DNA of 35,751 nt from a virus, in IMG/VR virus record IMGVR_UViG_3300048056_000025, positions 1-35,751 of that record; one strand, 5' to 3'. Position 1 is the stretch's first letter. Each line of letters opens with the position of its first letter. The notes below the pieces were generated by a model that worked only from the letters and a program-made list of their open reading frames with translations, ran no database searches and had not been told where the DNA came from. Below, piece by piece: positions 1-35,751 of this stretch. The position numbers and the translations under genes are program-made.

Positions 1-179
1 GCAGGGCACCTACCAGACGTGCACCCGTCCATGCCGCTACCCTTGTATGCGTGGCAGAACCCGCACCTGGAAGACCAAACAGAGTTGTATTCACTCCACG
101 ACATCTTTGCTTTGATCGAGCCAAGAATCCCCCGCCACTTGCGCAGGCTCGCCCGCTTGGCCTTCGTGAACCTGGTCAT
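1..179 (-). CDS. Small Cys-rich phage protein, cut by the left edge
   Basis: The leftward frame starts at ATG 179 behind a G-rich ribosome site (GGGGGGTAGC) and stays open to base 1, giving 59 visible residues. The first half is basic and helical. The second half has Cys-Gly-Phe-Cys-His and then two more Cys, so a four-Cys zinc site is likely. Small proteins with a CxxC plus CxxC pattern are common in phage early regions and have no known function. It lies 9 bp after the stop of the winged-helix gene. If the window is circular, it continues at 35751 with A-S-R-S-W and stops at TGA 35738-35736, giving 64 residues that overlap the GTG of the next leftward gene. Function is not known. Confidence 0.65.
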   Translation of the reverse strand, partial: MTRFTKAKRASLRKWRGILGSIKAKMSWSEYNSVWSSRCGFCHAYKGSGMDGCTSGRCP

Positions 180-188
180 GCTACCCCC

Positions 189-440
189 CTACCAGCTATG
201 GTCAACGACGTTATCAAGGTCTTGGGCGCCAGGCGCATCCTCGGCCAGATAGTACCGCCCCTCCACCAGATAGATCGTCCCCTCGTAGCGCAGGCGGCGC
301 AGACTCGCGGCTACGTGCGTGGGCTCGACCGTGGACAGCACCCGGCAGAGCGCCGAGCAGGTGGACGGCGACGAGCGCAACAGGTCCATGACTGACTCGT
401 CAATGATGCTTTCAACGGCGTGCTTGATTCCGGCTTTCAT
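189..440 (-). CDS. Small winged-helix-like protein
   Basis: This 83-residue protein starts at ATG 440 with a strong ribosome site (GGGAGGAACC). Its start overlaps the stop of the upstream leftward gene (ATGA). Residues about 17-72 look like a winged helix: helices around SVMDLLRSSPSTCSALCRVL, a recognition helix near HVAASLRRLRYEG, and a wing pattern TIYLVEGRYYLAED. A DNA-binding regulatory role in the early operon is inferred. No close family is recognised, and the size fits a minimal winged-helix domain with no effector domain. Confidence 0.6.
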   Translation of the reverse strand: MKAGIKHAVESIIDESVMDLLRSSPSTCSALCRVLSTVEPTHVAASLRRLRYEGTIYLVEGRYYLAEDAPGAQDLDNVVDHSW

Positions 441-1024
441 GGTTCCTCCCTCGTAATTTCTAGAAGCAGATCCCTGAACGACAGCGGAGTGGCCTTGGCC
501 TCGGCCTTTGACATCGGCTCCCGCCAGTATCCGCCGCCTGGTTTCTTTCCGAAGCTGACCTGAGCCGCGGCCTCTGGCTCGGACCAGTCAAGCGCCGGTG
601 GCTGCGACCCCCCGCAGAAAAGCAACCACGTCCGCTTTCGCGCCCGGTGTCCATAGGCCACCTGCGACACCTCGGTAACCCACTCTGACTCGGCGCTGCG
701 CTTCCACCGACCACGCTCCGGCTTGGCGAGATTGAATGCTGCCCACGCATACGACAGCGCCGGGTGCTCAAGCACGCCGCCCCACTCGCGGACGGCCGCA
801 AGGGCCGACTCAAAGCACCCACCGTCGTCTCCGACCTTGAGCCCATAGCGCGCCTGGTTGACGTGAGCCAACTGGCACCACCGAGCGCACGGCGGATGAG
901 CAACAACAGGATGAGGACCGCGATACTCGCGCGCGTCACGCTCCGGCAGGCCCCACGGCTCGACACCGGGGAGACCGTAATAGCAACCGCCTGGAGCGAC
1001 GTATAGGGCGGCAACCGTTTTCAC
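437..1024 (-). CDS. HPPC-motif phage protein, methyltransferase-like at most
   Basis: The best start is GTG 1024, which overlaps the upstream stop (GTGA) and gives 195 residues beginning VKTVAALYVAPGG. A longer in-frame start at ATG 1087 would add an arginine-rich stretch lying inside the upstream gene and is less likely. The core has AHPPCARW, then a variable stretch and GGVLEHPALSYAW, then SQVAYGHRARKRTWLLF. This HPPC...LEHP arrangement recurs in uncharacterised phage proteins that are sometimes labelled cytosine methylase. The Pro-Pro-Cys recalls C5-methylase motif IV, but the following Gln and the usual SAM-binding motif are not visible. It is best called a conserved phage protein of unknown function, perhaps acting on DNA. 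Confidence 0.65.
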   Translation of the reverse strand: MKTVAALYVAPGGCYYGLPGVEPWGLPERDAREYRGPHPVVAHPPCARWCQLAHVNQARYGLKVGDDGGCFESALAAVREWGGVLEHPALSYAWAAFNLAKPERGRWKRSAESEWVTEVSQVAYGHRARKRTWLLFCGGSQPPALDWSEPEAAAQVSFGKKPGGGYWREPMSKAEAKATPLSFRDLLLEITREEP

Positions 1025-1287
1025 GCCGCTTCCATCATCGGCTCGTATCCCCAGACGTAGGTTGCGGCGATGTCGGTGCCGTCCCACGCGATGCCGATGG
1101 TCCGAACCGAGCCCTCGCGCTTGTCAACCCACGCGACCGTGCCGAACACGTCGGCGCCGTCAACGATACGCGAGACGCGCGATCCGTCTGACAGTCTGTC
1201 GCGAAGCACGCACTTCCAAGCCTGCTCGGCGTTGATGCGCTGCATCCGGTTCCAGTTGTCGGCTGCCTCTCTGATTCCGTTGTTCAT
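1021..1287 (-). CDS. Hypothetical early protein, first gene of the leftward operon
   Basis: This 88-residue protein starts at ATG 1287, chosen because GGGAGGTAGCC sits just upstream. A start five codons earlier has no comparable ribosome site. The first third is helical (REAADNWNRMQRINAEQAW). The rest alternates like a small beta barrel, with GTVAWVDKREGSVRTIGIAW as its clearest part. It is the first gene after the leftward promoter at 1312-1340, with a predicted untranslated leader of roughly 18 bases. No family is recognised. Confidence 0.65.
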   Translation of the reverse strand: MNNGIREAADNWNRMQRINAEQAWKCVLRDRLSDGSRVSRIVDGADVFGTVAWVDKREGSVRTIGIAWDGTDIAATYVWGYEPMMEAA

Positions 1288-1311
1288 GGCTACCTCCCTC
1301 ATGGTGTGGCC

Positions 1312-1340
1312 AAGATAAACGATGCCGCGACCAGTGTCAA
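1312..1340 (-). promoter_or_regulatory. Leftward sigma70-type promoter
   Basis: On the minus strand there is a perfect TTGACA (1340-1335), a 17-base spacer and TATCTT (1317-1312). Transcription would begin near 1305, just before the ATG at 1287. The -35 lies within TGTC-AA-GACA (1335-1344), a short dyad that might bind a regulator. It drives the leftward early operon. Confidence 0.65.
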
Positions 1341-1374
1341 GACAAAGTTTCCTTTTTTTTCTTTCTTGGCACTC

Positions 1375-1403
1375 TTGACAATGTTAACGCGAGGTGGTAT
1401 GGT
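1375..1403 (+). promoter_or_regulatory. Rightward sigma70-type early promoter
   Basis: A perfect TTGACA (1375-1380), 17-base spacer and TATGGT (1398-1403) lie directly upstream of the RHH gene at 1421. The predicted start near 1410 leaves a very short leader that begins at the AGGAGG ribosome site (1411-1416). It sits about 35 bp from the leftward promoter, facing away from it. An AT-rich pyrimidine tract (1348-1365) separates the two. Confidence 0.7.
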
Positions 1404-1420
1404 GCTCGCCAGGAGGTCAG

Positions 1421-1591
1421 ATGAGCAAGGATCACACGCTGTATTTCAGAGCTGATGAGATGATGCGCGACCGCGTGGAACTCGAGCGGGCCGCTGCGCA
1501 GAAGCGGGCTGGCGCAGGCATCCGCGTTTCATTGCCAGAGATGATCCGGGCGCTGGTCAACGAGGCGCTTGACGCGAGGGCCAGCAAGTGA
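1421..1591 (+). CDS. Ribbon-helix-helix-like small regulator
   Basis: This 56-residue protein starts at ATG 1421 behind AGGAGGTCAG. An in-frame start at 1394 would lie inside the promoter. The sequence fits the Arc/MetJ/CopG plan: a short strand near the N-terminus (HTLYFRADE), a helix (MRDRVELERAAAQKR), a turn and a second helix (LPEMIRALVNEALDAR). Such proteins bind DNA as dimers and often control their own promoters. Being the first gene after one of two divergent promoters fits an early repressor that controls the switch between the two arms. The function is inferred from fold and position only. Confidence 0.6.
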   Translation: MSKDHTLYFRADEMMRDRVELERAAAQKRAGAGIRVSLPEMIRALVNEALDARASK

Positions 1592-2031
1592 CCGAGCCTG
1601 CCGCTATTGGGGAGCTTCTCCCCGGGCTGGATACGGTCATGGCCGAGGCAGTCACGCCGGAGACGCCGCTCAGGTATGTGCTCTCGCAACCGCCGTTCAG
1701 TCTGGACCGCAGAGCGCAGACAAGACTAGTCAAGGCATGGCGTGAGGCTGCGTCAGTGGGCGTTGACGCCATGATCGAGGTGCTACAGGCCCGGTTCTGG
1801 CTCAAGACCAACAAGAAGCCGCACAAGGCTACTGAGGGCTTCCTGCGAAACTGGGTTTCGAGGGCTGTCAAGTCGGCAATCAAGGCGCAGGCGCAGGCCA
1901 TCAGAGAGGAACACGGGCCGGAACCGCAACCGGACGGGTACGGCCACATTGAATCGCCGCCGTTGACGCCGGAGCAGAAGGCCGAGGCCAAGGCGGAGTT
2001 GCGGCGGTTGAGGGAAGAGGCTGGGATATGA
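1588..2031 (+). CDS. Hypothetical early protein, possible replication accessory
   Basis: This 147-residue protein starts at GTG 1588, overlapping the RHH gene stop (GTGA). It is helical throughout. The middle segment FWLKTNKKPHKATEGFLRNW faintly recalls the C-terminal part of phage replisome-organiser proteins, where a conserved aromatic/Trp segment follows a basic stretch. The C-terminus is a charged helix rich in Glu, Lys and Arg. The replication link is a guess based on this resemblance and on the absence of any other replication gene. It could equally be an early protein of unknown role. Confidence 0.55.
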   Translation: MTEPAAIGELLPGLDTVMAEAVTPETPLRYVLSQPPFSLDRRAQTRLVKAWREAASVGVDAMIEVLQARFWLKTNKKPHKATEGFLRNWVSRAVKSAIKAQAQAIREEHGPEPQPDGYGHIESPPLTPEQKAEAKAELRRLREEAGI

Positions 2032-2066
2032 GCGATGGAGCCGATGTTTGAGAGGAGGACTGAGGG

Positions 2067-2438
2067 ATGAGCGACGACATCGTGCTGCTCAAAAAAGGCG
2101 AGGTTCCGAAAGACGCGCTGGCAAGGCTGGTCGCGCGCATCCACGAACTGACCGCCGAGGTGGTTGAACTGCGCGGTAATCTCACCGGCGCCCGTGCCTG
2201 CTGGAAGATCGACAGCGAGACATCGAAGCGAGTCGTCGCCGGTCTGCGTTGCGACGTCGATGGACTGGAGTTGGAGGGAGCAGAGCTGCGCAGCGAACTG
2301 GCCGACAGGGCAGAGGCGCTTGACGTGGCGCTTGAGTGGATCGAGAGTGGTCGGCGGAACATCTGCCACATGCCAGGCCCGGAGTTCGACGAGCACCCTG
2401 TTGGCGCCCCAGAGAACAGCACGCTGGATCTAGAATGA
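2067..2438 (+). CDS. Coiled-coil early protein
   Basis: This 123-residue acidic protein follows a purine-rich ribosome region (AGGAGG then GAGGG before ATG 2067). Residues about 12-95 are predicted to be helical coiled coil (LARLVARIHELTAEVVELR and GLELEGAELRSELADRAEAL). The C-terminal tail is proline- and acid-rich. It overlaps the methyltransferase gene by ATGA and so is translationally coupled to it. Coiled-coil proteins of this size are common in phage early operons and function cannot be read from them. The segment LRSELADRAEALDVALEWIE resembles one in the protein at 4810 (ELADRCEALLEWREE), so the two may share a module. Confidence 0.55.
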   Translation: MSDDIVLLKKGEVPKDALARLVARIHELTAEVVELRGNLTGARACWKIDSETSKRVVAGLRCDVDGLELEGAELRSELADRAEALDVALEWIESGRRNICHMPGPEFDEHPVGAPENSTLDLE

Positions 2439-3739
2439 CTACCACCATCATACAGGGCGACGTGCGAGCCATGCTGGCCACCATGCCCGCCGAGTCGGTG
2501 CATTGCTGCGTTACCTCGCCACCATACTGGGGGCTCCGGGACTATGGCGTTGACGGCCAACTCGGCCTCGAGCCCACGCCCGAGGAGTTCATCGCCAACA
2601 TGGTTGACGTGTTCCGTGGCGTGCGGCGGGTGCTGCGGGACGACGGGACGTTGTGGTTGAATATCGGGGATTCATACGCGGCGGGGTGCATGACAGGCAA
2701 GCGAGGAAGCAACAGCACCACGGGATACAACGCGGCGCAACACGAGCAGACCGCCATGCCACCACGGAAGCCGCCGCCCGGCCTCAAGCCCAAAGACCTG
2801 TGCATGATCCCCGCCCGCCTCGCCCTCGCCCTACAAGCGGACGGCTGGTACCTCCGCAGTGAAATCATATGGGCCAAGGGCGTGAGTTTCTGCGATGCCT
2901 ACAGTGGCAGCGTGATGCCCGAGTCTTGCCGGGATAGGCCGACATCGGCACACGAGAAGCTGTATCTGCTGACCAAGGCGCCGAGGTATTACTATGATGC
3001 CGAGGCGGTGATGGAGCGGCGTCCGCAAGACTCGGTTGATCGGTGCGAGAAATACGGAGACAACCCGTCAAACGCCAAGTTTAACCCCAACAGAAACGAC
3101 GGCGGGCGCGGCGGCAGCACGGGCTTTTGTGGCAACCCAGCAGGCCGCAACCTCCGCAACGTCTGGACGATCAACCCGCAGCCATACGCCGCCGCCCACT
3201 TTGCTACGTACCCTGAGGCCCTCGTTCGGCCCTGCATACAGGCGGGGACCAGCGAGCGGGGCGTGTGCCCGGAGTGCGGGGCGCCGTGGGAGCGGGTGGT
3301 GGAGAGGGGCGAGAGCAGTTGGGAGGCGAGGAAAGACGCAGGCCACGATCCAGCAGGGTATCACGTTGGCGACAAATCAAGCCAGATATCCGGCCAGACG
3401 TGCGTTTCCGGCAAGGCTCCAAGCGGGGTGGCCACTGGTGGGCTTGGGTGGGTTGCGCCTTCAAAAACAGTCGGATGGCAGCCATCCTGCGAGTGTGCCC
3501 CGTTTGACTTTGTGGAGACAGACGCCGCGCCCGTAACGTTGGGGTCGGTCCTCGCCAAGATGGCGCCCGTCCCCGCCACCGTCCTAGATCCGTTCGCTGG
3601 CAGCGGCACAACGCTAGCCGTCGCCGCCAAGCTCGGGCGCTCGGCAATCGGTATCGAGTTGAACCCGGAGTATATCGAGCTGGCAGAGAAGCGGATCGCG
3701 CTGGCGAAGAACTGCGCCGAGACGCCGAGTTTACTTTGA
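2435..3739 (+). CDS. DNA methyltransferase, N4/N6 beta class
   Basis: This 434-residue protein starts at ATG 2435 in an ATGA overlap. Residues 28-32 are SPPYW, catalytic motif IV, followed by GLRDYG. Residues 385-393 are DPFAGSGTT, the SAM-binding motif I, followed by IGIELNPEYI. Motif IV preceding motif I defines the beta class of amino-methyltransferases. SPPY is more usual for N4-cytosine enzymes but also occurs in N6-adenine ones, so the product is not decided. A middle section has CPEC near residue 275 and CEC near residue 350, a probable zinc site seen in this family. No restriction enzyme is nearby, so it is an orphan enzyme, likely protecting phage DNA from host restriction. The gene ends before a non-coding gap of about 210 bp. 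Confidence 0.9.
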   Translation: MTTTIIQGDVRAMLATMPAESVHCCVTSPPYWGLRDYGVDGQLGLEPTPEEFIANMVDVFRGVRRVLRDDGTLWLNIGDSYAAGCMTGKRGSNSTTGYNAAQHEQTAMPPRKPPPGLKPKDLCMIPARLALALQADGWYLRSEIIWAKGVSFCDAYSGSVMPESCRDRPTSAHEKLYLLTKAPRYYYDAEAVMERRPQDSVDRCEKYGDNPSNAKFNPNRNDGGRGGSTGFCGNPAGRNLRNVWTINPQPYAAAHFATYPEALVRPCIQAGTSERGVCPECGAPWERVVERGESSWEARKDAGHDPAGYHVGDKSSQISGQTCVSGKAPSGVATGGLGWVAPSKTVGWQPSCECAPFDFVETDAAPVTLGSVLAKMAPVPATVLDPFAGSGTTLAVAAKLGRSAIGIELNPEYIELAEKRIALAKNCAETPSLL

Positions 3740-3822
3740 CTTGATCTCGACACCCCGGAGGCAGTCAAGTTGAAAGCTACCCACCCCAAATCCTACCTAG
3801 GCGGCGGTGCACACTCACTTGC

Positions 3823-3853
3823 CACCCGGAGTAGCGGCCGGGTGACGACTTTT
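3823..3853 (+). terminator. Possible terminator after the methyltransferase
   Basis: CACCCGG (3823-3829) and CCGGGTG (3838-3844) form a 7-bp stem with an 8-base loop. A short TTTT follows at 3850-3853, five bases after the stem. It sits between the methyltransferase stop and the next promoter, where a terminator is expected. The U tract is short, so termination would be weak. Confidence 0.4.
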
Positions 3854-3856
3854 GAC

Positions 3857-3885
3857 TTGACTCCTCCGGTGGTGTCGTCTATCCT
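3857..3885 (+). promoter_or_regulatory. Second rightward early promoter
   Basis: TTGACT (3857-3862), a 17-base spacer and TATCCT (3880-3885) fit a sigma70-type promoter. Transcription would start near 3892, just before the palindrome at 3897-3915, and serve the small genes from 3951 on. A second TTGACT at 3852-3857 overlaps the -35. The region 3740-3950 has no convincing gene. Confidence 0.5.
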
Positions 3886-3896
3886 ACAGGCAGAGT

Positions 3897-3915
3897 GTGT
3901 ACCGCTACAGTACAC
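3897..3915. promoter_or_regulatory. Operator-like palindrome at the second early promoter
   Basis: GTGTAC (3897-3902), a 7-base spacer and GTACAC (3910-3915) form a perfect 6-bp-arm dyad. It starts about five bases downstream of the predicted transcription start. A dimeric repressor bound here would block initiation or early elongation. The RHH protein and the HTH proteins of this phage are possible binders. Binding is inferred from position and symmetry. Confidence 0.45.
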
Positions 3916-3950
3916 CAAAAGTGCCTTGGACCTGAACGACGAGGAACGGA

Positions 3951-4139
3951 ATGCGCAGGATCGTGTCTATCGAAGTCCCGCCCGCAATCAGCGGGAGTAT
4001 GGGTGTGAGCATTCCGGAGCAGCGAGGACAACACCAAGACCACCTGCGGCACTCGACCGAGCTTGTGCCGATAGACTGGACTGCGCATTTACGGGCTGCG
4101 CAGAGTCAGGTGGACGGACTAGGACAGGAAGCCAACTAG
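3951..4139 (+). CDS. Hypothetical small early protein
   Basis: This 62-residue frame starts at ATG 3951 with GAGGAACGGA upstream and lies 66 bp past the -10 of the second early promoter. It opens with MRRIVSIEVPPAISG and continues hydrophilic. No domain is recognised. The good ribosome site and fit to the promoter support it. A competing frame (3770-4216) overlaps the promoter and operator and is not accepted. The 100 bp after it (4140-4239) hold no clear feature beyond a short GTACGTAC palindrome near 4192. Confidence 0.45.
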   Translation: MRRIVSIEVPPAISGSMGVSIPEQRGQHQDHLRHSTELVPIDWTAHLRAAQSQVDGLGQEAN

Positions 4140-4239
4140 TCCTTCTTGCTCGCCGCTGCGCCAACCGGGCTTCTTCCTGGTATAGATGCCCGTACGTACA
4201 GAGCACAGGAATCTAGCGCGGGAGCGCGAGGAGGCAGGC

Positions 4240-4542
4240 ATGGCAGAGAAGTTGAGTGAGGCAGAGGAGACAACATACAGGCAGTGGCACTCAAGGCAGC
4301 CGTCGAGCGGAGACCGCAATCGAGAGGCCAGAATCTGGGCAACCCTCGACGCGGAGCGGGAGGTGAACGATGCGCTGTTTCGTGTCAACGAGGGCGTGAT
4401 TGCAGACCTCGAGACCGCCGAGGCCGAGGTCGCCGCGCTCAAGGCCGAGCGGGACCGCTACAAGGGCGCCCTGCTCCGTGGGGATTGCGCCACCGTCGTC
4501 GTGGGGCGCGCCGCGCTGGCGTCGGAGTCGGAGGAGTCATGA
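4240..4542 (+). CDS. Coiled-coil early protein
   Basis: This 100-residue protein starts at ATG 4240, chosen because AGGAGGCAGGC lies just upstream. An in-frame ATG at 4186 lacks such a site. The whole chain is charged and helical. Residues about 45-80 (FRVNEGVIADLETAEAEVAA) look like a coiled coil. It overlaps the next gene by ATGA. No family is recognised. Confidence 0.6.
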   Translation: MAEKLSEAEETTYRQWHSRQPSSGDRNREARIWATLDAEREVNDALFRVNEGVIADLETAEAEVAALKAERDRYKGALLRGDCATVVVGRAALASESEES

Positions 4543-4817
4543 ACTGGTGGATTGAGAAGCGAGGAGACACCGACGTGGTGGTCTGGCGAGACGGATCGTG
4601 CCGACCGGCGACGGGTCCAGAGTCGGAACTGTGGCGGCGCGTGGGGAGGCTGGCGGCCACGTTCAAAGGCGAGGCCACAAAGCACGAGACGCTAGCGCAG
4701 TGGTACCGAGACAACGATGGAGGCCCAATCGTGGTTGTGCAGCAGGTCGGAGCAGCATCTGGCTTGCGCCACGCCGCCCTCCTGGTCGAGCGGGCGATGG
4801 GAGGGGCCGATGGCTGA
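4539..4817 (+). CDS. Hypothetical early protein
   Basis: This 92-residue protein starts at ATG 4539 in an ATGA overlap with the preceding gene. It opens with MNWWIEKRGDTDVVVWRDGS, which alternates like a beta hairpin, and continues as mixed helix. It ends in a short hydrophobic helix (GLRHAALLVERAMGG). It overlaps the next gene by eight bases. Function is not recognised. Confidence 0.6.
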   Translation: MNWWIEKRGDTDVVVWRDGSCRPATGPESELWRRVGRLAATFKGEATKHETLAQWYRDNDGGPIVVVQQVGAASGLRHAALLVERAMGGADG

Positions 4818-5139
4818 AACCGAGTATCTGTCCACCCGCGAGTTGATTCGGCTGGTCCGCGAACTGGCCGACAGGTGCGAGGCGCTGCTTGAGTGGCGCG
4901 AGGAGGTTGGCGTGGAGCCATGCGACGATTGTACCAGGTGCGACCCATGCGGCCCCCCGGCGTGGGAGTCGTTCATGCCCGCCGCTCCCGACGTCCGATG
5001 GGAGACGCCACAAAACCCAGGCCCGTGGTGCTACGGATACGGATCTGACTGCAAGGCAGCGGAGTGCTGGACCGGAGCAGAGTGCTTCGACCCCCGCCCC
5101 GCCCCGACCGATGGCGGAGGGGAGGGCGCCGATGCCTGA
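4810..5139 (+). CDS. Cys-rich early protein
   Basis: This 109-residue protein starts at ATG 4810 with GGGAGGGG upstream. The N-terminal 35 residues form a helix (TRELIRLVRELADRCEALLE). They are followed by CDDCTRCDPC near residues 38-47, then four more Cys within residues 75-95. The Cys pairs suggest a zinc-binding module. The helix resembles part of the coiled-coil protein at 2067. It is the last clear gene of this small-gene run and is followed by a promoter and hairpin rather than another gene. Function is not recognised. Confidence 0.6.
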   Translation: MAETEYLSTRELIRLVRELADRCEALLEWREEVGVEPCDDCTRCDPCGPPAWESFMPAAPDVRWETPQNPGPWCYGYGSDCKAAECWTGAECFDPRPAPTDGGGEGADA

Positions 5140-5158
5140 CCGCGCGACCCAATTACCC

Positions 5159-5188
5159 TTGACCGCCTCGCTACCACGGCGCTATCAT
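5159..5188 (+). promoter_or_regulatory. Promoter-like sequence before a hairpin
   Basis: TTGACC (5159-5164), an 18-base spacer and TATCAT (5183-5188) resemble a sigma70 promoter. Transcription would start near 5195, only about 28 bases before the hairpin at 5222-5251. It could feed the genes from 5436 through an attenuator, or make a short RNA. Confidence 0.4.
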
Positions 5189-5221
5189 GCCGCCATGCTA
5201 CTTCCCTCGGTTCCTCCCTTC

Positions 5222-5258
5222 GGCTCCCGGTGTCGCGCGGCACCGGGGGCCACCTTTT
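5222..5258 (+). terminator. Terminator or attenuator hairpin
   Basis: GGCTCCCGGTG (5222-5232) pairs with CACCGGGGGCC (5241-5251), an 11-bp stem with one G-U pair and an 8-base loop. TTTT follows at 5255-5258. It lies after the gene ending at 5139 and before the gene at 5436. From 5259 to 5435 no gene or RNA structure can be supported. Confidence 0.5.
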
Positions 5259-5435
5259 ATGGCGGTGATGTGTGAGTTGGAGCGACTACAGGCGTGTCCT
5301 ATACCAGTCGATTTCAGCCCTTGTGTTCAGCCAGCCTGCGCCAGAGCTCGCCCGTAAAGGCTGGTCTCTGTATCCGTATCACCGGCCAGTCGTCGGAAAC
5401 GCGATTGCCTTTCTGCGAGAGACTGTGGTGTTCTT

Positions 5436-5681
5436 GTGAGCGACACGAGCAATCCGGCCACCGTGACAACGTGGGTTGTGACCGGGACATACCTGTCTTA
5501 CAGCGAGGTGGACGACAAGACCTATTGCAAGGTGATTGTCGTGGAGGATGACGGGTCAAAGCAGTCTGGGCTGCTCGAGTTTATCCGCGTGTCGCTGGCA
5601 GACATGAAGCGCGGCAAGGATGATGAATTCGTGTCGTTCACCGTGGAGCTTCCAGCGATGCACATGAGGCTGTACGAATGA
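5436..5681 (+). CDS. Hypothetical beta-rich early protein
   Basis: This 81-residue protein starts at GTG 5436. The frame is open upstream to about 5355 but has no better start, and the ribosome site is weak. The pattern TWVVTGTYLSYSEV and TYCKVIVVEDDG alternates like strands, so a small beta fold is likely. It overlaps the following gene by ATGA, which supports the frame. No family is recognised. Confidence 0.55.
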   Translation: MSDTSNPATVTTWVVTGTYLSYSEVDDKTYCKVIVVEDDGSKQSGLLEFIRVSLADMKRGKDDEFVSFTVELPAMHMRLYE

Positions 5682-6082
5682 GCGCCGGATGGTTCCACAG
5701 ATACTTCCGTCTGCGCGAGGTGGCTGGCCTGCGAGGGGTGCCGCTGCCAAGCGACGATCCGCGAGTGCCCCGGGACTGCGCGGCGCTGACGCCAATGGAG
5801 AGGCTGGGGCAGTTTGGCTACGTGCTGCGGAGGGCGAAGATCAGCCTTGAGGGATTCGAGATTGCCTGCTGTGAGGCCCGGTATGAGGCGGAGTCAAGCC
5901 CGGAGTTCTCGCGGATGAATGAGGTCGCCACCAAGTGGCTGCGGCGCAACCACCTTGGGCACCGGCACGGGCTCGACAACGTGTCACTCGAGGCGGCGGT
6001 CAAGATGTTGAAACACGCCCTGCGCGATGCAGACAAGAAGGTCGGCGCTGCGTTGGCGGAAATGAAGGAGGCCATGCGATGA
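5678..6082 (+). CDS. Hypothetical helical early protein
   Basis: This 134-residue protein starts at ATG 5678 in an ATGA overlap. It is mainly helical, with a basic middle (KWLRRNHLGHRHGLDN) and an amphipathic C-terminal helix (MLKHALRDADKKVGAALAEM). Two adjacent Cys (IACCEARYE) are present near residue 65. It overlaps the next gene by ATGA. Function is not recognised. Confidence 0.6.
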   Translation: MSAGWFHRYFRLREVAGLRGVPLPSDDPRVPRDCAALTPMERLGQFGYVLRRAKISLEGFEIACCEARYEAESSPEFSRMNEVATKWLRRNHLGHRHGLDNVSLEAAVKMLKHALRDADKKVGAALAEMKEAMR

Positions 6083-6525
6083 GCAGGGCATGGTTGATTG
6101 CCTATATGGCCGCGTTCGTGTTCTCTGGCTTCGTGGGCGGCACGCTCTGGCAGCAGCGGCCGATCCAGGAATGCGACTGCGCGCCGTGTGAGGGTGAGGT
6201 GACGGTGGATGATATGGTTTATATCGATCTGCCTGACCGCCTGTGGGAGCGCACCGCGAAAGACTGCGGGGGCGCTCTGGCGTCGATGAGGGCGAGTCTG
6301 GACTCCTGTATGCGCGGGGAGAAGACAGAGTGCAGGCGAGACTTGCTTGGTGGCGCGGCGCCGTGCCCTGACTGCCCTGACTGCCCGAAGCTCGACCCTG
6401 TTATCAGGTGGGGTGACGGCGGGCTCATGGACGGCAATGGCAAGATCACGCCGATCCCGTGGGCCGACCCGCAGACGGGCACCACGCCACCGTCAACTCC
6501 GGTGTGGCCCGGAGGCGACCAATGA
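6079..6525 (+). CDS. Membrane-anchored Cys-rich early protein
   Basis: This 148-residue protein starts at ATG 6079. Residues about 4-24 (AWLIAYMAAFVFSGFVGGTL) form one transmembrane segment or uncleaved signal. The rest, probably outside the membrane, has many Cys (ECDCAPCEG, then CPDCPDCPK near residue 100) and a proline-rich end. An anchored Cys-rich domain among early genes could act at the host inner membrane, for example in superinfection exclusion, but this is a guess. The Cys pairs could form disulfides or bind metal. It overlaps the next gene by ATGA. Confidence 0.6.
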   Translation: MSRAWLIAYMAAFVFSGFVGGTLWQQRPIQECDCAPCEGEVTVDDMVYIDLPDRLWERTAKDCGGALASMRASLDSCMRGEKTECRRDLLGGAAPCPDCPDCPKLDPVIRWGDGGLMDGNGKITPIPWADPQTGTTPPSTPVWPGGDQ

Positions 6526-6893
6526 AACCCAAGCGCAAAGTCTACCGCTGTGAGGTCTGCGGGGCTCCGCTCAAGCCGATGGTGCTGCGTAAGGACGTCG
6601 GGATGCAGTGCGGCGAGTGCAAGGCCGAGGCGCTCGGGTGGAGGCGTGACAGCGCCGACCCGTGGGATCTGGCGCTGGGGGGGGGGGCGGTGAAGCGCAG
6701 TGGCGACGAGAGCCTACGCCAGTGCTGGACGTGCGGCGACTTTGATGACCCGTTTTTTATGGGGCCTGAACCAGCGCCGGAAACGCTTGGCAATTGCGCC
6801 GGAGGAAACTGTAACCACATCCGTCGCGGCGACGTATGGGTCAACGCAGAGGACGGGCCGCACCGCTGCTGGATTCCGCAGGAGGCAGGATGA
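6522..6893 (+). CDS. Zinc-ribbon-like early protein with a G11 tract
   Basis: This 123-residue protein starts at ATG 6522 with GGAGGCGACC upstream. CEVCG and CGECK near residues 9-37 form a likely zinc ribbon. A second Cys set (CWTCG, then Cys near residues 89 and 94) follows. The two halves are joined by a Gly-rich stretch encoded by eleven consecutive G bases. Both halves read coherently in one frame, so the present tract length keeps the gene intact. A change of one base would truncate or shift it. Function is not recognised; nucleic-acid binding is plausible. Confidence 0.65.
   Translation: MKPKRKVYRCEVCGAPLKPMVLRKDVGMQCGECKAEALGWRRDSADPWDLALGGGAVKRSGDESLRQCWTCGDFDDPFFMGPEPAPETLGNCAGGNCNHIRRGDVWVNAEDGPHRCWIPQEAG
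6677..6687 (+). repeat. Run of eleven G inside a coding region
   Basis: Eleven consecutive G occur in the zinc-ribbon gene, coding part of a Leu-Gly-Gly-Gly-Ala link. Such tracts slip in replication and transcription and are hard to sequence. Confidence 0.9.
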
Positions 6894-7111
6894 GCGACAA
6901 GCAAGCATACCAGGAGCCCAAGTTGATCGTGCGCAACATGTTCAGGGTTGACGAGGTGGCGGAACTGCTCAAGTTCACCCCTCGGCAGGTGCGCAACATG
7001 CTGGTAGACGGTAGGCTCAAAGGAAAGAAGTTCGGCCGCTGCCTGCGCGTGTGGGCGTGGTCGGTGGCCGAGTATCAGGCATCCGGGGAGGATGCGGAGG
7101 AGGCGGGATGA
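6890..7111 (+). CDS. Excisionase/MerR-type HTH DNA-binding protein
   Basis: This 73-residue protein starts at ATG 6890 (GGAGGCAGG upstream, ATGA overlap). Residues about 18-65 match the HTH_17 plan: FRVDEVAELLKFTPRQVRNM supplies the helix-turn-helix, then a basic turn LKGKKFGR, and then LRVWAWSVAEYQ in place of the usual wing/helix end. The family includes excisionases and small regulators. No integrase is seen in this window, so a regulatory role, possibly in early-to-late switching, fits better than excision. It lies two genes before the terminase module. Confidence 0.75.
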   Translation: MSDKQAYQEPKLIVRNMFRVDEVAELLKFTPRQVRNMLVDGRLKGKKFGRCLRVWAWSVAEYQASGEDAEEAG

Positions 7112-7668
7112 GGAAGATTCACAGCGTTTTTGTCCGTGACTGGAAGAACAAAGAATGCCCTGCTGCGCGCGAGGTCGAGGAGGGCCTTGAGTGGGTGATC
7201 GACGGCGAGGGGACGGCAACCGTCAAGTGGGATGGTTCTGCGTGCCTCGTGAAAGACGGCGCGTTCTACAAGCGCTTACACTGGAAGGAGAAGAAGGGAC
7301 CGGCGCCGCCCGGGTGGCTGCACTGGTCTTTCGATCCGGAGCAGCGCAGCGGCCACGGGTGGTTTACGGTAGCTGCCGGTAATGACGACAGGTGGCACCG
7401 CGAAGCGTGGGAAAGCAGCCCGCATCCTGTCCCGGATGGTACGTATGAACTGATGGGGCCTAAACTCCAGAAGAATCCAGAGTCGCTGTCGATTCACATG
7501 CTGTTCAGGCATGGCGACAAGGTGGTTGATGTGCCCCGAGACTACGACGGCATCCGCAACTGGCTGTCAGGGCATCGCGTTGAGGGGGTTGTGTTTCACC
7601 ACGCTGACGGGCGCATGGCCAAGGTAAAGCGAAAGGACTTCGGAATCCCCTGGCCGCTCAAACCGTAA
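7108..7668 (+). CDS. RNA/DNA ligase-superfamily nucleotidyltransferase
   Basis: This 186-residue protein starts at ATG 7108 in an ATGA overlap. K40-W41-D42-G43 is motif I of the ligase/capping superfamily, with the lysine that carries AMP. E159-G160 followed by VVFH is motif IV. K172-V-K174 is motif V. These match small phage proteins annotated as RNA ligase or DUF5565. The protein is near the minimal size of the adenylation domain, with no added domain. It would form a covalent nucleotidyl-lysine and seal nicks, for example in cleaved host tRNA. The substrate cannot be read from the sequence. It is the last early gene before the terminase region. Confidence 0.75.
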   Translation: MRKIHSVFVRDWKNKECPAAREVEEGLEWVIDGEGTATVKWDGSACLVKDGAFYKRLHWKEKKGPAPPGWLHWSFDPEQRSGHGWFTVAAGNDDRWHREAWESSPHPVPDGTYELMGPKLQKNPESLSIHMLFRHGDKVVDVPRDYDGIRNWLSGHRVEGVVFHHADGRMAKVKRKDFGIPWPLKP

Positions 7669-7692
7669 CCCCATTCCGCCCCGTTCCCCCCT

Positions 7693-7727
7693 TGCAACGT
7701 TGCATCAAAGAAAAGTGTTGCGGCAAC
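7693..7727. promoter_or_regulatory. Paired palindromes upstream of the terminase genes
   Basis: TGCAACGTTGCA (7693-7704) is a perfect 12-bp palindrome, and GTTGC-G-GCAAC (7717-7727) a perfect dyad. Together they give four GCAAC half-sites within 35 bp, in the only gap between the early genes and the small terminase gene. The second dyad overlaps a possible -35. Candidate roles are an operator for late transcription or a recognition site for the small terminase subunit. The sequence does not decide between them. Confidence 0.5.
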
Positions 7728-7747
7728 CTTCGGCGCGCGGGTAGAGT
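7718..7747 (+). promoter_or_regulatory. Weak candidate late promoter
   Basis: TTGCGG (7718-7723), 18 bases and TAGAGT (7742-7747) are a poor sigma70 match in the right place for late genes starting at 7788. The -35 lies inside the second palindrome. Confidence 0.25.
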
Positions 7748-7787
7748 GAAACGGTAAAATCCCACAAGTGCAATCAATCGAGGCAGC

Positions 7788-8288
7788 GTGGCAAAGAAGC
7801 CGACCAAAGAGACCGGAAAAACCGGAAAAGCGGCGCCCGCGCGCGAGGCACGTATTGACTATATCCTCGGCCGCTTCAAGGCCGGGGCCACCCTGAACGA
7901 CAGGCCAAAACTGATCCTCGACCTGAACGACGCAGAGGTGGCCGAGGCTCACAAGTTCAGGACCGTATCCAGCACGGTCGCATATGAGGACGTGGGCGAG
8001 GCATGGCAGCGCATGGTTGACGCCCCCAAGGCGATCACACCAGAAGCGGCCGCAGGGATCTTTGAGTTCAGGTGTAACGCTCTGTATGCCGTGGCTTACG
8101 AGAAGGGCGACGTGTCGGGCGGCATGAAAGCGGCAGAGGGCGCGGCAGCGGTCCACGGGGTGACGACCAAGCGCACCGGAACAGAGCACAGCGGCAGCAT
8201 CGAGACCGGCGGGATGCGCTTCGAAGACATGACACCAGAGCAAGTTGCCGCCTGGAAAGCCACGGTCCCCAAGGCAGGGGAGGGCTAG
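7788..8288 (+). CDS. terS: Terminase small subunit
   Basis: This 166-residue protein starts at GTG 7788 with GAGGCA upstream. The N-terminus is lysine-rich and disordered (AKKPTKETGKTGKAA), followed by a helical body. The C-terminus (SGSIETGGMRFEDMTPEQVA) is a tail often seen in small terminase subunits. The subunit binds phage DNA and presents it to the large subunit. Identification rests on position immediately before the large terminase gene, size, helical character and the tail. A clear HTH is not obvious. Confidence 0.75.
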   Translation: MAKKPTKETGKTGKAAPAREARIDYILGRFKAGATLNDRPKLILDLNDAEVAEAHKFRTVSSTVAYEDVGEAWQRMVDAPKAITPEAAAGIFEFRCNALYAVAYEKGDVSGGMKAAEGAAAVHGVTTKRTGTEHSGSIETGGMRFEDMTPEQVAAWKATVPKAGEG

Positions 8289-8290
8289 TC

Positions 8291-9796
8291 ATTGCCAATC
8301 CAACGCTGGAGTACTGCATCTCGGCCCTCGGCAACGGGACCGGAGACGCAGACGCCCTCCACTACTACCTACAGCATGAGCTTGGACTCCGTGTCCCGAC
8401 TGTGGCCGTATGTCCAGGACATGACGCCCCTTGGGATGCCGTCGCAGATTCCTATTTCGGTCGTGTGGGTGACTGGCTAGCGATTGCAGACCGTGGCGGT
8501 GGCAAGACCCAGAACCTCGCTGCTCTCGAGCATTGCGAGATGCGGTGGAAGCACACCGGGTCAGTCCACGTAGCCGCCACCCTCGACCAGTCAGACAAGT
8601 GCCACGAGTACGTTAAGAAGTGCTTCAGCCAGCGGCGCCAGGGCCTGCTCGTCAAGGATGTCGCCCGCCGCACAGAGATCCGCCCAGAGTTCGGCGGTGG
8701 CCACCTCTTGACTGCGACCGGCAGCCTCAAGGGCTGCAACGCCCAGCATGAGGTGTACCTGTCCGTTGACGAGGCGGATCTGATGGAATGGCAGGTGCTT
8801 CAGGAGGCGTTCTCGATTCCGGTCAGTTCGGCAGACTACGCGGCAGCGGTGCGAATCATCACCTCGTGGAAGCGAGCGGCCGGTGTCGCCACGAAGCTAC
8901 AGGAGGAGGCAGACGACCTCGGCCTGCGCATCTTTCGCTGGTGTGTCTTTGAGACGATGCAGAGGTGCCGGGAAACTTCCTGTAGCGCCTGTGAGCGGAC
9001 GATCTCCCACGACAGGCTCGGTCGCCAGCATACGTTCGCGGAGCGCTGCCAGGGGAAAGCCAGGCGGTCTGACGGCTACAAGCCCTTGGGTGACGTGCTC
9101 AAGGCGTTCAAGCGCCTCGACTATGAGGTGTGGATAGCCCAGTGGGAGTCGCTGAAACCTGAATCGGTGGGGCAGTACTTCGCCCACTGGCAGCCCGACA
9201 TCCACGAGATCAGAGAGAACACCCACGGCGACTGGAAGCCGCTGCCAGGATACGGGCATTACCGCTTCTGGGATTTCGGCGTTGCCGACCCAAACGTGTG
9301 CCTCTTTGTCCAGCCATACGGCGAGCAGCTCGTTGTGGTGGACATGATCGAGGACGGAGACGGCGATACGGTCGTGATGACCGCGCCCTCGGTGCTCGAG
9401 CGCAGCAAGCTGTACGGTAAGTGCCTAGGTGATTGGGGCGACCCTGCCGGGATGCAGCGCACCAACGTCGGCACCGGCTCATGTGCAATCGTGGAGCTGG
9501 CCAACGGGTTCGGGATCAACGTCCGTCCGATCCCGGCGGCGTTCAACACGCACAAGCATCGGCATGGCGTGGTTGAGTCTCGCTTGCGCCTCGGCAGCAA
9601 CGGCCAGCCAGGGTTGCTGGTGGACACGCGGACCAAGGGCGGCAAGGCGTTCGCTCGTCACATCGCGTCTGTCAGGAGACCGGATCGGGACGGCGTGCCC
9701 TACGGCGAGGCGCCAATCGAGAACGAGCACTTCCACGCACCTTCTGCCCTGCAATTTGGATTGGTTGGAGTAGACACAATGGGGATGAAAAGCTAA
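8291..9796 (+). CDS. terL: Terminase large subunit, apparent ATT start
   Basis: This is the packaging motor ATPase and nuclease, 501 residues from ATT 8291. Residues 67-73 DRGGGKT form Walker A. VYLSVDEAD at 155-163 is Walker B with catalytic Glu. D328 in WDFG and an Asp in GDWGDPAG near 381-384 fit the nuclease metal site. A Cys cluster (226, 231, 234, 253) suggests a zinc knuckle between the domains. The first conventional start, GTG 8402, would remove 37 residues of plausible coding sequence that begins two bases after the terS stop. ATT 8291 has GGGGAGGG six bases upstream, so it is preferred. The gene overlaps the portal gene by TAATG. Confidence 0.9.
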   Translation: MANPTLEYCISALGNGTGDADALHYYLQHELGLRVPTVAVCPGHDAPWDAVADSYFGRVGDWLAIADRGGGKTQNLAALEHCEMRWKHTGSVHVAATLDQSDKCHEYVKKCFSQRRQGLLVKDVARRTEIRPEFGGGHLLTATGSLKGCNAQHEVYLSVDEADLMEWQVLQEAFSIPVSSADYAAAVRIITSWKRAAGVATKLQEEADDLGLRIFRWCVFETMQRCRETSCSACERTISHDRLGRQHTFAERCQGKARRSDGYKPLGDVLKAFKRLDYEVWIAQWESLKPESVGQYFAHWQPDIHEIRENTHGDWKPLPGYGHYRFWDFGVADPNVCLFVQPYGEQLVVVDMIEDGDGDTVVMTAPSVLERSKLYGKCLGDWGDPAGMQRTNVGTGSCAIVELANGFGINVRPIPAAFNTHKHRHGVVESRLRLGSNGQPGLLVDTRTKGGKAFARHIASVRRPDRDGVPYGEAPIENEHFHAPSALQFGLVGVDTMGMKS

Positions 9797-11574
9797 TGGC
9801 ATTCCCCACTGTAGGCCAGGGGGCCGAGTCGTTCGTGAAGGCGATGGTGCTACAGGCACGCGCGGACGCGATGACCGAGTGGCGCCAGGACATGGACACC
9901 CGCCGAGACTACTACGACGGGAACCAGAAGCCAGCGCTGACTGCGGCGATGGCTACGGTGGACTTCCCGAAGACTCACCGGCACATCCGCAAGGTCACCT
10001 GGGGATTCACGAAGAAGGTCATTGACACCACATCCAGGGTTTACTGGCAGCCGCCCGCAAGGGAGCTTTCAAACGACGACGGCGAGACGGTGGACGCAGG
10101 CGACCCCAGCGCCGCGCAGTGGACCGAGCTACAGAAAGACGGCGGGCTCGACAACGTGCTCCGCATGGTCAATCGCTGGACTCGCCTGTACGTGAGCAAC
10201 GCAGTCTGGACGCAGTACGACGCCACCCTCGACCGGCTCAAGTGGGTGTCGGTGGCACCCCAGGACATCTACGTTATCCAGAGCCCAGACGCTCCCGGCG
10301 ACATCGCCCGCGCCGAGCTTGTGATCATCCCGATGGATGGGCGCAATGAGACGGTGGACGCCAGCGGCGTGAATCCGCAGAAGTGGGTTGCTCTGTCGCA
10401 GACAGAGGCGGTGCCGTTCTTCGGTAGCGTCAACGACTCCGGTTCATTCGACGTGGCCGAGTGGGGCGAGCCTGGCCCGCAGTTGGCAGGGCGCATTCCG
10501 CTGACCATGTTCTTCGACCGCTACCCAGAGGGCCAGATACTTCCCGAGGGCAACAGCGAGGTAATCGACGCAAACCTGATTATCAACCTGACGTTGAGCA
10601 ACCTGTATCACCTCCAGAAGATGCAGAGTTTCGGCCAGCCGGTGTTGCGGTCTGCGTTTGACTACCCGGCAAACATGATCGCAGGGCCAGAGCAGATCCT
10701 ACAGATTCGCGATGCCGATGGGCAGTTCACTTACGAGAGCCCCAACGCGCAGTTGAGCGACGTGCGCGACATCGTCGAATACCTGATGAAGTCTGCCGCC
10801 ACGCTCAACAACCTGTCGCCGGGGACGTTTAGCACCGAGGTCAACCAGCTCTCTGGCATCGCCAAGAAGATCGAGGAGCTGCCCCTGATTCAGTTCACGG
10901 CCGAGCAGCAATCGCTGTATGCAGCCTATGAGACCGACTTGTTTGAGGTGAGCCGCGCCGTGTGGAACAACCACGCGAGGCACGACCCCATCAGTGAGGA
11001 ACTGAAGCAGGTTGTGACGTTCGTGCCTCTCGACTTCCCGAGCGACCCGGGCGCAGAGCTTGACGCCCTTGAGCGGCGCATTGCCCTCGGCATCACCGCC
11101 CGCTGGGAAGCCATCAAGGATGAGCACCCTGAGTTTACCGAGGAGCAGGCGCGTGATCGCCTGGCCGAGAACCTCAAGGAGACCAACGCCAAGGCGCGGG
11201 CCGACAAGCCCGCAGAGTTCTCGTTTGACTTCACTGACACGGATACGCAGGCCCCCGCCACAAAGTCCGCTGACGGGCCTGTGAGCGCGCCTGACAGCGA
11301 GTCCGAGGGTGAGGTTGCGGCGGCTCCCAGTGAGACCCTGAACGGTGCGCAGATCCTCGCGCTGGTGGACGTGCTCAAGAGCGTGACCGATGGGACGCTG
11401 CCCAAGGAGACGGCTCGCGAGGTTATCGCGGCGTCGTTCCCGATCAGCGAGCAGCGCATCACCGCCATGCTGGCAGCCATCGAAGAGGGCGACCCGGCAG
11501 ACATCGCGGCGCGCAAGCAGGCAGCCATGCCCCCGCAGTTCAAGGCCAAGCCCGACGAGGAGCCCGACGCGTGA
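9796..11574 (+). CDS. Portal protein
   Basis: This 592-residue protein starts at ATG 9796 and follows terL directly. Size, position and pattern fit a portal: an N-terminal helical region with RRDYYDGNQKPAL, a mixed alpha/beta centre (SVAPQDIYVIQSPDAPGDIA), a helical stretch near residues 340-380 (NLSPGTFSTEVNQLSGIAKK) and a long acidic C-terminus. The first residues include TWGFTKKVIDTTSRVYW, a pattern common in portals where the stem-building domain begins. It forms the ring at the capsid vertex through which DNA is packaged. The last 90 residues are low-complexity acidic and helical. No fused domain is seen. Confidence 0.85.
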   Translation: MAFPTVGQGAESFVKAMVLQARADAMTEWRQDMDTRRDYYDGNQKPALTAAMATVDFPKTHRHIRKVTWGFTKKVIDTTSRVYWQPPARELSNDDGETVDAGDPSAAQWTELQKDGGLDNVLRMVNRWTRLYVSNAVWTQYDATLDRLKWVSVAPQDIYVIQSPDAPGDIARAELVIIPMDGRNETVDASGVNPQKWVALSQTEAVPFFGSVNDSGSFDVAEWGEPGPQLAGRIPLTMFFDRYPEGQILPEGNSEVIDANLIINLTLSNLYHLQKMQSFGQPVLRSAFDYPANMIAGPEQILQIRDADGQFTYESPNAQLSDVRDIVEYLMKSAATLNNLSPGTFSTEVNQLSGIAKKIEELPLIQFTAEQQSLYAAYETDLFEVSRAVWNNHARHDPISEELKQVVTFVPLDFPSDPGAELDALERRIALGITARWEAIKDEHPEFTEEQARDRLAENLKETNAKARADKPAEFSFDFTDTDTQAPATKSADGPVSAPDSESEGEVAAAPSETLNGAQILALVDVLKSVTDGTLPKETAREVIAASFPISEQRITAMLAAIEEGDPADIAARKQAAMPPQFKAKPDEEPDA

Positions 11575-11822
11575 GGGGCGCCATTGAGAATCAGGTCAAG
11601 TCCAAGATGGCCGTGACCGCCGAGACCAAGGCGTTCGTTGACGCCGCCTCGACCAAGGGCGTCAAGCAGATAATCCGCGCCATTGCCAGAGACCCGGATA
11701 AAGCCGAGGCGTTGGGCGAGAAGCTGGGCCAGGAAATCGCCGCTGCGTTGATTGCCAAGTACGGCAAGCGGTGGATCAAGGATACCGTCAAGGGCGCCAA
11801 TGCGGTGCTGGACAGCATTTAG
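11571..11822 (+). CDS. Hypothetical small head-region protein
   Basis: This 83-residue protein starts at GTG 11571 in a GTGA overlap with the portal gene, with GAGGAG about nine bases upstream. It is a single helical domain, basic and alanine-rich (KQIIRAIARDPDKAEALGEK). No family is recognised. From 11823 to 11913 there is no gene. That gap holds a 10-bp palindrome (CTCCCGGGAG, 11885-11894) and a small GGGCC/GGCCC hairpin. Confidence 0.55.
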   Translation: MRGAIENQVKSKMAVTAETKAFVDAASTKGVKQIIRAIARDPDKAEALGEKLGQEIAAALIAKYGKRWIKDTVKGANAVLDSI

Positions 11823-11913
11823 TCTCTCGGTGACGACGGGACGCCGGGGCCAGCGGCCCTAGCGGCGAATCGACGCCGCATCCGCTCCCGGGAGACGTCT
11901 AGGAGGCAGACAG

Positions 11914-12072
11914 ATGTTTCACGCTCTGAACTTGTTGCGCGAGTCGCTTGACAGGTTCCGACGAGAGCTAGACGAGATGGCAGAACAGGCCCGCCGCGAG
12001 GGCGAAGAGAGACGGAGGGAGCAGGATGGCTGGTCCCATGACCGTCAAGCGCAAGGGGCGGATACCGACTGA
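11914..12072 (+). CDS. Hypothetical charged small protein
   Basis: This 52-residue frame starts at ATG 11914 with a very strong ribosome site (TAGGAGGCAGACAG). It is almost entirely a charged amphipathic helix (SLDRFRRELDEMAEQARREG). It overlaps the next gene by 47 bases in another frame, and that gene also has its own good ribosome site. Compact overlap is usual in this genome. It could be a small head-assembly protein or translate mainly to couple the next gene. Confidence 0.5.
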   Translation: MFHALNLLRESLDRFRRELDEMAEQARREGEERRREQDGWSHDRQAQGADTD

Positions 12073-12559
12073 CTACACGCTGCACCCGCGCGAGATGATG
12101 AAGATCGGGGTTGCGATTGAGCGTGATATTCAAGAGCATGTGCTTTCAGGCAGGACGCCAAGCGGCGGATCACAGACAAAGAATCAGCCCGCCACCATCA
12201 GAAAGAAGCGTCACGCGATCCCGCTGGTCGGAGATGCTGGCCTTAACCACCGTTTCGCGCTGACCAGATGGGACAAGCATCCCGGGTTCGGCGTCCTGCT
12301 CCTGTCGCTCCCGAAGCACGGGCACAACCCGAGCGCGTGGCAGGTGATGGAATGGCTCACGCAACCGGGCAAGCGCGGAAAGCGTGGCCGGGGGCAGGGC
12401 GTCAAGGGGCTCCTCCTCGGCAAGCAGAGGCAGGCATACAAGCCGATCATGAGCATCAGCCCCAAGGGGGCGCAGATCGTGGTCAACATGGCCAAGCGGT
12501 TCCTGCGTAACCACATCGCCAGAGAGAGCAGGAAGGCAGCCAAGTCCAGTGGGAGTTAA
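12026..12559 (+). CDS. Hypothetical head morphogenesis protein
   Basis: This 177-residue basic protein starts at ATG 12026 after GGAGGGAGCAGG. It has the stretch SGGSQTKNQPATIRKKRHA and then PLVGDAGLNHRFALTRW, which faintly recalls phage virion morphogenesis proteins. A basic loop (KRGKRGRGQGVKG) and a C-terminal helix ending in Lys/Arg follow. It sits between the portal and the MuF-like gene, the usual place for head assembly factors. The label is from context; no catalytic motif is visible. Confidence 0.5.
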   Translation: MAGPMTVKRKGRIPTDYTLHPREMMKIGVAIERDIQEHVLSGRTPSGGSQTKNQPATIRKKRHAIPLVGDAGLNHRFALTRWDKHPGFGVLLLSLPKHGHNPSAWQVMEWLTQPGKRGKRGRGQGVKGLLLGKQRQAYKPIMSISPKGAQIVVNMAKRFLRNHIARESRKAAKSSGS

Positions 12560-13163
12560 AGAGACGGCGGCAGAGAGCTTCGGCCAACTGCTGATCAAGG
12601 TGGGCAACGCGGGGAAGGCCAACGGGCTCACCCTCGGTGATGCCGTCCGCACCATGCTGGAAGACGGCATGAGCCCGGCCAACGTGGAGGCCACCCTGCT
12701 GGCTGACCTCGACGCAGGCGGGCGCAGGTTCTTTGGTCCCATGTTCAAGGGGCTCCGCGAGACTGCGCTGGGCGGCATTGACAGGGCAATGGACGCAATG
12801 GAGATGGTCGCCTATGACGACCGACTCAAAGCGGCCAGTCAGTCGCTTGTCAATGCCAGCGTTAAGGGCGCGTCAAAGGCTCTAGACGGCGCCACAAAGG
12901 CAGATCTGTCTACTCCGGGGCCAGAGTCGCTAGAGACTTGGATCACGGTCATGGACGACAAGGTGTGCCCCGATTGCTCGCCCCGGCACGGTGTCACGCA
13001 GACAAGGGTTGAGTGGGCGCAGGTTGGTCGCCCTCGGTGGGGCACCACCATCTGCGGGCCGCACTGCCGCTGTAAGCTCATCCCCGCCGCTGCCGCTGTA
13101 GCAGACGGCGAGATACGAGACGACCTCAAGGAATCAATCCGCGTGCCAAGGCGCGCAAAGTAA
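12549..13163 (+). CDS. MuF-like head morphogenesis protein
   Basis: This 204-residue protein starts at GTG 12549, overlapping the previous gene. The C-terminal part has the MuF family signature: TWITVMDDKVCPDC near residues 130-143, H148, then C169, H172, C173 and C175 in ICGPHCRC. The N-terminal 120 residues are helical. Family members (Mu gpF, SPP1 gp7) are minor capsid proteins packed with the DNA and often follow the portal gene, as here. The length is at the short end of the family and no toxin domain is fused to the C-terminus. Confidence 0.8.
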   Translation: MGVKETAAESFGQLLIKVGNAGKANGLTLGDAVRTMLEDGMSPANVEATLLADLDAGGRRFFGPMFKGLRETALGGIDRAMDAMEMVAYDDRLKAASQSLVNASVKGASKALDGATKADLSTPGPESLETWITVMDDKVCPDCSPRHGVTQTRVEWAQVGRPRWGTTICGPHCRCKLIPAAAAVADGEIRDDLKESIRVPRRAK

Positions 13164-13174
13164 GAGGAGGATAC

Positions 13175-13375
13175 ATGGCCAAGGAAGAGAAGCCCGCGAA
13201 GGTGGAGCCGGTCGAGGCTCCCGTCGAGCGCCCAGTGCGTCTCGCCAATCCCAAGAACGTCGCGAAGCACAAGGCGGCGGGCTGGACCATCGCCAAGTCG
13301 TATCTGGGCAAGACGCACCGCGAGCGCAAGAACATCGCCAGCGGCGACATCGTGCCCATGCGGGCGCCGAAGTAG
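13175..13375 (+). CDS. Hypothetical basic small protein
   Basis: This 66-residue protein starts at ATG 13175 with GAGGAGGATAC upstream. The first 25 residues are Lys/Glu/Pro-rich and disordered (KEEKPAKVEPVEAPVERPV). The rest is basic (KNVAKHKAAGWTIAKSYLGK). It may be a head-region protein that interacts with DNA or with the MuF-like protein. No family is recognised. Confidence 0.55.
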   Translation: MAKEEKPAKVEPVEAPVERPVRLANPKNVAKHKAAGWTIAKSYLGKTHRERKNIASGDIVPMRAPK

Positions 13376-13397
13376 GTATCAACACAGGAGGCAGGCT

Positions 13398-13673
13398 GTG
13401 AATGAGGTAATCTGGAAGTTCAAGGTTGACGTTCTGGAGACCGGAGGAATGACAGAGATGCCCAAGGGGGCCAACGTCATTTCGGTAGGAGTCCAAGGCG
13501 ACGACATCACCGTGTGGGCGATGGTCGACCCGGGCGCGCCTCTCGTCATCAGGGACATAAAAGTGATGGGGACCGGCGATCCGCAGGCGGTGAGTTGTTG
13601 CGGGTATGCGTTCGTGGGGACTGTGTTTCTCGGGGCCTACGTGTTTCATGTCTTTGATAGAGGTGAGGCGTGA
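13398..13673 (+). CDS. Conserved phage protein, DUF7352-like
   Basis: This 91-residue protein starts at GTG 13398 with AGGAGGCAGGCT upstream. The pattern IWKFKVDV...TEMPKGANVISVGVQ...ITVWAMVDP...VMGTGDP...FVGTVF...VFHVF is that of a small beta-rich protein family found in many phages and labelled DUF7352. No role is established. Two adjacent Cys (CCG) lie near residue 67. It overlaps the GroES-like gene by GTGA. Confidence 0.7.
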   Translation: MNEVIWKFKVDVLETGGMTEMPKGANVISVGVQGDDITVWAMVDPGAPLVIRDIKVMGTGDPQAVSCCGYAFVGTVFLGAYVFHVFDRGEA

Positions 13674-13984
13674 AGATCATGCCCAAGGGAAACCAAGTCC
13701 TGATCGAGCGCGACCCGCAACCGGACTACGCCACCGAGCACCTCATTCACACACCGGCGTCAAGGCGCGCGGTGTGGACCGGGACCGTCTGCGCTGTAGG
13801 CCCGGGGATGAAGCATCACAAGTGGGGCGGCGACGACTGGCGAGACAACATGGACCTCGAGCCGGGGGATCGCATTCAGTTGCGGCCCTCGGAACACGGC
13901 ATGTTTCTCGACATCACGGGCAAGGCCAGCCACGTCTTGATTGACCGGGATTACATCTTGGCCAAGGGCGTGGGCGAGGCGTGA
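13670..13984 (+). CDS. GroES-like co-chaperonin
   Basis: This 104-residue protein starts at GTG 13670 in a GTGA overlap. It has the order of chaperonin-10: MPKGNQVLIERDPQPDYATE at the start, a mobile-loop position near residues 24-30, GTVCAVGPG near 40, then DNMDLEPGDRIQLRPSEHG, and the C-terminal LIDRDYILAKG. Length matches GroES (about 97). It probably caps the host GroEL to fold a phage protein, most likely the capsid protein, as T4 gp31 does. Placement inside the head module supports this. The mobile loop is not a standard hydrophobic triplet, so the binding mode needs testing. Confidence 0.8.
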   Translation: MKIMPKGNQVLIERDPQPDYATEHLIHTPASRRAVWTGTVCAVGPGMKHHKWGGDDWRDNMDLEPGDRIQLRPSEHGMFLDITGKASHVLIDRDYILAKGVGEA

Positions 13985-14208
13985 ATGCAACCAGGGCGCT
14001 CGACGCCCTGTGCGGCGCTGTAGCAGGCGCAGCGGGGGCAAAGGCCCGGTTGGTCGCAATCGCTGACAACGTCGCTCACAGGGCGAATCAGTGGCCCTAC
14101 GTGGCGCGTCCGCGCCTGACTCTGGGATACGTTGCGAGCATGGGCGATGGATGGCGCGCCCTCGCATTGAGATCACTACAAAGGCAGCGGCTTAACAGCC
14201 AACACTGA
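13981..14208 (+). CDS. Hypothetical small head-region protein
   Basis: This 75-residue frame starts at GTG 13981 in a GTGA overlap with the GroES-like gene. It is basic and helical, beginning NATRALDALCGAVAGAAGAK, with an Ala-rich helix that could associate with a membrane or another helix. No family is recognised. It is the last gene before two tandem hairpins. Confidence 0.5.
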   Translation: MNATRALDALCGAVAGAAGAKARLVAIADNVAHRANQWPYVARPRLTLGYVASMGDGWRALALRSLQRQRLNSQH

Positions 14209-14245
14209 CGCGGGCAGACTCCCGCGATTGACGCCTCTCCAGGCG
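14209..14245 (+). other. Two tandem hairpins before the scaffold gene
   Basis: CGCGGG (14209-14214) pairs with CCCGCG (14221-14226) across six bases. CGCCT (14232-14236) then pairs with AGGCG (14241-14245) across four. They lie between the stop at 14208 and the scaffold ATG at 14262. No U tract follows, so mRNA processing or stability is more likely than termination. Confidence 0.4.
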
Positions 14246-14261
14246 AACGTATGGAGGACTC

Positions 14262-14933
14262 ATGACTGACGACCCGACCACGCCGACAGCGGCACCCACA
14301 GGAGGAGACGGCGACCTCGCGAAGTATCGCGACATGGCCGACCGAAGAAAGCGACAGCGGGATGAGCACGCGGCGGCACTGTCCGCAGCGAATACCCGCC
14401 TTGCTGAACTCGAGTCCGCGGAGCGAGAGCGCAAGGGAGCCCTTGAGACGGCGGAACAGGAGCGCGCTCGCAAGGCTGGCGAATTCGAGAGCATCGAAGC
14501 AAGCCTGAATGCGAAGATCGCGGAACTGGAAGCCGAGCGCGAGGCGCTGACCGGAGAGGTCGGAACCTACCGCACCGCGACCCAGTCCGAGATCGATGCA
14601 CTCCTCGACGGCAGAGATGACGCAGACGAGATCCGCAAAGACCTGGACGGTATCCCGCTCGAGCGGCAGTTGTCCATCGTCAAGCGGACGGCAACGGCAG
14701 GACCGCCGCAGCCCATCCCGGGGCCTGGTGGTCAACCTCGACGGCCTGGTGGCGGCATTGGCGGTAAGCCAACCCTCACCCCGGAGGAGGAAGCCGAAGC
14801 CAAGTCTCGTGGGTGGACCACGCCTGAACAGCTCGAGCGGTTCGCTGCGCAGCTCGCCAAGACGCGGGCGGCACGCGAGGCGCGGCAGTCCGGGGCATCT
14901 GGTCCTACGATCATCACTCCGAAGGCAGGGTAA
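14262..14933 (+). CDS. Capsid scaffold-like protein
   Basis: This 223-residue protein starts at ATG 14262 with TATGGAGGACTC upstream. Residues about 20-110 are an uninterrupted charged coiled coil (RRKRQRDEHAAALSAANTRL and RARKAGEFESIEASLNAKIA). A Pro/Gly-rich linker follows (residues about 145-165) and then a C-terminal helical segment rich in Arg/Ala. This layout, upstream of the capsid genes, is typical of scaffold proteins that guide procapsid assembly. No protease motif is seen, so it is probably released without cleavage or by an undetected enzyme. Confidence 0.7.
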   Translation: MTDDPTTPTAAPTGGDGDLAKYRDMADRRKRQRDEHAAALSAANTRLAELESAERERKGALETAEQERARKAGEFESIEASLNAKIAELEAEREALTGEVGTYRTATQSEIDALLDGRDDADEIRKDLDGIPLERQLSIVKRTATAGPPQPIPGPGGQPRRPGGGIGGKPTLTPEEEAEAKSRGWTTPEQLERFAAQLAKTRAAREARQSGASGPTIITPKAG

Positions 14934-14936
14934 GTC

Positions 14937-15395
14937 ATGGGTAAGCAAGACAGAGACAGCAGGAACGAAACCGATCACATCGAAACCGAAGTGCCGAAAG
15001 CGCACCAGATCGCGGACTTCCCCGGCGTGGAGAAGATCAACGTCACAAAGGATTTCAGCAAAGAGAATCCGAGCGACGTGATCGACCCTCACCCGGGGCT
15101 CAAGTATCGCCTCATCAACGCGCCCCGCAAGGGACGCAGGGCCAAGGCGAAGGCGATGGGCTACCTGCCCAACCCGCCGAACAAGCACGGGGAGATTGCC
15201 CAGACCGTGGGCGACAACGAGGGCCAGGAACTCTGGGCCTGCACCCGCGAAGTGTTCGACGCCCGAACCAAGGTCAAGGGCGATGCGGCCAAGGCGAAGT
15301 CTGATGCGATGACTGCGGATGCCGTGCGTAAGGCGCGGGCCGCTGGCGGCAAGATGGTTGACGCTGTGATCAAGAGGACCGGTATCGACAGGTAA
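14937..15395 (+). CDS. Hypothetical head-region protein
   Basis: This 152-residue protein starts at ATG 14937, four bases after the scaffold stop, with only a weak ribosome site. It is polar and acidic at the start (DSRNETDHIETEVPKAHQIA), then basic (NAPRKGRRAKAKAMGYLPN), then an Ala/Lys helix. It may be a minor head protein. No family is recognised. Confidence 0.55.
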   Translation: MGKQDRDSRNETDHIETEVPKAHQIADFPGVEKINVTKDFSKENPSDVIDPHPGLKYRLINAPRKGRRAKAKAMGYLPNPPNKHGEIAQTVGDNEGQELWACTREVFDARTKVKGDAAKAKSDAMTADAVRKARAAGGKMVDAVIKRTGIDR

Positions 15396-15402
15396 CCGGT
15401 CC
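15376..15402 (+). other. Perfect hairpin upstream of the decoration-like gene
   Basis: GGACCGGT (15376-15383) pairs with ACCGGTCC (15395-15402) around an 11-base loop containing the stop codon of the previous gene. The ribosome site AGGAG starts at 15403, right after the stem. It may protect or position the capsid mRNA or modulate translation. Confidence 0.45.
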
Positions 15403-15415
15403 AGGAGATCCGAAC

Positions 15416-15937
15416 ATGGCGAATCCAGACAACCCGGTCGGCTTTGATGTCGTCGGCACCCTCGACGGTGGCGCGATCAAGAAGTCCACTGGCTATTTGA
15501 ACTCCACCCAGACGATTGCAGTGGGCGACCCGCTGATTCTCTCGTCTGGCCGCGTCTCGGTCGCTGCCGCCACAAGCGGCAGCCTCCTCGGCGTGTGCGC
15601 TCCGCAGCTCGGTGTGACCACGCTGGGTGTCAACGTCTTCACCACGCCCGCGCAGGACACGGCGATCCTCTACTACGATGCTCGCCACGTCTTCGCTGGT
15701 CAGTGCTCCGGCACGTATGCCAACACGTACAAGGACGCCCTATGTGACGTGGAAGGCACCACCGGGATCTTCGAGGTCAACGAGAACGCGACCACCGAGA
15801 GCTGCATCCAGATCATCGACGAGATCACCGGGAACTACCGTGGCCGAACCGGGCTGACCACGGGGGCGAACAGCATCGTCAAGTTCAAGATTGTCAAGCC
15901 CATGGGTGGCGGTCAGACCGCTGACCAGACGTCGTAG
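15416..15937 (+). CDS. Head decoration-like structural protein
   Basis: This 173-residue protein starts at ATG 15416 (AGGAGATCCGAAC upstream). It is Ala/Gly/Thr/Ser-rich and beta-prone, beginning ANPDNPVGFDVVGTLDGG and containing DPLILSSGRVSVAAATSG and LGVCAPQ. These match the general pattern of small capsid decoration proteins encoded just before the major capsid gene. Such proteins bind the outside of the mature capsid and stabilise it. Identification is by pattern and position. Confidence 0.65.
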   Translation: MANPDNPVGFDVVGTLDGGAIKKSTGYLNSTQTIAVGDPLILSSGRVSVAAATSGSLLGVCAPQLGVTTLGVNVFTTPAQDTAILYYDARHVFAGQCSGTYANTYKDALCDVEGTTGIFEVNENATTESCIQIIDEITGNYRGRTGLTTGANSIVKFKIVKPMGGGQTADQTS

Positions 15938-15952
15938 GGAGGGGGTTAGAAA

Positions 15953-16858
15953 ATGGCTCTCGATAGAAGCGCATTCGCTGACCTCGTCGCTACCAACTTC
16001 GACATGATCTATGTCGACATCGCCACGGCCGGTGCTCCGTCCGATGCGATCTTCAACACTGCGTCCAGCACGCAGCAGTCCGAGAAGTCCAGCGGCATGG
16101 TTGCCGGTGGGTACCTCACCGAGAAGGATGAGGGCGACGACATGGTCGCTCTCACCGCTCACCAGAACTATGACGGCACGCTGACCCATGCCACGCTGGC
16201 TGGCTACTACGAGATCACCGAGGAGCTGCTCGAGGACGACCAGACGTCCAGCATCCGACAGCTCGAGCGAGCCCTTGCCGTGATCGCGTTCAACACCCGC
16301 GAGCAGCTCCGCATGAACTTCCTGGTCGCTGGCTTCACCACGAACGGGAACGACGGATCCACCCTGTGGGCGACCGACCACACCAGTCTCGGCGGCGGCG
16401 CCGACTGGGCGAACCGCCCCGCGACCGAGCTGGACATCAGCCCAGCCAACTGGCGCACGGCCCTGTCGAGCTTCTACCAGCTCAAGGATCACTACGGCAT
16501 GGCCCGCGAGCAGATGCCGACCGTGAGCCTGTTCAACCCTGACGAGTTCATGTACGCGAAGGAGATCATCAAGTCCGCGTATGTGGCCGACAGCAACAAC
16601 CGGAACGAGAGCCAGTGGCAGGGCATCGCGGAGCCGGTGCAGTCCGCTCGGTGGACCGACACCGACGCCTGGGCTCTGTTCGGTGACAAGTCCATGCACG
16701 GTATCGTGCAGTTTGAGCGCGTGGCTCCAGGCGTGCAGTGGCTTCAGGGCTCCGACTCTGACTTCCACACCGGCAACATGCGCGGGCGTGTCCGGGCTCG
16801 TTGGAGCCAGGGCGACCAGATGTCGGGCCTCGGCACCTGGGGCACCACGGGAATCTAG
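15953..16858 (+). CDS. Major capsid protein
   Basis: This 301-residue protein starts at ATG 15953 with a very strong ribosome site (GGGAGGGGG). Size, position between the decoration-like gene and the next structural block, and composition fit an HK97-fold capsid protein of the Mu gpT/phage capsid type. A long helix near residues 92-115 (SIRQLERALAVIAFNTREQL) could be the spine helix. GADWANRPATELDISPANWR and FNPDEFMYAKEIIKSAYVAD follow in the P/A domain region, and the C-terminus has GRVRARW. No separate protease gene or cleavage site is evident. Confidence 0.8.
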   Translation: MALDRSAFADLVATNFDMIYVDIATAGAPSDAIFNTASSTQQSEKSSGMVAGGYLTEKDEGDDMVALTAHQNYDGTLTHATLAGYYEITEELLEDDQTSSIRQLERALAVIAFNTREQLRMNFLVAGFTTNGNDGSTLWATDHTSLGGGADWANRPATELDISPANWRTALSSFYQLKDHYGMAREQMPTVSLFNPDEFMYAKEIIKSAYVADSNNRNESQWQGIAEPVQSARWTDTDAWALFGDKSMHGIVQFERVAPGVQWLQGSDSDFHTGNMRGRVRARWSQGDQMSGLGTWGTTGI

Positions 16859-16867
16859 GGAGGGATC

Positions 16868-18316
16868 ATGCGACACCTCCGAAATCAGTTCGGGCGTACC
16901 AGGTGGGGGGCTTGCCTCCTCGCGTTGTGCGCAACTCTCGTCTTCTCCTTCGCCGTCTCTGCCCTGCCTCCCGAGGGCGACGGCTTCACCAGCATTCGGA
17001 TCACTCCGAAGAACTACAGCACGAACGCCCTGGTCGTGATCAATCCGAGCACCGGTTCGTCTGTCTACACCATGACCAAGGCTGGCGCTGTGACCTACGG
17101 CGGCGCGCAGACGTTCAACTCCACGACCACGTGGGGCACGGCAGGGAGTATCGACTTCAACGGCACCAGCATTGACCTCGACCCCACGACCGACGTCACC
17201 TGCGACATGGACGCGGGGAAGAACATCACGTTCACCGTTTCCGACACCGAGGCTGATGCGTTTCTGATTCAAGAGGGTTCCAGCGCCTATCTTGACATCA
17301 CCACGACCAACTCCAGCGAGGCCATCAACCTTGGAAACGCAACGACCAACCCAGACGTGAACATCCTTGGATCAGGGACCGTGGCCATCGCTGGCCCGGT
17401 TGACGGGGCCGGTGCTGCTGACTTCGCTGGCGACTTCTCTGTCGCAACCAGCAACTTCACCGTTGCATCGGCCACGGGCAACACGCTGGTTGCTGGCACC
17501 CTGACCTCGACCGGCGCCCTTGACGTCAACGCAGCGGCCGACATCTCAGGGGCGCTGGTTCTCTCTGCTACCACTGGCGATGCTCTGTCTGTGGCCTCTG
17601 GCGCCGCTATCGACAATGACGGCACGCTCGATCAGAACGGCAACGTGGACATGGCAGGTAACGTGGTTCTGTCTGGGTCCAGCAAGACCATCTCGGCGGC
17701 GTCTCTGGTGGACATGAACGCCGGTGCCGACGTTGGCGGCGCTGCACTCAACCTGTCGTTTGCGGGCGATGCCCTGACGATGGGGGCAGGCAACGACGCC
17801 AGCATGGACGGCTACGTGGCCCACGGCACCGGCACGCCAGACAAGGTGGTCGCCGGAACTGACGCCGTGCTCTATGTGACCGGGGCCAGCGAGTTCGACG
17901 GCTTGAGCTACTTCGACGCCGATGTGGCCTTCGCCGCTGACATCCTCGTGGCCGTGGACACCAACCTTCAGGGCGAACTCGAGACCAACGGCGTCCTGAA
18001 GTTCGACAACATCGCGGCCAAGACGGCGGCGTATGCCCCGGCTGCTGCGACCACTGACTACATCCTCACGGTGACGGCGGCAGCGGGGTCCTGGACCTAT
18101 GCCTACCCCGAGGAGGACTGCGATGCTGCGGCCGACATCGGCCGGATCATCAAGGTCAAGTGTGCCGCTTCTGGGGCCACTGGCTGTGCGGCTCGCCCAA
18201 TCACCATCACCCCGGAGACGGCGACCATCGACGGCGCCGCGTCCCTGGTGCTGTCTTCTGACTACGCGGCCGTTGAGCTTCTGTGCTCGGCCGTTAACAC
18301 CCTGCTCGTCTTCTAG
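16868..18316 (+). CDS. Exported beta-repeat protein, possible head fibre or surface protein
   Basis: This 482-residue protein starts at ATG 16868 (GGGAGGGATC upstream). Residues 1-33 are a full Sec signal: basic start (RHLRNQFGRTR), hydrophobic core (LLALCATLVFSFAV), and SALPPE at the likely cleavage. Residues about 120-350 are low-complexity Ala/Gly/Ser/Asp repeats of beta-helix type (TGNTLVAGTLTSTGALDVNA). The C-terminal 90 residues end in a fibre-tip pattern (ITPETATIDGAASLVLSSDY). A virion protein assembled in the cytoplasm should not need a signal, so it may instead be exported to the cell surface. No family is recognised for the full chain. Confidence 0.7.
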   Translation: MRHLRNQFGRTRWGACLLALCATLVFSFAVSALPPEGDGFTSIRITPKNYSTNALVVINPSTGSSVYTMTKAGAVTYGGAQTFNSTTTWGTAGSIDFNGTSIDLDPTTDVTCDMDAGKNITFTVSDTEADAFLIQEGSSAYLDITTTNSSEAINLGNATTNPDVNILGSGTVAIAGPVDGAGAADFAGDFSVATSNFTVASATGNTLVAGTLTSTGALDVNAAADISGALVLSATTGDALSVASGAAIDNDGTLDQNGNVDMAGNVVLSGSSKTISAASLVDMNAGADVGGAALNLSFAGDALTMGAGNDASMDGYVAHGTGTPDKVVAGTDAVLYVTGASEFDGLSYFDADVAFAADILVAVDTNLQGELETNGVLKFDNIAAKTAAYAPAAATTDYILTVTAAAGSWTYAYPEEDCDAAADIGRIIKVKCAASGATGCAARPITITPETATIDGAASLVLSSDYAAVELLCSAVNTLLVF

Positions 18317-18330
18317 GGGAGGGAGGTAAA

Positions 18331-18825
18331 ATGGCCTATACCCCGAGTGTCCTGGCTTGGAACGGACCCGTTACCAAGTCCCCCACGCTCTCTGGCACTG
18401 GTGCCCAGAGCGACAACCTTTTTACGGTTACCGGCGCCTGCGAGTGCATCGTGCGCGGTCGCGTGACCACGGCCTCGACCAACATGACGGTTCTACAGCT
18501 CGAGGAGTATGACGGCACGGCTGCGGTGGACATCACCGCGAGCGGCGTGACGCTGTCTGCCCTCGCTGCTGGAACCGCCGTCTTCCGCAACGGCCTCGCT
18601 GCGTCCACGCTTGCCCTTTCGGACAACGCGGCTGGCGACGTGATCGAGGGCGGTGACGCTGGTCAGAACGGCGTGGAGACGAGCTTCATCGTCAACGCCA
18701 AGACGGCCGTCACCACGTACATCCGAGCGACGTACAGCTCCACCGAGAACCCCGACAGCGGCGTGATTGAGTGGACCTGCTATTGGCGTCCGCTGTTCTC
18801 TGGCAGCGGCGTGGTCGCAGCCTAA
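18331..18825 (+). CDS. Beta-rich structural protein without signal
   Basis: This 164-residue protein starts at ATG 18331 (GGGAGGGAGGTAAA upstream). It has no hydrophobic N-terminus, unlike its neighbours. It alternates small and hydrophobic residues (NLFTVTGACECIVRGRVTTA, then AAVDITASGVTLSALAAGT) in the manner of a beta sandwich, and ends with IEWTCYWRPLF. It may be a decoration or fibre-associated protein. Its place between two exported proteins suggests a shared role, but this is not shown. Confidence 0.65.
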   Translation: MAYTPSVLAWNGPVTKSPTLSGTGAQSDNLFTVTGACECIVRGRVTTASTNMTVLQLEEYDGTAAVDITASGVTLSALAAGTAVFRNGLAASTLALSDNAAGDVIEGGDAGQNGVETSFIVNAKTAVTTYIRATYSSTENPDSGVIEWTCYWRPLFSGSGVVAA

Positions 18826-18843
18826 CTGAAACCCTAACCGGTG

Positions 18844-18867
18844 GGCCGGGGGCGCAAGCCCTCGGCC
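18844..18867 (+). terminator. Strong GNRA-loop hairpin after the capsid-region genes
   Basis: GGCCGGGGGC (18844-18853) pairs with GCCCTCGGCC (18858-18867) around a GCAA tetraloop, with one G-U pair. Only TT follows, so termination is uncertain. It lies 19 bases past the stop at 18825. Confidence 0.45.
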
Positions 18868-18873
18868 TTCCGC

Positions 18874-18948
18874 CTCTGCCCACGCGCCGCCTTGGCCTGC
18901 CTCCGGGGTGTGTTGCTCGGGTTGTTCCGCGCTTAGGCGTGGGCAGAG
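18874..18948. other. 12-bp perfect inverted repeat
   Basis: CTCTGCCCACGC (18874-18885) is exactly complementary to GCGTGGGCAGAG (18937-18948), enclosing 51 bases. With the GNRA hairpin it fills the non-coding gap at 18826-18959. It could be an RNA regulatory element, a processing site or a recombination scar between two gene blocks. Confidence 0.5.
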
Positions 18949-18959
18949 TCGGAGGGCCG

Positions 18960-19139
18960 ATGGTAACGAAATCCTATCCGCCGATTCCTAGCTCCAATCC
19001 GAAGTGCACCTACGTAACCTGCCGCATCTGCGGCTGGGCAGTGAGCGACGAAACAAGCCCGCGCAAGGCTCTTGACTTTGGCGACGGGACAGGCATTTGC
19101 GAAACCGACCTAGACGACGACAGAGGAGAATCGAAATGA
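18960..19139 (+). CDS. Small zinc-ribbon-like protein
   Basis: This 59-residue protein starts at ATG 18960 (GGAGGGCCG upstream) and overlaps the next gene by ATGA. CTYVTCRICGW near residues 15-25 and a single Cys near residue 48 could bind zinc. The end is acidic (ETDLDDDRGES). Function is not recognised. Its place at the start of the signal-peptide group suggests a regulatory or assembly role. Confidence 0.55.
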   Translation: MVTKSYPPIPSSNPKCTYVTCRICGWAVSDETSPRKALDFGDGTGICETDLDDDRGESK

Positions 19140-19666
19140 AGCGAACCGGAATCGGAATCCTTGCCGCCGTCTTGGTTGTCGGTGTCGCCGCGACCGCGTG
19201 GGCTGTGCACAACCGCAGCATGGTGGCGTTCGCGTCTGCCGTGCTGCCTGCTGCCAGCGCGTGGGCGACCGGAAACGACAACCAGTGCGAGGGCGACAGG
19301 GCGCGGCTACTGGCCCGCTATACCACGCACGCCAGCGGGGCCAACGGTCGCGCCGAGTACAAGGTGGAAATCGGCTACGACCTCGACACGAAGGGCACCG
19401 TCGTCTGGTTCCCATATGCCGTGTGCGACGATGCCGCCGCTGGGCAGGCTGTGACCAACGACCTCTCGGAATGGGAGGCGACTTGCTATGCGCGGGTGTG
19501 GACGTTCAACACGCCTGCCAAGGTTAGCACCACGATGGAGTTGCCCGTGCTTGAATTCGACATGTTCGGGGCAAGATACATTCGAGTGTCCGCGAGAGAA
19601 GTCGGGGATACGACCAACAGGGGCTCGTTCGCTGCTTCCTGGGTTTGCGCGAGCACGGACATCTAG
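19136..19666 (+). CDS. Exported protein with Sec signal
   Basis: This 176-residue protein starts at ATG 19136. Residues 1-23 form a Sec signal (MKRTGIGILAAVLVVGVAAT, then AWA before the mature start). The mature part has four Cys spaced over the chain (NQCEGD, AVCDDA, ATCYAR, WVCAST), suiting two disulfide bonds in the periplasm or outside the cell. The fold looks beta-rich (AEYKVEIGYDLDTKGTVVWF). No family is recognised. It is translationally coupled to the zinc-ribbon gene and lies directly upstream of a large fibre-like gene. Confidence 0.65.
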   Translation: MKRTGIGILAAVLVVGVAATAWAVHNRSMVAFASAVLPAASAWATGNDNQCEGDRARLLARYTTHASGANGRAEYKVEIGYDLDTKGTVVWFPYAVCDDAAAGQAVTNDLSEWEATCYARVWTFNTPAKVSTTMELPVLEFDMFGARYIRVSAREVGDTTNRGSFAASWVCASTDI

Positions 19667-19675
19667 GGGGCTGAC

Positions 19676-21811
19676 ATGCAGAAGACGATCACCTTCGCCG
19701 CCCTCTCCGGAGTGATCCTCGGCCTGCTCATCTGGCAGGCTACCGGCTGCCTCGACGCGCAGGCTGGCGACTCCGCTCCCTCGGCCACCGAGATGATCTC
19801 GAGCGGCGGTGCGGCCATCAACCCAACCACCACCGACATCACCCTCGGCTCTGGCCTGCAACTGTTCCTCGACGACGGCACCGCCTGCACCGACCCGGGC
19901 ATCGCGTTCTCGTCGGAGGATTCTGGATTCAGCATTGCGGGTGCTGCGCAGATGGCGATGTGCGTTGCCGACAGCAGAGTCGGAGAGTTCAACACCAACG
20001 GTATCTCTGTCATCGGCGCAGAGATCGAGGCCCCCGGTTCGCTGACTCTGCAAGACGGCGCGTTCTACGGGCACACCTCGACGGCCGCGAGCGGCAACGA
20101 GATGTCCATTGTGGCCACCCCTGGCAGCGCACGAACGAGCGACCTCGTGAACTTCCAGATGGTCGGCACCGACGCCAACAACACCGTGTTGAACCTGGCG
20201 ACCAACGACGTTGGCGGTTCGTTCATTTCGATGCACGACGGGTCGGCCGATGTGCTCACCGTCTCCCAGCCTGGAGTGCTCACCCTCGGCGCAACCGCGA
20301 GCATCAGCCAGACGAGCACCGCCGCCGCTGCCAGCGATACCCGCACGTTCACCCCGGGCGCCGCATTCACCGGCGACTCGGTGAGCTATTCCTGCGTCGG
20401 CACCGATCACAATGGCACCTGTCTCAACGTCAGCCAGTCGGACGCCAACGGCAACGTGTTCACGTTTGGCAACGGCACCACCGACCTGATGAGCCTGTCG
20501 CAGACCGGCACGTTCGCAATGGGCGACGGCACGCGGCAGACGATCACCTCGACGCAGACCACCGGCACCGAACTCGCCATCACGGCCACGCCGGGTAGCA
20601 ACCGCTCATCCGACATCATGTCGATCACGGCGGCTGGCGCCAACTGGACGGGTGGGTATGGGCTGTCTTTCGACGTAACCGCAGATGCCAGCATTGGCGC
20701 GCTAAAGGCAGACCTTCGGTCTGTGTCCACGCACTCATATCTCGACATCTATCAGTCGGGAACAATCGCATGGGAGGCGCAGACCCAATCTTCTGGCGGG
20801 TTGCTGTGGAGGCTGGGCCGAGATATAGGGTCCGGAAATGCCGTCACATTCGACGCGGACTCGGGCCGCGAAATTACCGACACCAACGATCATCAGTCAA
20901 TGTTTGAGGTGCAGGGCCGGGTCAACCAGACGGGCACGGCTTCTTTTTCCGGCATCTCGTGGTCCCCGCAGGCAATCACCTCCGAGGGCGACGGCACCTC
21001 CGGCACCGGGAACGCGGCGTATCGCGCCAACTGGCCCGCTGGGTACGCCACTGGCCACGACGGGGCAGCGGGTGGGGCCTACCTCATCAGCAACTCCGTC
21101 AACGGCGCGGCGCCGAACTACACCGTGGGCTCCGATGGCATCGTGACCGCAGTCACGCCTCGCGGCGAAATGACCATGTATGAGGCGGCGCAGGCGCTCG
21201 ACATCGACACCGCCCAGAAGTACGTCGGCGCCATCGGCTTCTCCACGGGAGACGTGCAGGGGTTCACGTTCGACGCGGGCCGAATCGTTGACGCCAACAT
21301 CACCAGCGAGGCCGACAATACGGTGGTGAGAATCGTCACCAGTGCGGCCCACGGGCTGACCACCGGCGACATCGTAACCATTACGGGGGCCAACAACGCG
21401 GGCCACGACGGCATCACCGCTGTCACCGTGATTGATGCTACCACGTTTGACTGCGACGATCTTACCTATGTGGCCGGGGCTGGCGCATCTGCTGCGGTGG
21501 TCTATGAGCCCTCGTATCTGGAGGCTGGCGCGACATCTGCGGGCGAATACGAAATCGGCATGAACGTCTCGATGGAGCACGCATCTGGCGGCGCTGCACA
21601 GGTCATCAAGTGGGAGGTCAACGTCAACGCGACCGAGCCTGACAAGTGCGTCGGTGAGTCGAACATCGCCAACGCCGCGCTTGAGACGGTCTCGAGTTCG
21701 TGCTTCCAGACCATCGCTGCTGGCGACAGAGTATGGCTCGCGATCAAGAACCAGACCGCCGCAATCGACATGACTATCCAGCACGCCAACGTCCACCTGA
21801 AAAGGTTCTAG
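19676..21811 (+). CDS. Large exported fibre-like protein with 78-residue repeats
   Basis: This 711-residue protein starts at ATG 19676 (AGGGGGCTGAC upstream). Residues 5-24 are hydrophobic and end in ATGC at 22-25, a possible but imperfect lipobox; otherwise a Sec signal. Two repeats of exactly 78 residues occupy 123-200 and 201-278 and a degenerate third follows to about 362, each beginning near LTL and containing VGTD. Residues about 540-605 (SAAHGLTTGDIVTITGANNA, then VTVIDATTFDCD) match the E1-FCCH-like beta domain common in phage tail fibres. It could be an adhesin on the virion or a host-surface protein. Cys are few and mostly paired. Confidence 0.7.
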   Translation: MQKTITFAALSGVILGLLIWQATGCLDAQAGDSAPSATEMISSGGAAINPTTTDITLGSGLQLFLDDGTACTDPGIAFSSEDSGFSIAGAAQMAMCVADSRVGEFNTNGISVIGAEIEAPGSLTLQDGAFYGHTSTAASGNEMSIVATPGSARTSDLVNFQMVGTDANNTVLNLATNDVGGSFISMHDGSADVLTVSQPGVLTLGATASISQTSTAAAASDTRTFTPGAAFTGDSVSYSCVGTDHNGTCLNVSQSDANGNVFTFGNGTTDLMSLSQTGTFAMGDGTRQTITSTQTTGTELAITATPGSNRSSDIMSITAAGANWTGGYGLSFDVTADASIGALKADLRSVSTHSYLDIYQSGTIAWEAQTQSSGGLLWRLGRDIGSGNAVTFDADSGREITDTNDHQSMFEVQGRVNQTGTASFSGISWSPQAITSEGDGTSGTGNAAYRANWPAGYATGHDGAAGGAYLISNSVNGAAPNYTVGSDGIVTAVTPRGEMTMYEAAQALDIDTAQKYVGAIGFSTGDVQGFTFDAGRIVDANITSEADNTVVRIVTSAAHGLTTGDIVTITGANNAGHDGITAVTVIDATTFDCDDLTYVAGAGASAAVVYEPSYLEAGATSAGEYEIGMNVSMEHASGGAAQVIKWEVNVNATEPDKCVGESNIANAALETVSSSCFQTIAAGDRVWLAIKNQTAAIDMTIQHANVHLKRF

Positions 21812-21819
21812 GAGAGAGC

Positions 21820-22158
21820 ATGGCTGACAAGACGACCACCACGATCATCGCGCTGGCGGCTCTGACTGCTGGCGCCATCGGCGGGAGCACGCTGCTTCCC
21901 GCCGCGTCTGCCACCGAGGTGGACGTGCCCGAGTACGCGGAGATCGTTGCCGAGGGCGGCGACCTTGCCGACCTTCGCAGCGCGGCGGCGTACAAGGTCC
22001 AGCGGATGCGGGCGATCAAGCGGGCCAAGGTCATCGGCGTGCTCGACTGGATTCGCGTTAATAAGCCTGCCGTGTGGGCGCAGATCATGGCGGCTGTGCA
22101 GGCCAACTGGGACAACGCCTATCCGCCGCCAGAGCCCGAGCCTGTGGAGCCCAAGTAG
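21820..22158 (+). CDS. Small exported or membrane-anchored protein
   Basis: This 112-residue protein starts at ATG 21820 (AGGAGAGAGC upstream). Residues about 8-31 (TIIALAALTAGAIGGSTLLP) are hydrophobic and followed by AASA, so a cleaved signal is possible. The rest is a charged helix (YKVQRMRAIKRAKVIGVLDW) and a Pro/Glu-rich tail (YPPPEPEPVEPK). It is the fourth hydrophobic-start protein of the block. It touches the next gene with a TAGTG junction. Confidence 0.55.
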   Translation: MADKTTTTIIALAALTAGAIGGSTLLPAASATEVDVPEYAEIVAEGGDLADLRSAAAYKVQRMRAIKRAKVIGVLDWIRVNKPAVWAQIMAAVQANWDNAYPPPEPEPVEPK

Positions 22159-22898
22159 TGGCCTACACGGACCAAGATCACCCGGTGCGCCGGGAACTGC
22201 TGTATAGCGGAAACGGCCCGCAGACCGTGATCCCGTACACCTTCGTCGTTGACGAAAAGGCCACGCGCGCCACGTCTGCGACCATCGCCATTGAGGACAG
22301 CAGCGGCACCGCCCTGCTCGCCGCCACGGCGATGACTCTGGAGGCAAGCCCCAGCGCCACGTTCAACTACACCGTAGACTGCTCGGATACCGATGACTAC
22401 ACGCTGGCCGAGGGCTACAAGGCTACCATCGCCGTCACGTATGGCGGGGCGGTCTACACCGACGTTCTGTGGTTCGACGTGTGCCGCCGTCCGCTGGTCC
22501 CCACCTTGACGGACTCCGGGCTCGAGGAGCTTGAGCAGGAGTTGGCGCATTACAAGGACACCGGCGAGACGGATTGGTCCAAGAAGATCCGGGCGGCGTG
22601 GGGGCGCATTTTGTCCCGGTTGCGGCAGAAGGCCAACCAGGATGGATTCATCCGCCCCGCTCTGATCGTCGGGTACGACCAGCTCTATGAGGCCCACCGC
22701 CTGTGGACGCTTGAGCTTATCTGGGCTGACCGTCTCAACGAGGGCGAGGCGCAGGCGTACAAGTACGAGATGTACCGCGACGAGCGCAGGCAGGAGCTTG
22801 ACGCCGCGCTGGCAAGCCTCACGTATTCCGTGGGCGACGCCGAAGATCCTGACGTCACCGAGCGCGAGAACTTCAGCGGGATTATGCTGACTCGATGA
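22158..22898 (+). CDS. Probable head-tail connector protein
   Basis: This 246-residue protein starts at GTG 22158, the last base of the previous stop. The N-terminal 110 residues are beta-rich (YTFVVDEKATRATSATIAIE). The C-terminal part is helical (SGLEELEQELAHYKD, then WGRILSRLRQKANQDG). This mixed layout, position after the head block and before the tail-completion gene, and ATGA coupling to that gene fit a head-tail adaptor. No family is recognised with certainty. Confidence 0.55.
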   Translation: MAYTDQDHPVRRELLYSGNGPQTVIPYTFVVDEKATRATSATIAIEDSSGTALLAATAMTLEASPSATFNYTVDCSDTDDYTLAEGYKATIAVTYGGAVYTDVLWFDVCRRPLVPTLTDSGLEELEQELAHYKDTGETDWSKKIRAAWGRILSRLRQKANQDGFIRPALIVGYDQLYEAHRLWTLELIWADRLNEGEAQAYKYEMYRDERRQELDAALASLTYSVGDAEDPDVTERENFSGIMLTR

Positions 22899-23599
22899 GT
22901 TACCCCAGCGACATCAAGACCCGCATCGAGTCTATCATCCAAGGCGACGGCGTGACGTATAACGGCGTCTATGCTCGCACCAACCGCAACCCCACGGATA
23001 CCCGCGCGGTTACCACCGATGCCGGTTGGTCGTCCACCACAGGCGACCTGAACAGCCTTGACGTTGCCGCTGACCAACTCATCGGCGCCCACTTCTACGA
23101 CAGCACCACGGGCGAGGCGCGGCGCATCAGTGACAACGGGCTGACTGACGCGAGCGCCAACACCTCGGTGACTGTGGCCCCCGCCTTCGCTACGACCCCG
23201 GGCACCACCGATGCTGGATTCGTCCGCGATGGGTTCACGCTCTGCCCTGACTCGAATCGCCTGGAGAATCTGGCGAAGGACCGCTTCTTTCAGGTGCGCT
23301 TGCAGGGCGTATCCCGCGACCCAGCCTTCGGCGTCCGCAAGATGGGCAGGATGACGCTGCGCATCATGGTGCTCGTCGCGTATCAGTACGACGGCGACCC
23401 GGGCGATACCTGGCTCCGCATCAGCGAGGATATGCAGGAAATCAGCGACGCCTTGCTGACTACCACCACCATGCTCGCCGGGGCCAACGTCTTTCAGGAT
23501 GAAGAGGGCTCCGCAGAGTTCGCCGCTGACGAGGCGGGGCGCTGGGTAATCTGGGGTATCCCGCTTACAGCAACCTATACACAGGCCACTTCGGAGTAG
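22895..23599 (+). CDS. Probable tail completion / tail terminator protein
   Basis: This 234-residue protein starts at ATG 22895 in an ATGA overlap. It begins SYPSDIKTRIESIIQGDGVT, and the pattern RMTLRIMVLVAYQYDGDPGD followed by a beta-rich end resembles tail-terminator or completion proteins. These close the tail tube where it meets the connector. Size and position before the tube gene agree. Identification is by context. Confidence 0.5.
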   Translation: MSYPSDIKTRIESIIQGDGVTYNGVYARTNRNPTDTRAVTTDAGWSSTTGDLNSLDVAADQLIGAHFYDSTTGEARRISDNGLTDASANTSVTVAPAFATTPGTTDAGFVRDGFTLCPDSNRLENLAKDRFFQVRLQGVSRDPAFGVRKMGRMTLRIMVLVAYQYDGDPGDTWLRISEDMQEISDALLTTTTMLAGANVFQDEEGSAEFAADEAGRWVIWGIPLTATYTQATSE

Positions 23600-23601
23600 A
23601 C

Positions 23602-23757
23602 ATGATCTATAGCGTCGATGAGCACCGCGCCGAGCAGGCAGCCAGGCACGTTGACAAGCCCGTCAAGCCACGAACGGCGCCCAAGGTGGACGCTGATACC
23701 CCCGACGAGGAGATCGTCGATTCTGGGGCCTCTGAGCCCGAGGAGGTTTCCCGATGA
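23602..23757 (+). CDS. Small acidic tail-region protein
   Basis: This 51-residue frame starts at ATG 23602 with CGGAGTAGAC upstream. It begins MIYSVDEHRAEQAARHVDKP and ends in an acidic stretch. It overlaps the tail tube gene by ATGA, so the two are translationally coupled. No family is recognised. It may be a small assembly factor. Confidence 0.55.
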   Translation: MIYSVDEHRAEQAARHVDKPVKPRTAPKVDADTPDEEIVDSGASEPEEVSR

Positions 23758-25418
23758 CCGCGATCCGCTTGGACAACCAAACTCTCTGCGCCGCGTTCTC
23801 CACGGGCACGCAGGGCCGCATCCTGACCCTGGCCAGCGGTGGAGCCAGCGAGTACACCACCACGTCTGCTGGCAACGCCGGGGGTTCGACCCTGGTGTGC
23901 ACCACGCTGACTGCTGGCTCGTGGTCGGATACCCTTGTTGAGTTCCTGTCTGGGACGCTCAAGGGGCGGCGCGCGCTTGTGCTCGCTGACAACGCCACCG
24001 GTACACTGACCATCGAGGACATGCCCGCGCAGGTTGAGTCTGGCGTGAGGTTCCGCCTGCTAGATCATCCGATGCCGGTTGCCACCCACGACGGCGGCGG
24101 CACCTCGACCACCGCCCTGATTGACTCCACCCGCACGGCCGCATCGGAGCCGACCAACTTCTGGGTTGGCTGCTATGCTCGGTGCATCTACGCCGCCGGG
24201 TCAATCGTCGTTGGTGAGATGAAGAAGATCACGGCCTACGCCGCCGCGACCGGCGACTTCACCTGTGACGCATTCTCGGCCAACATCGCAGATGGTGACG
24301 TGTTCATTATCGAGCGCCCGATTCTGGCCGAGGCCGTGACCGTCGAGCACCCCACCGACATGATCGAGCGCAACCCTGTCCGCAAGACCAACGTGCCGGA
24401 GCAGAGCCAGGCAGGCGCGCGCAGGGGCGCAACCCTGTCCTTTAGCCTGCCGATGCAGGGCGACAACACGGGCGCCAACGCATCCAAGGAGTGGACTCGA
24501 TCCAGCACCATCATGCCGTTGCTTGAGGCGTGCTTCGGCACCATCACGCTTGAGCAGGGCACGACCATCGGCACGGGGTCTAGCACTTCCTCGCTTCTGG
24601 TTACCACGGCGACCAGAGAGAACTTCAACTCTGGGACCGGCGGCACCGCGCTGCTGGTCAACGGCGAGGCTCGGATCGTATCGGGGACCACTGATGGCGG
24701 CGTGGGCGAGGATACGCTGGCCCTCACCGCTCCCGTGCTGCGCGACGTTCCTGCCACCGCTGCCGTTGTGTATGCTGGCGCAAACGTCCGCTACGCTTCC
24801 ACGGCTCACTACCCCATCGGCTGTTTCGAGTACTGGGAAGACTCCGTCCGATACCGCTTCTGGGCATGTTACGGGACCGTCACGTTTTCAACGGATGCCG
24901 CCGGTCGAGTAATGGCGAATTTCAGTTGGCAAGGGCAGTCCTGGGACTCCCTCGCGGAGTCGATGCCGGTCAGCGATATCCACAACCTGTACCCCGATGC
25001 CGACGTTGAGGGCGTGATCGCCCGCGACACCCCGATTTATCTGGACAGCACAGAGATTGAGGTTGCCGCATTCTCGCTCGACCCTGGCCTCGTGGTGAGT
25101 GCTCGACCGGCGACGGGCGGGGTTGAAGGCAGCAAGGCTTTTCTCGTGACCGGGTGCAAGCCGACGTTCTCCGTCAACCCTCTCAAGGAGAGCGACACGT
25201 ATGACACCGCCGTGTCGAATCAGACCACGTATTCCCTGCTCGCTCAGTTCGGAAGCAAGCCCGGCAATACGGTTGTGTTCTGGATGCCCAAGGTCCAGTT
25301 GACGGCGAACGGCCGCGAGGACGCAGAGGGCTACGCCCGCAACGCCATCGCAGGCAAGGCGGTTGTCCCCGCGAGCACAGACCCGTTGGGCGAGGGGCTC
25401 GTTATCGCTTTTCTGTAA
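23754..25418 (+). CDS. Tail tube protein, long form
   Basis: This 554-residue protein starts at ATG 23754 in an ATGA overlap. The chain is beta-rich with Gly/Thr/Ala repeats (TQGRILTLASGGASEYTTTS, DTLALTAPVLRDVPATAAVV). Position before the chaperone and tape-measure genes and after the tail completion gene is that of the major tail tube protein. It is longer than most tube proteins (about 150-350), so an added domain or decoration is likely. The region of residues 190-240 (VEHPTDMIERNPVRKTNVPE) looks like the tube-loop type. Identification is mainly by position. Confidence 0.6.
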   Translation: MTAIRLDNQTLCAAFSTGTQGRILTLASGGASEYTTTSAGNAGGSTLVCTTLTAGSWSDTLVEFLSGTLKGRRALVLADNATGTLTIEDMPAQVESGVRFRLLDHPMPVATHDGGGTSTTALIDSTRTAASEPTNFWVGCYARCIYAAGSIVVGEMKKITAYAAATGDFTCDAFSANIADGDVFIIERPILAEAVTVEHPTDMIERNPVRKTNVPEQSQAGARRGATLSFSLPMQGDNTGANASKEWTRSSTIMPLLEACFGTITLEQGTTIGTGSSTSSLLVTTATRENFNSGTGGTALLVNGEARIVSGTTDGGVGEDTLALTAPVLRDVPATAAVVYAGANVRYASTAHYPIGCFEYWEDSVRYRFWACYGTVTFSTDAAGRVMANFSWQGQSWDSLAESMPVSDIHNLYPDADVEGVIARDTPIYLDSTEIEVAAFSLDPGLVVSARPATGGVEGSKAFLVTGCKPTFSVNPLKESDTYDTAVSNQTTYSLLAQFGSKPGNTVVFWMPKVQLTANGREDAEGYARNAIAGKAVVPASTDPLGEGLVIAFL

Positions 25419-25439
25419 ACCAATCACTAGGAGGCAGAC

Positions 25440-25847
25440 GTGAGACCGGCAATCGAAGGCACCCTTGTAACCGCGAGCGCAGACGATCCGGCTATCGACT
25501 GGGAGGCCAGCGGCACCACCGCAGAGGACTGGGTGCTGTCCGATCCTGACGACGAGCCCACGCCGAAGCTAAAGCCGCTGACAGGCAAGACGATCACCGA
25601 GTTCAGGTATCGCCTGCTTGACGACATCGAGTATACCGAGATGCTGCAATACATCCCGCGCGACAAAGACGACTCGTCGCGCATGATGCTGCTGGCGATC
25701 AAGGTCTACGGGGCGTGTGTCACCGAGGTCAAGCGTGGCAGCGGCGTGCTCGACAAGCACGACGACGTGAGCCGGAAGCACAAGTACTCGGTGGGGCTCC
25801 GCGTGTGGCGCTCCTCACAGTTGAGTGAGAACACTCGGGATTTTTAG
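25440..25847 (+). CDS. Tail assembly chaperone, gpG-like
   Basis: This 135-residue protein starts at GTG 25440 (AGGAGGCAGAC upstream). It is acidic and ends NTRDF at the TAG codon of TTTTTAG. It lies between the tail tube and tape-measure genes, where lambda gpG lies. Lambda-type phages make a second, longer form by -1 frameshift. The same layout is visible here: the next frame is in the -1 register, open past this stop, and lacks a ribosome site. The chaperone coats the tape measure until the tube forms. Confidence 0.65.
   Translation: MRPAIEGTLVTASADDPAIDWEASGTTAEDWVLSDPDDEPTPKLKPLTGKTITEFRYRLLDDIEYTEMLQYIPRDKDDSSRMMLLAIKVYGACVTEVKRGSGVLDKHDDVSRKHKYSVGLRVWRSSQLSENTRDF
25839..25847 (+). other. 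Candidate -1 frameshift site at the stop of the tail chaperone
   Basis: The 0 frame reads GAT TTT TAG. A one-base backward slip on the five T (25841-25845) gives TTT TTA GCG and continues in the -1 frame, open from 25829 to 26221. The heptamer is not the ideal XXXYYYZ, but the P-site codon re-pairs perfectly on TTT. No strong downstream structure was traced by eye. Confidence 0.5.
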
Positions 25848-25855
25848 CGAGCGCG

Positions 25856-26221
25856 GTGTCGAGGCAGGGAGCGGCGAAGGACGTTGACTGTGAGAACTGC
25901 CGCAAGCGCAGGGCTCACGTTAGGCGAGGCTGCTACCCCGAGCACCGCATGAGCAGCCCGGTGCCGTTCAACCGGCCCGACCTGAAAGACAGCGAGCCCG
26001 CGTATCACTGCGCGGCCAGCATATCGGGCGCCGTCGCCCGGGCCGGGTGGTTCTCCACCTATGCCCGCATGAAAGACGGACACCTTCCGCGCCCCGGATC
26101 GTGGGGTGAGCAGTCACACCGATGGTGCCAGGGAATCGACGTCATAGACGCCGAGGTCAAGCGGTACGAATCCGAGATGATCGAAGAGTCCAAAAACAAG
26201 GCGGCGAAGAAACGTGGCTAA
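25856..26221 (+). CDS. Tail chaperone extension (gpT-like), -1 frame
   Basis: The conventional start would be GTG 25856, giving 121 residues, but no ribosome site precedes it, and the frame is open back to 25829. A fusion with the preceding protein through the site at 25839-25847 gives about 260 residues. The chain has CENCRKRRAHVRRGC near its start and a GHLPRPGSWGEQSHRW segment like the LP-x-G-Q pattern in gpT-type parts. The C-terminus is a charged helix overlapping the tape-measure gene. It most likely extends the chaperone; a separate protein is less likely. Confidence 0.6.
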   Translation: MSRQGAAKDVDCENCRKRRAHVRRGCYPEHRMSSPVPFNRPDLKDSEPAYHCAASISGAVARAGWFSTYARMKDGHLPRPGSWGEQSHRWCQGIDVIDAEVKRYESEMIEESKNKAAKKRG

Positions 26222-27869
26222 AGTTGTCGAGGAACTGCAAGTCCTGATCAAGCAGCACGGGGCCAAGGAAGTCACCCGTGCTATGAAGGGCATGGAGAAG
26301 CAGACCGACAGCAACGTCAAGAGCCTTGCTAAACTCGCCGCTGGATACGTCGGCATCCGCGCTCTGTGGTCCGGCGCCAAGGGCCTCACCAACCTATACG
26401 CACAGCAGGAGATGGCCGAGCAGAGGCTTGAGGCGCGGACGCGCCGCCTCGGTGACGTGACTGGTGTATTTGCCGAGCGCCTGAAGCAAGAGGCGTCCGC
26501 AATGCAGCGGGTGTCCATGTTCGGGGATGAGGTGTGGATGTCCACACAGCGACTCCTCCTCGACCTCGGCGCCAACTCCGACAACATCACCAAGGCCACG
26601 AAGGCCACGGGCGAGCTCGCCGCCGCCCTGGACATGGACCTCAACAGCGCCGCCCGTCTTGTGGGCCAGGCGCTATCCGGCAACGTCCAAACCCTCGCCC
26701 GCTACATCCCCGCCGTTCGTGATCTGACCAAGGCCGAGATTGACGAGGGCAAGGCCCTGGACCTCGTGCTTGAGAAGCTCGGCGGCTCGATGAAGTCGCA
26801 GGAAGGTACCGTTCAGTTCGCCACCGAGCAGCTCTCGATGGCGGCAAGCGACCTTGGCGAAGAGGTGATGAAGCCTCTGGCACCATTGATTCGTGATGTT
26901 GCGCTCGCCCTTGCCGAGATGGCTGCGGCCATGAAGAAGGCAGGAGAGTTAGAAGAATTCTGGGCCCTGTTCACCCCAGACAGCCTTGGCGGCGGTGTTG
27001 TCGCAGGGCTGAAAATGATAGCCGAAGCAAAGCGCCAGGCGGCCGATCTTCGCAAGGAAGCATTATCAGAGCAAAAGGCATTTGAGTCTAAATGGTTTGG
27101 CCTCGACATTCCTCTTGTTGGCGCCGGAAAAAAGAAGACCAAGCCCAAGGGCAAGGGCGGCACAGACGACCTCGCCGCCGCCCTCGCTGGGGGCGAGGAC
27201 TGGGGCGGCTCTGACGCGGCGCTTGCTGCGTGGCGTGACCTTGAATACGGCAAGCTGGAGATTGACGAGGAGGCACAGGCCGCCCGCACCGACCTGTGGT
27301 TCCAGAGCACCATTGACCGCCTCGACGCCGAACAGGCGATGCTTGACGAGATGGCAATAGCCCACGCAGACAACGCTGACCTGCTGGCCCGCCAGTGGGA
27401 TCAGCAGTTCGGGCAGCAGTGGAAGCAGATGGCGCAGGGCATGGGCCAGGTGTGGGGCCAGCTCTGGATGGATATTGTCAGCGACCAGAAGAACGCAGGC
27501 AAGCAACTCCTCGCGGGCATCCTCGGCGTGATGGGCGACTGGGCCATCAGCGAAGGTAGCATCATGATGATGGCAGCGCTGGCAGAGGCGGTCCCGACCA
27601 AGGGCGCAAGCCTCGCTGGGCTCGGTCCTGCCGCCGCGCTGATCGCCGCTGGAGGCATTCTCAAGGGCGGCCAAGCGCTCACGCAGGGTCACTCCTCCGG
27701 GCTTAACTACGGCGCGGGAGGATCGTTCTCGCAGGCTCCAGGTGCATCACAGCAGCGTCCGTCCGTGGACATCACCGTCAATTACTCTGGCCTCGGATAC
27801 GACAAGGGCGCCATCGGCGCAGAGATCCATGACGCTCTAGGGCGTGCCGAAAAGGAGGGCCGCATCTAA
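26214..27869 (+). CDS. Tail tape measure protein
   Basis: This 551-residue protein starts at GTG 26214, overlapping the previous stop. It is long, helical and Ala/Lys-rich, with coiled-coil parts (KSLAKLAAGYVGIRALW, ARTRRLGDVTGVFAERLKQE) and a hydrophobic stretch near residues 440-495 (MMMAALAEAVPTKGASLAGL). It sets tail length by spanning the tube before assembly. Length suggests a tail of about 80 nm if the usual proportion holds. It is shorter than typical siphovirus tape measures. No lysozyme or peptidase domain is evident. Confidence 0.8.
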   Translation: MAKVVEELQVLIKQHGAKEVTRAMKGMEKQTDSNVKSLAKLAAGYVGIRALWSGAKGLTNLYAQQEMAEQRLEARTRRLGDVTGVFAERLKQEASAMQRVSMFGDEVWMSTQRLLLDLGANSDNITKATKATGELAAALDMDLNSAARLVGQALSGNVQTLARYIPAVRDLTKAEIDEGKALDLVLEKLGGSMKSQEGTVQFATEQLSMAASDLGEEVMKPLAPLIRDVALALAEMAAAMKKAGELEEFWALFTPDSLGGGVVAGLKMIAEAKRQAADLRKEALSEQKAFESKWFGLDIPLVGAGKKKTKPKGKGGTDDLAAALAGGEDWGGSDAALAAWRDLEYGKLEIDEEAQAARTDLWFQSTIDRLDAEQAMLDEMAIAHADNADLLARQWDQQFGQQWKQMAQGMGQVWGQLWMDIVSDQKNAGKQLLAGILGVMGDWAISEGSIMMMAALAEAVPTKGASLAGLGPAAALIAAGGILKGGQALTQGHSSGLNYGAGGSFSQAPGASQQRPSVDITVNYSGLGYDKGAIGAEIHDALGRAEKEGRI

Positions 27870-28591
27870 TGGCTGCAACCCTCGGCCGGTTCGTCTGGAC
27901 CGTCACCGTCAGCGCCGCGAATACCAACATCAACGTGACCGAGACCGGCGGGTCAGGCACGTTCAACGCTGCCATCGCCGCCACCACATACGCCACGCCT
28001 GAACTACTCGCCGCTGCGATGAAGACCACCCTGGACACGGCGGGCACGCACACATACACCGTGACCGTTGGAAGCACCGGGCTCATCACCATCTCGGCAA
28101 ATGGCACGTTCCAGATCAACGGATACGCAGCGACACGGGCCAACTATCTAATCGGCTTCCACGCCGCGACCAGCGCGGGCACATCGCACACGGCAGACCA
28201 GCAGCACCAGGGCGGCTTCTACTTTGGCGAGACGGGGCCTGACCTGTCGGTGGATACCGAAGACCAACCGGAGATTGACAGCCAGCAGGACGTGTCGCTT
28301 GACGGGCACATCACCGAGCGCCCGGTTGGCTCGGTCAAGTACACCCGCGAGATAGAGATTGGATTCGCTGACAGGGCGCACACCTACAAGACCACCAATT
28401 ACGCGAAGTCGTGGGAGGATCTGTGGGAGTATATCCGTGGTGGCAACTCGCGGTATGTGGCCTACGCCCCTGACGCCAGCAGCATCACCAACACCAATTA
28501 TCACATTGAGCCAGAGCCGTTCATGCCCAAGCGCCGAGACCCTAGCGTTGAGTTGTGGTCCTGGAACGTCAGCTTGAGGAAGCACGTATAA
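27869..28591 (+). CDS. Distal tail protein-like
   Basis: This 240-residue protein starts at ATG 27869 in a TAATG overlap. It begins with beta-rich Thr/Ala repeats (TVTVSAANTNINVTETGG). The middle has REIEIGFADRAHTYKTTNYA, and the end WSWNVSLRKHV is like a tail-tip ring protein. It follows the tape measure, where distal tail protein is usual. Identification is by position. Confidence 0.5.
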   Translation: MAATLGRFVWTVTVSAANTNINVTETGGSGTFNAAIAATTYATPELLAAAMKTTLDTAGTHTYTVTVGSTGLITISANGTFQINGYAATRANYLIGFHAATSAGTSHTADQQHQGGFYFGETGPDLSVDTEDQPEIDSQQDVSLDGHITERPVGSVKYTREIEIGFADRAHTYKTTNYAKSWEDLWEYIRGGNSRYVAYAPDASSITNTNYHIEPEPFMPKRRDPSVELWSWNVSLRKHV

Positions 28592-31275
28592 TGCCGCACC
28601 TCGGATACTTCCTACATATCGAGGGCATCCCCTGGCTTGCGTCCACGAACTCATGGACCCCTGCGGGCGACTGGTCCGCCTATACGTTCAAGCCTGTCAT
28701 TGCTGGCATCGCTCCCGTCAACTATGCAGTGGACCCACTCGAGCGCAAGGCCAACGTCGGAGTGCTCAACCTCCAGTTCGTTGACCAGCACGGGACCGGC
28801 GACGAGGCGGGTGGCATCCTGACAGACCTCTTCGCCACGGCCAAGTCTCAAGAGCGCCTGTTTTTAGATGAGACAATCGAGCAGGGCACCGCGATGGCGG
28901 GCGCTGGAACAATCGACGTCCAGGCAGCCATCGCCAACAGCACGTATCCGGTTGACCTGTACCTCGAGCGTGAGACGTTCACCGCCACGGGAGACGACGG
29001 GTCAAAGCAATTCACCGGCGTCACGCGCGCCGCATACGGCAGCACGGAAGCCCGCCACATTGGCGAGGAGTCTGTTGATCTGTATGAGCAGTATGTGCCC
29101 CGGGTCTATCTGTTCCCCGCGAGCTGGCGCGGCCGCATCTGCAAGCTGTATCGAGTCATTGACGACACGCTGCCAGCCAGCGCGGCGCAGGTATGGGCAG
29201 GGCCGCTGCTGGACCTCACGCCTACCGGCGTCAACACATGGACGCTGAAGGTTGGCAGCGTCATGGATGCTATCGAGGGCAAGGTATTTCTAGACGCTGG
29301 CAAGGGCGAGCTTGCCGAGGCGTGGTATGCTCCGATTGACGTTGGCGGAAGTCGGGGAAGTTCTGACACCCAGGACTCTCCTCCTTCTGGTCCGTGGGGC
29401 CAACCGTCGCTAAAGGAAAACCTGCGTGAGCAGCACGGCGCTCTGACACTGACTGCCGACGGCACCACCACCACGGCAATCGACACCGAGCTTACCGCCC
29501 CGGATGACTACTACAACAACCGCCATGCAATCCACTGGACGGGCGGCGGCAATGACGGAGACTGGGTTCCGATCACAGACTGGACCAACGCCACCAACAC
29601 GCTCACGATCAGGAAGTCCGACTCAGCAACGGCAACCGACGACACGCTCATCCTCCACCGAGCGTATGACTACACTCCAACCACTAACGCTTTTGCCTTT
29701 CTCGCTGCCGTTGACAAGGAGATCTGGGCTATCAGGCACCTCGGCGGAATCACAGACGGGGCGCTGTCTCTTCTTTCCGCGCAGGATAGATCGTGGACGC
29801 TTCAAGATTACTGGGCATGTGCTCCGGGGCTCGAGGGCACTGCCGAGAGGTCGCACGCGGCCGGGGCTCCGGTAAAGGAAATCTATACAAACTGGCGGTG
29901 GCCCGTGTCTCCGTCTGCCATCACCGCCCCGCACACTGCGCAACTCGCGGTTGATCAGTTTGCCGCTGCCGCCCTGGCCACAAGTCTCACCGAGGAGAGG
30001 CAGCACCCGATCAAGTGGTTCCTCGAGTTGGCCCTGTCCACCGGGCTCGGATACAACGACGCGACCTATGACGTGCTCCCGGAAGGCGTTGGCCTCGGCG
30101 CAGAGTCTAGCCTGATTGACATCACCGGCATTGCTGCGATGGCAGACAAGCTGTCATACATGAACTACCGTCTAGGATTCATTGAGCCGACCAACCTTGC
30201 CGACCTTCTGAAGAATGATATCTGTGTGCCTCTCGGTCTGTATCCGAGCATCAACAGCACCGGGCAACTCACCCTCAAGCAACTGAAGCGACACGACGAG
30301 ACATCCACGCCAGACCAGGCGCTCACCGACTCTGACCTTATCGGCGTGCCCGACGTGTCGTATGATTTCGTTACCCTAGTTCCGCGCATCACCATCAACT
30401 TTGATTATCTGCCAACCGAAGACCGCTTCATTTCGACCACGCAATCAGTGGCCGAGGATGTCGTGGCCCTGCACCCGGAGCTAAAAGGCGAGACGATTGA
30501 CGTTCACGCTTGGGTCTATGCCGGTGTATCAGAAAGATTCGGGCCATCGCTAGACGCCGCCGCGATGTTGGGGATTCTGTTTGAACAGAACCTCAAGCGG
30601 GTGCTAGAGCGCCTAGCCCATCAGCAAGTGATCGTCAACGTCAAGGTGCCGTTTCACGACGACGCGGGTAACATCGTCGGCATGGACCTGCGCCCAGGTG
30701 ACACGGTTACCCTGACCAGCAGCAACGTGATCCCGCTACCGACTGGCACCCGCACCCTGACCAACGAGTGGTTCGAAGTGCGCGAGGTCAAACTTGACTT
30801 TATGAATTCAGTCGCCTCGCTCGAGCTCTACTGGCTCGGATTCTACAACGGCAAGTGGGCCGGGTGGCAGTTCTCCGACACCGTGTCGGCGTGGGATGGC
30901 CCGTCAAAGACGTTCACGCTTAACGGCGAGCAGTTGCCCAGCGGATCGACCACCGAAGATTTCTTTGTTACGGCAAGCCAGAAAATCCGCGTCCATCATT
31001 GCGGCGCAGGCCACAAGGCAAGCGGCAACTATGGGGACACCGAGGAGCTTACCGTTGACACCGTGACTGACGGCCCGCCCATCACCATCTCCGTGACGGC
31101 AAGCCCAGCCGTTGCGCCGCTGGCAGGAGACATCATCGTGGCCGCTGACTACGACAGCGCCACGGCATCGCAGAAGCGGTACGCATCCTACGCCAAAGAC
31201 GGAGACGCTGACATTTCTGGCGATGAAACGGTCGGCGCTGCTGGCGATGATCCGTATGTATGGAGTGAAGACTAA
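28591..31275 (+). CDS. Large tail-tip or hub protein
   Basis: This 894-residue protein starts at ATG 28591, overlapping the previous stop (TAATG). It begins PHLGYFLHIEGIPWLAST and contains FTGVTRAAYGSTEARH near residue 145, a pattern seen in tail-tip proteins of many metagenomic phages. Size and position fit a tail hub or adhesion platform that joins the tube to the receptor-binding proteins downstream. The C-terminal 150 residues are beta-rich. No peptidoglycan hydrolase motif is seen. Confidence 0.6.
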   Translation: MPHLGYFLHIEGIPWLASTNSWTPAGDWSAYTFKPVIAGIAPVNYAVDPLERKANVGVLNLQFVDQHGTGDEAGGILTDLFATAKSQERLFLDETIEQGTAMAGAGTIDVQAAIANSTYPVDLYLERETFTATGDDGSKQFTGVTRAAYGSTEARHIGEESVDLYEQYVPRVYLFPASWRGRICKLYRVIDDTLPASAAQVWAGPLLDLTPTGVNTWTLKVGSVMDAIEGKVFLDAGKGELAEAWYAPIDVGGSRGSSDTQDSPPSGPWGQPSLKENLREQHGALTLTADGTTTTAIDTELTAPDDYYNNRHAIHWTGGGNDGDWVPITDWTNATNTLTIRKSDSATATDDTLILHRAYDYTPTTNAFAFLAAVDKEIWAIRHLGGITDGALSLLSAQDRSWTLQDYWACAPGLEGTAERSHAAGAPVKEIYTNWRWPVSPSAITAPHTAQLAVDQFAAAALATSLTEERQHPIKWFLELALSTGLGYNDATYDVLPEGVGLGAESSLIDITGIAAMADKLSYMNYRLGFIEPTNLADLLKNDICVPLGLYPSINSTGQLTLKQLKRHDETSTPDQALTDSDLIGVPDVSYDFVTLVPRITINFDYLPTEDRFISTTQSVAEDVVALHPELKGETIDVHAWVYAGVSERFGPSLDAAAMLGILFEQNLKRVLERLAHQQVIVNVKVPFHDDAGNIVGMDLRPGDTVTLTSSNVIPLPTGTRTLTNEWFEVREVKLDFMNSVASLELYWLGFYNGKWAGWQFSDTVSAWDGPSKTFTLNGEQLPSGSTTEDFFVTASQKIRVHHCGAGHKASGNYGDTEELTVDTVTDGPPITISVTASPAVAPLAGDIIVAADYDSATASQKRYASYAKDGDADISGDETVGAAGDDPYVWSED

Positions 31276-31994
31276 TGGCATCAGACGCGCCAGTCGAGTG
31301 GACGAACTATGTTGACTCGCTGTTCCAGGTTGGCAAGGCGATCAAAGACGTGCTCGGCCTCGGCCACAACGGAAGCATCAGATACCTGCTCGAGAAGACC
31401 CTGAACTATCCGAGCGGCGAGACCCAGCAGAACTATGGCCACGCCCACGGCGAGCTGTCAGAACCGGACGGGTCCACCATCCGGCGCAGCATCTTTACTC
31501 AGTCGTTTGACCTTGGCGACGTTGCAGACAACATCAGCTTTACGGTCAACACGTCATGGGTTGAACTGCTGAACTTCAGGTGTTGGGTTGGTCCGTTCAA
31601 GCGCCTCGCCTGCGAGATCAAGTACACCACCGATAGCGAAGCCAAGCTGATTAAGTTCCGTATCGAGTCGGGCGCTGCCAACGATAGCGCGGCGGCAACA
31701 GCGGCAACCAACGGACTACAGGAGCAGACCGGCCACACCACTACAACCGCAGCGTGGCGCACCATTGACGGCCAGCAGGGAAGCGGCGGGCCTCCGCTGG
31801 TTTATGCTGGCAGCGACACCAAGCTACTGGTTATCGACGGGCCGACGTCCATTGCCGACTATGACGAGATGTGCTCATGGCGTGAGTTCGTAATTGACTG
31901 CATCAGCGACACGGCGAGCACTACGGTAGAGATCCTTTCTGTTCACCTGTTTGAAGTTCTCACCACCGATGAAGATGGGACGCTGCTGACATGA
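31275..31994 (+). CDS. Tail protein, paralog A
   Basis: This 239-residue protein starts at ATG 31275 in a TAATG overlap. It shares with the next gene the order NYGHAHGE, IRRSIFTQSF, RLACEIKY and a closing VEILSVHLFEVLTTD. The pair are tandem paralogs at the tail end of the structural module, where receptor-binding or tip proteins are usual. His-rich HAHGE recalls metal binding, but that is only suggestive. Confidence 0.65.
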   Translation: MASDAPVEWTNYVDSLFQVGKAIKDVLGLGHNGSIRYLLEKTLNYPSGETQQNYGHAHGELSEPDGSTIRRSIFTQSFDLGDVADNISFTVNTSWVELLNFRCWVGPFKRLACEIKYTTDSEAKLIKFRIESGAANDSAAATAATNGLQEQTGHTTTTAAWRTIDGQQGSGGPPLVYAGSDTKLLVIDGPTSIADYDEMCSWREFVIDCISDTASTTVEILSVHLFEVLTTDEDGTLLT

Positions 31995-32680
31995 GCAATG
32001 ACGCCCCTACCAGCTTCACCAATCTGACCGATGCGCTGTTTACGGCGGATGCGTTCCGGGGCGTTGCCGCTCACATCGGATTCGTGTTCCAGAAGAATCT
32101 TCGGTTCGTGGTTGAGAAGCTACTAGCCATTGCTGCCGGTGACTCGGTGCAGAATTACCCGCACTATCACGGCGAGCAGAGCGCGATTGAGTCTGTGACA
32201 GTCAGGCGTTCTGTATATAGCAAGTTCCTGTACGACAACACCAACGAACACATTACGCTCGCCACTATCCCGACCGGCGACTGGACCACGATCCACACGT
32301 TCCGTTACTGGACCGGTGGATTCAAGGGCCTCGCCTGCGAGGTAGAGTTCTACAACGGCAACAGCGGCACCAGCTCGATCTTGTGGAACTTCCGCCACGC
32401 CGACGGGACTGACGGCGGATCTGACGGTGGCACGGATCACAGCATCGTTGAGACCAGCGGAACAGACCACGCCGCGTGGGCGTGGCACACCATCAACGGA
32501 CAGCTCGATGCAGCCGGGGGCAACGTGAAGACCTGCACCGTTGACGGCCCGACGAGCGTGACCGACCCAGGCGACACTGCCAGTTGGCGCACCTGCCGCG
32601 TCCAGGCCAAGGCGGTCACGGCCACCTGTGATCTGTACGTGCGGAACATCCACGTCTGGGAGAGGTTGACAACAGACTAG
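31991..32680 (+). CDS. Tail protein, paralog B
   Basis: This 229-residue protein starts at ATG 31991 in an ATGA overlap with paralog A. It shares NYPHYHGEQ, VRRSVYSKFL, GLACEVEF and VRNIHVWERLTTD with it, but most of the middle has diverged. The divergence with conserved frame is as expected for receptor-recognition duplicates. Whether both are in the virion is not known. Confidence 0.65.
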   Translation: MSNDAPTSFTNLTDALFTADAFRGVAAHIGFVFQKNLRFVVEKLLAIAAGDSVQNYPHYHGEQSAIESVTVRRSVYSKFLYDNTNEHITLATIPTGDWTTIHTFRYWTGGFKGLACEVEFYNGNSGTSSILWNFRHADGTDGGSDGGTDHSIVETSGTDHAAWAWHTINGQLDAAGGNVKTCTVDGPTSVTDPGDTASWRTCRVQAKAVTATCDLYVRNIHVWERLTTD

Positions 32681-32693
32681 GCAGGGATACAAT
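32666..32693 (+). promoter_or_regulatory. Near-consensus promoter for the lipoprotein gene
   Basis: Perfect TTGACA (32666-32671), a 16-base spacer and TACAAT (32688-32693) form one of the best promoters in the window. It lies inside the end of the tail gene and about 17 bases before ATG 32710. It allows the lipoprotein gene to be expressed apart from late genes. Confidence 0.7.
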
Positions 32694-32709
32694 GGGGGCA
32701 GGAGGCACC

Positions 32710-33024
32710 ATGAAACGCATCGCGATCCTGCTCTTGGTCCTGTCGGCGTGCGGCGGCGAGGACGAACAGACCGGAGACGCTGACAACCCGTGCCCGCCGG
32801 GGGCCTCGGAGGTCGGCACGCCAGTCGATTATCCATACGTTGAGGTATGGTGTAGGACAGCCAGCGGAACACCGCACGGCCACGCGAGGCTTGAGAACAC
32901 CGAATCCGGGTGCTGGAAAGTCGAGGGCTTTCACAACAGCGGGGATCGTTGCGGTCAGTGGGTGTGGCGTGACGACGCCTGCGAGTTTTCTAAAGACCGC
33001 GAGTATCCCCCCTGCCCATACTAG
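32710..33024 (+). CDS. Autonomous lipoprotein with MORN-like body
   Basis: This 104-residue protein starts at ATG 32710 with AGGAGGCACC upstream. Residues 1-14 are a lipoprotein signal, MKRIAILLLVLSAC, with lipobox L-S-A-C and Gly-Gly-Glu after Cys14. The body has GTPHGHARLENTESGCWKVE then FHNSGDRCGQWVWRDD, close to the G-x-x-x-G-x-W pattern of MORN-like repeats in bacterial lipoproteins, and is Cys-rich. The form is more host-like than phage-like. Its own strong promoter and position between tail and lysis genes match a moron, an inserted gene that may alter the host envelope, for example for superinfection exclusion. Function is not known. Confidence 0.75.
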   Translation: MKRIAILLLVLSACGGEDEQTGDADNPCPPGASEVGTPVDYPYVEVWCRTASGTPHGHARLENTESGCWKVEGFHNSGDRCGQWVWRDDACEFSKDREYPPCPY

Positions 33025-33042
33025 ATCCCCGCCGAGGACCAC

Positions 33043-33429
33043 ATGCCCGACCAGACAACGCCCCGCCTCGGCCACAGCCGAGACGACATAGCCGCCATCG
33101 CGAGAGAGGAGATTGCCGGTATGGTATCGTGGAAGGCCCTGATTGGCGTCCTGCTTGGCGTAGCGGCCGCACTGGCCACGGTGGGCACTTACGCCATCAA
33201 CGCAGCGTCAGCGGCGGATGAGGCGTGTGACAAGGCGGCGGAAGCCAAGGCGGCGGCGAAGGTCAACGCCCGCGAGAAGCTGGCGCGTGAGCGTGCGGTG
33301 GAGACGTACTTCCCCCGCGCCGATGGGCTGGTGCTCAAGACCAAACTCGACAACGTGATCGAGGCCCAAAAGAAACAGGACGCCAAGCTGGATGAGATCC
33401 TGCGGGCTGTACAGCGGAACCGCCGATGA
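33043..33429 (+). CDS. Membrane protein at the start of the lysis cassette
   Basis: This 128-residue protein starts at ATG 33043 (GAGGACCAC upstream). Residues about 29-52 (WKALIGVLLGVAAALATVGT) form one membrane segment. The C-terminal part is charged helix with coiled-coil character (AAEAKAAAKVNAREKLARE) and a basic end. It lies before the amidase gene and overlaps it by ATGA. It may be an inner-membrane spanin-type or holin-related protein. The single membrane segment plus coiled coil is closer to a spanin than to a holin, but the identity is not decided. Confidence 0.55.
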   Translation: MPDQTTPRLGHSRDDIAAIAREEIAGMVSWKALIGVLLGVAAALATVGTYAINAASAADEACDKAAEAKAAAKVNAREKLARERAVETYFPRADGLVLKTKLDNVIEAQKKQDAKLDEILRAVQRNRR

Positions 33430-34061
33430 TGCCGACTCTGGCGATCAGCGATTGCCACTACATCGGTGACAACGCAGGGCGCCGCGCGACGTGGGGCGGC
33501 CCTCACGGTGAGCGTGCTCGACTCGAGGAGCGCCTTGGCCGCGCCTTCAACCGCGCGCTCTGCTACGAACTCACCGACCGAGGTGTCAACCATGTCCGCA
33601 TCAACTCGGATTCCATTCTGCCCACCACCGTCATGGCATCCCACATGCACAAGGTTGCCTGCGTCATCGGTGCAGACCCGGTGCCTGACATGGTTCTGGA
33701 GGTCCATTTCAATCGGTGCGCACCTAATCTTGAGGGCGTCCACGTCCAAGCCCGCCAAGAGTCTGCCGAGGCTCGGCAGTTGGCCTCGCTGATTGCTCGC
33801 GAGATGGCGCGCGGTATCTATCGGTCAAAGCCGTGGCCGCAGGTGCTGCACCCGGCGCAGGGGTATCTTGAGTCCAGAATGTTCTCGCTGCTGGCCGCTC
33901 ACTCGGTGCCGATGGTGCTGGTGGAGGCAGGCAACCTCGACCACGACAAGATCCGTGCCGACATGATAGACGGTGGCCCGTGGTGGCGTGGGTTTGTCGG
34001 CGGCGTAGCAGAAGCAATCGAAACATGGGCCTCCGGGCTCTGGCAAGGAGAAGAAACATGA
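33426..34061 (+). CDS. Endolysin, N-acetylmuramoyl-L-alanine amidase (Amidase_3-like)
   Basis: This 211-residue protein starts at ATG 33426 in an ATGA overlap. H11 in ISDCHYIGDNAG, E29 or E34 in PHGERARLEE, H94 in LEVHFNRC and E167 in MVLVEAGNLDH give the zinc-binding and catalytic set of the amidase_3 fold. It is the full domain with no cell-wall-binding domain and no signal peptide, so it needs a holin to reach the wall. It cleaves the amide bond between MurNAc and the stem peptide. Confidence 0.85.
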   Translation: MMPTLAISDCHYIGDNAGRRATWGGPHGERARLEERLGRAFNRALCYELTDRGVNHVRINSDSILPTTVMASHMHKVACVIGADPVPDMVLEVHFNRCAPNLEGVHVQARQESAEARQLASLIAREMARGIYRSKPWPQVLHPAQGYLESRMFSLLAAHSVPMVLVEAGNLDHDKIRADMIDGGPWWRGFVGGVAEAIETWASGLWQGEET

Positions 34062-34270
34062 CGCCTGCAAAGATTAAGGGCCTCCGCTCTCTCATCATCG
34101 GCCTGCTGTATCCTGTGCTCGCCGTGCTGCTGTTCCTGCTGGCCATCTGGCTGGCGCCTGACAGCGTTGACGCCGCGAAGTCTATCGCAATGGCGCTGGT
34201 TGCTGGCGGCGCAGGCGGGTTCGGCTTGGGCAAGATTGGCGAGGGGATGGCGAAGGGCAAGGGCGACTGA
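34058..34270 (+). CDS. Holin-like small membrane protein
   Basis: This 70-residue protein starts at ATG 34058 in an ATGA overlap with the amidase gene. Residues about 10-31 (LIIGLLYPVLAVLLFLLAIW) and 39-57 (AKSIAMALVAGGAGGFGLGK) are membrane segments, giving a two-segment holin-like form. The C-terminus is basic. Position after an endolysin supports a holin, though the order is reversed from lambda. Confidence 0.65.
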   Translation: MTPAKIKGLRSLIIGLLYPVLAVLLFLLAIWLAPDSVDAAKSIAMALVAGGAGGFGLGKIGEGMAKGKGD

Positions 34271-34614
34271 TGCTGTCCAAGGCGTGGGCAGGCGTCAAGC
34301 GCGCGTGGAAGTGGGTCAAGGCCAACCCGTGGAAGGTCGCCACCCTCGGCCTTGGCTCTGCACTGGCGTTCCTGATAGCCCGTGGCGGCTCGACCTGGGT
34401 GCGACCTGACCGCAGCGAGGTGGACAAAGCCGACGCCAGAGCGCGCGAGGCTGCCGCCACGGCGCGAACGGCAGAGGAGGCAGAGAACCATGCCCAAGAG
34501 GAACGATTGCAAGCCCTGGAGGCTATCGAGCGCCGTGCTCGCTCTGTTCGTGGTGGCCGTGCTGCCCTCGGTGAGCGCCTCACAGGAGACGGGCCGCGCG
34601 GTCGGCCCAGTTGA
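34270..34614 (+). CDS. Spanin-like inner-membrane protein
   Basis: This 114-residue protein starts at ATG 34270 in a TGATG overlap. One membrane segment (about residues 22-38, VATLGLGSALAFLIARGG) is followed by a long charged coiled coil (KADARAREAAATARTAEEAE) and a basic end. This is the form of an inner-membrane spanin (Rz). A second gene begins inside it in another frame, as Rz1 does in Rz. Identification is by topology and order. Confidence 0.6.
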   Translation: MLSKAWAGVKRAWKWVKANPWKVATLGLGSALAFLIARGGSTWVRPDRSEVDKADARAREAAATARTAEEAENHAQEERLQALEAIERRARSVRGGRAALGERLTGDGPRGRPS

Positions 34615-34975
34615 CGACCCGATACTCGAGATCTACAGCGTAGAGCAGGCGCTCAGGCTCGACTGGTCCCTCTACTCTGAACACGCCTGGCCCGTGATGG
34701 TGCTCCCGGTGTGGCGGTACGACTCGCTGACCGGCGACTCCCTGCGCCTCGGTGCCTGTAGAGCAAGCCGTGTGGGCGATAAGGCTGTCCACGCTGCACA
34801 GATGCACTCGGTTGAGATGGCGGCGGCGGCTGTCAACGCGCGCATCCGCAGCGACCTCGACGCCTGCGAGGAGAGTCAGCCGAGCGATAAGACTCTGGAG
34901 ATCGTGCTGTTCACGGTTGGCGGGATTGCGGTAGGCGTTGGCGTTGGGATCTTGATCGGGGCGTTTGCGCTTTAG
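34490..34975 (+). CDS. Embedded membrane protein overlapping the spanin-like gene
   Basis: This 161-residue protein starts at ATG 34490 (AGGAGGCAGAGAACC upstream), inside the 34270 gene in another frame. The overlap is 125 bases. Residues about 12-31 (SSAVLALFVVAVLPSVSA) look like a Sec signal. The last 24 residues (LFTVGGIAVGVGVGILIGAF) are a membrane segment. A lipobox is absent, so it is not a classical outer-membrane spanin. An N-terminal signal plus C-terminal membrane anchor recalls a unimolecular spanin in layout. It ends four bases into the convergent leftward gene. Confidence 0.65.
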   Translation: MPKRNDCKPWRLSSAVLALFVVAVLPSVSASQETGRAVGPVDDPILEIYSVEQALRLDWSLYSEHAWPVMVLPVWRYDSLTGDSLRLGACRASRVGDKAVHAAQMHSVEMAAAAVNARIRSDLDACEESQPSDKTLEIVLFTVGGIAVGVGVGILIGAFAL

Positions 34976-35739
34976 CTCAAGACCGCCGGGAAGTCTTCGT
35001 CGGAGCGCCAGCGGAGAATCCCGATGTTTCGCTTCGCGTAGAAAGCGTTCCACGCCTTCACCATGTAGGCGAACTTGGTTGGCGTCGGGAGGATGATGTT
35101 GCGATCATTCTTGGCGGCGATGAGTCGGTTGCGCAGGATGCGGGCAGCGTTGCCCCTGCCGTGTGTCGCCCCGGTTTCCAGCGAGTCGAGGAACATGTCT
35201 GCGACCTCTCGGTCTGCCTTGCTCGCCAGGTAGTGCACCACGGACACGACTCCAGACAGCCCAAGGAACCGCACCTGGAGAGACTTGGTTACAGACTCCT
35301 CGATCCCTGGGTTGTCTCGCAGCACGTCCTTGGCCTCGGAGAACGTCGGCTTGCTGCACGCGTTGTGAGCGCGACCGCCCTCGTATCGCCAAAGCCAAGT
35401 GATAGCAGACGCGAGGTTGTTCCTGTTCTTGATTCCGAGCACGCCAAACTGATCAGCAAGGGATCTCTTTCGGCAGTCCCCGAGGATCTCGAATGACTCT
35501 GGCGCAACGCCAAATGCGATGTTCATTCTGACGGTCTTTCCAGACATCGCAACGGCGCGGAGTCTGTGCTGTCCCTCTACGACGCGGCCGAAGCAATCGA
35601 CCTGAATTGTTTCCCCGGTCTCAACCCAGTTGTCTGCTCTGATCCTTCCAGCCAGCACGCGCGCCCATGGCACGGACAGCGGGCGGTTCAGGGTTCCGCC
35701 AGCCAAGAGATCCTCGGCTTTCTGCGGAGTGATCTTCAC
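34972..35739 (-). CDS. DGQHR-motif (ParB-like) protein
   Basis: The best start is GTG 35739, giving 255 residues. The frame is open to the window edge, so a longer form is possible if the window is not circular. EGQHRLRA at residues 55-62 is the DGQHR-type motif of ParB/DndB-like folds. RADNWVETGETIQVDCFGR precedes it and DCRKRSLADQFGVL follows. This set is common in phage and actinobacterial proteins of unknown function. The C-terminal part is helical and basic. DNA binding or nuclease activity is plausible but not shown. On the circular reading it is the last gene of the leftward operon. Confidence 0.7.
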   Translation of the reverse strand: MKITPQKAEDLLAGGTLNRPLSVPWARVLAGRIRADNWVETGETIQVDCFGRVVEGQHRLRAVAMSGKTVRMNIAFGVAPESFEILGDCRKRSLADQFGVLGIKNRNNLASAITWLWRYEGGRAHNACSKPTFSEAKDVLRDNPGIEESVTKSLQVRFLGLSGVVSVVHYLASKADREVADMFLDSLETGATHGRGNAARILRNRLIAAKNDRNIILPTPTKFAYMVKAWNAFYAKRNIGILRWRSDEDFPAVLS

Positions 35740-35751
35740 CAGCTTCTTGAT

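Follow-up and report, generated by a model that had tools for sequence, protein, structure and literature searches.

Tailed phages are understood to assemble in the cytoplasm, and the locus described here raises the question of what a run of proteins with Sec-type export signals is doing inside the structural operon of such a phage. The window, meaning the whole stretch of DNA that was analysed, is an IMG/VR virus record of 35,751 bases (GC 0.63) that contains no tRNA genes and gave no match in an Rfam search. We see about an even chance that the six-gene block behind its capsid gene encodes outer virion parts of the fibre or decoration type, made with Sec signals, exported, and docking late. 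The signals and the capsid-adjacent place are seen in the window itself; from them we infer that the proteins would actually be exported, belong to the virion, and join it late.

The late genes of the window all lie on the + strand and run from the terminase gene (8465) and the portal gene (9796, with a weak SPP1_portal match) through a scaffold-like gene (14262), two small head genes, and the major capsid protein (MCP) gene (15953) to the block, which is followed by the genes of a tail and a lysis end. The tail is assigned to the siphovirus type because a tape measure protein is encoded at 26214..27869. At the lysis end lie a gene recognized by eye as amidase-like, another that is holin-like, and genes for small membrane proteins, and these lysis genes make a Gram-negative host likely; a small Cys-rich lipoprotein-like gene (32710-33024) lies close to them. 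Upstream of the scaffold-like gene is a GroES-like gene (13670-13984; E 0.001, below the cut-off), a gene also present in the related clade described below and in Mu gpT-like capsid relatives. A scan with the window terminase matched one 5 kb contig, which was too short to extend to the MCP gene. Export signals were scored with a home-made scheme based on charge, hydrophobic core, and the residues at -3 and -1, rather than with SignalP; on this scale values of 13-19 are obtained for the Escherichia coli controls OmpA, PhoA, MalE, LamB, PelB, and Lpp. The six open reading frames of the block were confirmed as a single, closely spaced series on the + strand that follows the MCP gene, and are listed here with their neighbours.

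15416..15937, + strand: conserved small head protein, at -1 of the MCP gene; signal score -4.2; tblastn matches to the -1 gene of related loci L008, L093, L094, and L163
15953..16858, + strand: MCP, Mu gpT-like/Phage_capsid_4; Pfam PF25209 (4.1e-7) and PHROG 371 (3.1e-10); best IMG/VR relatives 32-34%
16868..18316, + strand: 482 aa beta-repeat fibre-like protein with a Sec signal; score 20.1; ..FAVSA/LPPEG, predicted cleavage at about residue 32
18331..18825, + strand: 164 aa protein without a signal; homologue LR745208 (34.6%, 2e-7)
18960..19139, + strand: 59 aa CxxC protein without a signal; Cys pattern and position judged by eye
19136..19666, + strand: 176 aa exported-type protein with four Cys; score 18.8; ..TAWA/VHNR
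19676..21811, + strand: 711 aa beta-repeat fibre-like protein with a signal; score 14.6; lipoprotein or SPase I site
21820..22158, + strand: 112 aa protein with a hydrophobic N-terminus ending in ASA; score 16.0; ..PAASA/TEVD; signal or anchor
22158..22898, + strand: 246 aa protein, first gene past the block; signal score -10; no database match; by its position, probably a head-tail joining protein
26214..27869, + strand: tape measure protein; tblastn match to the tape measure of siphophage vB_DshS-R4C (4e-4) over 25% of the tape measure only; weak TMP_N match

The first-pass annotation had ascribed signals or hydrophobic N-termini to four of the six consecutive proteins, and scoring of all six bore this out: 16868, 19136, 19676, and 21820 are positive (14.6-20.1, against 13-19 for the controls), and 18331 and 18960 score below 0. 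All four positives among the 29 genes from the terminase to 31994 sit in the six-gene block (hypergeometric 6e-4); no other structural gene of the window scores above 9, a value exceeded outside the block by a few lysis-end genes, as expected. When the first 40 residues were shuffled, the real score was reached in 0/200 trials for 16868, 19676, and 21820 and in 12/200 for 19136, which is weaker in this comparison because its entire N-terminus is hydrophobic. The predicted SPase I features (positive n-region, hydrophobic core, and small residues at -3 and -1) are clear in 16868 and 19136 and plausible in 19676; 21820 lacks a positive n-region, its net charge there being about 0, so that an uncleaved anchor is conceivable. 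Compared with the lipobox [LVI][ASTVI][GAS]C, the candidate site QATG/C25 of 19676 has A at -3 and Q at -4, and an SPase I-type AQA/G site follows at residue 30. Translation starts are supported by Shine-Dalgarno-like stretches upstream of the block genes, and the first 68 residues of 16868 offer no alternative Met.

The annotation had also described two long beta-repeat proteins with fibre-type ends or an FCCH domain. The repeats stand (period about 63 in 16868 and about 78 in 19676, with self-scores of 63 and 78, where shuffled sequences reach at most 43-44), but the domain matches are weak, FCCH reaching E 8.6e-4 on a fragment, below the Pfam cut-off, and the C1q-like C-terminal end of 19676 only E 0.14. 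Its suggestion that Cys spacing in the mature parts suits disulfides was not supported, since mature Cys counts of 5, 4, 7-8, and 0 were found in the four proteins and 9 Cys are likewise encoded by tail genes whose products are not exported, for example 23754. Family and phage searches returned no homologue of note for 16868, database searches none for 19136, and a single-sequence scan no relatives of 19676; IMG/VR single-sequence scans with the MCP, 16868, 19136, and 19676 likewise found no relatives, and PDB sequence searches gave no match. The AlphaFold model of 16868 is unusable (pLDDT 37). The LR745208 homologue of 18331 sits among virion-type genes of a huge phage, and the slot of 18960 is occupied in the related clade by Zn-ribbon-like CxxC proteins, to which tblastn gave no sequence match.

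Relatives were reached via profiles of the capsid protein. A first scan yielded 80 loci, of which the nearest, L008 (34%) and L009 (32%), both encode a signal-bearing protein directly after the MCP, and a second scan added L088, L089, L091, L092, L100, and L162 with signals behind the MCP. Through the two best matches a podovirus-like clade was reached that numbers about 20 contigs. Among 168 loci, signal-positive genes account for 24/61 of those within eight genes downstream of the MCP in nine loci (window included), versus 8/761 elsewhere, and for 1/844 of those within six genes upstream overall. In the clade, the MCP gene is followed by an exported small protein (+1), an O-antigen ligase (Wzy_C), a CxxC protein in many members, a second exported small protein (+4), small genes, the adaptor, the nozzle, and the fibre; genes after the fibre look like internal proteins, judged by position and composition. 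Exported proteins thus occupy the same position next to the capsid gene in the clade, and because of this the block is not a quirk of a single contig, but homologues of the block proteins were not detected there. Comparison of 16868, 19136, and 19676 with the clade +1, +4, and fibre profiles gave hhalign probabilities below 1%, and since the exported families show no detectable homology, the link between window and clade is positional and functional only.

Several further observations were made among these loci. The ligase gene lies between the two exported small proteins, within the structural operon (L008:11306-12460, L009:11338-12510, and equivalents in 19 clade loci). The +1 protein has a homologue in L090 that lacks a signal (hhalign 94%). 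Two near-complete clade genomes have additional fibre-like genes with signals, and more fibre-like proteins with signals are encoded in L181 (8146-10761, 12155-13756, 15298-15729) and L183 (11451-12796), where a LamG-like protein and a possible outer-membrane barrel occur as well. Outside the clade, the MCP of a phage of GC 0.56 is immediately followed by a gene for a 189 aa protein with a signal (L131:1199-1768), and the complete circular podovirus genome of phage ctKR88 (MW202524; L177:2531-11362) has genes annotated as glycosyltransferases and methyltransferases between the MCP and the adaptor. For the fibre families A10 and ctKR88 there was no significant match. A Euryarchaeota origin of L162 (VGTM01000014.1), a clade contig in a Euryarchaeota MAG, was not accepted, as the contig is probably mis-binned.

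Within the clade, signals are restricted to the nozzle, the fibre, and the two small proteins, with conserved cleavage sites. With automatic starts, they are found in 57/64 members of these families (+1, 19/19; +4, 14/14; fibre, 12/14; nozzle, 12/17) and in 0/175 members of fourteen other families, which cover the MCP, portal, scaffold, adaptor, and internal proteins together with further small non-membrane proteins. These counts leave out the O-antigen ligase, which is a polytopic membrane protein. Gln stands directly after the predicted cut in 19/19 nozzles, 16/19 of the +1 proteins, and 9/14 of the +4 proteins, and in 0/13 fibres, a family that has Gly instead; the window block proteins have no Gln at this place. 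In Bacteroidota, most exported proteins have Gln right after the cleavage site (PMC5837995). A Bacteroidota host for the clade is suggested by these residues, a suggestion weakened by the Shine-Dalgarno-like sites found before 45/77 clade genes.

The clade nozzle, a protein of about 530 aa, adjoins the adaptor, is present in a single copy in each record holding it, and matches PHROG structural families 3287/578. In a Foldseek search all 11 of the top 11 PDB matches were podovirus tail proteins (E 8e-12 to 3e-6, from a poor model of pLDDT 47 and with low TM-scores), including those of Pa223, VP1, P22, Pan3, Sf6, T7, PhiM1, HRP29, and Pam1, several annotated as nozzle or tail complex. The structure matches, PHROG families, and adaptor-nozzle-fibre gene order liken the protein to the P22 gp10/T7 gp12 family and support its assignment as a podovirus tail nozzle, as far as the predicted model allows. 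It differs in its predicted cleavable Sec signal, which ends in [A/S/P]Q in 19/19 clade nozzles with a resolvable start (that of L194 is not resolvable), whereas six distant nozzle homologues lack a signal and start directly with the conserved motif. The clade start overlaps or abuts the adaptor stop, with no later Met before that motif. Identity among clade nozzles is 22% in the signal (first 18 residues) versus 55% in the mature part; this pattern, in which the signal varies freely but its start stays charged, its core hydrophobic, and the junction residue fixed, would be expected if Sec export and SPase I cleavage were under selection. On the tree of mature parts one change suffices to account for the signal (support 98/97), which by this reading was gained once.

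The annotation started from the premise that signals do not belong on virion proteins, and it is this premise that the canonical, conserved signals on clade nozzle and fibre challenge; no such signal occurs on the scaffold, MCP, portal, adaptor, or putative internal proteins. Because of this division, heads are proposed to form inside the cell while the outer parts wait beyond the inner membrane until lysis. Heads with their portal would be built in the cytoplasm; the outer parts, carrying Sec signal peptides, would be exported and would fold in the periplasm, except that 19676, if it is lipidated, would do so on the outer membrane; and they would dock onto heads or tails once the inner membrane is breached, during or after lysis. 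The broader proposal, that a group of tailed phages with both podovirus-like and siphovirus-like members assembles in two compartments, with cytoplasmic heads joined at lysis by Sec-exported nozzles, fibres, and surface proteins, is put forward tentatively, at somewhat less than even likelihood. In known podoviruses, the nozzle is required to seal the packaged head. An exported nozzle raises a problem of stability, namely how a filled head would stay closed without it.

The annotation had named a structure on the host surface among its possibilities. Block proteins absent from virions and residing in the infected-cell envelope, where they might mask receptors, exclude superinfection, or form an adhesive layer, would account for the signals, the possible lipobox of 19676, and the surface-sugar genes in the same slot of relatives (the Wzy_C ligase and the ctKR88 glycosyltransferases), with precedent in exported phage proteins such as lambda Lom, whose genes lie among those of the tail (PMC12309495). 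Such a mask would not account, however, for the signals on a single-copy clade nozzle and the fibre immediately after it, and the window block shows no separate promoter or GC shift; we consider this reading rather unlikely. The export signals that the annotation saw in the structural block are real features of it, the clade pattern points to exported virion parts over a purely host-surface mask, and a surface role is most conceivable in the window phage, since no homologues of its block proteins could be detected in the clade. Uncleaved anchors holding outer parts at the inner membrane face, or inserting into the particle, would suit the neutral n-region of 21820; AXA-type ends in 3/4 window proteins, and a residue after the predicted cut that is conserved in the clade (Q or G by family) as the signal varies freely, make this distinctly improbable.

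A chance insertion of moron or lysogenic-conversion genes into the structural run could appeal to the exported genes of unknown function that occur in Bacteroidota phages (PMC10367356). The base composition of the block is, however, that of its surroundings, no promoter, terminator, or GC break was found at it, the genes are spaced by 8-134 bases or overlap inside the operon, and relatives have exported genes at the same position, which makes such an origin very improbable. The sole terminator-like match lies inside 16868, fewer matches than expected by chance. A typical moron of the lambda Lom type, with its own promoter and terminator and deviant composition, was considered and rejected as the main explanation, as the block has none of these features. 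Finally, chance hydrophobic N-termini or wrong starts might be feared from a home-made scorer; the controls and shuffles, the upstream Shine-Dalgarno-like stretches, and the absence of false positives in clade structural families largely refute this, leaving it barely any likelihood. The preferred reading of the block is that of exported outer virion parts.

Known systems offer partial parallels. Lambda Lom resembles the block in being an outer-membrane protein that bears a signal and has its gene in the tail region (PMC12309495), but it is the product of a single gene, a beta-barrel expressed in lysogens, and not fibre-like. Among the genes of Porphyromonas gingivalis siphophages are some with SPase I signals, part of which conform to the Q-rule, and signals are reported even on capsid proteins; the MCP signals are attributed to prohead protease cleavage, five other signal-bearing genes are of unknown function, and the nozzle, fibre, and block pattern of clade and window is not described in the accessible part of that account (PMC10367356). 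Roseobacter phages CRP-901/902, Planktothrix phage Pag-Yong1, and Pelagibacter phage HTVC023P have capsid proteins about 26-30% identical to that of the window and a similar order of scaffold, small genes, and MCP, but, unlike the window, no signals right behind the MCP. In the cultured pelagiphage HTVC023P, gp45 (L006:12382-13038; 218 aa), six genes past the MCP and between adaptor and nozzle, is a signal-bearing candidate. Exported phage genes are already known, from lambda Lom and the P. gingivalis phages; signals on a phage tail nozzle or fibres, or such a block, were not found described in the open-licence literature searched.

Conserved, once-gained export signals on a nozzle, a fibre, and two small proteins would break the rule of cytoplasmic assembly, and if the window phage does likewise, the trait spans two tail types with a common head module. 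If the block proteins instead stay on the cell, the block would define a new class of surface cassettes that are expressed late. Either outcome matters for recombinant fibre expression and for the prediction of virion proteins, since pipelines may drop signal-bearing genes as non-structural.
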